Shown: piece after piece, positions 1 to 64,000 of the stretch | How positions within the stretch are numbered: the first letter of the stretch is position 1 | Layout of the letters: the number at the start of each line of letters is the position of its first letter | Assembly (NCBI RefSeq): GCF_900258045.1 | Contig: NZ_OGVD01000001.1 | Coordinates: 539,001-603,000, forward strand | DNA length: 64,000 bases | Direction of reading: 5' to 3' | Source of the DNA: Sphingorhabdus sp. EL138 | GTDB lineage: Bacteria; Pseudomonadota; Alphaproteobacteria; Sphingomonadales; Sphingomonadaceae | Notes under the pieces: model-generated | What the model saw: only the letters and a program-made list of their open reading frames with translations | The model's database searches: none | What the model was told of the DNA's origin: nothing | Translations under genes and position numbers: made by a program

Positions 1-1729
1 CAGATCGCAGCCAATCGGGCTGCTCCCCCTCCGACAATCGGGCCCAAAGGCCATCGGGATGCTTGCCAGCATAGAGCTTCAATTCGGACTCTTCTGGGCA
101 TATCGCAATATAGTCTATGTTTCTTGCCGCCAATATGTCCCGCGCCAATGCAGGTTTTGACGTAAAAATGCGGATGTGGTCAGCCATGGCAGCATCGTTG
201 CGATGATGACTAGTGGCTAGCACATTATGCGGTGTCTGCACCAGTATCTGAGGGCCGAAATCAAACGGGACAACAATATTTGAACGCGGCAACGCGTTAA
301 GCCGCGCTAGTGACTCCGCTGAATCGCAAGCTGGTGCGACATCCGACTTTGCAGCTTTCTTGTTATCACCAGTTTCCTGATTGCCACTGGCAGCATTCAC
401 AAGCCCCAGAGCCAACGGGCCGGGCAGTATCAGAAATACGACCGCCACAGTCGCTAATATCCGCTTGGCTGGACGCTCTATCTTGCGCGCAGCGCGAAAA
501 GCATGATGAACCGCCCAACCCACTAAGGGCAAGGCATAGACGGCCGCCACCGCTGCGGCGCGTTGCACCAGCAAGGACACCACAAACGCCCAGACCAGGG
601 CATAAGCCAACAGGAAGAACTTTTCCCTGTCCGCTGCATCAGGCCGTTTCCAAAGGATGTATATCAAGCAACCAAGACCAACGATGATCGATCCGCCAAA
701 TAGTGATACAATCTCTCTTCCCGGTTGATCCCAGATCGGCAGTCCTTCCCGCACACTGACCAGCCAATAGTCGCGTACCAGCGGGTCCAGCTCACCAAAG
801 GCACTGCCAACGCATTGCGGCGCACTGGTATAGAATATGCTCAACGCCGCTATTCCGGAAAATGCGAGAGCGGTTAAGCGCACCAGCCACGAAACCGGTG
901 TAAACTTTATCGCCGGCAGAATGATAATCGCGCCTGCAAAACAGGCCAACAAATGTGCCGGGGCGATCGCGTCACAATAGTTTCGCACCACATCAAACTG
1001 GCCGTGATTGAGCAGAAAAAGTATAATGCTGTTGCCCAGAAATCCGGCGAGCGTCCAGAACAACCGGACGCCTTCATCAAGCGAAATGATCCAGCGCCAG
1101 GCCAGCAACGCGATGAATGCGACGGAAAGCGGCAGACCTTCCAGCGAGATAGACAGCCATAACGCCAGTGCGGAACCCATGACGAGCCCCGCCTTGCGCT
1201 TTTCGGGCCAGAACATCGTCCAGAGGGCGACCAGCGCCAACACAATTTGCCACCCGTGATGATCAATCCGCATAGGCCGTAGCTGCGCGATAACCGGGAC
1301 AGCGGTGGCCGTCAAAGCCGCAGACAGAAGTGCAATCTTGCGGTCAAAAAACTGTTCCGTGATCCTAGCGACCAACCACATGGTGACGCCAAGCGCTAAC
1401 AAGGGGATTATGGTCATAGCAGCCGTTTCGGCCGCAGCGGGACCGATGATTGGGCCAAGCGCCAGAACCACTAATGCCAGAGGCAGCTCGATCAGGCGCG
1501 GCCAGTGCATCGGCTGACTATCTGGTGCAGCGATACGATACTGGGTTGTGTCGAACCAGCTTTGGCCAGCCAGCCAGTCGCGCAGTTGTACCTGACGCAA
1601 TTGATCGTCCGGGCCCCAGCCTATGCCTGATGCAATTTGTTCGAAAGACACAGCGCTGATCACCGCGGAAACGGCAAGCCAGATCAGGAATAAAGGAAGT
1701 TTGCCACGCAAACGGTCGGTCACGGTCAT
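1..1729 (-). CDS. Membrane protein, probable GT-C-type glycosyltransferase (3' part missing)
   Basis: The reading frame opens at an ATG whose bases overlap the TGA of the preceding gene (ATGA) and stays open to the left window edge (about 576 codons), so the C-terminus is not seen. A hydrophobic helix at residues 10-27 is followed by a polar loop with WGPDD and RDWLAGQSWFDT, the acidic first-loop arrangement usual in GT-C polyprenol-sugar-dependent glycosyltransferases. The last visible part is soluble and tryptophan-rich. It is the fourth gene of a leftward operon with an FAD oxidoreductase, a GtrA protein and a sulfatase-fold protein, which fits envelope glycan modification. Family assignment is inference; the presence of a translationally coupled membrane gene is firm. 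Confidence 0.7.
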   Translation of the reverse strand, partial: MTVTDRLRGKLPLFLIWLAVSAVISAVSFEQIASGIGWGPDDQLRQVQLRDWLAGQSWFDTTQYRIAAPDSQPMHWPRLIELPLALVVLALGPIIGPAAAETAAMTIIPLLALGVTMWLVARITEQFFDRKIALLSAALTATAVPVIAQLRPMRIDHHGWQIVLALVALWTMFWPEKRKAGLVMGSALALWLSISLEGLPLSVAFIALLAWRWIISLDEGVRLFWTLAGFLGNSIILFLLNHGQFDVVRNYCDAIAPAHLLACFAGAIIILPAIKFTPVSWLVRLTALAFSGIAALSIFYTSAPQCVGSAFGELDPLVRDYWLVSVREGLPIWDQPGREIVSLFGGSIIVGLGCLIYILWKRPDAADREKFFLLAYALVWAFVVSLLVQRAAAVAAVYALPLVGWAVHHAFRAARKIERPAKRILATVAVVFLILPGPLALGLVNAASGNQETGDNKKAAKSDVAPACDSAESLARLNALPRSNIVVPFDFGPQILVQTPHNVLATSHHRNDAAMADHIRIFTSKPALARDILAARNIDYIAICPEESELKLYAGKHPDGLWARLSEGEQPDWLRS

Positions 1730-3096
1730 TCCCCGCTTTCAGGCTTTCCTTTGGCTTTCAAATATAGCCATGGCACACGCTCCGGATCAAATTGGGACCG
1801 GTTGTGCCTGTCAAAATAGGGCGGCATGTGATCACCGACAATCAATATATCCGCGTCGGGGAAATCGCTGGCCGTGATCTCCTGAACCAGCGCTTTGTCA
1901 ATATCGTCAAAAATCGCAAATTGGCGGCAGATCATCGGAAAATCGCTGGCCAGTTCGGCTGACACTCTTTGACAGTCATCAGCGTTCAAATTGAGACCCG
2001 TCGGCACCGGCAGATGGGCATTTAGCGTCAACCAATAGAGAAAAGTAGGTTGTTTGGCCCGTTTCAAGTTCTCGGCAAGCATGGACGGAATCTGTCTATC
2101 GCAAGCGCCGGCAAAAACACCGCCGCACCATTCTGCGCCTCTTTCCTGAAGCTCTGGCCAGAATTCACGCGTCTGAAATCCGATATTCGGATACCATTCC
2201 GCGCGCTTGAAAAACTCGCCTTTAAAGCTGTGCATCGCGTGCGTAGCATAGCCTTTTGTCGCAAGCATGGCCGGCAGGCAATTCAGCTTTGCGGCATCTG
2301 CAGCATCGAGCAACTCATAATAATCACCCCATTTTCCGCACATTTCGCGAAATTCACCTGCGGTGGTGCTGTTATAATAGAGGCTGGTTCCCTGGCTCAC
2401 ATCATAGCGTGCCTGAATGGCGCTATTGTCATAATAGGCGAACAGCTTGTCTGACATAACCTTATTGTCATGGGGCACGCCAAGCGATTCCACCATGATC
2501 AGGACCAGATGGCGCTTCCCATCAGCGCGGCTTGCAAAACCGGATTTCTCAGCAGCGGATTCAAAATTGGCGCCAATTGGAGCTTCGCGAAAATAGTGAC
2601 CGCGCATGCTCTGTCCCATTGCAAAATCGGTGGCAGCCAGACCAAAAATTAAAACACCGCCGAGCAAAATATATAGCGGTTTCGAAAAGTTCGTATCGCG
2701 CTTTAGCAGAAACCAGCTTGCCACCAATATGCCGAGAATCACGATCGCAGCCGCAATATATTCTACCGAATTGGATGGCCTTATCTCGGCCAGGAATTGC
2801 ATCGAATAGAGGAGCGAACTCATCCCGAGATTGAACAAACCTGCCACAAAGGAAAGAATGGAATAGGCCATGATACCGGTAAAGGCAGCCCATTGAATGA
2901 AGCGCGGCATGCGCTTGACGACCAAGCCGACAAGGCCAGCCAAAGCAATTTCAAAATAGCGCGGCGGCGCACCGACAAACCACATTGCCATAAACGGGAT
3001 ATTGGCCAAACCAAGCCAGATTAATGACCAGTTGAGAAACCTTTTCAAATCTGCTGACAGACCAGCCCGTGGGGCTTCCATTGTAAGTGCCGTCAC
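1726..3096 (-). CDS. Sulfatase-domain inner-membrane protein (alkaline phosphatase superfamily)
   Basis: 456 residues. About four or five transmembrane segments fill residues 22-160, then a sulfatase/phosphoethanolamine-transferase-like domain follows at about 195-450. Metal and nucleophile motifs are visible: LVLIMVESLG (E203), STTAGEF (T244/T245, the position of the catalytic Thr in LtaS/EptA-like enzymes) and IVGDHMPP (D422, H423). Such proteins move phospho-alcohol groups on lipids or glycans at the periplasmic face. The start is GTG at 3096, overlapping the TGA of the GtrA gene (GTGA); an in-frame ATG five codons later is an alternative. The stop overlaps the next gene's ATG. The substrate cannot be told from sequence. 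Confidence 0.85.
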   Translation of the reverse strand: MTALTMEAPRAGLSADLKRFLNWSLIWLGLANIPFMAMWFVGAPPRYFEIALAGLVGLVVKRMPRFIQWAAFTGIMAYSILSFVAGLFNLGMSSLLYSMQFLAEIRPSNSVEYIAAAIVILGILVASWFLLKRDTNFSKPLYILLGGVLIFGLAATDFAMGQSMRGHYFREAPIGANFESAAEKSGFASRADGKRHLVLIMVESLGVPHDNKVMSDKLFAYYDNSAIQARYDVSQGTSLYYNSTTAGEFREMCGKWGDYYELLDAADAAKLNCLPAMLATKGYATHAMHSFKGEFFKRAEWYPNIGFQTREFWPELQERGAEWCGGVFAGACDRQIPSMLAENLKRAKQPTFLYWLTLNAHLPVPTGLNLNADDCQRVSAELASDFPMICRQFAIFDDIDKALVQEITASDFPDADILIVGDHMPPYFDRHNRSQFDPERVPWLYLKAKGKPESGE

Positions 3097-3545
3097 CGGA
3101 ATACTCCAAATTTCCGCGTCAAATAGACCGCAAAAAAGCTTACAAAAACCGCTGCGCCTTTGGCGATAACCGGCAAAGTCCCGAGATCAGTAAGCCAGCT
3201 GACAATACTGACCGTGATACCAAGGCCAAGAATGGCCGTGGCAATGAACCCCACACGCTGCAATTGCAAAGCAGCGCCTTCTCTTGTTTTACCGGGAAAT
3301 ACAAAGCTTGATGAAATCAGCCAGTGCACGACTATCCCCGCCGAATAGCCTGCCGCCGATGCCCATCCAGGGTCGGACGCGAAAGCGACCAGAACCATGA
3401 ACAGCGCGACATCAAAGGCCAGGCTGACAATGCTCGCCAGCAAATAGCGGGTGATGGAAAAACGGTTCAGCAAAGCCAGTGGCCCGGGCAGATTACCTAC
3501 CCAGAGCCCGACGGTAGACCGTCTATCCTGGCCGCTGCGCTCCAT
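3093..3545 (-). CDS. GtrA family membrane protein
   Basis: 150 residues with four hydrophobic segments after a short polar N-terminus. The first segment has the GtrA-like pattern RYLLASIVSLAFDVALF, and the C-terminus is basic (YLTRKFGVFR). GtrA-like proteins are small four-helix proteins thought to flip undecaprenyl- or polyprenyl-linked sugars across the inner membrane, or to help the partner glycosyltransferase do so. The gene starts five bases after the stop of the FAD oxidoreductase and overlaps the start of the sulfatase-fold gene by GTGA, so it is part of a coupled operon. Function is known at family level only. Confidence 0.88.
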   Translation of the reverse strand: MERSGQDRRSTVGLWVGNLPGPLALLNRFSITRYLLASIVSLAFDVALFMVLVAFASDPGWASAAGYSAGIVVHWLISSSFVFPGKTREGAALQLQRVGFIATAILGLGITVSIVSWLTDLGTLPVIAKGAAVFVSFFAVYLTRKFGVFR

Positions 3546-3550
3546 CTCGC

Positions 3551-5113
3551 TTAAGCCGCCTTGGAAGGCTTGGCTGCCGCTGCGTCGTCTTCAATCCGGG
3601 TCGGAACATCGCGCATGCTTTCCAGCGCGGCTGCCCGGTCTTCGGAAATCACGGTTTCAGCGCCTTCATCACCAGCTTCGTGATATTCGGCATCTTCGTT
3701 GACGTTCCACACATTCCATTTGCGCGATCCAGCTTCGATATTCTCAACCGTCAGCATTGCAGTCATCATCGCGTGATCCTGATTGTTATAGCGATGCATA
3801 CCGTTGCGACCGACCATATGCAGTGTCGGGAAGCGCTCTTCGAGATCGCTGCGCATGGCTTCGACATTTTCCTCATAGCTGTCATCATAGACCGGATAGG
3901 CTTTTTCCTGACGCACGACAGCGCCGCCCACAACATCTTCGGGCTTGCACAGGCCAAGGATTGCCATTTCTTTCTTGGCCAGCTCGACCAGGTCTTCATC
4001 GGTCGACGACCACAAGCCATCATTTTCAAAACAGAAATATTCCAGACCGACACAGGCAATCGATTCATCCGGCACCATTTCAGGGGACCAGCTACGGAAA
4101 TTCTGTACGCGGCCCACTTGCACCCGGTCATCATGGATATAGATCCAGTTATCCGGGAACAGGTCTTCGGATTTGACCATCAGAGCTACGGTCAGGAAGT
4201 CGCGATAGTTCAGTTCTTGCGCTTCTGGCAAAGACTGAGGAAGCGGGTGAATACGGGTGGCCAGTTCACGCATCGGTGCGGAGCTGATTACATGTTTGGC
4301 ATTGATAACCGTCTCGCCATCTTCAGTCGCAGCCGAAACGCGCCAGTTGCCATCGGCATCCTGCGCCAGTTGCTTCAGACTGTGTCCCATCAACACTTCA
4401 TTGCCCTTGGACCGCACGAAATCACGCGCCGCATCCCACATCATGCCGGGGCCGAGGCGAGGATAGCGAAAGGTTTCCAGCAGAGTCTTGGTTTCCATGC
4501 CGTCATTGGGTTTCTTGTTAAGGCCCAAAGAGCGTTTCAAGCCATCGACAACCGCGCCCCAAAGGCTCAGGCCCTTGATACGCTGTGCTGCCCAATCGGC
4601 AGACATTTCGTCGCAGGGCATGCCCCAAACTTTCTCGGTATAGGTTTTGAAGAAGATCGAATAGAGCTTCCAGCCAAACTGGTTGACCGTCCAGTCTTCA
4701 AAGCTCTTCACATTTTTGTTTGGGAAGACTTTCGCCTTGGCATAGCTGACCATGCACAGGGTCGAACGCCAGACGCCGAGATTCCACAACGCTTCAAATG
4801 CGCGCAGCGGATAGCTGTAAAATTTGCCTTCATAATAGATGCGGCTCATCCGCGGCCGCTGGATAAAGTCGTCGGGCAGGATTTCGTTCCACAGATCGAC
4901 TACTTCCTTGGATTTGGAGAAAAACCGGTGACCACCAATGTCGAAACGAAAACCTTCATATTCCACCGTCCGGCTGATCCCGCCGACATAGTTCGGATCT
5001 TTTTCGATCACTTTGACGGAGTAGCCTTTCTTGCTCAGCAGATAAGCGGCGGTCAGGCCGGCTGGTCCTGCGCCGATAATAGCTACATCTACGGGGTTGG
5101 TCGCTTCGGTCAT
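3551..5113 (-). CDS. FAD-dependent NAD(P)-binding oxidoreductase (amine oxidase/HemY-like)
   Basis: 520 residues. A Rossmann dinucleotide-binding motif, [20 protein letters not shown], occupies about residues 10-29, followed by GGISRT and [11 protein letters not shown], typical of the flavin amine oxidase, UDP-galactopyranose mutase and protoporphyrinogen oxidase-like superfamily. Close relatives sit in polysaccharide clusters of Sphingomonadales next to GtrA and glycosyltransferase genes, as here; the substrate is unknown. It heads a four-gene leftward operon. The C-terminal 40 residues are acidic and Ala-rich and probably disordered. A long antisense frame across this gene is a codon-bias shadow. 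Confidence 0.88.
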
Positions 5114-5448
5114 ATAGTTGGTCCCTGTTCAAAAACACGGCACTCGACAGTGCCAGTTCATGTTTCAGAAACCGGAGTGAACGAAATTGGTTAGCGATAA
5201 GTTAACGCCAGTGTAAATTTGGCCATAAGTGATGGAAAAATGTTGAAATTCTGGGATTCCTGGAATAAATCAGGATTCGCAAAGGCAAAATGCCTTTATC
5301 TACACTCGGAGCGTTTTTGTTAGAGATTGCAATAACCAGCTGATTTGAAACCGGTTTAGCGTTTCAAATCACAGCAGCGACGAAACCGGTGCGCTTGGCG
5401 CATGGGCTGTTTTCTCGCATATTATGTTTTAATCTCCGAGTAAATATA
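5114..5448. other. Intergenic promoter region with a perfect inverted repeat
   Basis: 335 bases between the divergent FAD oxidoreductase operon and the TopAI-like gene. Apart from promoters that must lie here, the striking element is the 11-bp perfect inverted repeat at 5341-5371 (listed separately). The part nearest the oxidoreductase start is AT-rich. No small gene could be supported. Confidence 0.6.
5341..5371. promoter_or_regulatory. 11-bp perfect inverted repeat, candidate operator of the toxin-like pair
   Basis: TGATTTGAAAC (5341-5351) and its exact complement GTTTCAAATCA (5361-5371) are separated by nine bases, 77 bases before the start of the TopAI/YjhX-like gene. There is no T-run on either side, so a terminator is unlikely. 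The position suits autoregulation by the downstream pair; that is inference. Confidence 0.45.
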
Positions 5449-5706
5449 ATGAACATTTCCAAAGCCGAGCAACGCGTGCTTCACGCGCTCGCTCAAGGCG
5501 GGCATATCCGCCACAAACGCAATAAAAACAGCAAAATCGATGAAGTGATGTGTGTGACCCGGGACGGTTACATATTGTCCGACTGCACGCTTGACGTCTT
5601 TGCGCGTCTCCGGCGCAGGCGGCTGATCATGTCCCGAAGGGGTAGCCCCTATCGCATCTCTCATCTCGGCAGGGTGTCTGTACGCCCTCAACTCGACAAC
5701 AGATAA
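5449..5706 (+). CDS. yjhX: TopAI/YjhX family protein (topoisomerase I-inhibiting toxin family)
   Basis: 85 residues, the length of E. coli YjhX (TopAI), which binds topoisomerase I and blocks growth. Family hallmarks are visible: the MNIS start, [39 protein letters not shown] and the invariant C-terminal QLDNR. The chosen ATG matches the family N-terminus; an upstream in-frame ATG would add 20 residues foreign to the family. A GNAT gene follows nine bases downstream, matching yjhX-yjhQ, where yjhQ is the antitoxin. Many proteobacteria carry single chromosomal YjhX genes whose toxicity is untested, so the toxin role here is inferred. Confidence 0.85.
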
Positions 5707-5715
5707 GGAAAAACA

Positions 5716-6207
5716 ATGAACCAACCCAAGCACAATCCGATCAGGCCGATCGTCCCTGACGACATCCCGGCTTTGAAGCGGGTCATCGACGCAACCGATA
5801 TGTTTCCATCAGAAATGCTCGACGATATGATCGCCAGCTTTTTCCATGATGAGGGGAATGTTGAAATATGGCTTACTTTTGACAGCAGTGATGATCAGAA
5901 CAATGCCAAGGCCATTGCCTATTGTAGGCCGGAAGAGATGACCGACAGGACGTGGAATCTGCTCCTCATCGCGGTCGATCCTGATTTTCAGGGCGAAGGC
6001 GTCGGAGCCGCCCTGATGAGCCATATCGAAGATCATCTGATTGCCCGAGGGCAGCGTGTTCTGATAGTGGAAACATCAGGAACGGACGCCTTGGCTCGCA
6101 CCCGTGAATTTTATCGGCTATGCCAATATGATCAGGAATCACGCATTCGTGATTTCTACGCAGATGGTGACGACAAGATCACTTTCCGGAAAGCTCTGCA
6201 GAGCTAG
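5716..6207 (+). CDS. GNAT family N-acetyltransferase, candidate YjhQ-like partner of the TopAI homologue
   Basis: 163 residues with a GNAT fold. A central strand, LLLIAVDPDFQGEGVGAALM, contains the acetyl-CoA pyrophosphate loop (Q-G-E-G-V-G), followed by a helix and the late strand TREFYRLCQY. A putative RBS (AAGGAAA) precedes the ATG. It lies nine bases after the YjhX/TopAI-like gene and is surely co-transcribed. In E. coli the antitoxin YjhQ is also a GNAT protein encoded right after yjhX. The acetyltransferase fold is firm; the antitoxin role is inferred from gene order. Confidence 0.8.
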   Translation: MNQPKHNPIRPIVPDDIPALKRVIDATDMFPSEMLDDMIASFFHDEGNVEIWLTFDSSDDQNNAKAIAYCRPEEMTDRTWNLLLIAVDPDFQGEGVGAALMSHIEDHLIARGQRVLIVETSGTDALARTREFYRLCQYDQESRIRDFYADGDDKITFRKALQS

Positions 6208-6221
6208 GATTTCTTGATCAA

Positions 6222-6265
6222 GCGCCCGGCCTGTCTGGCGACGGGTCGGGCGTTTCGTTGTGTTT
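6222..6265 (+). terminator. Candidate rho-independent terminator after the GNAT gene
   Basis: CGCCCG (6223-6228) can pair with CGGGCG (6247-6252), followed by TTTCGTTGTGTTT. It sits between two convergent genes. The loop is large and the T-tract is interrupted, so strength is uncertain. Confidence 0.45.
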
Positions 6266-7596
6266 CAATCCACCAGATCATCCGGCAGCATCGGCTCGCT
6301 GAGCAGTTTTTCCATAGCCTTCCAGCGCCATACCGGAGCATCACCCTGCTTCTCGACCCAGGCCTTAACCATATCCTGGCCAAGGCCATAGTTGATCACA
6401 TAGCTGCGATACTGATCATTAAATGACAGGGATTGTTCCGCCCGTTCGCGGCTAACCAGTTGGTATTTCTGGATCAGGGCCAGTGCTTCCGCGCGGGTAA
6501 CAGTCTTGTCGAGATAGGCTTGTGCGATGACAAAACGTGCACCTTTCAGCTCGCTCAGCGCCTGTTGCAGCTTGAAATAATCCGCCGCCGTAGCGGGATC
6601 GAGGCCAGCCAACGGGTAAAGCACATCGCGCTCAAAGGTAAGACGCTCCTCGCCCGGAAAAGCCAGATCAATGCCGTAATTGGCCGAACCCTCGGCAATG
6701 AGCGATTGCGGCGAGTAGAGCGGGTAAACCGAAAATTCCTGCCAGCCCCGTTCGCGCGTCAGGCGTTGTTCGAGCAACATGTTATAGACGTGATGGCCGG
6801 GATAACCTTCGTGACAGCCCAGATCGACGGCGCGGCTGATCCGGATCGGCAGGTCTGTGTTGATCTGGATCAGGCTCTGAAAATTGCCCTGATAATAGTT
6901 ATAGCCACTCCAGCTTTTACCAGTGACAAATTCCATTTTGAAATTTTCGTCGGCTGGTAAGGCGATATGCACTGCGGTCCGGCGTTTGCATTCCGCAATC
7001 GCGGCATCGAAAACCGGCTTCAGGCGGTCGGTCGGAATGGTGAATCGCTCTTGATAGGCTTCGACCCGCTCATGCAGCGGTCCATCCCCCGGAACTAGCG
7101 CCTCGATCTTCGCCAAAGCCGCATCATAACTGTTTAAAGGCTGAAATTCTGGTGTGACTCCGAAAAGGCCCTTGGCTTCTTTTGCGAAGGGGAAAACTTC
7201 CCCCTGCATCATGGCATGCCGGGTTAGAGCCGCTTCAAGCTGCGCAGACAAAAAGCGTTTACGCGCTTCGACCAGAGCATCGTCGCTGGCGGGCAGTGCA
7301 TCGAGCCGCAGCATCAGATCCACTATCCCGTTGCCCAATTCCCGCATATCGCGAGGCTGCGCTTTCGCTGCCGCTGCCCAATCCGCAGGACCATAATAGG
7401 CATCGACATAACCCGCTTCCTGCTCGCCCAATTCCAGGGTGAGTTGGACATAGTCCCTTGCGATATTGTCCAGGGCAGTGCTGCGTTCAACCTTCTCTGT
7501 CGCCACGTCAGCAGCGGGTGAGACTGTATTTTGCGGCGCTGCGCAGCTGCACAGCAACAGCATCAAGGCAAGGCCGATCTTGCCTCGAAATGCCAT
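6265..7596 (-). CDS. DUF885 family lipoprotein, putative metallopeptidase
   Basis: 443 residues. The N-terminus is a lipoprotein signal (MAFRGKIGLALMLLLCSC, lipid Cys about residue 18), so the protein is probably anchored in the periplasm or outer membrane. The DUF885 core holds HEGYPGHH at 262-269, the zinc-binding-like motif of this family, preceded by DLPIRISRAVDLGC; further on, LIAEGSANY supplies a likely third metal ligand (Glu). Substrate unknown. The ATG shares one base with the TAA of nhaA (TAATG), so the two genes are translationally coupled, with nhaA first. Confidence 0.87.
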   Translation of the reverse strand: MAFRGKIGLALMLLLCSCAAPQNTVSPAADVATEKVERSTALDNIARDYVQLTLELGEQEAGYVDAYYGPADWAAAAKAQPRDMRELGNGIVDLMLRLDALPASDDALVEARKRFLSAQLEAALTRHAMMQGEVFPFAKEAKGLFGVTPEFQPLNSYDAALAKIEALVPGDGPLHERVEAYQERFTIPTDRLKPVFDAAIAECKRRTAVHIALPADENFKMEFVTGKSWSGYNYYQGNFQSLIQINTDLPIRISRAVDLGCHEGYPGHHVYNMLLEQRLTRERGWQEFSVYPLYSPQSLIAEGSANYGIDLAFPGEERLTFERDVLYPLAGLDPATAADYFKLQQALSELKGARFVIAQAYLDKTVTRAEALALIQKYQLVSRERAEQSLSFNDQYRSYVINYGLGQDMVKAWVEKQGDAPVWRWKAMEKLLSEPMLPDDLVD

Positions 7597-8843
7597 TATG
7601 CCGCTTTGGCCGGTTCAGCCGCCAGCTCGTCTTCATCGGCTGTCTGTTGCGGCGCAAAGCGCAGGATACAAAAGCCGACAACCGCAGATAGGAACGAGCC
7701 CATCAATACGCCAATCTTGGCTTCTTCAATCAACAGCGCTTCGCCCGGGAAGGCAAGCGCACCTATGAAAAGGCTCATGGTGAAACCAATACCGCAGAGC
7801 ATGGAAACGCCATAGACCTGCAGCCATGTCGCCCCGCCCAGGCGCTGCGCAAAACCTGTTTTTACCGCAATCCAGACACTGGCAAAAATACCGACCTGCT
7901 TGCCCAGGAACAAACCAGCGGCAATGCCAAGCGGCAATGGCGCAAATATCTGCTCCACGCCCAAGCCTTCGAGTGATACACCGGCATTGGCAAAACCGAA
8001 TATTGGTACGATTAGAAACGCGCTCCAGGGCGCGATTCCATGTTCCAGTCTGTGTAGTGGGGAGTCTTCTGCATCGGGCGAACCCGGCGTCACGACAATT
8101 GGTATCGCCATCGCCGCCAGCACGCCAGCAATGGTCGCATGTACGCCGGACAGCAAAACTGCAAACCAGAGCAATAGAGCGAAAAACAGATAGGCTATCA
8201 GTGATTTTACACCGGCCTTGTTCATTGTATACATGATACCCAATATCACTGCCGAAGCGAGCAAGGCTGCGCCGTTGATTTCCGCCGTATAGACCAGAGC
8301 GATAATGGCGACGGCACCCATATCATCAACAATTGCAACAGTGACCAGGAACAGCTTGAGCGACGTCGGCGCCCGGGGTCCAAGCAGTGCCAGCACGCCA
8401 ATGGCAAAGGCAATATCTGTTGCCGCCGGTATCGCCCAGCCATTGTAGAGTTCCGGCATGTCGCGGACGATGGCGAGATAAATCAAAGCCGGAACCACCA
8501 TACCGGCCGCAGCCGCGAGCACCGGCAGGCGCCGTCGCTCCCAGGTGTTCAGCCTGCCATCGACAAATTCACGTTTGATTTCAAGGCCAACCAGCAGGAA
8601 GAATATCGCCATCAATCCGTCATTAATCCACAGATGCGGCGTCATCGGCCCGAGTTTTTTGGATAGCACTGGTCCCTTCAACTCATGCAGGAAATGATGG
8701 TACATGTCATAAAGCGGGCTGTTCGCAACAATCATCGCCAGCGCTGCAGCGAACATCAGCAATATGCCGCCCGCTGCTTCGCTTTCCAAAAAATTACGCA
8801 GCGCAGAATCAGTTCCTGTTCGCGCTTGTTTCTCAGAGGACAT
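7596..8843 (-). CDS. nhaA: Na+/H+ antiporter NhaA
   Basis: 415 residues and about 11-12 transmembrane segments. Exchanges internal Na+ for external protons for pH and sodium homeostasis. The essential paired aspartates appear in VTVAIVDDMGAVAIIALVYT; other NhaA hallmarks are PAATDIAFAIGVLALLG and the late GIGFTMSLFIGALAF. An AAAGG-type RBS precedes the ATG. The C-terminal tail after the last helix is acidic. It is the first gene of a two-gene operon with the DUF885 lipoprotein. A sodium antiporter fits a marine or brackish sphingomonad. Confidence 0.96.
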   Translation of the reverse strand: MSSEKQARTGTDSALRNFLESEAAGGILLMFAAALAMIVANSPLYDMYHHFLHELKGPVLSKKLGPMTPHLWINDGLMAIFFLLVGLEIKREFVDGRLNTWERRRLPVLAAAAGMVVPALIYLAIVRDMPELYNGWAIPAATDIAFAIGVLALLGPRAPTSLKLFLVTVAIVDDMGAVAIIALVYTAEINGAALLASAVILGIMYTMNKAGVKSLIAYLFFALLLWFAVLLSGVHATIAGVLAAMAIPIVVTPGSPDAEDSPLHRLEHGIAPWSAFLIVPIFGFANAGVSLEGLGVEQIFAPLPLGIAAGLFLGKQVGIFASVWIAVKTGFAQRLGGATWLQVYGVSMLCGIGFTMSLFIGALAFPGEALLIEEAKIGVLMGSFLSAVVGFCILRFAPQQTADEDELAAEPAKAA

Positions 8844-8954
8844 AAAGGGCCTTTTGTTGATCTATATCTTGCGTAAACCCATGCGCAGACGCGCCTGCAA
8901 AATCAAGGGGAAGTGTTGGTTCAGCCTTTTTTTGGTGTGCCACGGCTTTGATAT

Positions 8955-10571
8955 CTATTCCCTATTGCGGATCGATAGATTGTCGAAATGCTGCAATAAT
9001 ATAGCGGCGAGATGATCCAGCCTGGCCTCTTCACGCTTGTTTCCGTCTGAGGTATCGCCTTCCAGCCAATCCGACAACCGTTCGGCAATCTCTGGGGGCA
9101 CCAACCGAATGTCGGGGACTTCAATGTCCAATATGTCTCGCGGCTCCAGCTTCATAAGGCCGCTCGCAAAGCGCCGGACATGGTCGGCAATCCTGTGCTG
9201 CATCATATCGCTGTTCAGTAGCGCCGCCAAAGCGCGAGTCTGTCGGACTGTCAGGCCTTTGGGATAGAGGCCGTGGAAACAGGTCAGCGTCTTTACACTC
9301 GCAGCATTGTGAACGAAGCGCATTCGACCACGCCCAAAAGTACTTGCCCAAATTGGCGCAGCTTCACGCGTTTCGGCTGCATACCAAATTTTCTTGGTTC
9401 GCGGCCCGTGCTTTAGCGAGATGCCTTCGCACTCACCGCGCCGGATGTAGTCCGCTTCAGCAGGTGTCAGATCGCCCTTTGGATTGAACAAAAAACACGC
9501 TTGCCCTGCTTCCGCCAGCTCATCGAAATCCGTACCGGTAAAACAGATATCTGCCACTTGCGCAGTCTTCCCAATACAGCGATCCATTCGTCCCGTTTCA
9601 AGCCCGTGCTGCTCTGCTTCAGCCCGGCTAAGCAGGAAGAAACTATTCGCCCCGGTGGCTATTCCGCGCTTGGTCGTCACCAGATCACCAAGTTTTACGC
9701 TGCCTTCTGCACGGGGTGCGACCGACCGGGAAATCAGTGCGTCCCATTTTTTGCGTGATCGCAGTACGTCGGTCGGCAAGCGCTGGTGCACTACTTCAGT
9801 ATCATACTGCAATTCCGCCAACGACGTCGCGACTTTTCCAACCGGTACATAATGGCTTTGTAACAGTTCAGGAACGCTACTGTCTTTCTCGATCAACAAT
9901 ATCGAGGCGGTTGCCATATTGTCCGCAAATGCATGCCCCGCGCAATCGATGGTCACCAGCGCGTGAAGCAGGCCATTGTTCAGCAGATAGGCTTTTAGCG
10001 GTTGCCCGTAATTGGCCGACATCCATTCCGCCGGGATGATAATCGCTGCACGGCCGCCTTCATTTAACTGTTCGCAAATCTTGACCACGAAATAGACATA
10101 GAGATTGGATTGCCGGCTGAACTTTTGCCCCGACAATTGATCAATATGTTCAGCTATCTGAGGATCAAGATCATATTCGCGGTGGATGATGTAAGGCGGA
10201 TTGGCAATAATCGCATCAAATCGTTCGCCCTGGTCGCTCGCCAGAAAATCCTGGTGACATAGCGCAGCACCCTGCAACCTCTTTTCCGCCAGCTCGAGTG
10301 CCAGCGGATCAATATCATAACCGGTAAACGCACACCCGACCGATCGCCGCTGACACGCATTGATCAGCACACCGGTGCCGACCGCCGGATCGAGCACCGT
10401 GCGGGGCGAAGCAGTTTGGATCCAGTCGACCATAATGTTCGCATAGGATGCAGGCGTAAAAAACTGACCCCGCTGTTTTCGCTGCCTCCGGCTGGTCGCT
10501 TCAATGAACTGGCCTTCCGGTGACAACAGGAGGTCCGCTTCTTGTTCACATAAAGATGTCAGGCCAACCAT
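8955..10571 (-). CDS. N6-adenine DNA methyltransferase (gamma class, TaqI/Eco57I-like), apparently orphan
   Basis: 538 residues. Methylase motifs run in gamma order: X-like RGQFFTP (34-40), I DPAVGTG (61-67), II TGYDIDP (84-90), IV NPPYI (124-128), then a long C-terminal region (about 290-500) with KLGDLVTTKRGIATGANSFF, the start of a TaqI-like target-recognition domain. It transfers methyl from S-adenosylmethionine to adenine N6. No endonuclease domain is visible and no restriction gene is adjacent, so it is either a solitary regulatory methylase or one whose partner was lost. Neighbours are nhaA and a TetR gene. Confidence 0.85.
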   Translation of the reverse strand: MVGLTSLCEQEADLLLSPEGQFIEATSRRQRKQRGQFFTPASYANIMVDWIQTASPRTVLDPAVGTGVLINACQRRSVGCAFTGYDIDPLALELAEKRLQGAALCHQDFLASDQGERFDAIIANPPYIIHREYDLDPQIAEHIDQLSGQKFSRQSNLYVYFVVKICEQLNEGGRAAIIIPAEWMSANYGQPLKAYLLNNGLLHALVTIDCAGHAFADNMATASILLIEKDSSVPELLQSHYVPVGKVATSLAELQYDTEVVHQRLPTDVLRSRKKWDALISRSVAPRAEGSVKLGDLVTTKRGIATGANSFFLLSRAEAEQHGLETGRMDRCIGKTAQVADICFTGTDFDELAEAGQACFLFNPKGDLTPAEADYIRRGECEGISLKHGPRTKKIWYAAETREAAPIWASTFGRGRMRFVHNAASVKTLTCFHGLYPKGLTVRQTRALAALLNSDMMQHRIADHVRRFASGLMKLEPRDILDIEVPDIRLVPPEIAERLSDWLEGDTSDGNKREEARLDHLAAILLQHFDNLSIRNRE

Positions 10572-10618
10572 CCCACAAGGGATAAATGACCGGCAGCGAA
10601 TGTCGAGCTATTTGATAA

Positions 10619-10650
10619 ACGCGCCGCGATCGATTTCGATAGCGGCGCGT
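10619..10650 (-). terminator. Strong hairpin between tetR and the methyltransferase gene
   Basis: ACGCGCCGC (10619-10627) is exactly complementary to GCGGCGCGT (10642-10650), with an inner ATCG/CGAT pairing. Read leftward it follows the TetR gene and is trailed by TTTATCAAAT, so it may be a weak intrinsic terminator. It could equally be a protein-binding palindrome ahead of the methyltransferase. Confidence 0.5.
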
Positions 10651-10716
10651 CAGATTAATCAGCCCTTCGGGCAAAGGTCATTCAGCACCTGCCGGAAGTA
10701 CGAACCTTTATCCCAT

Positions 10717-11388
10717 CTAACTTGCCGGCTCACTATTCTTCAAAGGCAACCGCTTCACGAAAATATCCGCAATTTCCTTCGGCGTGAACACCGGCGGCTG
10801 TTTCAAATTGGATTCAGCATTGCCGTCGTCGCCGACACAGGCGTTCACGGCCGACAACAACGATTCCGCCAAAGGCGCGGGATCAGTCTGTTCAATATCA
10901 CCCTTGAGCATCAAGTTGAGCAGAAAATGTTCAATCTTCAGACGCAAAGGATCATCAATGCGATGCGTATATTGCTCTTCTATCCATTGAAAAGAGAGCC
11001 GGTCACGCGCACGCGACGCCCTGAGCTCCAAGCTTTCCGGAGATAGAAGGATTGCGATACCGAGCTCACAAAACCGGTGCAGCATCTGTTCAACCGGTTG
11101 ATCGGGATCGAACTGAATTTCTGCCAATGCGAGATCAATTTTTTCGAAAAGCTCCAGTCGGGAAGCGCAATATAATTCTTCACGATTGGCAAACTGGTTA
11201 TAGACGGTGCGCCGAGAAACACCTGCCTCTTCCGCAACTACCTCCATCGCAAATTCACTAAAGCTCTGGTCACATAGCTTCCGCCGTGCTGCATCCAAAA
11301 TCAGGCGGCGAGATGACGCGGGCCGCCAAGCGGATCCTTCTGCATTGGCATCTGTCTTCTCATTCGTAGACTTTACTCTGACTACCAT
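10717..11388 (-). CDS. TetR/AcrR family transcriptional regulator
   Basis: 223 residues from the ATG preceded by AGGAG (CAGGAGCGTAAA then ATG); an upstream ATG six codons earlier overlaps that RBS and is less likely. A TetR helix-turn-helix lies at about 30-75, with RRLILDAARRKL, VVAEEAGVSRRTVYNQFANR and EELY in the usual order. The C-terminal ligand domain is helical and not assignable. It faces a 384-base divergent region in which TTTACGTAAA could be its operator. No efflux or degradation gene is next to it, so the target is unknown. Confidence 0.88.
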   Translation of the reverse strand: MVVRVKSTNEKTDANAEGSAWRPASSRRLILDAARRKLCDQSFSEFAMEVVAEEAGVSRRTVYNQFANREELYCASRLELFEKIDLALAEIQFDPDQPVEQMLHRFCELGIAILLSPESLELRASRARDRLSFQWIEEQYTHRIDDPLRLKIEHFLLNLMLKGDIEQTDPAPLAESLLSAVNACVGDDGNAESNLKQPPVFTPKEIADIFVKRLPLKNSEPAS

Positions 11389-11772
11389 TTTACGCTCCTG
11401 TATCATTATCGGCCGGGGGGTCGACCTTTCAAATGCACGTCGGAGTTTACGTAAAACGATGTAAAATATCTCGACCTATTCTGCGAACAGATGTCGAGAA
11501 CCGACAAAAAGGTGCAGGAACAACCAACGACATCCTCAGGCAAATGAACGACCCGCAGCAGCAATTTCGTTCGCTCTCCGTCTGACTATTGCCACAGTTA
11601 GGGCTACCCTATTCCAGCGATCGCAACAGATACACGGCATATGGAATTGCGGCCATTGCCGCACTACAGGTCTCTAAGCCGGCACAGTTGCGCTCATTGT
11701 TCAGGCGGTTCTAATATCAGCCATCCTAACATTCCTCTCCCTGCGGATCGAACCCCTCTTGAGGTTCAGACA
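11389..11772. other. Divergent intergenic region between tetR and the LytTR regulator
   Basis: 384 bases holding the promoters of both genes. A perfect 10-bp palindrome, TTTACGTAAA, at 11446-11455 with a nearby related TGTAAAAT is a candidate TetR operator. A frame reading into the LytTR gene from 11641 exists but lacks family similarity and is not taken as coding. Confidence 0.55.
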
Positions 11773-12576
11773 ATGACCCCGATCACCGTGCTGATTAGCG
11801 ATGACGAGCCCTTGGCCGTCTCCCGTCTGGTAGGGCTTTTGAACCGGATGGAGGGTGTATCAGTCGTTGGTCAGGCTTTCGATGGCAAGGAAACACTGGA
11901 ACTGGTCGAAAAACTCGGCCCAAAGCTCATATTGCTCGATATTGAAATGCCGGGTTTAGACGGTTTTGATATCATAGAACATCTCTCATCTTCACTTCGT
12001 AACAATGCGAACACGGTGCCGCTGGTAATTTTTGTAACGGCCTATCCACAATTTGCGATCCGTGCCTTTGAAACCGGCGCACTCGACTTTATCCCAAAGC
12101 CGGTTCGTTATGCCCGTCTGGTAGAAGCAATAGATCGCGCGCGCATAGCCTGCGCCGACCGCGAAGCCGGTCAACGATTGGCACTCCTCGGTAAAACGCT
12201 CGACCAGTTAAGAAAGGAGCGCTCCAGGGCAGTCGATGAAAATCACTATCTTTGGGTTCCCCGACGAGGCGAAATGGTGCGGGTGGATTGCGATGATATC
12301 AACTGGGTGAAAGCTGAAGGGGAATATGTCCGCCTATACACGAGTGAGAAATCTTATCCTTATCGTCAGATGATCGGTGATTTTGTAAATCGCAATGGCG
12401 CGATAGGATTCTTGCGCGTGCACCGGTCTGCAGCCGTGAACGACCCTCGAATCGTAGCAATAAAGCGGAGCAGCAATGGCAGCCGCATGCTCCGACTAGT
12501 CAACAGTGATGAAATCCCTGTCGGCAGAAAATATGCAAAAAATGTCATGGTCGTCATTTCATCCGAAATCGAATGA
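11773..12576 (+). CDS. LytTR family response regulator
   Basis: 267 residues from the ATG with GAGG eight bases upstream. Receiver domain 1-125: acidic pocket D10/D11, phosphoacceptor D56 in LILLDIEMP, a conserved Thr in FVTAYP and Lys in FIPKP. After a helical linker, a LytTR DNA-binding domain occupies about 165-262 (YLWVPRRGEMVRVD, DINWVKAEGEYVRLY, FLRVHRSAAVN). No histidine kinase is adjacent. The next gene downstream, on the same strand after 189 bases, is a TonB-dependent receptor, a plausible but unproven target. Confidence 0.9.
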   Translation: MTPITVLISDDEPLAVSRLVGLLNRMEGVSVVGQAFDGKETLELVEKLGPKLILLDIEMPGLDGFDIIEHLSSSLRNNANTVPLVIFVTAYPQFAIRAFETGALDFIPKPVRYARLVEAIDRARIACADREAGQRLALLGKTLDQLRKERSRAVDENHYLWVPRRGEMVRVDCDDINWVKAEGEYVRLYTSEKSYPYRQMIGDFVNRNGAIGFLRVHRSAAVNDPRIVAIKRSSNGSRMLRLVNSDEIPVGRKYAKNVMVVISSEIE

Positions 12577-12612
12577 ATTTTCGTTTTCAACCAATGTCGC
12601 GGAATAAACTAT

Positions 12613-12629
12613 GTTAGAAAAAATCTAAC
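12613..12629. promoter_or_regulatory. Small inverted repeat upstream of the TonB receptor
   Basis: GTTAGA (12613-12618) and TCTAAC (12624-12629) flank five A residues in the 189-base gap before the receptor gene. It could be a weak terminator of the LytTR gene or an operator; no T-tract follows. Confidence 0.3.
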
Positions 12630-12765
12630 CTTCACAATAGTGTAGACCCACCGTTGCACTTAAACTTCATTGAATTGGTAATATTCGAAATACTGTCATA
12701 TTTGATTGCTGAACTGCTCTTTCTATTTATTTGGTTTCCCCTGTATTTAACCAAGGGAGCCAGCA

Positions 12766-15630
12766 ATGCGGCCGAATTTCAGAACGCAAACCATAAAAAA
12801 ATGCCTAACTTCAGTAGCCATAGTCGCTGTTGCGGTCTCGGCAACAACAGCCAACGCGCAAGATCAGGAAGGCGCAGAGACCGATGACGCTGCAGATGTG
12901 ATTGTCGTTACAGGATCGAGAATCACCAATCCCAATCTGGAACTTTCTAGTCCGGTTACCGTGTTGGGTCGCGATCAAATTGACCTTGCCCCTTCGCTGA
13001 CAGCCGAAGAGTTGATCAGGGATTTGCCCGGAGTAGTCGCGGGCATTGGTTCGTCTGTCAATAACGGCAATGATGGTTCGTCCGAGGTTAACTTGCGCGG
13101 ACTTGGAAGCAACCGCAACCTTGTCCTCATTGACAATAGTCGTGTGGTACCGGCTGGATTAACAGGGGTTACCGATACCAATGTCATCCCATTGGCGTTG
13201 ATAGAACGGGTCGATATTGTAACCGGGGGAGCCGGCACCGTCTACGGCGCGGATGCCATATCGGGCGTGGTCAATTTCGTGTTGAAACAGGATTTTGAAG
13301 GCGCTGAAATCTCAGCCAGCTATGGCCTCACAGAAAGCAGTGATGCCGGTGTATTCCGGACTGATCTGACCATCGGCGGCAATTTTGCAGACGATCGCGG
13401 CAATGCGGTGCTGAACATCGGATATCACAGTTCCGATCCCCTCTTCCAGGCGGATCGCAGCTTCGGTGTCGACTCGATCAGTTCGGTCTCCGGCAATCCT
13501 TTCGGATCCGGAACATCGGTACCGACCGCCATTAACGGGATGCAATATGATCCAGATACCGACTCTTTGGTCGCCCCGTTTAACACGTTTAACTTCAATC
13601 CGTTCAATCTCTATCAAACGCCGCTGGAACGGATCAACATATTCGGTGCTGCGCATTATGAAGTGGCTGACGGCATAGAAGTTTACGGCAAGGGACTGTT
13701 TTCCAACAACAAGGTTGATATTCGGGCAGCGCCATCTGGGCTGTTTGGCACCACCTATAATCTCCCGCTTAGCAATCCGTTCCTGACCGACAACCTCCGC
13801 AACCAGATATGTGCGCAGCAGGGCGTAGGAATCTCTCAGGCAGAATGCGATGCAGCAGCTGGCGTTACCGATCCCAGCGATCCTGCTTTTCGCGCTCCGG
13901 CGGTCACAATTAACCGTCGGCTGGTTGAACAGGGCAATCGCGAAGAAACCATCGAATCCAATGTATTTCAGATCGAAGCCGGTGTTCGCGGCACTATTGT
14001 CGATAATATCGAATGGGATGTCCATGCCACACATGGCCAGTCCGAACGTGTCCGTAGTCAGAGGAACAATGGCTTGCGATCCCGTGTTCAGCAGGCGCTT
14101 TTCGCTATTGATGCGGACAATTGCGTGGATTCATCCAATGGCTGCGTTCCGCTCAATCTATTCGGTCCAACTGGTCAGGATATCTCGCCGGATTTCGCCG
14201 CCTTCTCAGCACCGCCAGTATCTTTGACGACAAAGACCGAGCTGACCGTGGTTACCGGTTCAGTTTCCGGTGATGCGGGCTTTGCGTTACCCTGGGCAGG
14301 TACCCCTCTCAATTTTGCCCTAGGCGTCGAATATCGCGAGAATATCGCATCAATTAATCCCGATATTGCAACTGGCACGGTCGATGAAGTACTCGGCAAT
14401 GGTGAGGCCTTTTTGGCTCAATCCGGTCGCTATAGTGTGAAGGAAGTCTTTGGTGAAATCGTTGCACCCATTGTCGAAGATCGTCCGTTTTTCAAAAGCC
14501 TGACGCTTGAGCTTGGCGGTCGCTATTCCGATTACTCCAACACAGGCGGCAATTTCACCTGGAAAGCTGGCGGCAGCTGGGAACCAGTAGATGGCCTGAA
14601 GCTGCGTGGTATCTATCAGCGCGCAGTTCGGTCTCCCAATATCGAAGAGCTTTTTGAGCCTCCGGTTACAGGATTGGACAATCTCGCTGTCGACCCATGT
14701 GCTGGCGCCAATCCTGTTGGCAATGCAGAACTCACAGCAATATGTATTGCTCAGGGTGCGCCTGCCGGCAGCATCGGTTCCATTCCGGTCCCATCCGCAG
14801 GTCAAATCAACTTTACCGGCGGTGGCAACCCTGATCTGGATGTTGAAAAAGCCACGACCATTACATTTGGCGCGATTATCCAGCCGGCCATTATTCCCGG
14901 CTTGACCGTATCGGTCGATTATTATGATATCGAGATCAAAGACGCCATTTCGCGGACAACGGTTGGGGACGTCATTCAACCTTGTTTCAATCCGCCCAAC
15001 GCTGCCGATCCTGCATGTGCTCTGGTTATCCGCAATCCCTTGAACGGCAGTCTGAATGGCGGCGCAAGTGATACGCCCGGTGTTCTGCTTGATCTGTCTA
15101 ATCTTGGGCGACTGGAAACATCAGGAATTGATTTCAACATCAATTATAGCCGAGATCTCGACTTTGCCACTCTGGGACTGCAGGTGAACGGCAACTATAC
15201 GTTTGACAGAAAGTTCCAGGCCACACCAACTAGCGTAAACCGTGAATGTGTGGGCTTTTACAGCGTCAATTGCGAGAGCATCCAGCCCGAATTCCAGGCG
15301 AACAGCCGGATTTCGCTGTCACGCGAGGAAGGATCCATTTCCCTGGGTTGGAAATATATTTCGAGTCAGGAAGTCGAGCCTTCATTGCAGGGTAGCTTTC
15401 TTCCAGAATTCGAAAGCATCGGCTCCTATAATATTTTCGATCTGGTGCTGCAGACGACGCTCATGGATACGCTGGATCTGACGTTCGTGGTCGATAATCT
15501 GTTTGACAAGAAACCGCCGCTGGTTGGGAACACCATTGGTGCGACCGAGTTTAACAGCGGCAACACCTATCCATCAACATATGATGCCCTAGGACGTCGC
15601 TATACAATTGGTGCGAAGCTCACTTTCTAA
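12766..15630 (+). CDS. TonB-dependent outer-membrane receptor
   Basis: 954 residues. Signal peptide 1-32 (basic start, SVAIVAVAVSATTANAQ), then a TonB-box-like DVIVVTGSR at about 44-52, a plug domain with SPVTVLGRDQI, VNLRGLGSNRNLVLID and TVYGADAISGVVNFVLK, and a large beta barrel ending in the aromatic YTIGAKLTF. It imports a large substrate across the outer membrane using TonB-ExbBD energy. This clade (long loops, several paired Cys) is abundant in sphingomonads; the ligand (siderophore, oligosaccharide or other) cannot be read from sequence. RBS GGGAG precedes the ATG, and a strong terminator follows the stop. Confidence 0.93.
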   Translation: MRPNFRTQTIKKCLTSVAIVAVAVSATTANAQDQEGAETDDAADVIVVTGSRITNPNLELSSPVTVLGRDQIDLAPSLTAEELIRDLPGVVAGIGSSVNNGNDGSSEVNLRGLGSNRNLVLIDNSRVVPAGLTGVTDTNVIPLALIERVDIVTGGAGTVYGADAISGVVNFVLKQDFEGAEISASYGLTESSDAGVFRTDLTIGGNFADDRGNAVLNIGYHSSDPLFQADRSFGVDSISSVSGNPFGSGTSVPTAINGMQYDPDTDSLVAPFNTFNFNPFNLYQTPLERINIFGAAHYEVADGIEVYGKGLFSNNKVDIRAAPSGLFGTTYNLPLSNPFLTDNLRNQICAQQGVGISQAECDAAAGVTDPSDPAFRAPAVTINRRLVEQGNREETIESNVFQIEAGVRGTIVDNIEWDVHATHGQSERVRSQRNNGLRSRVQQALFAIDADNCVDSSNGCVPLNLFGPTGQDISPDFAAFSAPPVSLTTKTELTVVTGSVSGDAGFALPWAGTPLNFALGVEYRENIASINPDIATGTVDEVLGNGEAFLAQSGRYSVKEVFGEIVAPIVEDRPFFKSLTLELGGRYSDYSNTGGNFTWKAGGSWEPVDGLKLRGIYQRAVRSPNIEELFEPPVTGLDNLAVDPCAGANPVGNAELTAICIAQGAPAGSIGSIPVPSAGQINFTGGGNPDLDVEKATTITFGAIIQPAIIPGLTVSVDYYDIEIKDAISRTTVGDVIQPCFNPPNAADPACALVIRNPLNGSLNGGASDTPGVLLDLSNLGRLETSGIDFNINYSRDLDFATLGLQVNGNYTFDRKFQATPTSVNRECVGFYSVNCESIQPEFQANSRISLSREEGSISLGWKYISSQEVEPSLQGSFLPEFESIGSYNIFDLVLQTTLMDTLDLTFVVDNLFDKKPPLVGNTIGATEFNSGNTYPSTYDALGRRYTIGAKLTF

Positions 15631-15650
15631 CTGCTCTCATAAATCAAACA

Positions 15651-15688
15651 AAAAAGGCGGCCATGAAAAGTGGCCGCCTTTTTTTTGC
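15651..15688 (+). terminator. Strong intrinsic terminator after the TonB receptor
   Basis: AAAAAGGCGGCCA pairs with TGGCCGCCTTTTT around a seven-base loop and is followed by a T-run. Because the stem is flanked by A and T runs it can end transcription from both sides; the SDR gene converges from the right. Confidence 0.9.
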
Positions 15689-15714
15689 GCAATGGTTATC
15701 GTAATAAACGTCAT

Positions 15715-16491
15715 CTAGGGCCGTGAAATCATCCCTCCATCAAGCGCGATCGTCTGGCCAATCAACCAGGATGATGCCCTTGAACACAGATAAAGAGCGG
15801 TACCGGCAATATCCTCGGGTGCACCCATGCGTCCGCGCGGAATTTGCGAAATGGCCATCTTGGTCATTCCGTCATTTTCAACAATCTGCTTGGTCATGTT
15901 GCTCGGGAAAAATCCGGGTGCAATGGCATTTACATTGATATGATAAGACGCAAGGTCAGTGGCCAGATGCTCGGTCAAATGAATGACCCCCGATTTACTC
16001 GCGGAATAGGCGTAGGTTGGCATGCCGGAATTTCTTATGCCGTTGATCGACGCAATATTTATGACCCTTGCCGGATCATCTGCATTGCCGGATGCTTTGA
16101 GCAGCGGCAGGAATTTCTGGGTCGCAAAGAATATCGCCTTGATGTTGATATCCATGACCTTGTCCCATCCCTTCTCAGGGAAGTCCTCAATTGGCGCAGC
16201 CCAATTGGCACCGGCATTGTTGATCAGGATATCAACCTTGCTTTCCCGCTCGCTTACCGCCGCAACAAAGGCCTCTATGCCTTCGACGTTCGACAGATCG
16301 GCAGGAATGGCGATACATTCACCCAGCTTGGAAAGCTCTTCCGCCATGGCCATCAACCGCTCTTCCTTGCGCGCGGTGATATAAACTTTGGCACCGTTCT
16401 CCACCAAGCCGCGCGCCATCATGGCGCCGATACCGCTCGATCCACCAGAAACAACTGCAACTTTGCCGCTCACGTCAAACAGGTTCTTCAT
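15715..16491 (-). CDS. Short-chain dehydrogenase/reductase (SDR)
   Basis: 258 residues from the ATG that has GGGAGTGGAT directly upstream; an earlier in-frame ATG would add 21 residues with no SDR similarity. Classical SDR layout: cofactor loop VVSGGSSGIGAMMARG (13-28), NNAG (LINNAGANW), catalytic Ser in INIASING, and YAYSASK for the Tyr/Lys pair. The C-terminus IALDGGMISRP is the usual FabG-like ending. It uses NAD(P)H; the substrate is unknown. It ends convergent with the TonB receptor and stands just outside the left end of the integrated element. Confidence 0.9.
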   Translation of the reverse strand: MKNLFDVSGKVAVVSGGSSGIGAMMARGLVENGAKVYITARKEERLMAMAEELSKLGECIAIPADLSNVEGIEAFVAAVSERESKVDILINNAGANWAAPIEDFPEKGWDKVMDINIKAIFFATQKFLPLLKASGNADDPARVINIASINGIRNSGMPTYAYSASKSGVIHLTEHLATDLASYHINVNAIAPGFFPSNMTKQIVENDGMTKMAISQIPRGRMGAPEDIAGTALYLCSRASSWLIGQTIALDGGMISRP

Positions 16492-16747
16492 ATCCACTCC
16501 CGATTCTCGATTTTTGATCAGGGCACCCTTTCCACAGGCAACAACACTTGTCACGCACCATGAGCGGATTGGACTGCCTTTGGCGGACCCGTTTTGAAGT
16601 GCGCTTTATTCGAGCTGGTGGGGTGTATTACTGTAGAGGCAGCAAAAGGTTTGCCTATATTGATCCACCGGATCGGTCGCGAGAAATACTACCGCTTTTG
16701 TAAAAACGTTTTTGCTTCGTCAGGCCACCCTTGCTTGCGCTGCGGGA

Positions 16748-16792
16748 TTTTTGCCGACGCCGATCCCCAGGATCGGCTTTGTTCGGCAAAAA
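16748..16792 (-). terminator. Nested hairpin, likely the displaced terminator of tRNA-Tyr
   Basis: TTTTTGCCGA (16748-16757) pairs with TCGGCAAAAA (16783-16792), and an inner CCGATCC (16760-16766) pairs with GGATCGG (16770-16776). It directly abuts the attL copy of the tRNA 3' end. If the element were removed, this hairpin would follow the CCA end of tRNA-Tyr, as expected of its original intrinsic terminator. Confidence 0.65.
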
Positions 16793-16809
16793 TGGTGGAC
16801 AGGATAGGA
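16793..16809 (+). repeat. attL: 17-bp direct repeat of the tRNA-Tyr 3' end
   Basis: TGGTGGACAGGATAGGA is identical to 24690-24706, the last 17 bases of the tRNA-Tyr gene including CCA (read as complement). The flanks differ on both sides. A matching copy at each end of an integrase-bearing segment is the signature of tRNA-targeted integration. Confidence 0.9.
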
Positions 16810-16868
16810 CTAGCTGAGACGCCATCCAACCTATTGATTATTAGGCGTTATTTATTCGTAACTGATTT

Positions 16869-16889
16869 GCGTGTACTATACGCGTGTAC
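16869..16889. repeat. Two GCGTGTAC direct repeats inside attL (candidate integrase arm sites)
   Basis: GCGTGTAC occurs at 16869-16876 and 16882-16889, 13 bases apart, starting 60 bases inside the attL core. CGTGTA also lies in the palindrome at 24612-24627, at nearly the same distance inside attR. Integrase arm-type binding sites are expected at such positions; the assignment is inference. Confidence 0.4.
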
Positions 16890-17094
16890 CAGATAAAGCA
16901 AGCGCAATGGGTCGCACATGATGATGCAAAAATACCCACTGTACTGTTGTTGCTTTCACTGTTGAAACCATCGGTTAATTCCCAGTGTCTAATACGGATA
17001 AGGGCGTTTGGGCACTATGCAGTATCATGGGTGGCATCTTCGACCGAGAGTAACCGTATGTCCCCAATATCCCGAAAGCGGACGCTAGAAAGTC

Positions 17095-17565
17095 CTACTC
17101 AAACATCAGTAGAATTTTATTTGCGTTCGCAGTTTTCTTTTTGCGCGCCTCACCCCATGCGCACAGCGCTTCACCGTACACAGCCTTGCTACTCTCCCAA
17201 TCACATCCCGGCACGTTCCAAGTAGGCGCAATCGGCTCATTTTCCCGAGTATAAACAGAACTATAAAACTTGTATTTTACGACCTTTTCCAAGCCTGGAA
17301 TTCGGTCCATTTCTGTTTGACTAGCTATCCTAGTAGTGCATTCCGCTGTGATTGCACTGAGTGGCGTTGCTCTCTGCTTAGGGTTTTCGATAGTCCGCCC
17401 TTGCTGGTCCCTTGGAAGAATCAAATCTAAATCATTGATGCTATAAAGCGATATTGGCTTTCTATTGTCCCGATCCAATAAACCGATAGTTACTGCCCAG
17501 CCTCGGTCCCGATCAACCACTGGCTCGAAACTACTTTTTGCAAAATTTTCTGCAACAAATGTCAC
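17095..17565 (-). CDS. Hypothetical protein of the integrated element
   Basis: 156 residues, not recognised. Start GTG at 17565 with GAGGG seven bases upstream. No signal peptide or membrane helix. Visible features: FEPVVDRDRGWAVTIGLLD near the N-terminus, three cysteines (AECTT, PGCDWES, ALCAWGE), and a basic C-terminus (EARKKKTANANK). Composition is that of a folded soluble protein. It is the gene nearest attL, transcribed toward that end, a common place for cargo. No function is proposed. Confidence 0.6.
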   Translation of the reverse strand: MTFVAENFAKSSFEPVVDRDRGWAVTIGLLDRDNRKPISLYSINDLDLILPRDQQGRTIENPKQRATPLSAITAECTTRIASQTEMDRIPGLEKVVKYKFYSSVYTRENEPIAPTWNVPGCDWESSKAVYGEALCAWGEARKKKTANANKILLMFE

Positions 17566-17701
17566 AATGATACCCTCTATTTATGTCCGTAATATCCGGT
17601 GGTTTCAACCGGTCGATGCAACACTTTAATCTTTTGAGAGAAGATGGAGTGTTGAAGATGAAGCATAGGAAGCGGACATTAGCATTTAGATACAGAGTTT
17701 C

Positions 17702-18130
17702 TTATTTCTCAGATTTATTCATGTCACCGGCATAGCAAGGATACATCCTTGCAAAAGCGATGAAGAGAGACACACCGAACTGCTGATTTCGACGACGTTC
17801 AGGAACCCTGTCTTCGACATAGCCGAGAAACACCCGCCTAGCTTGCTGGATAGTCAACTTTTCAGGCAAACACACCATACGTGGTAGTTGTACTCCTTGC
17901 CTAGATAGGAAGTTAGAGGTCATCATCTCCGTTGATTGAAACCCATTCAGCCATCCGATTAGCGAGCTACCACAAGCAAGTTGATGATCAGGCTGTTCCG
18001 ACTTGCACCAGTCCACCAGCTTGGCAATCGAAACAGATTTTGTGGGTTGAGTGATCTCGGTTGCGGTTACAGCTTGGCAGGCCGACACAGCATAAAACAC
18101 GGCAAGAAACCGGATGAGAAACGTTTTCAT
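17702..18130 (-). CDS. Rap1a/Tai-like secreted immunity-family protein
   Basis: 142 residues from the ATG preceded by GGAA. A signal peptide (residues 1-24, ending in the VTATE region) points to the periplasm. The mature part has the Rap1a/Tai pattern: LVDWCKSE, ACGSSLIGWLNGF, a VCLPEKLTIQQARRVFLGYVE block and a terminal FARMYPC, with conserved cysteines likely forming disulfides. In Serratia, Rap1a proteins protect against T6SS peptidoglycan amidase effectors; many solitary homologues exist. No effector gene adjoins it. Family membership is moderately sure; the immunity role is inferred. Confidence 0.65.
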   Translation of the reverse strand: MKTFLIRFLAVFYAVSACQAVTATEITQPTKSVSIAKLVDWCKSEQPDHQLACGSSLIGWLNGFQSTEMMTSNFLSRQGVQLPRMVCLPEKLTIQQARRVFLGYVEDRVPERRRNQQFGVSLFIAFARMYPCYAGDMNKSEK

Positions 18131-18435
18131 TTGGATTTCCATTACTTGATACGATAATTCGGATGAGCAAAGACAGCCAACTTGTCAAGACAACTCAATT
18201 TGTCAGCTTTCTACTTCTAACGTCCACAGATGCGCCCTTAGCGGACGCTAACACACCGTTTGGCTTAGCCGTATGCTCTACGGCCTAAAAATGATGGAGA
18301 TAGGCGAAGGGGCAACTCCGATCAGGCGTGGCCCGGATTTCCCCCATACCTCCAGCCGATGACTACAAAAAGCCGTTGACAATACCTTATAAAATTGCCT
18401 AACGAACTATAGGCATTTTTATAAGGAGCCTGATT
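18131..18435. other. Divergent promoter region between the Rap1a-like gene and the serine recombinase
   Basis: 305 bases. A TTGACA hexamer (18376-18381) and the imperfect 15-bp inverted repeat (18387-18424) lie just before the recombinase; one AGCGGACGCTA motif lies at 18240. Nothing else recognisable. Confidence 0.5.
18376..18428 (+). promoter_or_regulatory. Promoter and operator-like inverted repeat of the serine recombinase
   Basis: TTGACA (18376-18381) is a consensus -35 box. TTATAAAATTGCCTA (18387-18401) and TAGGCATTTTTATAA (18410-18424) form a 15-bp inverted repeat with one mismatch and an eight-base centre, covering the expected -10 region and touching the RBS AAGGAG (18423-18428). 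It may be an operator or a recombinase-binding site. Confidence 0.55.
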
Positions 18436-19146
18436 ATGTGCCGTGTCATTGCATACTACCGCGTCTCAACTGAGGAACAGAACCGCTCTGGCCTTGGCTT
18501 AGCAGCGCAGCAGCAAGCCGTTCAATCTCTCTGCGAGGGGAGAGGGTGGGAGATTATTGCTGAGCATACAGAGGTGGAGAGTGGCAAACGTTCTGACCGG
18601 CCCGCCCTTACTGATGCAATGAGCCATGCGAAGGTAACTGGGGCTGTGCTAGTGGTAGCCAAGCTGGACCGCCTGAGCCGCTCGGTAGCTTTTCTGTCTG
18701 CTCTACAGGACAGCGGAGCCAAGTTCATTGCAGCAGATATGCCAGAGGCAAATGAGTTGACAGTGCATATCATGGCAGCCGTTGCTCAAGCAGAGCGTAA
18801 GGCTATCGGTCGGAGAACAAAGGAAGCATTAGAAGCAGCAAAGGCTCGCGGTACTTGGACTAAAGCGGACGGCACACCCTATAAATCTGGCAAGCGGCTC
18901 GGCAACCCGAACGGCGCTGCTGCACTAAGACGGGCTGGAAAGGGCAATACGGATGCTGTTGCCGTACTCCGAAGTGACGCGGACAAGTTTGCTCAGGAAC
19001 TTGCCCCAGTGATCGACGATATACGTTCCGCTGGGCATGGTTCCCTGCCTGCTATAGCCAGCGCACTTAACGACCGCCATATTCAAACGAGACGTGGGGG
19101 CAAATGGCATCCGACGAGCGTTAAAAACCTGCTGGCTAGGCTGTGA
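18436..19146 (+). CDS. Serine recombinase (resolvase/invertase family)
   Basis: 236 residues. N-terminal catalytic domain 3-140: IAYYRVSTEEQ places the nucleophile Ser at residue 11, followed by QQQAV, LVVAKLDRLSRSVAFL and MAAVAQAERKAIGRRTKEAL, the standard resolvase sequence. A basic middle (SGKRLGNPNG) leads into a C-terminal DNA-binding segment (ALNDRHIQTRRGGKWHPTSV) resembling the HTH of recombinase-domain proteins. Too short for a large phage serine integrase. RBS AAGGAG seven bases upstream. It may act in DNA inversion, resolution or cargo capture in this element; its site is unknown. Confidence 0.9.
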   Translation: MCRVIAYYRVSTEEQNRSGLGLAAQQQAVQSLCEGRGWEIIAEHTEVESGKRSDRPALTDAMSHAKVTGAVLVVAKLDRLSRSVAFLSALQDSGAKFIAADMPEANELTVHIMAAVAQAERKAIGRRTKEALEAAKARGTWTKADGTPYKSGKRLGNPNGAAALRRAGKGNTDAVAVLRSDADKFAQELAPVIDDIRSAGHGSLPAIASALNDRHIQTRRGGKWHPTSVKNLLARL

Positions 19147-19541
19147 CAGACGAATTGATACCATCTAGCACATAGAACATTTCCAACGCTTGAGGAGGGC
19201 GATGGCTTGGCCTTTCCGTCGCTGCTGAGGGGAATTGTAAGAACGACAAATTTCCCGGTTTCTCGATGTCATTTGAATTGATACCATCACACATACAGAT
19301 GAACTGATACCATCATACACAGAAGCATATTCTTCTTAAACCGATGCCAGTCTAGTCAGCAGATCACCTCTGCGAATTTCTTGTCTTGGGCAGTCTGCAA
19401 TACCGCATAGCTGGGTGGCTGTAGCGGAGATTGGGCTGGCATCGGCCGGGTACCCCTTACTCAAATCAAACCGCCGCACCCACGCGGCCTATCTATCTAT
19501 AAATTATTGTCACCCCGCCATACACATAAAAGGAAGTCAAC
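19147..19541. other. Repeat-bearing gap ahead of the unknown six-gene operon
   Basis: 395 bases without a gene. Three GAAYTGATACCATC repeats lie in its left half; the right half must hold the promoter of the operon starting at 19542. A C-rich stretch and an AT-rich TATCTATCTATAAATTATTG (19488-19507) precede the RBS. Confidence 0.55.
19152..19314 (+). repeat. Three iteron-like repeats, GAAYTGATACCATC
   Basis: GAATTGATACCATC at 19152-19165 and 19275-19288, and GAACTGATACCATC at 19301-19314. The last two are spaced 26 bases start to start; the first is 123 bases away. All have the same orientation. TGATAC is also the half-site of the perfect palindrome at the integrase start (24612-24627). Candidate binding sites for an element-encoded protein. 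Confidence 0.6.
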
Positions 19542-19871
19542 ATGATTGATGATACAGAAATAACCAAACGGCTTAGCCACCCCGGCGTAGCTGAATATTA
19601 TACCGGCAACGGACACCGCATAGCAGCGTTCCGCGCTCTGCTTGACCTGTTATCCATCCCGCACCCTGCATGGGCTGCACGGGGCATGAGCGGCTCAGGA
19701 GCAACACGGAGGAACACTATGACCGCATACCACGCCGACAATCCTCAGCCCCGGCTAACTACCCTCCCTGCCCGCAAGGATAACGCTCCCCCTGAAAGGG
19801 TACTGGCTGCGAAAGCCGCAACCGAAGCCCGTTGCAACCCCAGCCTATTTAACCAGACATTCTCACAATAA
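19542..19871 (+). CDS. Hypothetical protein, first gene of the element's operon
   Basis: 109 residues, not recognised. ATG preceded by AAAAGGAAG. The first half is folded-looking (VAEYYTGNGHRIAAFRALLDLLSIPHPAW); the second half is basic and Pro/Ala-rich (LTTLPARKDNAPPERVLAAKAATEARCNP) and probably extended. No membrane segment. It starts a run of six same-strand genes separated by 38 bases or less, or overlapping. No function is proposed. Confidence 0.6.
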   Translation: MIDDTEITKRLSHPGVAEYYTGNGHRIAAFRALLDLLSIPHPAWAARGMSGSGATRRNTMTAYHADNPQPRLTTLPARKDNAPPERVLAAKAATEARCNPSLFNQTFSQ

Positions 19872-19909
19872 TATAAACCGGCGATGATCCCGCCATTAAA
19901 AAGGACATA

Positions 19910-20902
19910 ATGACAGACAACCAACAGGATATGCTGCCAGCAAGCAGTATAGCTGCAATTCAAAAAGCTGGGGCTAATCAAAATACCCCTGCGCTCCACG
20001 ACCAAAGACCGCATTCCCAACGCTTACGAGAAGCAATGTTTAACGGAGCAGTCGCCTCCGCTGCTAAATACAAGCAAGATCATCCCGGTGCTCGTGACCT
20101 TAGAACCCACATCGACACCTTGGCTTACAAACCTAAGCCCGCAGGATATAAAGCTGCATTGGTCGATAGGGTTAGCCAATGGTTCGACAACAGTGGAGCT
20201 CTAGCAGCTACAAACCGCACCGATGTTGATCGGCTGAACGCTCAGTTGCAAACCGATATGTTTAACCCAGACAATCATTTCAGCAAGCCGCTATCCCCTT
20301 CGATCAGGAAAGAGTTAGCAGCCTTGCTCCACAAGCGCGGTGCTGTGCTGCCTGAAACTGCAAAGACGATGTCGGATGTGCGTAAGGCAGTCCGGTCCTA
20401 CAAGGCCAGTAACCAACCGCAAGCAGAGCCATTTGGTCATGCGGGTTGGCGCTCAGCAAATGCCTTGACCATCGGAGGGCGTAGCTATCGAATAGAGGTG
20501 CACAACGGGCAGGAATGTATCCGGGTTACAGCCGGTGGCAAAACGCAGCGGGTAAATCTTACCACTGTTAAGGTGCTGATCGGTGATTTGGTGGAAAGAG
20601 GACCGGGTAGTATCTCTAATATACCTATAACTAGTTATATAGGAGAACTTGTCCCCCGACCGAAAAATACTGATTTGCCCGCCTCATCTCCCATTGCGGG
20701 GACAAGTTCTCCGGGAGAATATCCAGATACCTCTGTTGAGGTGAACACACCGCCCGATAACATTACCGGAATTTGTGACCAAAAGCCCGCAGAGCCAGAG
20801 AAATTGGGGATTACAGAACGTATTGCAGCGCTTCGCAGAGTAATGCCCCCTGTCGCAGATACCCAACACCCCCCGGACGACGATCCTCTCTGCCATCTTT
20901 GA
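19910..20902 (+). CDS. Hypothetical protein, second and largest gene of the element's operon
   Basis: 330 residues, not recognised. RBS AAGGA before the ATG. The N-terminal 190 residues are helical and charged (SQRLREAMFNGAVASAAKYKQDH, ALVDRVSQWFD, LSPSIRKELAALLHKRGAVLP). A compact beta-rich part follows at about 185-230 (LTIGGRSYRIEVHNGQECIRV). The C-terminal third is Pro/Ser/Thr-rich and likely disordered. Two unusual DNA palindromes (20626-20639 and 20642-20712) lie in the codons joining these parts. It could be a DNA-binding or replication-associated protein, but no motif supports that. Confidence 0.65.
   Translation: MTDNQQDMLPASSIAAIQKAGANQNTPALHDQRPHSQRLREAMFNGAVASAAKYKQDHPGARDLRTHIDTLAYKPKPAGYKAALVDRVSQWFDNSGALAATNRTDVDRLNAQLQTDMFNPDNHFSKPLSPSIRKELAALLHKRGAVLPETAKTMSDVRKAVRSYKASNQPQAEPFGHAGWRSANALTIGGRSYRIEVHNGQECIRVTAGGKTQRVNLTTVKVLIGDLVERGPGSISNIPITSYIGELVPRPKNTDLPASSPIAGTSSPGEYPDTSVEVNTPPDNITGICDQKPAEPEKLGITERIAALRRVMPPVADTQHPPDDDPLCHL
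20626..20639. repeat. 14-bp perfect palindrome inside the 330-residue gene
   Basis: TATAACTAGTTATA, AT-rich and exactly self-complementary, sits two bases before the larger inverted repeat at 20642. An AGGAG immediately follows (20641-20645). Such a structure within coding sequence is unlikely by codon use alone. Confidence 0.55.
20642..20712. repeat. 15-bp perfect inverted repeat with 41-base loop inside the 330-residue gene
   Basis: GGAGAACTTGTCCCC (20642-20656) is exactly complementary to GGGGACAAGTTCTCC (20698-20712). It lies where the encoded protein passes from a folded domain into a low-complexity tail. It may be a protein-binding site, an mRNA processing or attenuation hairpin, or a recombination site. 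No T-tract follows. Confidence 0.65.
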
Positions 20903-20915
20903 AAGCATCAACACC

Positions 20916-21284
20916 ATGACAACATTATCGTTGCGCCCTAATAGTATCGGGGACGCGATCATTGCCACGTATGGCTATGCGGACCCGGACAGGGCCGCTG
21001 TAATACAGAACCTAATTGCTCGTTTAGATGATGATGGCGGCCTAGGGGATATTGCCCGGTACTACATCGTTAAGACTGAATACCGGCGCGCTACCCTCCG
21101 CAGCGTTATCAGCACACTAAAACTCAAACGGCCTCTTTGGCTGAATAGGAACCGAGATGCCGCTCAGGCCAATCGCCAGTTCATTGAGGCCACCCACGAA
21201 ACCTATCACGCTTGGCGTAGAAGCCAGAGCAAAACAAATGCCGCCATGCGCGGATCACCCAACCGAAAGACCCCTAATGCCTAA
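20916..21284 (+). CDS. Hypothetical protein, third gene of the element's operon
   Basis: 122 residues, not recognised. Starts 13 bases after the previous stop; no strong RBS, so translation may be coupled. Basic protein: SIGDAIIATYGYADPDRAAVIQ and a helical, arginine-rich middle (YRRATLRSVISTLKLKRPLWL) ending in a lysine/arginine tail. The charge would suit nucleic-acid binding, which is inference only. Its last eight bases overlap the start of the next gene. Confidence 0.6.
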   Translation: MTTLSLRPNSIGDAIIATYGYADPDRAAVIQNLIARLDDDGGLGDIARYYIVKTEYRRATLRSVISTLKLKRPLWLNRNRDAAQANRQFIEATHETYHAWRRSQSKTNAAMRGSPNRKTPNA

Positions 21285-21810
21285 GACTAAAAAATCACCC
21301 GCCTTAAACACAAGAGACCTGGCCAACCGTATTACTAGCATCACACAGGACTTGAATGCGGCCAATGCCGACGTTGCATTATTGCAGCGCCTTAAGGATG
21401 CAGAGGTTAACGCGAAGCGGCTAGAGCGAGAGCTAACAGATATGCAAAAAGATTTGTCTGTTGCACTTGCCGATGAACACGACGCGAAACAGCAAGCCGC
21501 CTTTGCGAACATCCGCAACATGGCAATCACGTCCAGCGCACCTGTTGAAGACCTCAACCCCGGTCTCCTTAAGATGACCTACAAAGTGACCTATGAGACG
21601 CTGTCTTATGATAGCAGCACCCGCCGTAACCTATGGCGAGCAAACTCAGCTCATAGCATCCGTTACCTGCCAGATACCGCGTTAAAATATCTGATCGAAG
21701 CTAAGCCAGAGCTAATCCCGCAGCGCATCATGGACCTTGCACCCGGCAAGCCCGCTGAAGCGATACATCAGTATATCCAAGCTATACGACGGGGATATTT
21801 GTCATCGTAG
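21277..21810 (+). CDS. Hypothetical coiled-coil protein, fourth gene of the element's operon
   Basis: 177 residues from the ATG that overlaps the previous gene by eight bases; a further upstream ATG lies inside that gene and is rejected. Residues about 12-75 are a heptad-like charged helix (DLANRITSITQDL, LLQRLKDAEVNAKRLEREL) predicted to be a coiled coil. The C-terminal half is globular (MTYKVTYETLSYDSSTRRNL, YLPDTALKYLIEAKPELIPQ). No known domain was recognised. Its TAG shares a base with the next start (TAGTG). Confidence 0.62.
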   Translation: MPKTKKSPALNTRDLANRITSITQDLNAANADVALLQRLKDAEVNAKRLERELTDMQKDLSVALADEHDAKQQAAFANIRNMAITSSAPVEDLNPGLLKMTYKVTYETLSYDSSTRRNLWRANSAHSIRYLPDTALKYLIEAKPELIPQRIMDLAPGKPAEAIHQYIQAIRRGYLSS

Positions 21811-22283
21811 TGCGCGCGCAAGGTAAGAAACGTTATAAACCCAAGGGGCAAGGCTACACCGGTATAAACCTTTTTCCCCAGACACTTGATGAGTTGCGCA
21901 ATATGTCTGGAGGGTTCGGAGAGGCGGCAGTAGCTGATGTCCAATGGGGCGCAGTGGCCGCCTGTCTCATGAGTGATAGAAATTTCTCTAACCCGTGGCA
22001 GGTCGTAAGCGTTTCTGTGCAGCATTGCCGTTCAGAAGACCGCTTGCGCCTGCGCTGGCCGGACTACTTGGGCCGTAAACAAACCCGCGCATTCCTCGAC
22101 CTGTCACCGCAATCGAAACGCGAAGCAAGGTTAGTGGGAGCGGAAACGCTTGCTGACTGGAGGGTAGCAGGTTGCCCATATTTAGACAGTGACAGGATCA
22201 AACGAACTTACTTGTACATCCAATCCTGCATACGAAATACCGCCGAGGCGGAACAAAACAACATTAAGGAGAAAGCGGTATGA
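21810..22283 (+). CDS. Hypothetical protein, fifth gene of the element's operon
   Basis: 157 residues, not recognised. GTG start shares one base with the preceding TAG. Very basic N-terminus (GKKRYKPKGQGY), then GFGEAAVADVQWGAVAACLM and a tryptophan/arginine-rich middle (RLRLRWPDYLGRKQTRAFLD). Four cysteines, none in a zinc-ribbon spacing. Its last four bases overlap the next gene as ATGA, showing translational coupling. No function is proposed. Confidence 0.6.
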   Translation: MRAQGKKRYKPKGQGYTGINLFPQTLDELRNMSGGFGEAAVADVQWGAVAACLMSDRNFSNPWQVVSVSVQHCRSEDRLRLRWPDYLGRKQTRAFLDLSPQSKREARLVGAETLADWRVAGCPYLDSDRIKRTYLYIQSCIRNTAEAEQNNIKEKAV

Positions 22284-23056
22284 CCGCACTATCAAACAAG
22301 CAGCGCATCAAAGTGAATGCAGCTCTCGCTATCATTCATGGCCACGGCTTCAATGCCAACATCATCGGCAAGGAGGCGCGGGTAATAATGGGGACCGGGC
22401 ATCCAGCACCGACAGCATACGCAATGGCGCTCAATAACTTTGCTCAAAAACAACCCGGCGTTGGTGGGTCAATCGATAAGGTAACGCGGCTGATTGAAGC
22501 CAGTGACGATGCAACGGTGGCTCAATATGACCAAGCGCTAAACCAGTACATTCAGACCGGCGATGACAGCGGCATATCCGCCCTACAAGATATGATTGTG
22601 GCGGACAGCATGGCACTAGCCATCCGCAACGGAGAAGGCACAGAGGACACGTTAGCGGGGCTTACAATAGATGACGCTCTGGCGGTTTCGCATGATGAAA
22701 TGCAGGACATGGCCGAACCAGCCCCCAACCCGGAACCAGCACCCGTGCCTAATCAGAGTTTTGCATTTAATGCACCCGGACAAGCTACAGTCAAACCGAG
22801 CGCACCGCCTCCTAATGTAACACCAGCACAGGGCGCGCCCATCCCGTCTAGCGATACCGCTGCGCGGGCATCAATGTCAGAACAGCGCGCACGTAGTTGG
22901 GCCGGTGTACCAATTGGAGCAACGCCCGCCCTCAAAACGGCAGAGGGCGGCTACCGATCACCAAAGACAGGTCAGGCATTAGCCCGTGCTATCGGCGTCC
23001 CTCTTGCTTCGGTAGAGGGACAGGCCGCAGCGGCGTCGGAAGCCAGTACCGTATAA
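22280..23056 (+). CDS. Hypothetical Pro-rich protein, last gene of the element's operon
   Basis: 258 residues, not recognised. ATGA overlap with the preceding gene, plus AAGGAG upstream. The helical N-terminal domain (about 1-60, NKQRIKVNAALAIIHGHGFN) could be a small DNA- or protein-binding module. An acidic middle part is followed by a Pro/Ala-rich linker (about 145-195, PAPNPEPAPVPN) and a short C-terminal block, SPKTGQALARAIGVPLASVE. The domain-linker-tail layout resembles adaptor or scaffolding proteins, but that is only a shape argument. Confidence 0.62.
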   Translation: MTALSNKQRIKVNAALAIIHGHGFNANIIGKEARVIMGTGHPAPTAYAMALNNFAQKQPGVGGSIDKVTRLIEASDDATVAQYDQALNQYIQTGDDSGISALQDMIVADSMALAIRNGEGTEDTLAGLTIDDALAVSHDEMQDMAEPAPNPEPAPVPNQSFAFNAPGQATVKPSAPPPNVTPAQGAPIPSSDTAARASMSEQRARSWAGVPIGATPALKTAEGGYRSPKTGQALARAIGVPLASVEGQAAAASEASTV

Positions 23057-23090
23057 GCCGCAGCCTAGGAGCTCTAATACAAAGGGGTTC

Positions 23091-24632
23091 CTAGGCTGGC
23101 TCGAAGGACAGCATAGGATAACGAACCTTGTTGATTGCTTCGAATAGCCGCTGTGCGCTATCACCGGCCCCATAGTTGGCCCCTACTTGGTCAACCGCTT
23201 TGCGACCCGCTAGGTACTGGCCAATAGCTGTTTGGTGCAATTCCGCTTCTCGAAGGGCGTCCTCAAAGTTATGTCTAAGAGCATGAAGCCCTTGCCCCCT
23301 TTGACCAACGCCCAATTTCTTACGATGGCGGCCAAACCAATCACCGAACGCATCGCCCCATATACTTCGCCGGTCGGCGGCCTGCCCTTCAAACAGTAAG
23401 CCATGCGATGACCGCTGCTGCGCAAAGGCAAATAAACCTAGCCGTATTAACTCAGGGTGCAATGCCAACTTTCTTTTAGCATTGCGGTTCTTTACGTCCC
23501 CTGTGACCTCAAACATCATTACATCATTTTGAACCTGAAACTTGGTTGCATCCAGTTGGGCAATCTCTCCCCGGCGTAGACCATGGAATAAGGCTATAAG
23601 CGGACCCCAGTATCGAATAGCCAGCTCATCCTTCAAGGGCGTAGGAGGCGTCCAAGGTTCCGCTGCAAACAGCTTCGTAAGGTCACTATCGCTGTAGGGG
23701 AAACGCTTCTCTGTTTTCCTACCGGCGACCTCAACCGTTAGTCCGTCAAAAACATTGCGCGCCGTCCATTCCTCTTGCACGGCATACCGAAACAGTGCGC
23801 CCCAAAATGACAAATAGCTATCGCGGATTGTCTTGGACGATAGACAGGGCAAGCCCTCTTTTTCAGCCAATGACGCCCGCTCATAGATTGACAAACCTTT
23901 GCCAGCCCATTGAGCAGATGGCTGTCTATGAAGCATTGCTAGGGCCTTTCTAGCGTCATCCCGTGTTATCTGTGGCAGACGCGCGCTCTCGCCCAGAACA
24001 GCGATGAGAAAGGCAAATGCCGTTCCATTGGATTTCTGAGTAGAGCCTTTTTTGTTTGCTACCCGGTGCTCAGTATAGAATGCTATCGCATCGCCAAGGG
24101 TCTTGCCAGCGATACGCTCAGTTCCGGCTCTCACAGTTGCCGTAGCTGCCATAACATCTTCCGCGCGCGCTTCTTTGGCCTCCCTCACAACATCTACCAT
24201 CGCGGCTTCTTCTGGTGTTAGCTCAGCCGTAGATTGGTGCATTCTTTCTTTTAATGCCGCTCTCAAGGGTGCACGGGCTAATCGACGTTCCCGCTGCTTA
24301 GCTTCAAACGCTTCCCGAGCCAGCCTGTCTTCGCGGATACGCGCTGCCTCAGTCAAGCCGGATGGCCCCGTAAGGATTAGCTCAGCTTCGGCAATTTGAC
24401 TATCTAGCTGCGCTCCTAGCTCTGCGTGTTTTGTGCGCGCCTCTACAGGATCACGAGTACCCAGCGATTGCAGCCATTCATTAGCCGGGAATTGAACACC
24501 GTCTACAACTTGACCTTTTAATGCGTCAGGAACGCGGCGACGGTATCTGTATATGCCGCTTGTTTGTCGGAATAGATATTCTGGAAGCTTACCCAAGTTG
24601 TCCTCCGTGGATGATACACGTGTATCAATCAC
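23091..24632 (-). CDS. Tyrosine recombinase (phage-type integrase)
   Basis: 513 residues. The N-terminus, LPEYLFRQTSGIYRYRRRVP, is a DUF6538/arm-binding-like domain. A core-binding SAM-like part lies at about 170-270 and the catalytic domain at about 300-500. Catalytic residues: Arg in FHGLRRGEIAQLD, Lys in VKNRNAKRKLALH, HxxR in LHALRHNF, and Tyr in VGANYGAG. The usual His/Trp before the Tyr appears as Arg (YLAGRKAVD), a deviation. GTG start with GGAG nine bases upstream; the first codons carry a 16-bp palindrome. It lies directly downstream of tRNA-Tyr, whose 3' end is its target. Confidence 0.93.
   Translation of the reverse strand: MIDTRVSSTEDNLGKLPEYLFRQTSGIYRYRRRVPDALKGQVVDGVQFPANEWLQSLGTRDPVEARTKHAELGAQLDSQIAEAELILTGPSGLTEAARIREDRLAREAFEAKQRERRLARAPLRAALKERMHQSTAELTPEEAAMVDVVREAKEARAEDVMAATATVRAGTERIAGKTLGDAIAFYTEHRVANKKGSTQKSNGTAFAFLIAVLGESARLPQITRDDARKALAMLHRQPSAQWAGKGLSIYERASLAEKEGLPCLSSKTIRDSYLSFWGALFRYAVQEEWTARNVFDGLTVEVAGRKTEKRFPYSDSDLTKLFAAEPWTPPTPLKDELAIRYWGPLIALFHGLRRGEIAQLDATKFQVQNDVMMFEVTGDVKNRNAKRKLALHPELIRLGLFAFAQQRSSHGLLFEGQAADRRSIWGDAFGDWFGRHRKKLGVGQRGQGLHALRHNFEDALREAELHQTAIGQYLAGRKAVDQVGANYGAGDSAQRLFEAINKVRYPMLSFEPA
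24612..24627. promoter_or_regulatory. 16-bp perfect palindrome at the integrase start
   Basis: TGATACACGTGTATCA overlaps the first codons of the integrase gene. It may be an autoregulatory operator or an integrase arm site: it is 63-78 bases inside the attR core, mirroring the CGTGTA repeats 60-80 bases inside attL. Its TGATAC half also recurs in the repeats at 19152-19314. Confidence 0.55.
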
Positions 24633-24689
24633 GTCAAAAAACTCCTATTAAATCAATTACCTATAAGCTTTCAAAGGCTTAGTGAGGGC

Positions 24690-24706
24690 TGGTGGACAGG
24701 ATAGGA
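24690..24706 (+). repeat. attR: 17-bp direct repeat within the tRNA-Tyr 3' end
   Basis: Identical to 16793-16809. It covers the complement of CCA, the discriminator, the 3' acceptor strand and the start of the T-arm, so integration leaves a complete tRNA. Confidence 0.9.
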
Positions 24707-24775
24707 TTCGAACCTATGTACGCTTGCGCGGGCAGATTTACAGTCTGCTGCCTTTAACCACTCGGCCACCTGTCC
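24690..24775 (-). tRNA. tRNA-Tyr (GTA)
   Basis: 86 bases including an encoded CCA. Acceptor GGACAGG pairs with CCTGTCC; the anticodon arm CAGACTGTAAATCTG gives anticodon GTA. A long class II variable arm and the T-loop GGTTCGAATCC are present. Its 3' end doubles as attachment site attR of the integrated element; the integrase gene follows on the same strand. Confidence 0.95.
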
Positions 24776-24923
24776 ATTTGGTTGCCTGTCTTGACCGTTT
24801 TTCGGCAAGATGCGGCTCAATGACGAAAGCATAGCCCGGTGTCAATGCCTGCCCATCCAAAATCACATATTTACCATGCAAAAAAAGAGATGTGCCATCG
24901 CAGCCAAGCCGTTAAAGAGCGAT

Positions 24924-25676
24924 ATGGCACGTAAAAACAGATCTGTGAAGAAAACCGGTGGTGGTTTGAAATTCTGGGGCCGGCATGCGGTGGAGGCCGC
25001 GCTCGCCAACCCGCATCGCTTCACCAAGAAAATATCGGGAACCAGAGAAGCTCTGGCAACACTTGACCTTCCGCAGGACCTGGCCGTGGTATATAGCGAC
25101 GTCGCCGATCTGGGGCGGATAATTCCGCGCGATGCGCCGCATCAGGGAATGGTGCTTGATGTGGATCCTCTGCCAGAAATCTGGCTGGGTGACATGCTCG
25201 ATAAAGCGGCTGACAAAGGCCGGCCGATATTGGTACTGGACCAGGTAACTGATCCTCATAATGTCGGAGCAATCCTGCGTTCTGCCGCTGCTTTTGATGC
25301 CGCCGCCATTGTCACTCAGGACCGCCATGCGCCGCCTGAATCGGGGACACTGGCGAAATCAGCTTCCGGCGCCCTGGAAATTGTCCCCTGGGTGCGTGTG
25401 GTCAACCTGGCGCGCGCACTGGATGAAATTGCCGAGGCCGGATATTGGCGCATCGGCATGGCCGGGGAAGCCGAACAAACACTGGGCAGTGTCATGGGGC
25501 AAAGCAAGCTGGCGTTGGTTATGGGCGCTGAGGGCGAAGGCCTGCGGCAAAATGTCGCGGCCCATTGCGACGCTCTCGCACGGCTTCCGATGGCACCGCA
25601 AATGGAAAGTCTGAACGTATCCAATGCAGCAGCCATCGCTCTTTACGCAGAATATACACGAGACCGGGAGAATTAG
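24924..25676 (+). CDS. rlmB: TrmH/SpoU family RNA 2'-O-methyltransferase (RlmB-like)
   Basis: 250 residues from the ATG beginning MARKNR; an upstream in-frame ATG would add 38 residues unlike the family. N-terminal substrate-binding part starts FWGRHAVEAAL; the SPOUT knot domain has LDQVTDPHNVGAILRSA (motif 1), LVMGAEGEGLR (motif 2) and PMESLNVS-type APQMESLNVSNAAAIAL (motif 3). RlmB methylates G2251 of 23S rRNA; the exact target here is inferred. It is transcribed away from tRNA-Tyr. The stop TAG is directly followed by the next gene's ATG. Confidence 0.9.
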   Translation: MARKNRSVKKTGGGLKFWGRHAVEAALANPHRFTKKISGTREALATLDLPQDLAVVYSDVADLGRIIPRDAPHQGMVLDVDPLPEIWLGDMLDKAADKGRPILVLDQVTDPHNVGAILRSAAAFDAAAIVTQDRHAPPESGTLAKSASGALEIVPWVRVVNLARALDEIAEAGYWRIGMAGEAEQTLGSVMGQSKLALVMGAEGEGLRQNVAAHCDALARLPMAPQMESLNVSNAAAIALYAEYTRDREN

Positions 25677-26606
25677 ATGAAACAGATGTTCAAATTTGTA
25701 GCCGCCCTATCGGCCCCCTTGCTGTTATCGGGTTGCTTTTTATTGCCCGGCAAATTCAATGCGAACCTGAAGATCCTTGACGGCGATCGCTATGAGTTCG
25801 GCTATACTGGCCAGATTCAAATGACCATGCCCGATGATGGCAGGGCTAAAAAGCCGAGCGACGAACCCTTTGACCCAGCCAAGCTGAAATGCCGCGATCT
25901 GGTTTACAAAAGCAGCGGGGAAGTAAAAGCCGAGCGTCCTGTTTATGGGGATGACTATGATAGGTATGGGAAAGATGCCGACCCTTCGATTGATGCCAGC
26001 GAACTTGCTTATGATGTCGTTGATCGTGATTGCACCGAGGAAGAAATTACCGAACGAAAAGATCAATATGATCGCGCGCAAGCCCGCAAGCAGAAGCGAT
26101 ATGAAGAAGAAACCGCGATGGCAGGGGCCTTTTTCGGCGGGCCCATCCCGGGTGATGACGACAGCATGGCCGCCTTTGCCAAAAAACTGAGCAAATATCA
26201 GGGCTGGAAAAAGGTCGAGCATGCCGGCGGCAATATCTTCGATGTCGAATATAGCGAAACCGGCCCTATCGGCAATTATTTCAGCTTCCCGGTCCTACCT
26301 GATGCACAGATGCAATATCCTTTCTTCCAGCTCATCCGGCGTAGCGATGGCGCCATCGAGATGCTGACCCCCGGCATTGCTGGGCAAGGCAGCCTGTTCA
26401 ACGTGATGATGATGAAAGAAAGCGGTGGCAAAGCGCCGAAAATTTCTGAAATTGATGGTGTTTTGACCGTCGAAACCAATGGCACGGTCGTCAACAATAA
26501 CAGCGTTGATGGATTTACCGAAAATGGAGATCGGAAAATTATGAGCTGGAACATCGGCAAGAATGCCCAGTCCGAGGACGGGCCGCGAGCGCTGATCAGG
26601 TTCTGA
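25677..26606 (+). CDS. Lipoprotein of unknown function
   Basis: 309 residues. Lipobox LLLSGC (Cys about 20) after a short signal peptide; the mature protein is charged and begins with a beta-rich segment (FNANLKILDGDRYEFGYTGQ). The middle has an acidic/basic helical stretch (EEEITERKDQYDRAQARKQKRYEEE), and the end reads KIMSWNIGKNAQSEDGP, a pattern shared by several uncharacterised sphingomonad lipoproteins. GGGAG precedes the ATG, which immediately follows the rlmB stop. Function unknown. Confidence 0.75.
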   Translation: MKQMFKFVAALSAPLLLSGCFLLPGKFNANLKILDGDRYEFGYTGQIQMTMPDDGRAKKPSDEPFDPAKLKCRDLVYKSSGEVKAERPVYGDDYDRYGKDADPSIDASELAYDVVDRDCTEEEITERKDQYDRAQARKQKRYEEETAMAGAFFGGPIPGDDDSMAAFAKKLSKYQGWKKVEHAGGNIFDVEYSETGPIGNYFSFPVLPDAQMQYPFFQLIRRSDGAIEMLTPGIAGQGSLFNVMMMKESGGKAPKISEIDGVLTVETNGTVVNNNSVDGFTENGDRKIMSWNIGKNAQSEDGPRALIRF

Positions 26607-26623
26607 CTGAATATATGCGACGC

Positions 26624-26657
26624 ACAAAAAAGGGGAGCTCAGCGGCTCCCCTTTTTT
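26624..26657. terminator. Bidirectional intrinsic terminator
   Basis: AAAAAAGGGGAGC and GCTCCCCTTTTTTT form a stem with a six-base loop (TCAGCG) between the convergent lipoprotein and ferredoxin genes. It can serve both. Confidence 0.9.
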
Positions 26658-26676
26658 TGCATGGATTTCGCTCAGC

Positions 26677-26994
26677 TCAGTCTTCTTCGGCGATTTTCAC
26701 TTTCAGACCGTCAAGATCGTCATTCAATTCGATCTGGCAGCTCAGGCGGGAAAACTCATCCCGGTGATCACTGCTTTCCAATAGATCATCTTCGTCTTCA
26801 CTCATCGCAGGCAGCTTGTCTTTCCAGTCCGCATCGACATGCACATGGCAGGTCGCGCAGGAACAGCAGCCGCCACATAGTGCCAGCAGTTCGTCAAAGC
26901 CGTTATCGCGGATCGCTTCCATGACGTTCATACCGCTATCGACGGTAACGGCCTTCTCTTCTCCGGTACGACCGGTGACGTGGATGGTTGGCAT
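26677..26994 (-). CDS. Adrenodoxin-type [2Fe-2S] ferredoxin
   Basis: 105 residues. Cluster ligands lie in [15 protein letters not shown] (the family pattern C-x5-C-x2-C) with the fourth Cys in RLSCQIEL. The acidic patch ESSDHRDE is typical for docking of ferredoxin reductase and P450s. The extra Cys in GGCCSC is a small deviation from the more usual GGACSC. It carries electrons to P450s, Rieske oxygenases or Fe-S assembly; no partner is adjacent. Confidence 0.93.
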
Positions 26995-27097
26995 ATAAAC
27001 CCCTTAAGCTGTTTTCATTCAAAATCCGGCACGCTATGTCCGCTCGATCAAAAAGAATCAAGAGGCCAAACGGCCTGCAAGCTGAGGCAGAGCCGCA

Positions 27098-27715
27098 ATG
27101 GGCCTATCAAAAGAGACGATAAAGACCAGCCTTGATGCGGTCAGCAAAGTCGAGCCGGTCCTCGGCAAGGCCATCGAAGCAGCCGGTTATCCCGAACCAC
27201 GCATCAACCCGAAAGGTTACCAGACATTGCTCAGGACCATTGTTGGTCAACAGGTCAGCGTGGCTTCCGCGGCCTCTGTCTGGAACAAGCTGGAAGCAAA
27301 ATTGGGCGCAGGCTGTCCGGCAGAAGCGCTGATCGCAACCGACTTTGATGAATTACGCGCTTGCGGCCTGTCGCGTCAGAAACAGGGCTATGCGCGCAGT
27401 CTGGCGGAGTTGATTTTGTCCGGCGGATTGGACCTCAACAACTTGCCGGATGACGATGAGGAGGCCATTGCGCGGCTCACCCAAGTCAAAGGCATTGGTC
27501 GCTGGTCGGCGGAAATCTATCTGCTCTTTGCATTGGGCCGTCCCGATATCTGGCCCGCTGGCGATCTCGCCATTCAGGCCGGAGTTGGCGACATATTGGG
27601 CCATGACACGCGGCCATCAGAACAGGACTTGCGAGAGATTGCGCTGCCCTGGTCGCCGCATCGCGGGTCGGTCGCCATTTTCATCTGGCATCATTACAAC
27701 ACAATGGTGATGTAG
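27098..27715 (+). CDS. DNA-3-methyladenine glycosylase II (AlkA-like, HhH-GPD)
   Basis: 205 residues, the short bacterial AlkA-like form without the N-terminal beta domain. YQTLLRTIVGQQVSVASA opens the fold. The helix-hairpin-helix is LTQVKGIGRWSAEIYLL, with catalytic Asp in IWPAGDLAIQ. It removes alkylated purines to start base excision repair. No Fe-S Cys cluster is present, so it is not an endonuclease III. It stands alone, divergent from the ferredoxin. Confidence 0.92.
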   Translation: MGLSKETIKTSLDAVSKVEPVLGKAIEAAGYPEPRINPKGYQTLLRTIVGQQVSVASAASVWNKLEAKLGAGCPAEALIATDFDELRACGLSRQKQGYARSLAELILSGGLDLNNLPDDDEEAIARLTQVKGIGRWSAEIYLLFALGRPDIWPAGDLAIQAGVGDILGHDTRPSEQDLREIALPWSPHRGSVAIFIWHHYNTMVM

Positions 27716-27733
27716 CTTTCGAACAGCCGGACG

Positions 27734-28261
27734 CTATTTCTTCAGCATGGGGTTCAGCGCCATCACTTCTTCCATGAAGGATCGCGGTTTTTTCCAGAAT
27801 TTGGTTTTCGCATTGAACTGATAACCCAATATCGCAATCGCCTCGCTGGCAAAATGGACGCAATTGCGCTTGTTGAGGCTGTAGCTTTTCTGAGGCTTGT
27901 CGCGCCATTTTTTAACCAGCGCCATCAACTCACGATATTTGTTATCGCCAACGGTCACCGTGAAATGCGGATTGCTGTTGGTGATATATTTGGGCTTGGG
28001 CGTCTCTACCTTGCCCTTGACCGATCCCCATAAAATTCCGGGCGAGATATTGACCGCGGTGAAGCCAAAGCTGGTATCCACGGTCTCGCCGTTCTGCAGC
28101 TTGCCTTTCATCACAAAAAAGGCGTGCGGAAAATTTTTGCCAAAATCATGGGAGTAAAAGGTCACTGCCACTTGTGCCTGTGCAGGCATTGCGGTCATGA
28201 AGAACGGGATCAGAATGGCCAGAAGACGCAGCCGGAACCTTACAAAAAACTGTCTTGTCAC
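27734..28261 (-). CDS. Secreted protein with possible permuted papain-like fold
   Basis: 175 residues. Signal peptide 1-30 (basic start, LLAILIPFFMTAMPAQAQ). The mature part has FYSHDFGKNFPHAFFVM near the front and SLNKRNCVHFASEAIAILG toward the end. A His early and an Asn-Cys later is the order seen in circularly permuted NlpC/P60-LRAT-like cysteine hydrolases; this assignment is inference. GTG start immediately after the TAA of the ABC permease gene, so it is the last gene of that operon. A link to osmolyte transport is not evident. Confidence 0.65.
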   Translation of the reverse strand: MTRQFFVRFRLRLLAILIPFFMTAMPAQAQVAVTFYSHDFGKNFPHAFFVMKGKLQNGETVDTSFGFTAVNISPGILWGSVKGKVETPKPKYITNSNPHFTVTVGDNKYRELMALVKKWRDKPQKSYSLNKRNCVHFASEAIAILGYQFNAKTKFWKKPRSFMEEVMALNPMLKK

Positions 28262-29809
28262 TTACTGATCTTTCCCGTTCCTGGTCTGCTCATCCAGCCA
28301 GCGCGCCGCCTGTCCGGGGGAGCGCTTGTCGGCTTCACGATCGACCTTATAATTGGCCTCTCGCATATTTTCCACAGTGATCGCGCCGACCAGCGGCTTG
28401 ATCGCGTTGATGAGCCTTTCATCACCGCTGCGGTCTTCAGAAACCAGTATCATCGCCTCATAGGACGGCACCGCACCTTTCGTGTCTTCGAGCACGACAA
28501 ATCCATTGGCCGCTATGCGGCCGTCCGAAGAAAAGGCCGAGATCACATCCACTTCCCCGCTCGATAAAGCGGGATACATGAAGGTCGGATTAAACGAGCG
28601 CGATTCTTTAAACCGGATTGGATAGGCGGCCTTGACCATCTCCCATTCCGGGCGTTCGAGAAATTCAAGATCGGTGCCAAATGCAAAGTCGGAAGAAATG
28701 CGGGCAAGGTCATCAAGTGTCGTGAGCCGTCTGCTTGCCGCATCTTCAGGACGTACCGCAAAGGCATATGTATTTTCAAACCCCAGAGCACCCAGCATGG
28801 TCACGCCATGCTCAGACGCACTCCATTGCGCAATTTCATTCACCATGTCATCGGCAGGCACCGTATCTGACCGTTTCATCTGGTTGGTCCAGATCGTACC
28901 GGAATAATCGACATAAATATCGATATCTCCCGACGCCACCGCCTGAAACACCACGGCCGAACCGAGACCGTCCTGATAACGGACTTCATAGCCTGATTCC
29001 TCCAACCGCGAACCGATCAGCCGCGCCAATATGAACTGTTCGGAGAAACCTTTCGCGCCGATCACCACGACATCGTCACGCGCGGCCAGCATTGGTAACA
29101 ACGCAATGGCCAGGCCAATACCGATAACCGCCCCGCTGCCCCACACCATAAGCTTCTGGCGATCCCGGATACCGCGCTCGATCAGGCCAAGCAGCGTATC
29201 GACGATAATCGCCAGTCCTGCAGAGGCGAAACAACCGGTAAGCACCAATGTCCAGTTTTGAGTCTGCAGGCCGGCAAAGATCAGATCACCGAGACTGGCC
29301 TGCCCCACGGTTGTGGACAATGTCGCGGCTCCGATAGTCCAGACGGCGGCAGTGCGGATACCGGCCATGATGGTCGGCGCTGCGAGCGGTGCTTCCACCA
29401 GACGCAGCTTTTGTGCCGCTGTCATACCGAGCCCGTCCGCCGCCTGTTTTGCGGCCGGTGCCACGCCAGTCAGTCCAGTGACCGCGTTGCGCAAAATTGG
29501 CAGCAGCGCATAAAGCGTAAGCGCAAGCAAGGCCGGCAAAAAGCCAAGCGCGGATATCTCTCCGCCGACTAAAGCCGACAGCCCCAGCAGAATGGGATAG
29601 AATAGCGCGAGCAAGGCCAATGCCGGAATCGTCTGGACCAGACTGGCAAAACCCAGAATGACCGCAGCCACTTTCGGCGCCCGCGCCGCCCATATGGCCA
29701 AGGGTAAACACAAGGCCATGGCAAGCAGCAAAGCGGAGAAACTGAGCTGCACATGGGCCGCCAGCAATTCCGGAACCCGTACAAAGGCCTGTTGCCATGC
29801 CTCCGTCAT
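28262..29809 (-). CDS. OpuC/ProWX-type osmolyte ABC transporter: fused permease and substrate-binding protein
   Basis: 515 residues. Permease part about 1-240 with five or six helices and the EAA-like loop GMTAAQKLRLVEAPLAAPTIMAG. A connecting helix leads to the substrate-binding domain (about 245-505, starting VVVIGAKGFSEQFILARL), of the glycine betaine/choline OpuAC type, with QDGLGSAVVFQAVASGDIDIYVDYSGTIW-like cage features split across the domain. The ATP-binding subunit is encoded just upstream with a 4-base ATGA overlap. It likely imports betaine, choline or a related quaternary amine for osmoprotection. Confidence 0.92.
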   Translation of the reverse strand: MTEAWQQAFVRVPELLAAHVQLSFSALLLAMALCLPLAIWAARAPKVAAVILGFASLVQTIPALALLALFYPILLGLSALVGGEISALGFLPALLALTLYALLPILRNAVTGLTGVAPAAKQAADGLGMTAAQKLRLVEAPLAAPTIMAGIRTAAVWTIGAATLSTTVGQASLGDLIFAGLQTQNWTLVLTGCFASAGLAIIVDTLLGLIERGIRDRQKLMVWGSGAVIGIGLAIALLPMLAARDDVVVIGAKGFSEQFILARLIGSRLEESGYEVRYQDGLGSAVVFQAVASGDIDIYVDYSGTIWTNQMKRSDTVPADDMVNEIAQWSASEHGVTMLGALGFENTYAFAVRPEDAASRRLTTLDDLARISSDFAFGTDLEFLERPEWEMVKAAYPIRFKESRSFNPTFMYPALSSGEVDVISAFSSDGRIAANGFVVLEDTKGAVPSYEAMILVSEDRSGDERLINAIKPLVGAITVENMREANYKVDREADKRSPGQAARWLDEQTRNGKDQ

Positions 29810-30615
29810 GTCTTTTTCGCTCCGTCCGTATTGCCCAGCGCGATGAGATGCGCCGCCTGCGCACGGGGAATGGCGACCAAGGCTTCGGCTTCATCGCCGA
29901 CACTGCCCGACAACAGTTCCGCTGGCGTCGCATCTGCCTTGATCTGACCCGCCTCCATAACCAGTATCCGGTCGGCAAGATAAAGCGCCTCGGCCATGTC
30001 ATGGGTGACGATTATCGTTGTCAGGCCCAGCTTCTCATGTAGCGCTTTATATTGACCAGCCAGGCTGTCCCGCGTGACCGGATCCAGCGCGCCAAAGGGT
30101 TCATCCATAAGCATCAAGCCCGGCCGCGTTGCCAGCGCCCGGGCCACGCCCACCCTTTGCTGTTGCCCGCCACTTAGCTGATGCGGCATCCGGCCAGCCA
30201 TTTCCTGAGGGAGTTCGACTAATTCAAGCAATTCGGTGACACGTTCTGCTCTTCCATCCTTCTCACCTGCCAGCTCGAGCCCAATCGCGATATTGCGCGA
30301 AATCGTCATATGCGGGAAAAGACCAATATTCTGGAACACATAACCAATCCGGCGGCGCAAAATATGGGGATCAATTGCCTTCACATTGTCATCCGCGATC
30401 AAAACCTCACCCGCGGTGGGGTCGACCAGCCGGTTGATCATTTTCAACAAAGTGGACTTGCCCGATCCGGATAACCCGACCAGCGCAACAAAACTGCCCG
30501 CCGCGATCTCCAGCGAAATATCGTCCACGGCCGTAACCGTACCATAACTACGCCTGACATTTTTGAGGCTGATCGCCGGACCGGAGGCAGAAAAGGTTGA
30601 AATCATTATAGTCAC
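29806..30615 (-). CDS. ABC transporter ATP-binding protein, OpuCA/ProV-like
   Basis: 269 residues. Walker A GLSGSGKST, Q-loop VFQNIGLFPHMT, signature LSGGQQQRVGVARAL, Walker B GLMLMDEPFGALDP and H-loop VTHD are all intact. No C-terminal CBS domains, unlike OpuCA or ProV of other phyla. GTG at 30615 is assumed; ATG three codons later is equally possible, as no clear RBS is seen. It powers the fused permease/binding protein with which it overlaps. Confidence 0.92.
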   Translation of the reverse strand: MTIMISTFSASGPAISLKNVRRSYGTVTAVDDISLEIAAGSFVALVGLSGSGKSTLLKMINRLVDPTAGEVLIADDNVKAIDPHILRRRIGYVFQNIGLFPHMTISRNIAIGLELAGEKDGRAERVTELLELVELPQEMAGRMPHQLSGGQQQRVGVARALATRPGLMLMDEPFGALDPVTRDSLAGQYKALHEKLGLTTIIVTHDMAEALYLADRILVMEAGQIKADATPAELLSGSVGDEAEALVAIPRAQAAHLIALGNTDGAKKT

Positions 30616-30724
30616 TATTGGCCAGCTTTACTCAATATGTCCAATCGCTCTTGACCTGATCGCCAAAAACCGCTCGAACAAACATTAATGTCAATAAGAC
30701 AAAGATGAGAGGGCGAGAACAAAA

Positions 30725-31558
30725 ATGGCATATCAGAGCGGACAGAAATCAATCTTCATCACCGGCGGCGCGTCAGGACTGGGCCGCGAAGTCGCTCGCT
30801 ATTTCGCGGGCAAGGGATGGTATATCGGTATTGCCGATATCAATGATGCCGGGATGACTGAAACCGCATCGCTGCTGCCCGAAGGGCAAAGTTCGATCCA
30901 CAGGCTGGATGTAACAGATCGCGCCAACTGGAAATCTGCCGTCGCCGACTTCGGCGAAATTACCGCCGGAACGATGAATGTGCTGTTCAACAATGCCGGC
31001 ATCGGAGAAGGCGGCCCGATTCAGGAGATGACCGACGAGGATATCGACCTGATGGTCGCGATCAATTTTACCGGTTGCATCAGCGGCACACGAGCCTGTT
31101 TTGAAATGCTTAAGAACACGCCCGACAGCTGTGTGCTCTATACGGCTTCGGCTGCCGGTATCTACGGTGTGGCCGACCTCAGTGTCTATAGTGCAACCAA
31201 ATTTGCCGTACGCGGCCTTGCGGAATCGCACGATCTGGAATTTAACAAATATGGCATCAAGTCCCGTTCGTTGATGCCCGGCTTTGTTGACACCAATATC
31301 ATCTCGGATGTGGTGGAAGGCACCAATCAGACGGGCAAGGAGCGGCTGGAAGAAAGCGGTGTGCTTGTCAGTCCGGTATCAATTATCGGCCCGGCAGCTT
31401 GGGAAGCCGTCCATGGCAAAAAGGTCCATACGCCGGTCAATAAAATGGCCAAGCAGCTGGCCTTCGCTGCACGCTGGATGCCAGGCCGGCTGCGCAAACA
31501 ATCCGTCGAGCTCGCCGATCTGGGCAATGTTCTCGCTGGGGTAGACGATAAAAGCTAG
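30725..31558 (+). CDS. Short-chain dehydrogenase/reductase (SDR)
   Basis: 277 residues. Cofactor loop [17 protein letters not shown] (about 11-27), NNAG in [11 protein letters not shown], catalytic Ser in TASAAGIYG and YSATK for Tyr/Lys. GAGAGGGCGAG serves as RBS region. The C-terminal extension after about residue 225 ([20 protein letters not shown]) is basic and amphipathic, as in SDRs acting on membrane or CoA-linked substrates. Its TAG overlaps the TAG of the converging phhB gene within a shared CTAG. Substrate unknown. Confidence 0.88.
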
Positions 31559-31851
31559 AGAATATCCTCAATGGTTTTCGCCAGATCAATATCGCGCTGA
31601 GACAATCCGCCATTTTCACCTGCATCATGGGTGGTCAGCGTAATGTCGACGTTATTATAGACATTGAACCATTCGGGATGGTGATCCGCTTTCTCGGCAT
31701 GGATCGCCACGCGCGTCATAAAGGCATAAGCTTCGGTGAAATCGGCAAATTTGAACTTCCGGCTGATCGCATCACGTTTGCTGTCATATTCCCAGTCAGG
31801 CAGCGCCGCCAGAGCGGCCTGCCGTTCAGCATCATTTAGTTGGGCCACCAT
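31555..31851 (-). CDS. phhB: Pterin-4a-carbinolamine dehydratase
   Basis: 98 residues from the ATG preceded by AAGGAG nine bases upstream; an in-frame ATG 11 codons earlier lies upstream of this RBS and is rejected. The PCD motif is complete: [24 protein letters not shown] followed by [19 protein letters not shown]-like elements, with the catalytic His pair in ADHHPEW. It recycles 4a-hydroxytetrahydrobiopterin for aromatic amino acid hydroxylases. No hydroxylase is in the window. Confidence 0.93.
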
Positions 31852-31929
31852 ATTTCGATACTCCTTGCTTGGCTTTACCGCCATTTCGTGGCTTAAGTCT
31901 TCCCCATGAACCGAGGGGCGTCAACCAAA

Positions 31930-32544
31930 ATGCGGATAGACGGCGGCGATAATCTGCGCGCCGAAGCTCTTTCGTGCGTGCGCGGTGACAAATTGCTGTT
32001 TCGCGATCTGAATTTTACGCTGGAACCGGGACAAGCCGGGCTGGTGACCGGACCCAATGGCGTCGGTAAATCGAGCCTGCTGCGACTTATTGCCGGATTG
32101 CTGGAGCCATTTTCGGGCATGATCCATGTTCCGGCATCGGTTGCCATATGTGATGACCGGATGGCGCTGGATGAAAATCTGCCGCTGCAGGATGCGCTCC
32201 GGTTTTGGGCCAGGCTGGATGGTAGAGCAGAGGATGATTGTACGGCCGTGATGAAAAAAGCTGGCATGGGCCATCTCGCCGAGGTGCCGATCCGCTACTT
32301 CTCGACCGGCCAGCGCCAACGCGCACGGCTTGCCCGGACATTTCTGACCGCTGCGAACCTGTGGTTGCTGGACGAACCGGCCAATGGTCTTGATACCGCA
32401 TCGGTGGAACTGCTTGGAAAAAGCCTGCAAGCCCATCTGGAGCGCGGCGGCATTATCCTTGCGGCAAGTCATATCGCGCTGCCGATTTCCTTTGACCTCC
32501 AACTTGAACTAGCAGCGCTGGAAGAGATGGAGACGCCGCTATGA
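31930..32544 (+). CDS. ccmA: Haem exporter ATP-binding protein CcmA
   Basis: 204 residues from the ATG with GAGGGG upstream; an ATG eight codons earlier lacks an RBS. Walker A GPNGVGKSS, signature YFSTGQRQRARLAR (a CcmA-typical variant), Walker B LWLLDEPANGLD and H-loop AASH. With CcmB it forms the ABC unit needed to release haem-CcmE in cytochrome c maturation. The ATGA overlap couples it to ccmB. CcmC and the rest of the system are not in this window. Confidence 0.94.
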   Translation: MRIDGGDNLRAEALSCVRGDKLLFRDLNFTLEPGQAGLVTGPNGVGKSSLLRLIAGLLEPFSGMIHVPASVAICDDRMALDENLPLQDALRFWARLDGRAEDDCTAVMKKAGMGHLAEVPIRYFSTGQRQRARLARTFLTAANLWLLDEPANGLDTASVELLGKSLQAHLERGGIILAASHIALPISFDLQLELAALEEMETPL

Positions 32545-33191
32545 TCGGCGCGCTCAGAACGATGATCTGGCGTGATGTCCGGCAAAGCTATGCCAGCGGC
32601 GGGACCTGGCTGCCGGTGATTTTCTATCTCTCGGCGGCGACCCTGTTTCCCTTTGCTGTGGGGCCGGACCGCGACCTGCTGCTGCAGACCGGTGGCGGCA
32701 TATTGTGGATCGCGGCATTGCTTGCGACCCTCCTGCCGCTCGACAGGCTGGTGCAGCCGGATCTGGACAATGGCTTCCATGACCAATTGCTCGTGCGCGG
32801 CATTACCGACGAGTTCATCGCCTTTGCCCGGCTGATCTCCCATTGGCTGGCTTTTGGGCCGCCATTGCTGTTCGCAGCCTTGCTCGCCAGTGGTCTAATG
32901 GGCTTGGAAGGCCCGCCGCTGATCACCCTGCTCGCCAGCTTGGCGATTGCCACTCCTGCTCTCGCGGGCCTCGCAGTAATGATCGCAGCCCTGACGGCGG
33001 GCCTGAAAGGTGCCGGTGCTTTGGGTGGATTGCTGCTGGTGCCGCTGGCCATTCCGTTGCTGATCTTTGGAGCCGGTAGCCTGGCCGATCAAAGCGGTAG
33101 CGCTTTGTTATTCCTGAGCGCCGTATCACTGCTGCTGGTCGCGATTACGCCTTTTGCTGCAGGTGCTGCGTTAAAAGCAATGCGCGAATAA
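32541..33191 (+). CDS. ccmB: Haem exporter membrane protein CcmB
   Basis: 216 residues and six hydrophobic helices. CcmB landmarks: IWRDVRQSY near the N-terminus, LDRLVQPDLDNGFHDQLLV in the first cytoplasmic loop, and Gly-rich helices (ALTAGLKGAGALGGLLLVPLA). It pairs with CcmA in the inner membrane and works in c-type cytochrome maturation, consistent with the PQQ/haem c dehydrogenase at 35714. It converges with the MoCF gene two bases beyond. Confidence 0.94.
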   Translation: MIGALRTMIWRDVRQSYASGGTWLPVIFYLSAATLFPFAVGPDRDLLLQTGGGILWIAALLATLLPLDRLVQPDLDNGFHDQLLVRGITDEFIAFARLISHWLAFGPPLLFAALLASGLMGLEGPPLITLLASLAIATPALAGLAVMIAALTAGLKGAGALGGLLLVPLAIPLLIFGAGSLADQSGSALLFLSAVSLLLVAITPFAAGAALKAMRE

Positions 33192-33193
33192 GC

Positions 33194-33952
33194 CTAGATA
33201 CCGCCGTCGGTTACCTCATAACCAGCCTCTTCCAGTCCGGATTTCAGCGCTGCCGTACAGGTCGCCAGCTCCTCTGCATCAGTGGAGCGGACCACGAAAT
33301 TCGCGCCCACCGTACCATTGCGGAAAAACGGATAACTGCCGATCTGGCAGCCTTCATGCGCATTTTCGGCGGCGGTCAGAACATCGGCAATTTCGCTTTC
33401 CGGCGCCCACGCCCCTAGTGTTGCGGACAGCAGCGGCGCGCCGCCTTCCAATGTACCGGTCAAAGCATCCAGCATACCGGCTGTAATATGCGGGACACCA
33501 GCCATCAGATACAGATTGTCGATCTTTATTCCGGGCGCACCGGACATGCGATTTTCGATCAGTTCTGCGCCATCGGGCACGCGCGCCATGCGCAAGCGGC
33601 CTTCATTAATCCCGCCTTTGTCAGCATAATAGCGTTCCAATATCGCCCGTGCGGTCGGATGGATAATCACATCGACCCCCAACGCCTTGGAGATGGCGTC
33701 CACCGTGATATCATCATGGGTCGGACCAATGCCGCCAGTGGTGAACAGATAATCGTTGCGCGCCCGCAAGATGTTCACCGCTTCGGCAATGGCGTCCATA
33801 TCGTCGGCAATCACCCGCACTTCGCCCAGCCTGATGCCCTGCACGTTCAGCCACTTGGCGATTTGCGCGATATTCTTGTCCTGCGTACGGCCAGAGAGAA
33901 TCTCGTCACCAATGACGATCAGGGCGGCTGTGTAAATGCGGGCTGTGTTCAT
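33194..33952 (-). CDS. Molybdopterin-binding/CinA-like protein (competence/damage-inducible protein A domain)
   Basis: 252 residues from the ATG at MNTARIY. MoCF-binding fold with ALIVIGDEILSGRTQDKN at the front and LFTTGGIGPTHDDITVDAIS, both diagnostic. YLMAGVPHIT follows. The C-terminal deamidase (PncC) domain of full CinA is absent, as in the common short form. It probably hydrolyses a nucleotide-type substrate such as ADP-ribose; a molybdopterin role is only a fold-based label. An upstream ATG 12 codons earlier is less likely. Confidence 0.9.
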   Translation of the reverse strand: MNTARIYTAALIVIGDEILSGRTQDKNIAQIAKWLNVQGIRLGEVRVIADDMDAIAEAVNILRARNDYLFTTGGIGPTHDDITVDAISKALGVDVIIHPTARAILERYYADKGGINEGRLRMARVPDGAELIENRMSGAPGIKIDNLYLMAGVPHITAGMLDALTGTLEGGAPLLSATLGAWAPESEIADVLTAAENAHEGCQIGSYPFFRNGTVGANFVVRSTDAEELATCTAALKSGLEEAGYEVTDGGI

Positions 33953-34066
33953 GGCCTTTGGATATAGAGCAGTTCGGCAAATCATCAACGGCCATTTGCA
34001 ATTTGGTAAGGTCCGGCACCTAAACTGAGATGGGGTGCATCAGATCCTCTCCAACGGGAGAATATT

Positions 34067-34729
34067 ATGACCATTCAATTGGGACAATTTGGTTTTGAAG
34101 CGGCGTTGCATGATGATGACGCAACCCTCTCCATTTCCCAGGACGGCCCACGCCTGATCATAGACGAAAATGCCGCACCGCCGGGCATGGTCTCGCTCAT
34201 GGCCGGCTTGGCTTTTGCACTGGCGTTCATCGCTTTCGGGTTGTTTGTTGTCACTTGGAACATGGATGCTGCGAGCGAGCCCCTGCGCTATCCTGTTGCC
34301 GGTCTTTTTGCGCTGGTTGGTCTCGGTCTGTTATGGCTGATGCTCAGCCGCAAAAACAGTATCAGGCGGGTGATCGCGGACAGCGACACGCAGACGATCG
34401 AATATGGTCGGATCGTTGCTGGCAAAAATGCTGACTGGAATTATCGCCAAAAAGGTGTTTTTGATTACCGTCGGGCCGAAAGATTTGATACCGGTTATGT
34501 GGATCACACCGCACCGGGCGCTGAACGCACTTTGACCGGCCTGTATGTCAAAGCGCCAGACGGACCGCGCCGCGGCTTACTGGTGATGGGTGCGCTCTAT
34601 GAAATCGAAATCGTGATCGATTATATCTACCGGCATATGAGTGATTCTGCCCAGGCCGGGAATGATTTCGATGACCAGGGTAACAGCCTGCCACGCAGTT
34701 TTGTTCCGCAAAACCGGAATGATCGCTGA
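34067..34729 (+). CDS. Hypothetical membrane protein
   Basis: 220 residues, not recognised. Soluble N-terminus of about 40 residues, two adjacent transmembrane helices at about 41-65 and 74-94 (AGLAFALAFIAFGLFVVTW, PVAGLFALVGLGLLWLML), then a beta-rich cytoplasmic-looking domain (VIADSDTQTIEYGRIVAG). The layout resembles small PH-like or DUF-type membrane proteins. RBS-like GGGAGAA precedes the ATG. It lies between the MoCF gene and map without overlap. Confidence 0.72.
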   Translation: MTIQLGQFGFEAALHDDDATLSISQDGPRLIIDENAAPPGMVSLMAGLAFALAFIAFGLFVVTWNMDAASEPLRYPVAGLFALVGLGLLWLMLSRKNSIRRVIADSDTQTIEYGRIVAGKNADWNYRQKGVFDYRRAERFDTGYVDHTAPGAERTLTGLYVKAPDGPRRGLLVMGALYEIEIVIDYIYRHMSDSAQAGNDFDDQGNSLPRSFVPQNRNDR

Positions 34730-34795
34730 TCCCCATCCCAAATTTCTGCCAAAATTCTCATGGTCAAACCTGCCAATTATCCATATATGTGACCT

Positions 34796-35623
34796 ATGAC
34801 TGACTATCTGACTGTAGAAGATACCACCCCGCAAAGCCGCACCGGCGCAATCAAGCTGCACGGTCCGGAAGGCTTTGAGGGCATGCGCAAGGCCGGCCGG
34901 CTGGCCGCTGAAATTCTCGATGGGCTGGTGCCGCACGTTGTGCCGGGCGTGACCACTGGCGCGCTTGACGACATGGTCCGTCAACATGCTTTCCGCGAAG
35001 GTGCCGTGCCTGCGACCCTCGGCTATCGCGGTTTTACCCATAGCTGCTGCACTTCGATCAACCATGTCGTGTGTCACGGGATTCCGGGCGACAAGAAACT
35101 CAAGGAAGGCGATATCGTCAATATTGACGTGACTGTTATCGTCGATGGCTGGCACGGTGACACCAGCCGCATGTTCCTGATTGGCAAGACACCTGTGAAA
35201 GCTTCCAGACTGGTCCAGACGACATATGAATGTCTGATACTGGGCATTGAACAAGCCAAGCCGGGCAATCGCATGGGCGATGTGGCGCACGCAATCCAGA
35301 CCCATGCCGAAGGTAATCGATATAGTGTAGTGCGCGATTTTTGCGGCCATGGTCTGGGTCAAATGTTCCATGATGCCCCGGAAGTTGTCCATGCCGGGCG
35401 GCCCGGTACGGGGCCGGAACTGCGTCCCGGCATGTTCTTCACCATTGAGCCGATGATCAATATCGGCAAATATGCCGTGAAGATGCTGGAGGACGGCTGG
35501 ACAGCCGTCACCCGCGACCGCTCCCTGTCGGCCCAGTTCGAACATAGCATTGGCATAACAGAAACCGGCTGCGAGATTTTCACCAAAAGCCCCGCCGGTC
35601 TGGATTGCCCGCCTTACGCATAA
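34796..35623 (+). CDS. map: Type I methionine aminopeptidase
   Basis: 275 residues. Removes the N-terminal Met from new proteins. The five metal ligands are present: Asp in IVNIDVTVIVDGWHGDTS (two Asp), His in FCGHGLGQMFH, Glu in FTIEPMIN and Glu in FEHSIGIT. The conserved substrate His is in TSINHVVCHGIP. Length is usual for the alphaproteobacterial form. Monocistronic by spacing. Confidence 0.97.
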   Translation: MTDYLTVEDTTPQSRTGAIKLHGPEGFEGMRKAGRLAAEILDGLVPHVVPGVTTGALDDMVRQHAFREGAVPATLGYRGFTHSCCTSINHVVCHGIPGDKKLKEGDIVNIDVTVIVDGWHGDTSRMFLIGKTPVKASRLVQTTYECLILGIEQAKPGNRMGDVAHAIQTHAEGNRYSVVRDFCGHGLGQMFHDAPEVVHAGRPGTGPELRPGMFFTIEPMINIGKYAVKMLEDGWTAVTRDRSLSAQFEHSIGITETGCEIFTKSPAGLDCPPYA

Positions 35624-35713
35624 ACAAGCATCAGCCTTGACCGCAGCGTTGAAATTTAGCTAGTCAGTTAAATCAGGTTTTGCCCATGAAGGTAAAACCG
35701 GCTCGGGAGAAAT

Positions 35714-37870
35714 ATGATGCGCCGTCTGGGACTCTTTTTTGCAACCTGTTTGCTGGCCGCCTGCCAAAGCCAGACGAGCGATGATGCTAGCGTATCAGCT
35801 GACGGCGCAGAATGGAGCAATATCGGCTTTAGCGCCAAAGAACAGCGGCACAGTCCTCTTGACCAGATTAATGACAGCAATGTCGGCGAGCTTGGCATCG
35901 CCTGGTTCAAGGATTTACCTGATGCACGCGGTCAGGAAGCGACCCCCGTGGTTGTCGATGGCAAAATATATATCTCCACAGCCTGGTCCAAAGTCTTTGC
36001 CTATGATGCAAAAACCGGCGAGGAACTCTGGTCCTATGATCCCGAGGTGCCTGGCGAAAAGGCCGTGGATGCCTGCTGCGATGTCGTCAATCGCGGCGTA
36101 GCCATTTCTCGTGGCAAACTGTTCTTCGGCACGATTGATGGCCGCCTGATTGCGCTGGATGCCAATACCGGCGCGAGGTTGTGGGAAAAGCAAACCACCG
36201 ACAATAGCAAACCCTACACAATTACCGGCGCGCCGCGTGTGGTAAAAAATATGGTGATCATCGGCAATGGTGGCGCCGAATTTGGCGTGCGCGGTTATCT
36301 GACCGCTTATAATGTATCGGACGGTTCCCAGAAATGGCGGTTTTACACGGTTCCCAACCCTGAAGGTGAAGCGGATGGGGCGGCGAGCGACGAGATTTTC
36401 GCCAAAGCCGCCAACAAGACCTGGGGTGACGGAGAATGGAAAGAATCCGGCGGCGGCGGAACGGTTTGGGACAGCATCGTCTATGATGAAGAACTCGACC
36501 AGCTTTATTTCGGTGTTGGCAATGGCAATCCGTGGAATCACGGGCTGCGTTCCGGCGGAGAGGGCGATAACCTGTTCCTGTCATCCATTGTTGCGGTAAA
36601 CCCCGATACCGGCAAATATCTCTGGCATTATCAGGAAACGCCCGCCGAGACCTGGGACTATACCGCTACGCAGCATATCATTATCGCCGAGATTGACTGG
36701 CCCAAAGAAACCGAAGATGGCGAAGCCACGGCCTTGACGGAAAAGCGCAAGGTGCTGTTCCACGCCCCCAAAAACGGCTTTTTCTTTGTCATCGACCGGA
36801 CCAATGGCCGGTTGATGAGCGCAGAACCGTTTGTCGACAATATCAACTGGGCCGAAGGCTATGATCTGGAAACCGGCCGGCCAATAGAAAGGCCGGAAGC
36901 ACGTTTCTATAAAACCGGCGAGCCGTTTGTTTCCATCCCAGGCGCTCTCGGCGCGCATAACTGGCACCCGATGAGCTACAATCCGAAAAGCGGACTGGTC
37001 TATATCCCGGCCCAGCAAATCCCGCAGGGGTACGAAGTACCAACCTCTGATCTTGACAAAAAGCGTGAACGACTCGGCTTTAACGTTGGCATCGGCTGGG
37101 CAATTGGCCAGCTGCCCGATGACAAGGATGTCTATAAGGCGGCTATTGCTGCCACGACCGGCAAGCTGGTTGCCTTTGACCCTAAAGCGGGAAAAGTTGC
37201 CTGGTCGGTTGATTATCCCGCTGCCTGGAATGGCGGCACCATGACAACCGCTGGCAATCTGGTATTTCAAGGCACTAGCGTTGGCCTGTTCAAGGCCTTT
37301 GCGGCGGATAGCGGTGAAGAGCTTTTGAGCATGGACATGCAGTCCGGCATTGTCGCTGCGCCTTCAACCTACATGATAGATGGCGAACAATATGTCGCGT
37401 TCCTGACCAGCAAGGGCGGCGCATTCCCATTGGTCGCCGGGGTCGCGGGCGGCGCATCGCGCATGGTGCCAAATATCCCGCGGCTGGTTGTGATGAAACT
37501 CGGCGGTAAGACCGCTCTGCCTGCATTGCCGGAAAAAGGTGAAGTCGTTTGGGATCCACCGGAGCCAACCGGAACACCGAAACAGGTTGCCGAGGGCAAA
37601 GCGCTATACGGCCGCTTCTGTCTGGTCTGTCATGGCGACAGCGCGGTCGGCAATGGCTTTACTCCAGACCTGCGCATTTCCGGAACCTTAGCCAGTGACG
37701 AGGCATGGGCTTCTATTATCGCTGGCGGCGCATTGAAGCAGCATGGCATGGTCAGCTTCTCATCGCAGTTAAAGCCTGATCAGGTCGAGGCGCTGCGCCA
37801 TTATGTGATTGATCGATCCAACTGGACCAAGGCCAATGTCGCCGATGTCAGTGCGCCAATTGCTCGATAG
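35714..37870 (+). CDS. Quinohaemoprotein (PQQ + haem c) alcohol dehydrogenase, lipoprotein
   Basis: 718 residues. Signal with lipobox LLAAC (Cys about 17). An eight-bladed PQQ propeller spans about 35-590: the vicinal disulfide is DACCDVVNRG, Trp-docking repeats such as ATPVVVDGKIYISTAWSKV occur, and calcium/catalytic Asp lies in the AETWDY region. The C-terminal cytochrome c domain has CLVCHG and a Met ligand (QHGMVSF). It oxidises primary alcohols or related compounds in the periplasm and passes electrons to the respiratory chain. Lipid anchoring is less usual. RBS GGGAG; a terminator follows. Confidence 0.93.
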   Translation: MMRRLGLFFATCLLAACQSQTSDDASVSADGAEWSNIGFSAKEQRHSPLDQINDSNVGELGIAWFKDLPDARGQEATPVVVDGKIYISTAWSKVFAYDAKTGEELWSYDPEVPGEKAVDACCDVVNRGVAISRGKLFFGTIDGRLIALDANTGARLWEKQTTDNSKPYTITGAPRVVKNMVIIGNGGAEFGVRGYLTAYNVSDGSQKWRFYTVPNPEGEADGAASDEIFAKAANKTWGDGEWKESGGGGTVWDSIVYDEELDQLYFGVGNGNPWNHGLRSGGEGDNLFLSSIVAVNPDTGKYLWHYQETPAETWDYTATQHIIIAEIDWPKETEDGEATALTEKRKVLFHAPKNGFFFVIDRTNGRLMSAEPFVDNINWAEGYDLETGRPIERPEARFYKTGEPFVSIPGALGAHNWHPMSYNPKSGLVYIPAQQIPQGYEVPTSDLDKKRERLGFNVGIGWAIGQLPDDKDVYKAAIAATTGKLVAFDPKAGKVAWSVDYPAAWNGGTMTTAGNLVFQGTSVGLFKAFAADSGEELLSMDMQSGIVAAPSTYMIDGEQYVAFLTSKGGAFPLVAGVAGGASRMVPNIPRLVVMKLGGKTALPALPEKGEVVWDPPEPTGTPKQVAEGKALYGRFCLVCHGDSAVGNGFTPDLRISGTLASDEAWASIIAGGALKQHGMVSFSSQLKPDQVEALRHYVIDRSNWTKANVADVSAPIAR

Positions 37871-37904
37871 ATAATGCGGCTCAGGGCTGCCTAATATTTA
37901 GGCA

Positions 37905-37930
37905 GGGCATGGCAAAAATGCCCGTTTTTT
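37905..37930 (+). terminator. Intrinsic terminator after the PQQ dehydrogenase
   Basis: GGGCAT (37905-37910) pairs with ATGCCC (37918-37923), followed by GTTTTTT. A second small hairpin, CTGCCTAA/TTAGGCAG, lies immediately upstream (37887-37905). Confidence 0.75.
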
Positions 37931-37998
37931 GGGCGGCATTGAAACTGTCACGGTTTAGCTTTAGCAGTTTACCGGCGATTCTTTTCACGATTCCAAAC

Positions 37999-38013
37999 TG
38001 GCATGGTAATTGA
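37999..38013 (+). promoter_or_regulatory. Degenerate sigma-54-type promoter candidate for glnB-glnA
   Basis: TGGCAT-N5-TTGA resembles the RpoN consensus TGGCAC-N5-TTGC with correct spacing, but departs in the -12 dinucleotide (GA instead of GC), which weakens it. It is 81 bases ahead of the glnB start, a suitable distance. glnB-glnA is a classic NtrC/RpoN target, and rpoN is at 49179-50702. Confidence 0.3.
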
Positions 38014-38069
38014 ATTGTAGCGGGCAAGTGCGCCCGATTTTGGTGCTGCATAAGCATGCCAGAACTTGA

Positions 38070-38432
<363 letters not shown>

Positions 38433-38504
38433 GGCAGCGCGATAAAGAGCGAAGCGACGCAATTTAACTTTCAATAAATTCAAAACAAACCAAGGGACGA
38501 AATA

Positions 38505-39917
38505 ATGGGCAATACTACTGCAGACATCATGAAAATGATCAAGGAGCATGAGATCGAGTGGGTCGACGTGCGTTTCACTGATCCACGCGGCAAGTGGCAA
38601 CATCTGTCCATGTGCGCCGAAGTTGTAGACGAAGATGTTCTGGAAGAAGGCTTCATGTTTGATGGATCATCCATCGAAGGCTGGAAAGCGATTAACGAGT
38701 CCGACATGATCCTGCGCCCTGATCTTGATGCAGTATATATGGATCCGTTTTCAGCCACACCAATGATGGTATTGGTCTGTAATATTGTCGAGCCCGGTGA
38801 TGGTTCGCTTTATGGCCGCGACCCACGCTCCACCGCGGTGCGCGCCGAAGCCTATCTGAAGTCCACCGGCATCGGTGACACTGTCTATGTCGGACCAGAA
38901 CCTGAATTTTTCATGTTCGATGATGTGAAATTTGAAGATGGCTATGACCGCAGCGGCTATAAAATTGACGATGTCGAGCTGCCGACCAACACCGGCCGTG
39001 ACTATGACATTGGCAATATGGGCCATCGCCCACGCGCCAAGGGCGGCTATTTCCCGGTTGCTCCCGTCGACAGCGCCATGGACATCCGCGGCGAGATGGT
39101 TGCCACAATGATGGAAATGGGTCTGCCCATGGACAAGCATCACCACGAAGTGGCCGCTGCGCAGCATGAGCTGGGTATTACTTTTGGCACACTGGTCGAA
39201 ACCGCTGACCGGACGCAAGTCTATAAATATGTCGTGCAGCAGGTTGCTCACGCCTATGGCAAAACCGCTACCTTCATGCCCAAGCCGATCAAGGATGATA
39301 ACGGTTCCGGCATGCACACCCACATGTCGATCTGGAAAGAAGGCAAGCCGCTTTTCGCCGGCAATGAATATGCTGGCCTGTCCGAAACCTGCCTCCACTA
39401 TATTGGCGGCGTGATCAAACATGCCAAGGCATGTAACGCTTTCACCAATGCCACGACCAACAGCTACAAGCGTCTGGTTCCAGGCTTTGAGGCACCGGTG
39501 CTGCTGGCTTATTCCAGCCGCAACCGTTCTGCCTCTTGCCGTATCCCTTATGGCGCAGGCGACAAGGCCAAACGCGTTGAATTCCGTTTCCCGGATGCGC
39601 TGGCTAATCCATATCTTTCGGCTGCCGCTTTGCTGATGGCTGGTCTCGATGGTATCGAAAATAAAATCCACCCTGGCGACGCGATGGACAAGAACCTCTA
39701 TGACTTGCCACCAGCAGAACTGGCTGAAGTGCCAACCGTTTGTGGCTCGCTACGCGAAGCGCTGGAAGCATTGGAGGCGGATCACGAATTCCTGCTCAAA
39801 GGCGACGTGTTCACCAAGGATCAGATCGACGCTTATGCCGAATTGAAATGGGAAGAAGTCAGCCGTCTGGAAACCACGCCAGCGCCTGTCGAATTTGACA
39901 TGTACTATTCCAGCTGA
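38505..39917 (+). CDS. glnA: Glutamine synthetase type I
   Basis: 470 residues. Condenses ammonia and glutamate using ATP. Signatures: FDGSSIEGW, the Glu ligands in [24 protein letters not shown], the ATP-binding [10 protein letters not shown] and the latch-region [10 protein letters not shown]. The adenylylation Tyr is in NLYDLPPAE, so the enzyme is of the regulated dodecameric class. AAGGGAC precedes the ATG. It is controlled through PII encoded just upstream. Confidence 0.98.
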
Positions 39918-39938
39918 TCCAGTCGATCAGATTGGATT

Positions 39939-39976
39939 AAAAAAGCCCGGGGCAAGAAATTGCTCGGGGCTTTTTT
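39939..39976 (+). terminator. Intrinsic terminator of the glnBA operon
   Basis: AAAAAAGCCC and GGGCTTTTTT close a long stem with a GAAA-containing loop, ending in a six-T run. It also faces the converging DUF1330 gene. Confidence 0.9.
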
Positions 39977-40024
39977 GATTCTATCGTTTAGGTAGACGGC
40001 AGTTTTTGCAAACTATCGAATCGA

Positions 40025-40345
40025 TCACTGCTCAGGAATCGGATGCAGCATCGTCAGGAATTTGAGCTCCGTCCCGGCCCGGCGATGTTCGGACAAAGCC
40101 TGATAGTCGGGATCATTATACCAGGCTGTCGCAGCCGCCGCGCTCGGGAATTTGAATAGAACCACGCGCCCTTTGGGCGGTGCGCTGCCTTCAAAGGTAG
40201 TGCTGTCGTCATCAAAGGTAATGAACGTCCCGCCATGTTTTTTCAGAATCGGGAAAAAGCCTTTTTCATAGACGCGATATTTGGCCGCATCATGGACGGT
40301 GAAATTGGCCATGACGTGAACCGGTGCTGTGTCATTGTCGCTCAT
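40025..40345 (-). CDS. DUF1330 family protein
   Basis: 106 residues with a ferredoxin-like alpha/beta dimer fold. Motifs seen: YRVYEKGFFPILKKHGGTF, FEGSAPPKGRVVLFKFPS, and the family mark AWYNDPDYQALSEHRRAGTE. Biochemical role unknown; DUF1330 genes often neighbour CoA or aromatic metabolism genes. Its ATG overlaps the stop of the CoA-transferase gene by four bases, so the two are co-translated. Confidence 0.9.
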   Translation of the reverse strand: MSDNDTAPVHVMANFTVHDAAKYRVYEKGFFPILKKHGGTFITFDDDSTTFEGSAPPKGRVVLFKFPSAAAATAWYNDPDYQALSEHRRAGTELKFLTMLHPIPEQ

Positions 40346-41562
40346 GATGCATCCTCCGTTTTGGGTAGTCCGACCGCGTCGCGGATTTCGTCATTGTCCG
40401 CGCCCAGTGTCGGCGGATCGGCATAGATATTGGCGGGGCTGGCAGAATAGTGGACGGGATGCTTGATCGAGCGATATTTGCCGATCTTCTCGCCTTCACG
40501 CTCGGTCCAGAAACCGACTTGCTGGAGATGCGGATCTTCAAGCACATCAGCCATCTGGTTATAGCGCATTGCGGGAATATTATGCTCGTCGAGCAGCTCC
40601 AGCCATTCGTCCGTTGTCTTGGTCGAGGCAATCTCTTCAATGAGTGCATAGAGCGCAGTAATATTCTTGGTGCGTTCGGAATAGGTAGCGAAGCGCGGTT
40701 CTTCAAACACGCCAGGCTTGCCGCCCAGCTCAAAGAAGGTTTCCCATTGCCCGTCGCTATAAGGAACGAGGCCGATATAACCGTCCTTGGTCGGATAAGG
40801 CTTGCGATTGGGATTAATCGAACGCGTGTAGGCGAGGCGGCCATTGCCGGGAATGAAGGTTTCACCCCATAGATTCTCGACCATATTGAACCAGGTAAAG
40901 GCTTCGAACATCGGTACCTGGACAAACTGGCCCTCGCCGGTTTTTTCCTTGTGATACATGGCCGCCAGCGTCGCGTTGACCGCGAACAGCCCGATGGTTT
41001 TGTCTGCGACCAGCGACGGCATATAAAGGGGCCGCCCGCTGTCACCGCGCTTTTCAAACAGCGACGCAAAGCCGGAGGAACATTGGATCAAGTCATCATA
41101 AGCCTGCCGGTGGGAATATTCACCGCCTTGGCCAAAGCCCGCGCAATGAACATAAACAATGCCCGGGTTGATTGCCTTGACCGACTCATAATCCAGGCCC
41201 AGCCGCTCCATTCCGGCGAGCCGAACATTATGGAAAAACACATCAGCATGTTTAAGCAGCTCGACAATCACCGCCTTGTCGGCTTCTTCCTTGGCATTGA
41301 GCGTGATAGATTTCTTGTTGCGGTTGAGCGAGGTGAAAATCGGGCCGAGATCACCGGTCGGACTATCGCCGGCATGGCGCATCATGTCCCCGGGAAACTT
41401 GCCGCTGTCATTTTCAACCTTGATGACCTCTGCGCCCATGTCGGCAAAATTGAGAGTCGCAAACGGGCCAAGAACAACCGTAGACATGTCCAGTATTTTC
41501 AGGCCCTTTAGCGGCCCGGTTGGTTCGACATCCCATTTCAGTTCCGGCCATCCGCTCATCAA
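40342..41562 (-). CDS. CaiB/BaiF family CoA-transferase (type III)
   Basis: 406 residues. Begins with the family pattern GPLKGLKILDMSTVVLGPFAT; the catalytic Asp is expected at PYDDLIQ-like QAYDDLIQCSSG. Further marks: VYVHCAGFGQGGEY and QVPMFEAFTWFN. It moves CoA between carboxylic acids without forming free CoA; the acid is unknown. First gene of a leftward pair with DUF1330; divergent from a thiolase gene, suggesting a shared acyl-CoA pathway. Confidence 0.92.
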   Translation of the reverse strand: MMSGWPELKWDVEPTGPLKGLKILDMSTVVLGPFATLNFADMGAEVIKVENDSGKFPGDMMRHAGDSPTGDLGPIFTSLNRNKKSITLNAKEEADKAVIVELLKHADVFFHNVRLAGMERLGLDYESVKAINPGIVYVHCAGFGQGGEYSHRQAYDDLIQCSSGFASLFEKRGDSGRPLYMPSLVADKTIGLFAVNATLAAMYHKEKTGEGQFVQVPMFEAFTWFNMVENLWGETFIPGNGRLAYTRSINPNRKPYPTKDGYIGLVPYSDGQWETFFELGGKPGVFEEPRFATYSERTKNITALYALIEEIASTKTTDEWLELLDEHNIPAMRYNQMADVLEDPHLQQVGFWTEREGEKIGKYRSIKHPVHYSASPANIYADPPTLGADNDEIRDAVGLPKTEDAS

Positions 41563-41653
41563 TTTATCCTCAAATTATTAGGTGCATGAATATGCGTGTC
41601 TGTTATCAGTTTTAATCGATCGATGAACTGTTTATTTTGAGGGACTTTCACGC

Positions 41654-43171
41654 ATGACAATTTCGGACCGCCAAGCACCTGTTCTTATTGGTGTGGGGGA
41701 AGCCAGCGGGCAATCGCTGAAGCAGGCATTGGGGCTGGAATGGCCCTCGCCGGTTGACCTGGCTTCGGCTGCAGCAAAAGCCGCACTGACCGACAGCGGC
41801 GCGGCAGACAAGCTCGGCGCATCGATTGATTGTCTCCTCGCCACCCGCCTGTTCTATGACAGCGGCGTTGGGCATGATTATGGGTCTCCGAACAATTTCC
41901 CCGATGCGATTGCGCAGGCGGCTGGCCTTGATCCGGCGCAGCTGATTTACGGCGATGTCGGCGGTCAAAGTCCGCAAAAACATCTGAACGAGCTCGCGGT
42001 CCAACTGCACGAAGGGAAAATCAAGGCAGCTCTTCTGTGCGGTTCGGAATCCATCGGCACGGTGAAGCGCGCCAAGAAGGCCGGCCATGAGATGGATTGG
42101 AACCAGCCTTCGGATCGGGACTTTGTCGACAAGCGCACGGAATTTCCGGTGCTCACCATGTATGAGTTCCGCCACGGGATTATCTCCATGCCGATGGCCT
42201 ATGGCCTGCTGGAGAACGCGCGTCGCAGCCGCCTCAATATGGACCGGGCAAGCTATGCAGCGGAAATGGCAGAACTATGGTCTGCTTTCTCCTCGGTCGC
42301 CGCCACCCGCGAGCATGCGCAATTTGCGAAAGACTGGAGTGCGGAACTATTGCTGCAGGATGATGGCGGCAATTATCAGCTTAATGATCCTTATCGCCGC
42401 TGGATGGTGGCGCAGGATGCAGTGGCTCTGGGTGCAGCGGTAATCGTCACGACTGCGGGTCATGCGGAAGATCTCGGCATTGCCGAAGACAAGATGATCT
42501 ACCTGCACAGCGGCGCGGATGCGAGCGTCCCGATCATCAGCCAGCAAATGGACCTGTCGCGATCCCCTGCCGTCGAATGGGCGGTGAGTAAGGCGCTCGA
42601 CCTTGCCGAGCGGCAGGCGAGCGATATCGGTCCGATTGATATTTACAGCTGTTTCCCGGTCGCGGTGTCGCTGGTGATGGAGGCGCTGAACCAACCCGAT
42701 CGGGCTTTGGCGAGCTACACGCTGACCGGCGGGCTGAGCTTCTTTGGCGGACCCGGCAATAGTTACAGCACCCATGCCATTGTCGCTTTGGTGCAGGCAC
42801 TGCGCCAGGATGGTAGCAAGCCCGGCATGATCTCAGCCAACGGCGGCGCGATCAACAAGGAATCGGTTGGCATTTACGCGGCACAGCCACTGGCAGGCGG
42901 ATGGTCACCAGACCGGATCGCGACGCCCAATGCCCTGCCACCCGATGAAGGGACAAAGCCCGATCATTTCGCGTCAGGTGATGGCGTGATCAAAAGCTAT
43001 GCGCTACCCTATGTAAAAGGTGTCGCCGGAGCCGCGACCTTGTGGTTACAGGACGCAAATGGCGTGCCCTGCATCGGCCTGCTGGACAACCCGCCGGAAG
43101 ACAGGGATCTGATTGGCGAGAAGGTTACGATTACCTCCGATGGCAAGCGCAATCATGCGGTGCTGGGATAA
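41654..43171 (+). CDS. Thiolase-family acetyl-CoA acetyltransferase-like protein
   Basis: 505 residues, longer than classical thiolases (about 390). The N-terminal half has QAAGLDPAQLIYGDVGGQSPQ and LLCGSESIGT, where the reactive Cys or its counterpart would lie. The C-terminal half has DIYSCFPVAVSLVMEAL, GGLSFFGGPGNSYSTHAI and ANGGAINKESVGIY. It belongs to the SCP2-thiolase-like group with a C-terminal extension (about 400-505, OB-like). Its reaction may be beta-ketothiolysis or a related Claisen step. Divergent from the CoA-transferase by 91 bases. Confidence 0.85.
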   Translation: MTISDRQAPVLIGVGEASGQSLKQALGLEWPSPVDLASAAAKAALTDSGAADKLGASIDCLLATRLFYDSGVGHDYGSPNNFPDAIAQAAGLDPAQLIYGDVGGQSPQKHLNELAVQLHEGKIKAALLCGSESIGTVKRAKKAGHEMDWNQPSDRDFVDKRTEFPVLTMYEFRHGIISMPMAYGLLENARRSRLNMDRASYAAEMAELWSAFSSVAATREHAQFAKDWSAELLLQDDGGNYQLNDPYRRWMVAQDAVALGAAVIVTTAGHAEDLGIAEDKMIYLHSGADASVPIISQQMDLSRSPAVEWAVSKALDLAERQASDIGPIDIYSCFPVAVSLVMEALNQPDRALASYTLTGGLSFFGGPGNSYSTHAIVALVQALRQDGSKPGMISANGGAINKESVGIYAAQPLAGGWSPDRIATPNALPPDEGTKPDHFASGDGVIKSYALPYVKGVAGAATLWLQDANGVPCIGLLDNPPEDRDLIGEKVTITSDGKRNHAVLG

Positions 43172-43219
43172 GCCAGACCAGCGTTGTGCCCCATACCGGA
43201 TATTTGGCTTAGGAAAAAA

Positions 43220-43307
43220 TGGCGGAGCCGGAGGGATTCGAACCCTCGATAGGTTGCCCTATACACGCTTTCCAAGCGTGCGCGATCGACCACTCTGCCA
43301 CGGCTCC
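43220..43307 (-). tRNA. tRNA-Ser (GGA)
   Basis: 88 bases with encoded CCA. Acceptor GGAGCCG pairs with CGGCTCC, discriminator G. The anticodon arm ACGCTTGGAAAGCGT gives GGA. A long variable arm (TATAGGGCAACCTATC) and the T-loop GGTTCGAATCC fit class II serine tRNA. Confidence 0.95.
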
Positions 43308-43413
43308 GCAATGCTGGTCAGAATCATCAGACGGTCGAAATTCTGACAGCGCCGCTTCCCCTAGTGTGCGAATCGCTCTTTCGCAAGTCATTGCTTGGGG
43401 TTAGGGTGGGATC

Positions 43414-44448
43414 ATGAAAAAATATCCATTCGTCACATCGCTTGTCGCCCTGATGGCGGCTTCTTCCCTTTCAGCGCAAGAGCCTGAAAAAAAAGAATAT
43501 CCCAGCCCCAATGCGATAGTCGATGCGGCGCCAGCGAGCGACTGGCAGGCTATAGCGGCCAGCGATCTGCTGGTCATGGATCTGGCACCCGATGCCAAGG
43601 GTGAAGCGCGCCGCGTGATCATCCAGCTGATGCCGCCGCCTTTCTCGCAAGGCTGGATTGGCAATATCCGCAAACTCGCCGCAGCGAAATTCTGGGACGG
43701 CACCAGCATCAACCGGGTGCAGGACAATTATGTCGTACAATGGGGCGATGCAGGGTACGACAATCCGGAATCGGGCGAGACGGAGCAGAAGGCTTTGCCG
43801 GAAGGTTTGGTTGAGGTGCCGGAGAGTGAGTACTCAAAAACTGTTCGATACATAACCATCAACGGAAAGACAGGTTCTCGCGAACCCCTCATAAGGACCT
43901 TTTCCAACCAAGATGCTTATACACCAGAAACCGGATATTTTAGTGGCTGGCGGATTGCTATGAACAATCAAGTAGTCGGTAAGGAAGCAAATCGAATAAA
44001 GTTTAACCAAACCGACATGGATACTGCCTGGCCCGTCCACTGCTACGGGGCCGTCGGCGTTGGCCGTAACCTCTCGCCCAATACCGGCACAGGCGCCGAA
44101 CTCTACACCGTTATCGGCCATGCGCCGCGCCATCTGGATCGCAATATTGCAGTGGTCGGGCGGATTGTCGAAGGCATTGAGCATCTCTCCAGTCTGCCAC
44201 GCGGCAAGGGGCAGCTGGGCTTTTATACCGATCCCAAGAAACGCGTGCCAATCCGGTCGATCAGGCTGGGCACCGCCCTGCCCGATGCCGAGCAGCCCCG
44301 GTTCGAATATCTCGACACCGCCAGCAAAGCCTTTGCCCAATATGCCGATGCCCGCGCCAATCGCCGCGATCCGTTTTTTATCAAGCCAGCTGGCGGAGCG
44401 GATATCTGCAATATTCCGGTGCCGGTACGGCGGGTGAAGGCGGATTAA
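43414..44448 (+). CDS. Secreted cyclophilin-type peptidyl-prolyl isomerase, copy 1
   Basis: 344 residues. Signal peptide 1-22 (SLVALMAASSLSAQ). Cyclophilin-like segments: IAASDLLVMDL, FWDGTSINRVQDNYVVQWGD, and GAELYTVIGHAPRHLDRNIAVVGRIVEGIEHLSSLPRG-type features in the second half. It likely helps periplasmic protein folding. Residues about 139-204 are encoded with codons (ATA, AGG, CGA, TCA, CAA) unlike the rest, suggesting a replaced segment. A paralogue follows 279 bases downstream. Confidence 0.85.
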   Translation: MKKYPFVTSLVALMAASSLSAQEPEKKEYPSPNAIVDAAPASDWQAIAASDLLVMDLAPDAKGEARRVIIQLMPPPFSQGWIGNIRKLAAAKFWDGTSINRVQDNYVVQWGDAGYDNPESGETEQKALPEGLVEVPESEYSKTVRYITINGKTGSREPLIRTFSNQDAYTPETGYFSGWRIAMNNQVVGKEANRIKFNQTDMDTAWPVHCYGAVGVGRNLSPNTGTGAELYTVIGHAPRHLDRNIAVVGRIVEGIEHLSSLPRGKGQLGFYTDPKKRVPIRSIRLGTALPDAEQPRFEYLDTASKAFAQYADARANRRDPFFIKPAGGADICNIPVPVRRVKAD

Positions 44449-44727
44449 ACCGCGCCAGCAAAGAAGTGTGAATTTTGCCTTTCCTACTGCCGGCGAAAAC
44501 GATAATTTCCGGCCATGTCAAATTCTGCATCCCTCCCTTCGCGCTGCTTACTACCAGCAGATAATGATCGGGGTGTGATTTGTGTGAACTTTGGTCCGCC
44601 AGACAGGTTCGGTCGTGCCTATGCGCAGCCTGCCATCGGCATCCGCGATGCCAAGGGAGCAATCTGCCATGCGGGCGAGAAAACCACCCTGTGAATTGTG
44701 TGAACTTTGAAAAAGGAACCTCTTGAA

Positions 44728-45717
44728 ATGCCCCCTTTTCGCAACACAAAATCCATGCTTCTTCTTTTCGCCGCCCTGATGACCGGAGCGGCGCAGATGG
44801 CCGCTCCTGCCCGTGCGCAGGAAGAGGCGGCCCAGCCTGAGCCCACACCGGAGAAAATTCTCAACGCCGCGCCCGCTGATCACTGGCTGCCCATTCCGGT
44901 CAGTGACCTGATGATCTTCACCCTGCCCGACGATGCCGAGGGCAATAGCCGGCAGGCGGTGATCCAGCTGATCCCCGCCGAAATGTCCGGTGCACATGTC
45001 CGCAATGTTCGCAAATTTGCTGCCCAGCGCTGGTGGGACGGGACAAAAATCTATCGGGTCGCCAAGGATTTCGTGACTCAATTTGGCGGCAATCCTGACA
45101 ATAAACAGGTTCCCAAGAATCTGGAAACCGTGCCGGAGAGCGACTATTTCAACGCGGCGCTGGGGGCCAAGCGCAATACCGATATGGCTGCGCTCGATGC
45201 TGCTGTCACCTATAGCAATCAATATCAGGGCACGGAGATCCGGCCGCTGATGAAGATGATTTATGAAAGCTATGGCAGCAAAGTCGGCTTTGGCGCAGGC
45301 TGGCCGATTGGTACCAAGAATGGCAAGGCCTTTCCGTTGACCTGCCGCGGCGCCTTGTCGCCCGCGCACTATGATCCGCCGGATGCCGGGACCGGTGCGG
45401 AAATATCCATCGTCACTGGTGAAGCGGCCCGCAGTCTCGACATGACTTTTGGCATGGTCGGGCGGGTGATCGACGGGCTGGAACATGTCACCAACCTGCC
45501 GCTCGGCACCGCGGCGGGCGGGTTCTATGCCGACAAATCCGAGCATATAAAGATCACATCAATTCAGCTGGCCAGCGAGTTGCCGGTATCCGAACAGCCG
45601 CGCTATGAATATCTTGCCAGCTATAGCCCGTCCCTGCTGCAATATATTGAAGCTCATGGCGGCTATGGCAATATTTGCACAGTTCCGGTGCCAATTCGAC
45701 GTATGAAGCCGCTTTAA
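44728..45717 (+). CDS. Secreted cyclophilin-type peptidyl-prolyl isomerase, copy 2
   Basis: 329 residues from the ATG with AAAAGGA upstream; a TTG start seven codons earlier overlaps the RBS and is not preferred. Signal peptide ends in PARAQ at about 30. The layout parallels copy 1: ILNAAPADHWLPIPVSDLMIF, RWWDGTKIYRVAKDFVTQFGG, GTGAEISIVTGEAARSLDM, VGRVIDGLEHVTNLPLG and the shared ending ICTVPVPIRRM. Periplasmic prolyl isomerase by family. Its stop overlaps that of the converging Lrp gene. Confidence 0.87.
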   Translation: MPPFRNTKSMLLLFAALMTGAAQMAAPARAQEEAAQPEPTPEKILNAAPADHWLPIPVSDLMIFTLPDDAEGNSRQAVIQLIPAEMSGAHVRNVRKFAAQRWWDGTKIYRVAKDFVTQFGGNPDNKQVPKNLETVPESDYFNAALGAKRNTDMAALDAAVTYSNQYQGTEIRPLMKMIYESYGSKVGFGAGWPIGTKNGKAFPLTCRGALSPAHYDPPDAGTGAEISIVTGEAARSLDMTFGMVGRVIDGLEHVTNLPLGTAAGGFYADKSEHIKITSIQLASELPVSEQPRYEYLASYSPSLLQYIEAHGGYGNICTVPVPIRRMKPL

Positions 45718-46181
45718 CCCAGTAAACGCTCCACCGGATAGCCCGACCATTTCTTGATCGCACGAATCGCAAAAGCGCTATGCATTGCAGCAACGCCGGG
45801 CAAGCGCGCCAGACAATTACGATGAATATCATCATAGTCGGCAACGTCCCGCGCAGCGACCCGCAGACGGTAATCGGCTTCGCCAGACATAAGATGGCAT
45901 TCCAATATTTCGTCAATCTGGTGAACTGCACTTTCAAAGGCCGAAAAAGATATTTCGGTTTGTGCCGTCAGACGAATCTCTATGAATACATCCAGTTGCA
46001 ATCCGATTTTGCGGTTATCCAACTCCGCAACATAGCGTTTAATCGCCCCATCTTTTTCCAACGCCTTGATCCGGCGATGACAGGCAGATGGCGACAGACC
46101 GACTTTTTCAGACAAGCTGGTCAGCGGAACCTGACTATCCTGCTGCATATGTTCCAACAATGCGATATCGAGTCGATCCAT
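45714..46181 (-). CDS. Lrp/AsnC family transcriptional regulator
   Basis: 155 residues. N-terminal winged HTH, LDIALLEHMQQDSQVPLTSL and KVGLSPSACHRRIKALEKDG, then the RAM/AsnC ligand domain with LECHLMSGEADYRLRVAARD. Divergent from alanine dehydrogenase with 132 bases between, a common arrangement (AldR-like) in which the regulator responds to alanine and activates ald. The target is inferred from this arrangement and from palindromes in the gap. Confidence 0.92.
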   Translation of the reverse strand: MDRLDIALLEHMQQDSQVPLTSLSEKVGLSPSACHRRIKALEKDGAIKRYVAELDNRKIGLQLDVFIEIRLTAQTEISFSAFESAVHQIDEILECHLMSGEADYRLRVAARDVADYDDIHRNCLARLPGVAAMHSAFAIRAIKKWSGYPVERLLG

Positions 46182-46204
46182 TGAATTTTTTCCGATGATC
46201 TTGT

Positions 46205-46260
46205 GATTTTTCGGAAATATATTTCATCATATTGGGTTTTGAAACAACTATTTCGAAATT
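46205..46260. promoter_or_regulatory. Candidate Lrp-family operators between lrp and ald
   Basis: ATTTCGAAAT at 46250-46259 is a perfect 10-bp palindrome, and a related TTTTTCGGAAATAT lies at 46207-46220. AT-rich, phased TTTCG-rAAA motifs are usual for Lrp/AsnC sites. The RBS of ald (AGGAG) follows at about 46300. Confidence 0.45.
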
Positions 46261-46313
46261 ATTCTTACCCAGTTTGCGCTATTATCGGCTGAACATATTT
46301 AGGAGACTCGATC

Positions 46314-47438
46314 ATGCGCGTTGGAACACCCAAAGAAGTCAAAAATCATGAATATCGGGTCGGCCTGACCCCGGAATCGGTGCGGGAATTATCCGCCCAT
46401 GGTCATGATGTGCTGGTTGAGACCGGCGCCGGCCTCGGCATTGGCGCGGACGATGCCGAATATGAAGCTGCTGGCGCCACAATCGCCGCCAAGGCATCCG
46501 ATATTTTTGAGCAATGCGATATGGTGGTGAAGGTTAAGGAACCGCAGGCTGCTGAACGGGCGATGCTGCGGGAAGGGCAGATTTTGTTCACCTATCTCCA
46601 CCTTGCTCCCGATCCGGAACAAACCGCCGACCTTGTTAAGTCAAAGGCGACATGCATCGCCTATGAAACCGTCACCGGTTCGGGCGGTCTGCCCTTGCTC
46701 AAACCAATGAGCCAGGTCGCCGGGCGCATGTCGATCCAGGCGGGCGCGACGGCTTTGGAAAAAGCCCATGGCGGTCGCGGCATATTGCTCGGCGGCGTGC
46801 CGGGTGTTTCGCCGGGCAAGGTTACCGTCATTGGCGGCGGCGTGGTTGGCTTTAATGCGGCGCAGATGGCCGCTGGTCTGGGCGCGGACGTAACGATCCT
46901 CGACCGCAATCCCGAAGTGCTGGAAACCTTGGGTAATTATTTTGAAGCGCGTGCCAAAACGCGCTTTTCCAACAAAGCCAATCTGGCCGAATGTGTCGCC
47001 GAGGCGGATTTGGTTATCGGAGCGGTGCTGATCCCCGGAGCCGAAGCGCCCAAGCTGGTGACCCGCGACATGCTATCGACCATGCGGCCCGGTTCGGTAC
47101 TCGCGGACGTCGCGATTGATCAGGGCGGCTGTTTTGAAACGTCCAAAGCGACAACCCATCAGGACCCGACCTATGTGGTCGATGATGTCGTGCATTATTG
47201 TGTGGCCAATATGCCGGGCGCGGTATCGCGGACATCTACCTATGCGCTGAACAACGTCACCCTGCCCCACGCCCTCGCCATTGCGAACAAGGGCTGGGAA
47301 GCGGCCTTGCGCGATGATATCCATCTGGCCGAGGGGTTGAACGTATGGAACGGCCATGTCACCTATCGCGCCGTGGCTGAAGATTTGGGCTATGATTATA
47401 TGCCTGTGTCAGAGATAGTGGGGCATAAACCCGAATAG
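46314..47438 (+). CDS. ald: Alanine dehydrogenase
   Basis: 374 residues. NAD-dependent, reversible deamination of L-alanine to pyruvate and ammonia. Start [20 protein letters not shown] is diagnostic; the catalytic Lys and His lie in VVKVKEPQ and LFTYLHLA. The Rossmann motif is [23 protein letters not shown], and [17 protein letters not shown] closes the active site. RBS AGGAGA eight bases upstream. Likely regulated by the divergent Lrp-type gene; it fits the nitrogen theme with glnBA. Confidence 0.97.
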
Positions 47439-47452
47439 AAGGATATTTCCAT

Positions 47453-48424
47453 ATGGCAGCAGCAGATCAGAAACCACTCGGTTCCGGCTTTCCAGCGAAG
47501 AGCGAACCGCATGAGGTGCTGGCTGACATTGACCTGACCGGCAAGATCGCGATTGTCACCGGCGGCTATTCCGGCATTGGTCTGGAAACCACAAGGGCGC
47601 TGGCCGCCAAGGGTGCGAAAGTGATCGTGCCTGTGCGTGATGAGGCCAAGGCGGCAGACAATCTGTCGGGTGTGGAAGGTGATGTTTCTTCTGCGACCAT
47701 GGACCTGTCGGACATTGCTTCGGTGCGGAAATTTGCCGATGCCATGTGTGGTAGCCTGAGTCAGTTGGACCTGTTGATCAACAATGCCGACATCATGGCT
47801 TGTCCCTTGGAGCGTGTGGGACCCGGTTGGGAAAGCCAGTTTGGCATCAATCATATGGGTCATTTTGCCCTGACTAAAGGCTTGATGCCCCTGCTAGAAA
47901 AAGCCGATGCGCCGCGCGTTGTCGCGTTGTCGTCCATCGCGCATAAACGCAATGGCATTTTGTGGGAAGATATCCCGTTTGAAAATAGCGAATATAATAA
48001 ATGGGTATCTTATGCGCAGTCCAAGAGCGCCAATGCCCTGTTCGCCAATGCACTCAGCCGGCGGATGGCAGGTTTTGGCGGGAGAGCCTTTTCGGTCCAT
48101 CCGGGCGGCATTTTTACACCGCTGCAACGCCATTTGCCGGTGGAGGAGCAGATTGAATTGGGTTGGCTGGATAAAGATGGCGAACCATCGGAACTGGCGA
48201 AGGCGGGTTTCAAGACACCGGCGCAAGGCTGCACGACCAGCCTGTGGGCTGCAACATCACCGCTGCTGAATGACAAGCACGGGCTTTACTGTGAGGATTG
48301 CGATGTCGCCCAGTTGATGGACGAAAATTCGCCCCCCTTTGCCTGTGTTGCGCCGCATGCCTGTGACGATGATGCAGCCGAACGGTTGTGGCAATTGAGC
48401 GAAGCATTACTCGCAGACGCCTGA
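47453..48424 (+). CDS. SDR family oxidoreductase (retinol dehydrogenase-like)
   Basis: 323 residues. Cofactor motif IVTGGYSGIGLETTRAL, then LLINNADIMACP (NNAD in place of the usual NNAG), NHMGHFALTKGLMPLL, the catalytic Ser in ALSSIAHKRNG and Tyr/Lys in WVSYAQSKSAN. Members reduce or oxidise carbonyls on lipophilic substrates. Begins 14 bases after ald and shares the last base of its TGA with the next gene. The substrate is unknown. Confidence 0.88.
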   Translation: MAAADQKPLGSGFPAKSEPHEVLADIDLTGKIAIVTGGYSGIGLETTRALAAKGAKVIVPVRDEAKAADNLSGVEGDVSSATMDLSDIASVRKFADAMCGSLSQLDLLINNADIMACPLERVGPGWESQFGINHMGHFALTKGLMPLLEKADAPRVVALSSIAHKRNGILWEDIPFENSEYNKWVSYAQSKSANALFANALSRRMAGFGGRAFSVHPGGIFTPLQRHLPVEEQIELGWLDKDGEPSELAKAGFKTPAQGCTTSLWAATSPLLNDKHGLYCEDCDVAQLMDENSPPFACVAPHACDDDAAERLWQLSEALLADA

Positions 48425-48636
48425 TGAAAGACAATCCGAACGACAGCGAATATACCGGTCTTCTGATCCGTGATGGCTCAGGCTTTGTTCTGCAATCCGA
48501 TGATGGTCGGCGCTATCGCCTGGAATTGCTCCGCACGCCAATTGATGAAGTGGAAAAGCAGGTCATCATCACCGGGCTGCTGATCGGTGATGATCAGATC
48601 GAGGCCGAAGGTGTGCGGCCGGCAGATGGGAGCTGA
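48424..48636 (+). CDS. Small DUF5818-like protein
   Basis: 70 residues from the ATG that shares one base with the preceding TGA (TGATG). All-beta-looking sequence: YTGLLIRDGSGFVLQSDDG, RRYRLELLRT and VIITGLLIGDDQIEAEGV. Resembles the short DUF5818/OB-like proteins common in sphingomonads; no activity known. A 36-base longer frame with an upstream start lies inside the SDR gene and is rejected. Confidence 0.75.
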   Translation: MKDNPNDSEYTGLLIRDGSGFVLQSDDGRRYRLELLRTPIDEVEKQVIITGLLIGDDQIEAEGVRPADGS

Positions 48637-48639
48637 ACG

Positions 48640-49182
48640 ATGACGGTGCAAGGCATGAATATGCGCACAGCAAATGCGCAGGATCTACCTGCCTTGCATG
48701 GATTGGTGGAAAGTGCCTATCGCGGTGACAGCGCCAAGCGCGGTTGGACCCACGAAGCGGATTTGCTGGGCGGTCAGAGAACCGATTTAGAGGCTTTGCG
48801 GGAAATTATTGCGGGCACAGACCAGGTCATTTTGCTCGCCATGGATGGCGAAGACATTGCCGGTTGTGTTCAACTGATGCGCGTCAAAAAGGGCCTTGCC
48901 TATCTCGGCCTGCTGACGGTTGACCCTGACCGCCAAGCGGGTGGACTGGGTAAAAAATTGCTCGACGCGTCGGAACAATATGTTGCCGAGCACTGGCAGG
49001 CGCAGGCGATAGAAATGACCGTCATCCTCCAGCGCGCCGACCTGATCGCCTATTATGAGCGGCGGGGATATAGCCAGACCGGTGAGCGGCGCCCCTTCCC
49101 GCTTGATGATCCACGCTATGGTCTGCCGAAGACGCAGGAGCTGGAATTTATTGTGTTACGGAAGGAGATAGGGGCAGGCTAG
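48640..49182 (+). CDS. GNAT family N-acetyltransferase
   Basis: 180 residues. GNAT elements: MRTANAQDLPALHGLVESAY at the front, LAYLGLLTVDPDRQAGGLGKKLL with the acetyl-CoA loop (R-Q-A-G-G-L-G), and AYYERRGYSQTGERRPFPL. The end matches a subgroup with a terminal YGLPKTQELEFIVL. Substrate unknown. It follows the DUF5818-like gene by three bases and ends in a CTAG shared with the rpoN stop on the other strand. Confidence 0.88.
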   Translation: MTVQGMNMRTANAQDLPALHGLVESAYRGDSAKRGWTHEADLLGGQRTDLEALREIIAGTDQVILLAMDGEDIAGCVQLMRVKKGLAYLGLLTVDPDRQAGGLGKKLLDASEQYVAEHWQAQAIEMTVILQRADLIAYYERRGYSQTGERRPFPLDDPRYGLPKTQELEFIVLRKEIGAG

Positions 49183-50702
49183 GCCGCCTTACCCTCAAGC
49201 GCCTTTTGCCTACGGCGTTGCACCGAACTACCAAGCCCCAGCGCTTCGCGATATTTGGCCACCGTACGCCGGGCGATATCAAAGCCTTTCTCTTTAAGCA
49301 GAGCGACCAGCTTGTCGTCCGACAGGATCTTCTTCGGATCCTCATTGTCTATCAGCGCTTTGATATGGCTCTTCACCGCTTCGGCCGACGCCGCCTCTCC
49401 TCCGGTCGAGGACTGAATACCGCTGGTGAAGAAATATTTCAGCTCAAACGTGCCGCGGGAACAGGAGAGATATTTGTTCGACGTCACCCGGCTAACGGTC
49501 GATTCATGCATCTCGATTTTGTCAGCCACATTTTTCAGCGTCAGCGGTCGTAAATGCTCCACCCCTTGGCGGAAGAAATTTTCCTGCTGTTTCACAATTT
49601 CGGTGGCAACCTTGATGATCGTCCGCTGCCGCTGATCCAGTGCTTTCACCAGCCAACTGGCATCGGCAAGGCAGTCATTGAGCCATTCCTTGGACGCCTT
49701 GTCCTGCGCTCCGTCTTTCAACTCGGTAAAGTAAGTGCGGTTTACCAGTACCTTGGGCAGTGTAGCGCTATTCACTTCGATCAGCCATTTGCCTCCGCGT
49801 TCCGCAATGAAAATATCCGGTACAACCGCCTGCACATCCCCGCCGCCAATCTTGCAACCGGGCTTGGGATCATAGGCGCGGATTTCCGATATCATATCCA
49901 TCAGATCTTCATCATCCACTCCGCACATGCGTTTCAGTTGTGGCAAGGCCCCTTTGGCCAGCAGATCAAGATTGTCGATCAGCCGCGCCATCGCAGGATC
50001 ATAACGATCCGCTTCCTTGGCCTGCAGCGCCAGGCATTCCGCCAGATCCCGCGCACCAACGCCTACGGGTTCCAAGCTCTGGACCTCGGCTAATATGCGC
50101 TTCACATCGTCCAGCTGCACGCCCAACCTATGCGCAAATTCCAGCAGATCAGCCTGCAGATAGCCACATTCGTCAATCTGGTCGATAAGATGCTGCGCAA
50201 TGAATAGATCCTTGCCAGACAATATAGCGCCGGCCTGTTCCATCAGATGCTCCGCCAGCGTTGTTTCGGCCACCAGCATATTTTCAAAGTCCGGCGCCTC
50301 ACCGCCCACAGCACCGCTGCCCGACGAAGAGGGGCCATTTAATCCCAGACCGCCGTCCAGAGCGCCATCGCTTTCGCTGAGGCTATTGTTTGAAAACTGA
50401 TCTGCATCTCCCGCCATGTCGAGCGTCGATTCCGCTTCGGCGGGACCAGAAGACAATATCTCGTCACTGCCTTGTGTGCCGGGCTCCGGAGAGAGGTCTG
50501 CTGCACTGTCGCCGCCTTCATCCCCTCTGGCTTCAGCGCTCAGCTCGCCGGTGTCCAGCAAAGGATTTTTCTCAATCTCTTCGGCAATATAATTTTCCAG
50601 CTCGAGATTGGATAATGCCAGCAGCTTGATCGCCTGCTGCAATTGCGGCGTCATCACCAGTGACTGGCTCTGCCTTAAATCAAGACGCGGCCCCAATGCC
50701 AT
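49179..50702 (-). CDS. rpoN: RNA polymerase sigma-54 factor
   Basis: 507 residues. Region I, LDLRQSQSLVMTPQLQQAIKLL, is Gln-rich and interacts with activators. An acidic region II spans about 55-130. The core-binding domain holds ECGYLQADLLEFAHRLG. The HTH is KIEMHESTVSRVTSNKYL, and the RpoN box is ARRTVAKYREALGL. Needed for nitrogen, motility and stress promoters with enhancer-binding activators. It follows lptB by 19 bases, the conserved alphaproteobacterial order. No hpf gene follows; a GNAT gene converges instead. Confidence 0.97.
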   Translation of the reverse strand: MALGPRLDLRQSQSLVMTPQLQQAIKLLALSNLELENYIAEEIEKNPLLDTGELSAEARGDEGGDSAADLSPEPGTQGSDEILSSGPAEAESTLDMAGDADQFSNNSLSESDGALDGGLGLNGPSSSGSGAVGGEAPDFENMLVAETTLAEHLMEQAGAILSGKDLFIAQHLIDQIDECGYLQADLLEFAHRLGVQLDDVKRILAEVQSLEPVGVGARDLAECLALQAKEADRYDPAMARLIDNLDLLAKGALPQLKRMCGVDDEDLMDMISEIRAYDPKPGCKIGGGDVQAVVPDIFIAERGGKWLIEVNSATLPKVLVNRTYFTELKDGAQDKASKEWLNDCLADASWLVKALDQRQRTIIKVATEIVKQQENFFRQGVEHLRPLTLKNVADKIEMHESTVSRVTSNKYLSCSRGTFELKYFFTSGIQSSTGGEAASAEAVKSHIKALIDNEDPKKILSDDKLVALLKEKGFDIARRTVAKYREALGLGSSVQRRRQKALEGKAA

Positions 50703-50721
50703 TATATCGGCCTCGTCCTAA

Positions 50722-51516
50722 TCACAGCGCAAAGCCCTCGCCAAGGTACAGCCGCCGCACATTTTCATCTTTGACCAGCGCGTCCGGGCTGCCCGCAAAC
50801 AGGACCTGACCATCATAGATGATACATGCCCGGTCCACGATATCGAGGGTCTCGCGGACATTGTGATCGGTGATCAGCACACCGATGCCGCGATTTTTCA
50901 ATTGCACCACAAGATCGCGAATATCGGAAATCGAAATCGGATCAATGCCCGCAAATGGCTCATCCAACAAAATGATGGAGGGGTCGGCCGCCAAAGCCCG
51001 GGCAATTTCACATCGGCGGCGCTCACCGCCAGACAGTGCCATGGCGGGCGAATTACGCAATTTTGTGAGGCCAAATTCGTCGAGCAAGCGGTCAAGAGCT
51101 TCTGCCCGGACCGCTTTGTCATTCTCGACCATTTCGAGTACGGCCAGAATATTCTGCTCCACTGTCATCCCCCGGAAAATCGATGTCTCCTGAGGCAAAT
51201 ATCCCAGTCCCAATATAGCCCGGCGATACATGGGAAGCGGCGTGATATCCTCGCCATCCAGCATGATCCGGCCCGCATCAGGGCGCACCAGCCCCATGAC
51301 TGAATAGAAGCAGGTAGTCTTACCCGCACCATTAGGGCCAAGCAGGCCTACGACTTCGCCGCGTCCTACCGAAAGCGACACATCTGACAGGACCGAGCGT
51401 TTGTCATAGCTCTTGGCAATAGACACAACGGCCAGGCCATGTTCCATGGCGTCGCTCGCCATTGCGGAACCGGTGTCGGCCACGGCTGGCGTTTCAATAA
51501 TGGTCGCGTCGTTCAT
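50722..51516 (-). CDS. lptB: LPS export ABC transporter ATP-binding protein LptB
   Basis: 264 residues. Walker A GPNGAGKTT, Q-loop YLPQETSIFRGMT, signature LSGGERRRCEIARAL and Walker B IILLDEPFAGIDP, all matching LptB. It drives LptFG to extract LPS from the inner membrane. An N-terminal extension of about 25 residues precedes the usual start. RBS GAAGGA upstream. A 213-base gap separates it from lptA, larger than usual and holding a hairpin. Confidence 0.96.
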   Translation of the reverse strand: MNDATIIETPAVADTGSAMASDAMEHGLAVVSIAKSYDKRSVLSDVSLSVGRGEVVGLLGPNGAGKTTCFYSVMGLVRPDAGRIMLDGEDITPLPMYRRAILGLGYLPQETSIFRGMTVEQNILAVLEMVENDKAVRAEALDRLLDEFGLTKLRNSPAMALSGGERRRCEIARALAADPSIILLDEPFAGIDPISISDIRDLVVQLKNRGIGVLITDHNVRETLDIVDRACIIYDGQVLFAGSPDALVKDENVRRLYLGEGFAL

Positions 51517-51729
51517 TTTGGTCCTTCGGTTCAGGTCCTGTTTGAACCTGATTAGATTGTATAATGGTTAACAACATGGCCCAATTCACTCGAAATTGGC
51601 AAGCTTTATGCATGATTGATCGAAAATGGTTCTTTTTGGCGCGAAAGAGCCATGTTTTATCGCCAATCTGCCTATAAAACACCGCAAGACTTGGTCCAAA
51701 AATTAATGTTATCGCCGATTTGGAGAAAT
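51517..51729 (-). promoter_or_regulatory. lptA-lptB spacer with hairpin, possible separate promoter of lptB-rpoN
   Basis: 213 bases. GGTTCA (51528-51533) and TGAACC (51543-51548) form a short hairpin just ahead of the lptB RBS. On the minus strand TATACAAT-like sequence (about 51556-51563) could be a -10 box, but no clear -35 was found. This suggests that lptB-rpoN may have its own promoter. Confidence 0.35.
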
Positions 51730-52278
51730 TTAGTCGGTACGCTGGGGCACGGTGAATGTGCCCGAGACACGGCCATCAGATCCGCGGGTGCCCGGAGTGG
51801 AGCCACCGGCGGCACGGCCATCTATGGTCGAACGGCCTGACGCCAGATCAATAATCACCCGGCCACCGGACAATCTGTTGCTGCCCTGCGTCAGTGTCAC
51901 ACCGCCGACCAATGTTATCAGACGGCGGTTCAGGTCATAAATCGCGACGTTCCCGCTCGCAGTGTCACCCCCTTTGCGGATCGTCACCCCGCCAGAAGCA
52001 TCAATCCGGTCAACCTCAATGCCGCTGGTATTGCGATAAGCCACCGTCATCCGCGCCGAGTTCAGGACAAGGCCCGCCTGCTCAACGCGCACCGCGCCAG
52101 AAAGAACTACGCGGTCAGCCCGGTCCTGCACCTCAATGCGTCCGGCATCGAAATTCACCGGTGCATTGCTGTTATGCCCGCCAAAAACCTGCGCTGGAGC
52201 AGGGCCAGCCAATGTCAGTACACCAGCGGTGGCCGCCAACGCCCCCAAAGAGGCTGCGAGAAAAGAACGTTTGATCAT
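51730..52278 (-). CDS. lptA: LPS transport periplasmic protein LptA
   Basis: 182 residues. Signal peptide about 1-30 (SLGALAATAGVLTLAGPAPAQ). The OstA/LptA jellyroll follows: VNFDAGRIEVQDRADRVVLSGAV, LNSARMTVAYRN, and LTQGSNRLSGGRVIIDLASG. LptA oligomers bridge the periplasm for LPS. The C-terminal 30 residues are Gly/Ser/Arg-rich. It starts directly after the lptC stop; order lptC-lptA is conserved. Confidence 0.93.
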   Translation of the reverse strand: MIKRSFLAASLGALAATAGVLTLAGPAPAQVFGGHNSNAPVNFDAGRIEVQDRADRVVLSGAVRVEQAGLVLNSARMTVAYRNTSGIEVDRIDASGGVTIRKGGDTASGNVAIYDLNRRLITLVGGVTLTQGSNRLSGGRVIIDLASGRSTIDGRAAGGSTPGTRGSDGRVSGTFTVPQRTD

Positions 52279-52923
52279 CTATCGCCCTCTTAGTCCGTTT
52301 TGGACGATACGCAACTTTGCGTTGCCATCCAGTGTAACTGTTCGTTTGGTCATGTCAGCTTTCAGGCTATCAGCCCGAAAGGTGCCCAGGTTCGTGCGGC
52401 CTTCCACCGGCGCGTCACTTTTTAATGACCGGCTTTGCAGGTCCACCGTGACGTTATTGGTGGTCAATCGGTATCCGCCGGCGCTTTCCACCTGAACAGT
52501 GCCTGGCACCGTGACATCCTCCCGGTCCATATTATAGCGGCCGGCGCCGGCGCGAATTTGGGCCGGCCCGTCGCTTAACAATATGCGCGCCGATAGATCA
52601 TTTAACTCCACCACCGCTTCTTGTGAACTTTTCTGCACTGCAGATCCCGCCTTGATCGAAAATGGGCGGCCCTGACTATCTTCACCGCGGTAGAGTGCTT
52701 CGGTTACCCGCATCCGTTCTTTGGCAACATCGACACTATCCTTATCAAGCACAAAGCTGAGCTCACCGCCGGTCGTAAAAGGTGCCAATGCCAATACCGC
52801 ACCCAAGGCGCCGACGCCGAGCGGCAATATCACCCGCAGCAGCCTGATATTACGGTCATGGCTCCCCCCAGGGGAGGCAAATTGCTGACGCTTGTTTTTG
52901 ATATGTTCGGTCGTGGTAGTCAT
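52279..52923 (-). CDS. lptC: LPS export protein LptC
   Basis: 214 residues. Single membrane anchor at about 28-48 (LLRVILPLGVGALGAVLAL), then a beta-jellyroll in the periplasm (YRGEDSQGRPFSIKAGSAVQ, GTVQVESAGGYRLTTNNVTVDL). It passes LPS from LptFG to LptA. Abuts lptA with no spacing and follows rnd by 57 bases. Confidence 0.92.
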   Translation of the reverse strand: MTTTTEHIKNKRQQFASPGGSHDRNIRLLRVILPLGVGALGAVLALAPFTTGGELSFVLDKDSVDVAKERMRVTEALYRGEDSQGRPFSIKAGSAVQKSSQEAVVELNDLSARILLSDGPAQIRAGAGRYNMDREDVTVPGTVQVESAGGYRLTTNNVTVDLQSRSLKSDAPVEGRTNLGTFRADSLKADMTKRTVTLDGNAKLRIVQNGLRGR

Positions 52924-52980
52924 CTATCTGTAAACGCAGAGCACCTGTTGAAATTTATCATTGCTGAACCGCATAATGTT

Positions 52981-53598
52981 CTAGGCATGGGCAAAAATAT
53001 CGATTTCCGGCCAACCGGCAATATCAAGCCGCGCCCGGTGCGGCAAAAAGTCGAAACAGGCCTGCGCCATCGCGGTGCGTCCTTCCCGTTCCAGACGAAC
53101 TTCCAACTCGTCTTTCAACCGGTGCAGGAAACGGACATCGGATGCTGCATAATCCCGCTGTGCATCGCTCAGCTCCGGTCCTCCCCAATCGCTGGACTGC
53201 TGCTGTTTGGAAATATCCTGACCCAATAGCTCACGGACCAGCTCCTTCAGACCATGGCGATCAGTATAGGTGCGGATCAGTCGTGACGCGATTTTTGTGC
53301 AAAAAACCGGTTCTGCCATGACGCCCATATAATATTCGATGGCGGCCAGATCAAAACGCGCAAAATGATAAAGCTTCGTCCGGGTGGGATCAGCCAATAT
53401 CTGTTTCAAATTCGGCGCCGCAAAGTCACTACCGGGACTAAACCGGACGAGATGCTCGTCTCCGTTGCCGTCCGAAATCTGGAGCAGGCACAGACGATCC
53501 CGCAATGTTTGCAAGCCCATGGTTTCCGTATCCACGGCCACTGGCCCATCCGCCAACACGCCCTCGGGCAGGTCTTCTTCGTGGAAAAATACTGCCAT
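52981..53598 (-). CDS. rnd: Ribonuclease D-like 3'-5' exonuclease
   Basis: 205 residues. DEDDy exonuclease domain: VAVDTETMGL (Asp, Glu), LYHFARFDLAAIEYYMG (Asp), and DAQRDYAASDVRFLHRL (Tyr, Asp). The HRDC domains of full-length RNase D are absent, as in the short alphaproteobacterial form. It trims tRNA and other RNA 3' ends. First gene of the rnd-lptC-lptA-lptB-rpoN series. Confidence 0.93.
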   Translation of the reverse strand: MAVFFHEEDLPEGVLADGPVAVDTETMGLQTLRDRLCLLQISDGNGDEHLVRFSPGSDFAAPNLKQILADPTRTKLYHFARFDLAAIEYYMGVMAEPVFCTKIASRLIRTYTDRHGLKELVRELLGQDISKQQQSSDWGGPELSDAQRDYAASDVRFLHRLKDELEVRLEREGRTAMAQACFDFLPHRARLDIAGWPEIDIFAHA

Positions 53599-53744
53599 TA
53601 CGCTTCGCTCCGCACTGTTGGACCGGAAAATCTTTTAAAAATAATACTCATGGCTATAGTATGTGCCGCACCACAGGCTAAACAGCAAGAATTAGATTGC
53701 TGTTAAAGTTCAGAATTTGAAGCCTTAAAGAGGGGAAGATCGAG

Positions 53745-54107
53745 ATGACAGACCAAACACCGGAACCGGCATCAGGCGGTTTTGACATGAACAAAGCGAC
53801 AATAATATCGTTGCTTTATATTGCCAGTTTCTTTGTTGGCGTGACCGGCATTGTCGGCGTCGTTCTGGCCTTTGTCTGGAAAGACGAAGTGGCCGGCACT
53901 TGGGAAGAGAGCCATTTGCAGTTTCACATCATGACCTTTGTTATCGGCCTGATTGGCAGTGTTATCGGGATTGTTCTGTCGATCGTGTTGATAGGTATTC
54001 CTATCCTGATTGCCTTGGCGATCTGGGTTTTGGTACGGTCCATTTTGGCGCTTTTAAAAGCCCAGAAACAGGAACCTATTGCCGATCCAAAGACCTGGCT
54101 CTTTTAA
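53745..54107 (+). CDS. DUF4870-like small membrane protein
   Basis: 120 residues. Three hydrophobic helices at about 17-42, 60-80 and 83-105. Motifs: IISLLYIASFFVGVTGIVGVVLA, then VWKDEVAGTWEESHLQFHIMTF, the DUF4870 pattern in which the helix follows a conserved His/Phe pair. Function unknown. GAGGGG lies upstream of the ATG. Monocistronic between rnd (opposite strand) and a cold-shock gene. Confidence 0.8.
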   Translation: MTDQTPEPASGGFDMNKATIISLLYIASFFVGVTGIVGVVLAFVWKDEVAGTWEESHLQFHIMTFVIGLIGSVIGIVLSIVLIGIPILIALAIWVLVRSILALLKAQKQEPIADPKTWLF

Positions 54108-54148
54108 ACGATCGAATTTGACTCTTATATGATTCAACCGAAATTAAC

Positions 54149-54188
54149 CTTATGCGGATTTTTATTCGCATAAGCTTTGGTTTTTCTA
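54149..54188 (+). terminator. Hairpin after the DUF4870-like gene
   Basis: CTTATGCG (54149-54156) pairs with CGCATAAG (54167-54174) and is followed by CTTTGGTTTTTC. Probably an intrinsic terminator. A role in the cold-shock mRNA leader is the alternative. Confidence 0.5.
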
Positions 54189-54295
54189 TATGGTTACGCC
54201 GCGCGGTATCGGGATTCGCGTAGGAAAATGCTCGGGCTATCGTCCGCTACGACATTGGATTTGATTTATCGGACGAAGTGAAAGACGATTCAAGA

Positions 54296-54982
54296 ATGGG
54301 TTTTGACAGAAACCGGCGTGGCAGAGGCCGGGACAAGCGTGATAGCTTTGGCGATGAGAATTTTGATGGGTATCAAGGTGATAGCGGCCCTCCAGTAGAA
54401 AGATATACGCGGCCGGATACAGGTTATAGCGGCGGACAGCGCGGTGGTGGCCATGGCGGCGGCCACGGAGGCGGAATGCCTGATCAGGTTGTGGGCGAAA
54501 GCACGGGCAAGGTGAAATTCTTCAATGCCCAGAAAGGCTTTGGCTTCATTGTTCAGGATACCGGCGGTGACGACGTATTTGTGCATATAAGTCAGGTTGA
54601 ACGCGCTGGCCTTAAAGGCCTCGCGGAGGGACAAGGCTTGCGTTTCTCTCTGGTTGATCGCGGCGGCAAAGTCTCCGCATCTGATATTCAGATTGAAGGT
54701 GACCTGATTGAGGCTCCGGAACCTGTCGCGCGCGAAGATCGCGGCGGGCCACCCCAGCGTGAGCTGACCGGCGAGAAAGCAAGCGGCACCGTCAAATTTT
54801 TCAACAGCATGAAAGGCTTTGGCTTCATCCAGCGTGATGATGGCCAGCCAGATGCATTTGTCCATATTTCGGCTGTCGAACGCGCTGGCATGAGCGGCTT
54901 GGAAGAAGGCGACAAGCTGGAGTTTGAACTCGAAGTGGACCGTCGCGGCAAAACCGCAGCAGTTAATCTGGTTTCCAAATAG
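54296..54982 (+). CDS. Protein with two cold-shock domains
   Basis: 228 residues from ATG (a GTG six codons upstream is an alternative start). An RG/Gly-rich basic N-terminus (GFDRNRRGRGRDKRD, later a GGGHGGGHGGG run) precedes CSD1 at about 68-135 (TGKVKFFNAQKGFGFI, DVFVHISQVERAG) and CSD2 at about 160-226 (GTVKFFNSMKGFGFI, DAFVHISAVERAG). RNP1 and RNP2 motifs are intact in both. It binds single-stranded RNA or DNA. The double-CSD form is typical of alphaproteobacteria. A terminator follows. Confidence 0.92.
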   Translation: MGFDRNRRGRGRDKRDSFGDENFDGYQGDSGPPVERYTRPDTGYSGGQRGGGHGGGHGGGMPDQVVGESTGKVKFFNAQKGFGFIVQDTGGDDVFVHISQVERAGLKGLAEGQGLRFSLVDRGGKVSASDIQIEGDLIEAPEPVAREDRGGPPQRELTGEKASGTVKFFNSMKGFGFIQRDDGQPDAFVHISAVERAGMSGLEEGDKLEFELEVDRRGKTAAVNLVSK

Positions 54983-55019
54983 TCGTTACAACCTGACCAC
55001 AGGCTGGAATGAGAAAATC

Positions 55020-55046
55020 TAGCGGGCGAAAGTCCGCTATTTTTTT
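55020..55046 (+). terminator. Intrinsic terminator of the cold-shock gene
   Basis: TAGCGG and CCGCTA with an eight-base loop, followed by seven T. Confidence 0.88.
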
Positions 55047-55068
55047 GTCTGACAGGCAGGCATCAATG

Positions 55069-55101
55069 AAAAAGGCCGGCGGAACCTTTCGTCCACCGGC
55101 C
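55069..55101 (-). terminator. Intrinsic terminator of dps
   Basis: Read leftward, GGCCGGTGG pairs with CCGCCGGCC and ends in TTTTT. It lies 28 bases after the dps stop. Confidence 0.85.
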
Positions 55102-55128
55102 CTTCCATAACGATTTGCCAATCGGAAA

Positions 55129-55593
55129 TCAGGCGCTCTGTGCGCTTTCAAGTAAAAACCACGCCCGCTCTTCGGCTTGGTCGGTCCAGTCGTCGATAAT
55201 GCCGTCTGTTGCATTGTCACCAGCCTCGCCAGCCAGCTCTTTCGCGGTTCGCAGATTTTCCACCAGCGCCAGATTGTCCTGACGCAGCTCCTTCAGCATA
55301 TCTTCCGCAGAAACTTTGCCAGCGTCATTATCTGCAATATCCTGCCGTTTCGCAATATCACCAATAGACGTCAGCGTCCGCTGGCCATTTTTACGAACAC
55401 GCTCGGCAATTGCATCCGTCGTCGCCAAGATTTGCGCGGCCTGATCATCAAACATCAGATGATAGTCGCGGAAATGCGGGCCGGACACGTGCCAGTGGAA
55501 GTTTTTGGTTTTCAAATATAGCGCAAAGCTGTTTGCCAGCACTGTATTCAGGGATTCGGCCAGCGCTTTTCTTGCATTGTCACCAGTTGTCAT
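55129..55593 (-). CDS. dps: Dps family DNA-protection/ferroxidase protein
   Basis: 154 residues, a Dps/ferritin-like four-helix bundle. Ferroxidase residues appear in KTKNFHWHVSGPHFRDYH (His) and MFDDQAAQILATTDAIAERVR (Asp, Glu). It oxidises Fe(II) with peroxide and stores iron in a 12-mer. The short N-terminus lacks a long lysine tail, so DNA binding may be weak. An AT-rich stretch of about 50 bases upstream likely holds the promoter. Its own terminator follows. Confidence 0.93.
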   Translation of the reverse strand: MTTGDNARKALAESLNTVLANSFALYLKTKNFHWHVSGPHFRDYHLMFDDQAAQILATTDAIAERVRKNGQRTLTSIGDIAKRQDIADNDAGKVSAEDMLKELRQDNLALVENLRTAKELAGEAGDNATDGIIDDWTDQAEERAWFLLESAQSA

Positions 55594-55729
55594 ATCGGTT
55601 CTCCATCATTCTTGGACTTTATGGAGAGCAAAATAGGCGTTTACATCCGACATGGCCAACGCAAAGCTTGGCTTTATATAATCGTATTTATCGATATATA
55701 AATAATATTTTAATCGGATTTCCCGCTTT

Positions 55730-56296
55730 TTAGAATATCCCCCAGGCGCTAAGCGCCATGATCGAACCGATTATCAGAAATATGGAACCACCCGTGTAGC
55801 GGATGGTCCGGATCGGCAACATCTGCGCCAGTTTTTCCTGAAATATCAAGGCTGGAACACAGGCGAGCATAACGCCAATCCATCCACCGGCGGCCGCAAA
55901 GACCCAGGCATCGGTACGCGCGGCTGTCGCTGCCAGTATGAATTGGCCCTTGTCGCCAAATTGCAGAATGAAAAGACCCAGAAATGATGTCCAGAACGGC
56001 CCCAGAGACCATTTTTCAAGCAGATCAACCGGTCGCCGCCAAGCCACCATACCAATGCCTGCAAGCAGCAAAGAAAGAGCATAGAAAAGCCGCAGCGGCT
56101 CTTCGCTAATCCACTCATTCACCACAGAACCGCCAAGTGCGGAAATCAGACAATTGAGCAGCGTTGCCAGTCCTAACCCCCAGATTATCGGAGTGACACG
56201 CCCATAGCGAATGGCAAGCGCCGCACATAAAATCTGCGGCCGATCACCAATTTCCGCCACAAGCAGCGCGAATAAAGATGTCAGGAATGCATCCAC
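55730..56296 (-). CDS. TMEM165/GDT1 family (UPF0016) membrane transporter
   Basis: 188 residues and six helices in two repeats. Family motif E-x-G-D-(K/R) appears as LLVAEIGDRPQ in repeat 1 and LFILQFGDKGQ in repeat 2, where the Glu is replaced by Gln. GDT1 proteins exchange Ca2+/Mn2+ for protons; bacterial members such as MneA export manganese. The motif change in repeat 2 may alter ion choice. Ten bases after the preceding small gene on the same strand. Confidence 0.87.
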   Translation of the reverse strand: MDAFLTSLFALLVAEIGDRPQILCAALAIRYGRVTPIIWGLGLATLLNCLISALGGSVVNEWISEEPLRLFYALSLLLAGIGMVAWRRPVDLLEKWSLGPFWTSFLGLFILQFGDKGQFILAATAARTDAWVFAAAGGWIGVMLACVPALIFQEKLAQMLPIRTIRYTGGSIFLIIGSIMALSAWGIF

Positions 56297-56306
56297 AGAC
56301 TGGCCG

Positions 56307-56642
56307 TTAGGGCTGTCCGCCCAATCGCAACGCTACATTGGCCATCAACGTTTCCACCACAGCCTTGTTCAGTGGTCCGCATTTCAACGCATCCCGCATG
56401 GCACCCAGATATGACTCGGCGACAATGACTCCTTTACCGCTTTGCAGCGCCTGTTGCAGTGCTGATTCAAACGTACAGCTAAGATCATGTAAGGCGGTCA
56501 AATGATACTGCGCCGCTTTTTGCCGGATTTGATCCAGATGCATCAGAAACTGCACCGGATGCTTTTCCACCAGAGAAGATGGCATGCCCTCCAGCAAAGC
56601 TAGCATTTCTGCCTGAACGAGTAGATTTTGATCATGATCCAT
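56307..56642 (-). CDS. Hypothetical protein
   Basis: 111 residues, not recognised. Helical, no signal or membrane segment. LLVQAEMLALLEGMPSSLV and LTALHDLSCTFESALQQAL suggest a helical bundle. It lies ten bases upstream of the GDT1-like gene, so probably one operon. Not clearly conserved from what can be seen. Confidence 0.6.
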   Translation of the reverse strand: MDHDQNLLVQAEMLALLEGMPSSLVEKHPVQFLMHLDQIRQKAAQYHLTALHDLSCTFESALQQALQSGKGVIVAESYLGAMRDALKCGPLNKAVVETLMANVALRLGGQP

Positions 56643-56847
56643 AGGATTGCCTCATTTACCGGTGCACCATGCAAAAATATGGTTAATGGGCAGTAAATGG
56701 TGCCGGGACTGTTTCAGACGGGCCGTTCCTATGCTTTTTCTTGACAATCATCGCGGGTTTCAGCATTAGCGCGCTCAATTGCTGCGGATTGCACCAGCTT
56801 TTTTGGGCAAATCGCACCTTCAGAAAATTGCTTTTAAGGAATGCGCC

Positions 56848-57015
56848 ATGGCGAAACCAGCCAATGTAAAAATCAAACTCGTCAGCACGGCGGATACCGG
56901 CTTTTTCTACGTAACCCGTAAAAACCCGCGCAATCTCACCGAAAAAATGGTGCAGCGCAAATATGATCCGGTTGTGCGCAAGCATGTCGAATTCAAAGAA
57001 GCGAAAATCAAATAA
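56848..57015 (+). CDS. rpmG: 50S ribosomal protein L33
   Basis: 55 residues. [20 protein letters not shown] and [17 protein letters not shown] are typical of the Cys-free L33 form. AAGGA seven bases before the ATG; the upstream extension of the frame is not coding. A component of the large ribosomal subunit near the E site. Confidence 0.97.
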
Positions 57016-57051
57016 GCTTTTTTGCTGAAAATTTGAAAAACTGAATCGCGA

Positions 57052-57420
57052 TTATCGTTGCAGGACGCCCTGTACCGATTCGATAAATTTCGCCACCGAT
57101 ATGGGCTTTGAAACATAGGCCTCTGCTCCGGCAGTCAAAATCCGGTCTTCATCACCCTTGCCCGCGTAGGCAGTGACCGCCATGATGGGTATGACTTTGA
57201 GCTGTCCGTCCTTCTTGATCTGCTCGATCAGGTCCAGGCCGCTGACGTGCGGCAGCTGGATATCCATGATCACCAGATTGGGCACGAAACTGCGCGCCTT
57301 ATCGAGCACTTCGCGGCCATCTTTCACCGGTTCGACAACAAAACCGTGCGCGCGCAGCAGGTCGCAGAACAGTTTCAGGTTCAGCTCATTATCTTCTACG
57401 ACCAGAACTCTTTTTGCCAC
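57052..57420 (-). CDS. divK: Single-domain response regulator DivK
   Basis: 122 residues from the GTG at 57420 with GGAAGGGG upstream, matching DivK length. A longer frame from 57561 would run through the divergent DUF3572 gene and is rejected. Receiver fold: KRVLVVEDNELNLKLFCDLL, phosphoacceptor Asp in LVIMDIQLPHVSG, Thr in MAVTAYAGKG, Lys in YVSKPISV. DivK controls polarity and cell division through PleC/DivJ and CckA. The divergent DUF3572 neighbour is a conserved arrangement. Confidence 0.93.
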   Translation of the reverse strand: MAKRVLVVEDNELNLKLFCDLLRAHGFVVEPVKDGREVLDKARSFVPNLVIMDIQLPHVSGLDLIEQIKKDGQLKVIPIMAVTAYAGKGDEDRILTAGAEAYVSKPISVAKFIESVQGVLQR

Positions 57421-57473
57421 GGTGCGACTTGCCCCTTCCAAACGCCCAGTTAACCCTTTAGGCGAAAGCCGAA

Positions 57474-57761
57474 ATGGAAACAAATAGCAATATCTCTGCA
57501 GAAACCGAAATATTGGCGCTACAAGCCCTCGGCTGGGTCTTGCAGGACGAAGATCGTGCACAGCGCCTGCTCGCCTTAACCGGCCTGGACCCGAGAGAGC
57601 TGCGCTCTGGCTTGGAAGACCCGGCGATGCTTTCCTCGCTTTTGGGATTTCTTGCCAATCATGAACCCGATCTGGTTGCCTGCGCGGAATCCATCGGCGT
57701 TCCGCCTGAAAAACTGGCCGCCGCGGCCCAATATCTAAATAATCCCGGAGATTTTACATGA
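57474..57761 (+). CDS. DUF3572 family protein
   Basis: 95 residues. ALQALGWVLQDEDRAQRLLALTGLDP and LGFLANHEPDLVACAESIG are the DUF3572 hallmarks. Function unknown; the family is restricted to alphaproteobacteria and nearly always beside divK. Its TGA overlaps the ATG of the HAD gene (ATGA). Confidence 0.93.
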   Translation: METNSNISAETEILALQALGWVLQDEDRAQRLLALTGLDPRELRSGLEDPAMLSSLLGFLANHEPDLVACAESIGVPPEKLAAAAQYLNNPGDFT

Positions 57762-58432
57762 GCCAGAAGCCGCTTCTGATAAGCGACTGCGACGAAGTAT
57801 TGCTGCATATGGTCGTGCCGTTTCGCGAATGGCTGGATGCCGACAAACATATCCATTTCGACCTGGAATCCGGCAGTTTTGTTGACGCGCTGCGCCACAA
57901 GCATGATGGCACATTGGTCCCGCAGGATGCTGTCTGGCCGATGCTCAAGGAGTTTTTTGACGGTGAAATGCATCGGCAGGGTGCGATAGATGGCGCTGTC
58001 GAAGCCATAAACAGGTTATCCGAAACCGCTGATGTCGTGATCCTGACGAATCTTCTCGATGATCGCAGGGATGCCCGAGCAGCCCAGTTGCGCGCGGTCG
58101 GGATTGATTTTCCCGTCTATTGCAATCAGGGCGGCAAGGGTGAACCACTGGCGAAAATTGTCGCCGATCATAATCCCAGTGTGACCGTATTTGTCGATGA
58201 TCTGGGACATCAACATGGCAGCGTCTCCAAATATGCGCCTGACGTTTGGCGATTGCAAATGGTCGGTGAACCGATATTGGCCAAGCATATCAAGACCAAT
58301 CCCGCCGCTCATGACCGCATTGACCTTTGGTCTGATGCGCTTGACTGGATCATCGACAAATTTGAATCTGGAAAAGCCGCGCCAACCATAGATTTGCCGC
58401 CGGAAGAGCTTGACCAGTTTGCCAAGACATGA
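57758..58432 (+). CDS. HAD-superfamily hydrolase
   Basis: 224 residues. HAD motif I is LLISDCDEVLLHMV (Asp nucleophile and Asp+2), motif II VVILTNLLDD and motif IV VTVFVDDLGHQHG. A helical cap lies between motifs I and II. Probably a phosphatase for a small metabolite; substrate unknown. Coupled to DUF3572 by ATGA and followed by ridA after 13 bases. Confidence 0.87.
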   Translation: MSQKPLLISDCDEVLLHMVVPFREWLDADKHIHFDLESGSFVDALRHKHDGTLVPQDAVWPMLKEFFDGEMHRQGAIDGAVEAINRLSETADVVILTNLLDDRRDARAAQLRAVGIDFPVYCNQGGKGEPLAKIVADHNPSVTVFVDDLGHQHGSVSKYAPDVWRLQMVGEPILAKHIKTNPAAHDRIDLWSDALDWIIDKFESGKAAPTIDLPPEELDQFAKT

Positions 58433-58445
58433 TTGATTTGGTGCC

Positions 58446-58913
58446 ATGACAAACAATATTGAAAAAGCGTTGAACGACAAAGGCATAGAGCTTCCTAAGG
58501 CCGCCGCGCCTGTCGCATCCTATGTCCCGGCCGTGGAAGTCAACGGTCTCCTACACATTAGCGGCCAGGTATCAATGACCGATGGCAAGCTGATTACCGG
58601 CCGGTTGGGCGATGGCATGACCCTTGAAGAAGGGCAGCAGGCGGCTAAAGCCTGTGCCCTGATGATTGCGGCACAGATCAAGCAGGCGGCCGGATCACTG
58701 GACCGGGTTGATAGAATCGTAAAACTCGGCGTGTTCGTGAACAGCACGGCTGACTATACCGATCATCCGAAAGTCGCCAATGGCTGCTCTGACATGATGG
58801 AGATCATTTTTGGCGCTGCCGGGCAACATGCGCGCAGCGCTGTCGGTGTCGCTGCACTTCCTCTTGGCGTTGCGGTTGAGGTGGACGCTATTGTCGCTCT
58901 CAAGCCGGCTTGA
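58446..58913 (+). CDS. RidA/YjgF family protein
   Basis: 155 residues, slightly longer than the archetype because of an N-terminal extension. LLHISGQVSMTDG, DRIVKLGVFVNSTADYTDHP and ARSAVGVAALPLGVAVEVDAI match the family, including the key Arg and the following Glu. RidA hydrolyses reactive enamine/imine intermediates released by PLP enzymes; this subgroup's activity is untested. Its 3' end overlaps the start of the GDPD gene. Confidence 0.9.
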   Translation: MTNNIEKALNDKGIELPKAAAPVASYVPAVEVNGLLHISGQVSMTDGKLITGRLGDGMTLEEGQQAAKACALMIAAQIKQAAGSLDRVDRIVKLGVFVNSTADYTDHPKVANGCSDMMEIIFGAAGQHARSAVGVAALPLGVAVEVDAIVALKPA

Positions 58914-59652
58914 TGCGCTGCTGGCACCGGCGCCTGAGCCAGGCCGGGTCGCATTCCTGAAAGGCCAGCCCTATGCCCATCGCGGGCTGCACGGAAACGG
59001 TGTTTTGGAGAATAGTCCGGCGGCCTTTGATGCCGCTATAAGACAAGGCCATGGCATTGAATGTGATGTGCAGGCCGCCGAAGACGGCACTGCCTTCGTT
59101 TTTCACGATTTTGAGTTGGACCGCTTGACGGGAGAGAAGGGCAGGCTGGCCAATCTGCGCGCCAGCGACATTGACCAGATCGACCTTAATGATGGGCATG
59201 GAAAAATCCCGCGCCTTCGCGCTACACTCGCGCAAGTCGCCGGGCAGGTGCCGATACTGATCGAAATCAAGTCCAATGATATGCGGGTTGGTCCCTTGTG
59301 CCTTTCTGTGCGACGAGCACTGGAAGGCTATACGGGCAAAGCAGCGATCATGTCATTCAACCCGCTGGTATCCGCCTGGTTTCGCAAAAATGCGGCGCAT
59401 ATCGTGCGCGGACTGGTCGTGACGGAAGAGGGCAGCAAGAACCTGAAAGGACGGATCGCACGGCATCAGAGCCTATGGACGGCAAAGCCTGATTTTCTGG
59501 CTTATGATGTACGCGATTTTCCATCATCCTTTGCTGCATCAAACCGCAAGAGAGGCCTGCCAGTCGTCACTTGGACGGTCCGCACAGCGCAACAGGAGAA
59601 AATCGCAGCGATACATGCTGACGAACCGGTTTATGAGATGCCGCAGACCTGA
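58891..59652 (+). CDS. Glycerophosphodiester phosphodiesterase
   Basis: 253 residues with a proposed TTG start at 58891 (GAGGTGG just upstream), overlapping ridA by 23 bases. The frame extends farther upstream to an ATG at 58810, but that part lies inside ridA. GDPD motifs: YAHRGLHGN (His), LENSPAAFDAAIRQGHGIECDVQ (Glu, Glu, Asp) and VFHDFELDRLTG (His). It cleaves glycerophosphodiesters to glycerol 3-phosphate. No signal peptide, so it is cytoplasmic. The start is uncertain. Confidence 0.85.
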   Translation: MSLSSRLDALLAPAPEPGRVAFLKGQPYAHRGLHGNGVLENSPAAFDAAIRQGHGIECDVQAAEDGTAFVFHDFELDRLTGEKGRLANLRASDIDQIDLNDGHGKIPRLRATLAQVAGQVPILIEIKSNDMRVGPLCLSVRRALEGYTGKAAIMSFNPLVSAWFRKNAAHIVRGLVVTEEGSKNLKGRIARHQSLWTAKPDFLAYDVRDFPSSFAASNRKRGLPVVTWTVRTAQQEKIAAIHADEPVYEMPQT

Positions 59653-59667
59653 TAGCATCCACATCAC

Positions 59668-60834
59668 ATGTCAGAATCTCCTCCATCACCAACCGACGAT
59701 CCAACCGGAATTATCGCCCGCGTGGCGGACGATATTGCTGGCTTGTCGGCGGATCAATGGGATGCCTGCGCGGGTACGGCTAATCCTTTCATATCCCATG
59801 CCTTCCTTTCGGCGATGGAGGAATCGGGCAGCGTCGGACCCGGGACTGGTTGGAAATCACTTCCCATCATCATCGAGGATGAAACGGGAAAGATAGCGGC
59901 CTGCCTGCCCAGCTACTTAAAGTCCCATAGCCAGGGCGAGTATATTTTTGATCAGCAGTGGGCCCATGCCTTTGAAAATGCTGGCGGGCAATATTATCCG
60001 AAAATCCAGATTGCTGCCCCCTTCTCGCCTGTGCCCGGCCCGCGCCTGCTGCTGAAAGACGAAACCATGGCCGTACCGATATTGCGCGCCGCCGAGCAAC
60101 TGGCTGCCAATAACGGCATCTCTTCGGTTCACGCGACTTTTGTAGCCGAAAACCAGCTCGATTTTTTCCGCGAAGCCGGATGGATGATCCGCACGGACAG
60201 CCAGTTTCACTGGCGCAATGATGACTATGCCGACTTTGACGATTTTCTCGCGGCCTTGTCATCGCGCAAACGCAAGGCGATAAAAAAAGAACGCCGGAAG
60301 GCGCAGGAAGCGGCAGAAATCATCCATGTTTCCGGCGATGATATCACCGATGAACATTGGGACTATTTCTGGCAGTTTTATCAGGATACTGGCGCGCGCA
60401 AATGGGGAACACCCTATCTGACCCGCGCCGCATTTGATTTGCTGCACCAGAAAATGGGCGAAAAGCTGTTGCTGATCCTGGCGGTTCAGGGCGGCATCCC
60501 GATTGCAGGCGCGCTGAATGTGATCGGTGAAGAGACTCTATACGGTCGCTATTGGGGCTGTAGCCGTGATGTGCCGCTTCTGCATTTCGAGATTTGCTAT
60601 TATCAGGCCATCGATGCAGCCATATCGCGGGGCTTGAAATATGTCGAGGCAGGAGCGCAAGGTAGTCATAAACTGGCGCGCGGCTATCAACCCGTGCCGA
60701 CCTGGTCCGCTCATTATATTGTTGATCCCGGTTTCCGGTCGGCCATAGCCGACTATCTGGACCGGGAACGGCGGGCGGTTGCCGCCGATATTGAATTTCT
60801 GGCCGAAATGGGGCCGTTCAAGAAATCCGGTTAG
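59668..60834 (+). CDS. COG3146/FemAB-like GNAT-fold acyltransferase
   Basis: 388 residues. NPFISHAFLSAMEESGSVGP-type N-terminus, FDQQWAHAFENAGGQYYPKIQIA, then RKRKAIKKERRKAQEAA and RYWGCSRDVPLLHFEICYYQ near the end, all COG3146 marks. Relatives are called peptidogalycan biosynthesis/recognition proteins; the real reaction is unknown. The tandem GNAT fold resembles FemX/lipid II aminoacyltransferases. It follows the GDPD gene by 15 bases. Confidence 0.88.
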   Translation: MSESPPSPTDDPTGIIARVADDIAGLSADQWDACAGTANPFISHAFLSAMEESGSVGPGTGWKSLPIIIEDETGKIAACLPSYLKSHSQGEYIFDQQWAHAFENAGGQYYPKIQIAAPFSPVPGPRLLLKDETMAVPILRAAEQLAANNGISSVHATFVAENQLDFFREAGWMIRTDSQFHWRNDDYADFDDFLAALSSRKRKAIKKERRKAQEAAEIIHVSGDDITDEHWDYFWQFYQDTGARKWGTPYLTRAAFDLLHQKMGEKLLLILAVQGGIPIAGALNVIGEETLYGRYWGCSRDVPLLHFEICYYQAIDAAISRGLKYVEAGAQGSHKLARGYQPVPTWSAHYIVDPGFRSAIADYLDRERRAVAADIEFLAEMGPFKKSG

Positions 60835-60839
60835 GCGCT

Positions 60840-61136
60840 TTAAGCGGCGCGGCGCGAGGTTTCCTGCAACCAGCTGCGCGCTTCGCGCTGTGCTTCGGCA
60901 ATTTCGCGAGCGGTCATTTCCAGTGAAATTTCTGCCCGGCAAACTTTGCTTTCATCGTGGCCGGATAGTGACGCCAGATTAAACCATTTATGTGCTTCGA
61001 TCAGATCAACGTCCACACCTTCCGAACCGGTGGAATAGATTACACCAAGATCAAAATATGCGTTGCTGCTGCCCCGTGCCGCTTCTGCGAGCCGGCTTTC
61101 TATCAAAAAGGCTGCGCTTTTCATGCTGTTGCCCAT
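60840..61136 (-). CDS. Small Sel1-like/TPR-type protein
   Basis: 98 residues from ATG at 61136 (ATG four codons later possible). One clear Sel1-like unit: NAYFDLGVIYSTGSEGVDVDLIEAHKWFNLAS. The end is helical, EIAEAQREARSWLQETSRRAA. Sel1 units mediate protein contact; the partner is unknown. Five bases from the converging COG3146 gene. Confidence 0.8.
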   Translation of the reverse strand: MGNSMKSAAFLIESRLAEAARGSSNAYFDLGVIYSTGSEGVDVDLIEAHKWFNLASLSGHDESKVCRAEISLEMTAREIAEAQREARSWLQETSRRAA

Positions 61137-61310
61137 AGTCTTCAAGTCCCTGTTCCTATTGCGCCTCATTTGGCGACAGGTGGACTTTCACAGCAATTTC
61201 TTAAAAGAATGGTTAACGGAACCTGCAGAAACTTGTCCGGCAGAGTTCAAAAACGCCATAAAACCGATATTTTACACAAATTTGCAAGGTTAACGCATCC
61301 CGCGCTGATC

Positions 61311-62150
61311 CTAAGTTACAGCGATATTGTCAATCAATCTGGTGCTGCCGATATGCGCCGCTGCCAATAAACGGGCCGGATTGTCAAAAACCGTCATATT
61401 TTCAAGCGTATCGGCATTTCTAAGCTCAAAATAATCCACTTCATGGAAGCCAGATGCCAGTATTTTTGCCTCTGCTTCGCCCAAGATACTGGTAACGTCG
61501 CCGCCGCCTTTTATCGCCTCGGCCGCGTCGCGCATGGCGTCGGGCAAAGCTGCCGCCTGACTGCGCTGGCCGGCCGTCAAATAAGCGTTGCGAGAAGACA
61601 GAGCCAAGCCATCGGGATCGCGAACCGTTGGCACACCGACAATATCATGCGTGAAATCAAGATCGCGTGCCATCCGCCTGATGACAGCCAGTTGCTGGTA
61701 GTCCTTCTCGCCAAAAAAGGCTGCGTCAGGCCGAACCTGATTGAACAATTTTGCAACCACTGTCGCGACGCCGTCAAAATGGCCGGGCCGTGACCCGCCG
61801 CACAGGCCAGCACTTACTCCGCTGACGCTGACATTGGTGGCAAAACCATCAGGATAGATCTGATCCACTGTCGGTGCCCAGACCAGCTCCACACCCGCCG
61901 CTTCCAAAAGAGCGGCATCGGCCGCCTCCTGCCGTGGATAGGCATCCAGATCTTCGCCCTCGCCGAATTGCGTCGGATTGACAAAAATAGAGGCCACAAC
62001 AACATCGCATTGAGCCGTTGCAGTCTCAACGAGCTTCATATGACCCGCGTGCAAGGCACCCATAGTTGGAACCAAACCCAATGTTGATTTTTCCTGCCGG
62101 ATATTCTGCAAGGCGTTCCGCAGCGGGCCCAGTTCTCTGATGATTTGCAT
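61311..62150 (-). CDS. panC: Pantothenate synthetase
   Basis: 279 residues from the ATG at MQIIRELG; an upstream frame extends into the preceding tamB gene and is rejected. Joins pantoate and beta-alanine with ATP. HIGH-type motif VPTMGALHAGHMKLV, then SIFVNPTQFGEGEDLDAYPR, RPGHFDGVATVV and FFGEKDYQQL are all diagnostic, and the KMSKS-like LSSRNAYL is present. It follows tamB by 16 bases on the same strand. Confidence 0.96.
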   Translation of the reverse strand: MQIIRELGPLRNALQNIRQEKSTLGLVPTMGALHAGHMKLVETATAQCDVVVASIFVNPTQFGEGEDLDAYPRQEAADAALLEAAGVELVWAPTVDQIYPDGFATNVSVSGVSAGLCGGSRPGHFDGVATVVAKLFNQVRPDAAFFGEKDYQQLAVIRRMARDLDFTHDIVGVPTVRDPDGLALSSRNAYLTAGQRSQAAALPDAMRDAAEAIKGGGDVTSILGEAEAKILASGFHEVDYFELRNADTLENMTVFDNPARLLAAAHIGSTRLIDNIAVT

Positions 62151-62166
62151 GCGATTATAAGCTTTC

Positions 62167-64000
62167 TCAATAATCTCTGGATATCTGAATATTCGCGCTC
62201 TGTCGTCCCAATGTTGAGATGCTGGACAATATCGACAGCCAACGAGTGATCTGAAATTCCAGCCGCGTCGCACTATAACCCTGACCATCGGTTATCAGCT
62301 CGACATAGGCCCGCCGGGTAATATATTTCCCCGCCGCGATGGAAGTGCTTTGACCGGTGGTGACATCTGCCGGCAATATGCGCAGGCGGTCGAGGCCGAC
62401 AGCCTTGCGCAGCTGGTTTATGGGGTCGAGCCCGCCGCCGCTATTGAGAGAAGCAACGGCAGCGGCCAGTTGCACAGCCTCTGGTGCGGACAGGTCAGAT
62501 ATCGAGGCGCCAAACAGAACGCGCGACAACAGCTCATCCTGCGGCAGAGCGGGTATGCTGTTAAAGGCGATTTCGGGGCGATTGCCGGTGCCGGTAACAT
62601 TGATTGTGGCATTAAGGCCGGTCAGATCCGCCTCTGCTTCAATATCCAGCACCGGATTGGGGGGCTGATCCCCAACAAAACGAATGCGACCGCGTTCGAG
62701 CTGAAAACGGCGACCAGCAAAAGTGTAGTTCCCGCGAATGAGGTTCGCGCTGCCAATCATCGCAAAATTATCGACGGGACCGGAAACTTTAAAATTGGCC
62801 CGCCATTCACTGTCGAGGCCCAATCCCTCAACCTGCAGCCGATTGGGCGCGTTGGCATTGAGCGCAAACCGCCAGGGACGGCTGCTAACCACCCGGGGGC
62901 GTTCATCGGCCCGGCGATTAATCTCGCGGACTTTGATTTGCGGCAAGGCTGCTGTTTCGCTGGCATTCCCAAATTGGAAGAAGCTGCGGTTGAGGGTTAC
63001 ATCACCAGATATCAGGCCGCCTTCGGCAGAACTGCGAATTTGAATTGGACCAGTTACCGTTGCGGCAAAATCATCCCGCGCTATCAAGCGCGCTTGTTGG
63101 GCGGTGAGGTCAAGCATGATACCAATGCCTTCACCCGGCGCGACCGCGAAGTTGAAATTGCCGTTGCCGCTTACCGATCCGCCACCCCTGGTAGTGCCCG
63201 TTATATTGGGCAGGACCAGCCGTGACCCGTCAAACCGCCCTTTTGCTGTAATACCGGAAATCACAGTTCCGGTCAGTCCGCTTTCCAGCCGTGCATTGGT
63301 GGTGTTAACGGTCCCGCGAATTTCCGGATTGGCAAGTGTGCCGCCGACATCAGCGCTCATGGCAACTGGACCGGTCAGATCAAATGTCTCTACCCCGGTT
63401 AGTCGCCAGAGCGCATCAGCCGCGCCGTTAAAACGCGCCTGCGCAAACAACGGACTGCGCAGCAATTCCTCTTTCCAATTGCCTTCGCCAAAGCCTGTTA
63501 TCCGGCCCTGAAGCCGGCCGATCGTCTTGGCCTGCGATTTAATAATCCCCCGTGCCGCTGCATTTCGTGCGGACACCGCGACATTGAGACCCAGATCTAC
63601 CGGGGTGGAAGTCAGAATAAGTCCTGAACGGGTCAGGCCGTTGATCGTCAGCTTGGCATCACCAACAGGCATTTGCGAGCCGGTCTGAGTCAGTTTGACA
63701 GTGCCATTGGCCTCTCCGCCCAGCTCCAGATCATCATTGACAATATCCACAAGCGATAGCGGCATTTTGGAAAGCGTCAGATCGAGCCGGGATGAGTCAC
63801 TGGCCCATATTCCCGAGAAACGGGCCGAACCCCGGCCATAGGTCAATATTGTCGGCGAAGCAGCCCAACCACCACTGACACGGCGCAGTTCAAGTGGACG
63901 GCGAAGCTTCAGAACCCGTCCTTCAAACAGACCTTGACCTGTCATCACATACCGGTCCGGGGTGATATCGGCCTTCGCCTGAAAATTGAACGTGCTGCCA
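62167..64000 (-). CDS. tamB: TamB/translocation and assembly module family protein (5' part missing)
   Basis: At least 610 C-terminal residues; the frame is open to the right window edge, so the start is not seen. Repetitive beta-helical DUF490-like sequence (GRLQGRITGFG, LTLSKMPLSLVDIV, GGTLANPEIRGTVNTTNA) ends in the TamB domain: FAGRRFQLERGRIRFVGD, PALPQDELLSRVLFG, and the C-terminal RLEFQITRWLSILSSISTLG. TamB spans the periplasm with TamA/BAM and moves phospholipids or assists outer-membrane protein assembly. Confidence 0.9.
   Translation of the reverse strand, partial: GSTFNFQAKADITPDRYVMTGQGLFEGRVLKLRRPLELRRVSGGWAASPTILTYGRGSARFSGIWASDSSRLDLTLSKMPLSLVDIVNDDLELGGEANGTVKLTQTGSQMPVGDAKLTINGLTRSGLILTSTPVDLGLNVAVSARNAAARGIIKSQAKTIGRLQGRITGFGEGNWKEELLRSPLFAQARFNGAADALWRLTGVETFDLTGPVAMSADVGGTLANPEIRGTVNTTNARLESGLTGTVISGITAKGRFDGSRLVLPNITGTTRGGGSVSGNGNFNFAVAPGEGIGIMLDLTAQQARLIARDDFAATVTGPIQIRSSAEGGLISGDVTLNRSFFQFGNASETAALPQIKVREINRRADERPRVVSSRPWRFALNANAPNRLQVEGLGLDSEWRANFKVSGPVDNFAMIGSANLIRGNYTFAGRRFQLERGRIRFVGDQPPNPVLDIEAEADLTGLNATINVTGTGNRPEIAFNSIPALPQDELLSRVLFGASISDLSAPEAVQLAAAVASLNSGGGLDPINQLRKAVGLDRLRILPADVTTGQSTSIAAGKYITRRAYVELITDGQGYSATRLEFQITRWLSILSSISTLGRQSANIQISRDY

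What the first reader, a model, noticed from the sequence alone, without database searches (positions are those of the whole stretch)
19542..23056. Six-gene overlapping operon of unrecognised proteins: candidate undescribed system
Seen: six same-strand genes with 1-, 4- and 8-base overlaps or gaps of 38 bases or less, including a coiled-coil protein, two strongly basic proteins, and a Pro-linker protein. None matches a family I recognise. Tight coupling in the cargo position of a mobile element suggests one joint function: element maintenance, transfer helper, phage-satellite packaging, or defence.
Basis: inference. Interest (0 to 1): 0.75.

Follow-up and report, generated by a model that had tools for sequence, protein, structure and literature searches.

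The report
Satellite parasite of T7-like phages
The six genes belong to a small chromosomal parasite that carries close copies of a T7-like virus's own start signal and DNA-packaging signal, so that an infecting virus would probably switch it on and carry it to new cells.

Summary
The six-gene operon is real. It is the core of a 7.9-kb element (16793-24706) integrated in a tRNA-Tyr gene. No library names g1-g6, but g1, g4, g5 and g6 recur in order in nine relatives (Sphingomonadaceae, Brevundimonas); g2 and g3 are accessory. Two cis sites show what it is. (1) Upstream of g1 lie three copies of a motif that T7-like phages (Autographiviridae) of Caulobacter and Brevundimonas carry directly behind their RNA-polymerase gene; a Brevundimonas element shares 21 identical bases with a Brevundimonas phage site. 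(2) At 18277-18354 lies an ~80-bp site that in these phages straddles the start of the terminal repeat (terminase cut). A profile of phage sites alone finds one in each of nine complete elements, always 78-330 bp before a serine resolvase. Searching 397 genomes with the site uncovered further elements; two lack g1, g4, g5 and g6. Of 101 T7-like phage proteins tested, only an internal virion protein occurs (2 of 13 elements). Best reading: a new family of satellites of lytic T7-like phages, induced by the helper's RNA polymerase and packaged through a copied helper terminus. That g1-g6 redirect the helper is inferred. Induction and transfer need experiments.

The parts
16793..16809 (+). attL: 17-bp copy of the tRNA-Tyr end
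   Evidence: two exact copies in the window, none in 100 shuffles
17095..17565 (-). cargo ORF, 156 aa, unknown
   Evidence: no family
17702..18142 (-). cargo ORF, 146 aa, Rap1a immunity-protein family (PF18602)
   Evidence: E 1.1e-8, above the curated cut-off
18277..18354 (+). copy of the terminus (terminal-repeat boundary, presumed terminase cut) of T7-like phages; cut expected near 18315
   Evidence: profile of eight phage sites only, E 3.2e-8
18436..19146 (+). serine resolvase, 236 aa
   Evidence: PF00239 E 9.5e-30
19153..19178 (+). T7-like phage promoter copy 1
   Evidence: 26.7 bits
19276..19301 (+). T7-like phage promoter copy 2
   Evidence: 14.1 bits
19302..19327 (+). T7-like phage promoter copy 3
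   Evidence: 19.5 bits
19542..19871 (+). g1, 109 aa, core of the common module
19910..20902 (+). g2, 330 aa, accessory (also in L015 and, in part, L110)
20916..21284 (+). g3, 122 aa, accessory (also in L015, L018)
21277..21810 (+). g4, 177 aa, long N-terminal helix plus small alpha/beta part; core of the common module
   Evidence: no fold match
21810..22283 (+). g5, 157 aa, core of the common module
22280..23056 (+). g6, 258 aa, helical N-terminal part and Pro-rich linker; core of the common module
23091..24632 (-). tyrosine integrase with DUF6538, 513 aa
   Evidence: PF20172 E 2.5e-11; phrog_1 integrase E 5.2e-22
24690..24775 (-). tRNA-Tyr (gta), attachment site; attR repeat 24690-24706

Best explanation
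The window holds an integrated satellite of lytic T7-like podophages (Autographiviridae). Shown by sequence: integration in tRNA-Tyr with its own tyrosine integrase (att repeats); none of the T7-like RNA polymerase, capsid, portal, tail or terminase proteins tested; three copies of a T7-like phage promoter pointing into g1-g6; one copy of the phages' terminus; a serine resolvase beside it. Inferred: when a helper infects, its RNA polymerase transcribes from the copied promoters and switches on g1-g6. As in T7, whose primary origin needs the phage RNA polymerase, the same promoters may prime replication of the excised circle by the helper's replisome. The helper's terminase recognises and cuts the copied terminus and packages satellite DNA into helper particles. 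After injection the resolvase reduces multimers and the integrase re-inserts the monomer. g1, g4, g5 and g6, sometimes with a T7-type internal virion protein, most likely adjust helper replication or morphogenesis in the satellite's favour (about 0.5; the main alternative is interference with the helper). They are not strictly required, since two sister elements with site, resolvase and integrase lack them.
For: Terminus: a profile of eight phage sites only finds one site in each of nine complete elements, E 2.5e-12 to 0.012, next hit 2.6, in 252,045 bp; in all six phages with annotated terminal repeats the repeat starts inside the site. Prediction test: the site model hits 15 of 397 family genomes (17 places); of the 12 places outside already fetched elements 9 lie beside a serine resolvase and 7 near a related integrase or fragment. 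8 of 10 g6-positive genomes are site-positive (in two of the eight on different contigs). Promoter: the motif stands directly behind the RNA-polymerase gene in phages Quill_5.2 and AA and in eight metagenomic T7-like contigs; 21 identical bases between the Brevundimonas element and Brevundimonas phage AA; in the whole 3.66-Mb genome the exact pattern occurs only twice, both here; 11 positions of 18 bits or more inside nine elements against 1 outside. A T7-type internal virion protein in two elements. tRNA att repeats.
Against: No helper of the window's host was found: Sphingomonas phage Scott has the terminus but a different promoter variant. L014 (10.7 bits) and L114 (none of 12 bits or more) have weak or no promoters by the matrix, and L116 none in the expected place. 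The phage sites were found through the elements, so the two matrices are not blind. L016's terminus is weak (E 0.012). Three of 12 new terminus hits (L109, L111, L112) lie beside no matching resolvase or integrase. None of the fetched parts of the eight metagenomic phage contigs holds the terminus (partial contigs). No fold or family links g1-g6 to phage proteins. No expression, excision or particle data.
Confidence: 0.88

Rival explanations
1. Remnant of a defective T7-like prophage that lost most genes but kept its terminus and promoters.
For: Terminus and promoter copies; internal virion protein in two elements; L109 has the site and a promoter near phage-like genes.
Against: Of 101 phage proteins tested, RNA polymerase, capsid, portal, tail and terminase among them, only the internal virion protein occurs, in 2 of 13 elements. 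The elements share a conserved gene order of their own, at different tRNAs, with their own integrase and resolvase, unlike random decay.
Confidence: 0.04
2. A satellite as above, but the helper-switched operon g1-g6 is mainly an anti-helper (interference or defence) module rather than a propagation module.
For: Helper-promoter control would suit a trap; relatives carry defence-like cargo; elements without g1, g4, g5 and g6 exist, so transfer may not need them.
Against: No PADLOC family for g1-g6 at a convincing score (best E 0.012). The module is the most constant gene set and stays between resolvase and integrase, whereas defence-like cargo varies and mostly lies elsewhere. One element has a virion gene directly behind g6.
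Confidence: 0.35
3. The repeated motif behind the resolvase gene is the resolvase's own recombination (res) site, not a phage promoter.
For: It often lies just downstream of the resolvase gene, in one to three copies.
Against: Resolvases of different subfamilies go with the same motif. The motif stands behind the RNA-polymerase gene in phages, and no resolvase is annotated in Quill_5.2 (fetched part) or AA. In L115 it lies about 2 kb from the resolvase and L109 has it without a matching resolvase.
Confidence: 0.04
4. A mobilisable integrative element moved by conjugation, with g1-g6 as transfer helpers.
For: Integrase in a tRNA gene, serine resolvase and small size.
Against: No relaxase or mobilisation family at a meaningful score (a VirD2 match to g1 has E 0.054). 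g2 and g6 have no plasmid relatives. The phage terminus and promoters would be unexplained.
Confidence: 0.02

Closest known systems
PICMI (phage-inducible chromosomal minimalist islands, Vibrionaceae; PMC10803314)
   Same: Small (about 6-7 kb) integrated satellite of a lytic phage, few genes, defence gene aboard; packaging thought to need no capsid or terminase gene of its own.
   Different: PICMI is defined by int, alpA and prim beside fis. The window has no AlpA or primase match and sits in tRNA-Tyr. Its authors could not identify packaging sites in the helper; here the copied terminus is the main evidence. Passages that I read name no T7-type promoter.
PICI, cfPICI, P4-like and PLE satellites
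   Same: Integrative elements that live on a helper phage (review passages).
   Different: Their hallmark genes (recalled: terS, ppi, cpm, sid, psu, capsid genes) have no match in the window.
Autographiviridae phages of Caulobacter, Brevundimonas and Sphingomonas (Quill_5.2, Lullwater, Percy, BL199, KSC, ERS, AA, Scott)
   Same: Promoter motif (AA, Quill_5.2; a variant in Lullwater), terminus (all eight), internal virion protein family (in two elements).
   Different: Complete phages; the elements have integrase, resolvase and g1-g6 and none of the other phage proteins tested.

Membership tests
phage satellite (general kind) | integrated element with its own recombinase and att repeats | tested here: met
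phage satellite (general kind) | lacks the genes for an own particle | tested here: met
   of 101 phage proteins only the internal virion protein, in 2 of 13 elements and not in the window
phage satellite (general kind) | carries a means to use the helper's packaging | tested here: met
   copy of the helper-type terminus; its function is not shown
phage satellite (general kind) | induced by and transferred in particles of a helper | not testable with these tools
   needs infection experiments
PICMI | int, alpA and prim together | tested here: not met
   only an integrase; definition read in PMC10803314
PICMI | integration at fis | tested here: not met
   tRNA-Tyr
PICI / P4-like / PLE | family hallmark genes (recalled) | tested here: not met
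   no Pfam or PHROGs match of that kind; no family-specific models were run
cfPICI | capsid, portal and terminase genes | tested here: not met
Autographiviridae prophage | phage RNA polymerase and structural genes | tested here: not met

The most novel reading that the evidence does not exclude
A family of integrative satellites specialised on T7-like phages, in which the copied phage promoter is at once the induction switch and the replication origin, the copied terminus is the packaging ticket, and g1, g4, g5 and g6 (with an optional internal virion protein) form an undescribed module that remodels the podophage head or its ejection apparatus.
Probability: 0.3. Interest if true: 0.92.

Novelty: new variant of a known kind. 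Interest (0 to 1): 0.82.

Why it matters
T7 is among the best-understood viruses, yet the listings of the paper searches made here showed no satellite of the T7-like group. If confirmed, satellite parasitism reaches phages that bring their own RNA polymerase, by direct copying of two short helper signals. That makes induction and packaging testable at two small sites, gives a site-based way to find such satellites without knowing their genes (it already worked here), and opens a set of unknown proteins expressed on the command of a T7-like polymerase.

Tried and rejected
Tried without result: Pfam, PHROGs, NCBIfam and PADLOC for g1-g6 (only weak matches); tblastn of g2 and g6 against phages and plasmids; viral-contig scans with g2 (one weak locus, L009, not pursued) and with g6; profiles of g1, g4, g5 and g6 against 101 proteins of three T7-like phages (nothing better than E 0.08); Foldseek of the g4 model against PDB and BFVD (no match at E <= 0.001). 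The g6 model (mean pLDDT 50) is too poor to search. A second motif shared by L014 and L018 gave two viral contigs, checked only for the terminus (none).

Rejected: element lengths as whole fractions of the helper genome (ratios scatter; the window is at 5.5 for 43.5 kb). A short SFAF-like stretch in g6 that resembles the N-terminus of the internal virion protein occurs in only some g6 and some phages and is kept as a lead only. The res-site, prophage-remnant and conjugation readings are argued under rivals.
Full report
WHAT IS THERE. The six ORFs are real and arranged as described. They lie in an element bounded by a 17-bp repeat of the end of a tRNA-Tyr gene (16793-16809 and 24690-24706). Reading inward from attL: two cargo ORFs on the minus strand, a serine resolvase, about 0.4 kb without genes, g1-g6, a tyrosine integrase on the minus strand, tRNA-Tyr. 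Length 7.9 kb.

RELATIVES. g6 was found in 5 other genomes among 298 of the family with a single query (one of them, L007, is weak and was not followed), in 5 loci of the GTDB contig scan (one, L017, is the contig of L013; one, L019, is Brevundimonas nasdae), and in 10 of 397 genomes, the own included, with a profile. g1, g4, g5 and g6 occur in this order in ten elements: the window, L010, L011, L012, L014, L015, L016, L018, L019 and L114. g3 was also found in L015 and L018, g2 in L015 and in part in L110. A serine resolvase lies upstream and an integrase and tRNA downstream in all ten (tRNA-Tyr, Ala, Ser or Thr; in L010 and L012 the resolvase was recognised from its sequence, and in L012 it is split over two frames). 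Repeats of the tRNA end were found in 8 of 9 elements (L015 none; L011 only 14 bases) and in 4 of 5 further ones (L109 none). G140 holds two such elements, at Ala and Ser tRNAs, with nearly identical g6 (92%) but different resolvases and cargo. L012 looks decayed: resolvase, integrase, g6 and internal virion protein are each split by a frame change.

FIRST CLUE. L018 and L012 carry an extra gene of phrog_3883, internal virion protein (E 6.9e-102 and 1.4e-103). The L012 protein has 35% identity to that of Sphingomonas phage Scott, an Autographiviridae phage. In L018 it directly follows g6.

PROMOTERS. Between resolvase and g1 the elements share a motif around GATACC(A/C/G)TC...CACA, one to three copies on the + strand. 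The same motif stands directly behind the RNA-polymerase gene in Caulobacter phage Quill_5.2 and Brevundimonas phage AA, and as a variant in Lullwater. AA has five matches, all on its + strand: four intergenic, one inside a gene. Among 57 viral contigs with the exact pattern, 8 match T7-like phage proteins, and in all 8 the motif lies about 23 bp behind the polymerase match; they share the same 42 bases and may be one lineage; the other 49 matched none of the 12 proteins tested. The Brevundimonas element and phage AA share 21 identical bases there. Percy, BL199, KSC, ERS and Scott have other variants at the same place. A weight matrix from six phage sites scores 18 bits or more at 11 positions inside nine elements and at 1 outside (154,552 and 295,778 positions scanned); at 12 bits 13 and 3. 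8 of 9 elements reach 12 bits; L014 has 10.7. In the whole 3.66-Mb genome the exact pattern TGATACCATCNNNCACA occurs twice, both here; with one mismatch allowed 8 times, 3 of them here, against 2 for the backward control. Caution: the phage sites were found by looking for the element's motif, so the matrix is not blind; the place behind the polymerase gene is the independent part.

TERMINUS. Shared 15-mers between elements and phages pointed to the right ends of Caulobacter phages. A profile of about 83 bp from eight phages, with no element in it, finds one site in each of nine complete elements, always on the + strand and 78-330 bp before the resolvase: E 2.5e-12 (L011), 4.6e-10 (L010), 1.6e-8 (L012), 3.2e-8 (window), 1.5e-7 (L014), 1.9e-6 (L015), 2.4e-6 (L018, within an ORF called from a distant start), 4.1e-6 (L019), 0.012 (L016, overlapping the end of an ORF); the next hit is 2.6; L013 and L017 have none (252,045 bp). 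In all six phages with annotated terminal repeats (Percy, BL199, KSC, ERS, Lullwater, Quill_5.2) the repeat begins inside this site. In four of them the first 39-41 bases of the record match the model from position 41-43 on, so the physical end falls near model position 41, window position about 18315. In AA the site is near the left end of the record; in Scott it lies in a large non-coding gap. The phage sites were noticed through L010-L012; the other elements were not used to find them.

PREDICTION TEST. A sequence-only model of the site (it includes element sites) was run on 397 genomes of the family: 17 places in 15 genomes at E <= 0.001. Five belong to elements already fetched from those genomes. 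Of the other 12, 9 lie beside a serine resolvase and 7 have a related integrase or a fragment of one in the fetched stretch; L109, L111 and L112 match neither. One of the 12 (L107) is the genome of L015. By the matrix, L107, L109, L110, L113 and L115 have promoters of 18 bits or more; L118 has 13.5; L111, L112, L114 and L117 have none of 12; the weak hits in L108 and L116 are in unexpected places. Of 10 genomes with g6, 8 have the site (15 of 397 overall); in G708 and G764 the two lie on different contigs. G691 has a weak site (E 0.0003 in 30.5 kb) with resolvase, promoter and integrase; the g6 of G154 is at a contig edge. In 385 genomes spread over the class the model hit only the window's own genome (strict filters), so the family looks concentrated in Sphingomonadaceae; L019 is the member seen outside it.

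THE MODULE IS OPTIONAL. L113, from the same genus as the window, has an integrase 96.7% identical to the window's, the same att sequence, the terminus, a resolvase and a strong promoter (32.9 bits), but no g1, g4, g5 or g6. L116 likewise has terminus, resolvase and integrase without them; L115 has g5 only. So terminus, resolvase and integrase are the constant part, with a promoter in most.

MECHANISM. Induction by the helper's RNA polymerase and packaging by its terminase follow from the copied sites; both are inferred, not observed. The promoter may also serve as origin: the phage copy lies just behind the polymerase gene, and T7's primary origin requires T7 RNA polymerase (title of a 1981 paper by Romano and others, seen in the reference list of PMC5997990; that this origin lies behind gene 1 is recalled). 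In L113 no ORF of 60 aa was called for about 0.45 kb behind the promoter, which would fit an origin. The resolvase, present throughout but of different subfamilies, would suit resolution of packaged multimers; this is inference. g4 has a confident but unmatched model. g6 has a helical N-terminal part, a linker and, in about half of the sequences, a shared C-terminal peptide, a layout that would suit a scaffold- or virion-associated protein; this is inference only.

CARGO. Relatives carry defence-like genes, mostly between attL and the terminus: HSDR_N/N6_Mtase/Methylase_S in one protein (L113), TIR (L116), AbiJ_NTD4 with DUF7014 (L014; in L018 the same family lies near the integrase), a PDC-S31 match (L114). 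The cargo of L010, L011 and L015 that I scanned matched no PADLOC family. The window has a Rap1a-like protein and an unknown ORF.

LITERATURE. Seen: PICMI paper PMC10803314 (abstract, passages, two Results sections); review PMC11389934 (passages); PMC5997990 (passages). The listings showed no satellite of Autographiviridae; only open-licence papers are held, so absence elsewhere is not shown.

VERDICT. A satellite family of T7-like phages, confidence 0.88; the role of the six genes stays open. The kind (phage satellite) is known; the helper group, the copying of both helper promoter and helper terminus, and the proteins are new as far as searched.

Noticed in passing
L113 2543-10804: Sister element in the window's genus with the same integrase and att but no g1, g4, g5 or g6; its cargo is an 871-aa HSDR_N/N6_Mtase/Methylase_S protein.
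   Followed up: partly
L109 (G035), L111 (G117), L112 (G140): Phage-terminus sites without a matching resolvase or integrase; L109 also has a promoter, phage-like genes nearby and a tRNA-His, perhaps another satellite type.
   Followed up: partly
L012 2339-13090: Element that looks decayed: resolvase, integrase, g6 and internal virion protein are each split over two frames.
   Followed up: partly
L014 about 7990-8040 and L018 about 7030-7060: Behind the promoter both share a stretch CCCGGCNNGACGTTAAACA that is not shared with the phages compared; two viral contigs have it.
   Followed up: partly
window 22280-23056, residues about 152-170 of g6; internal virion proteins of L012, L018, phages AA and Scott: A short QSFAFN-like stretch in g6 resembles the N-terminus of the internal virion protein of satellites and of phages AA and Scott; possible docking motif.
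   Followed up: partly
L010 7480-8595, L011 7614-8590, L014 7736-8614: About 0.9-1.1 kb without conserved genes between resolvase and g1, repeat-rich by eye; a possible replication origin.
   Followed up: no
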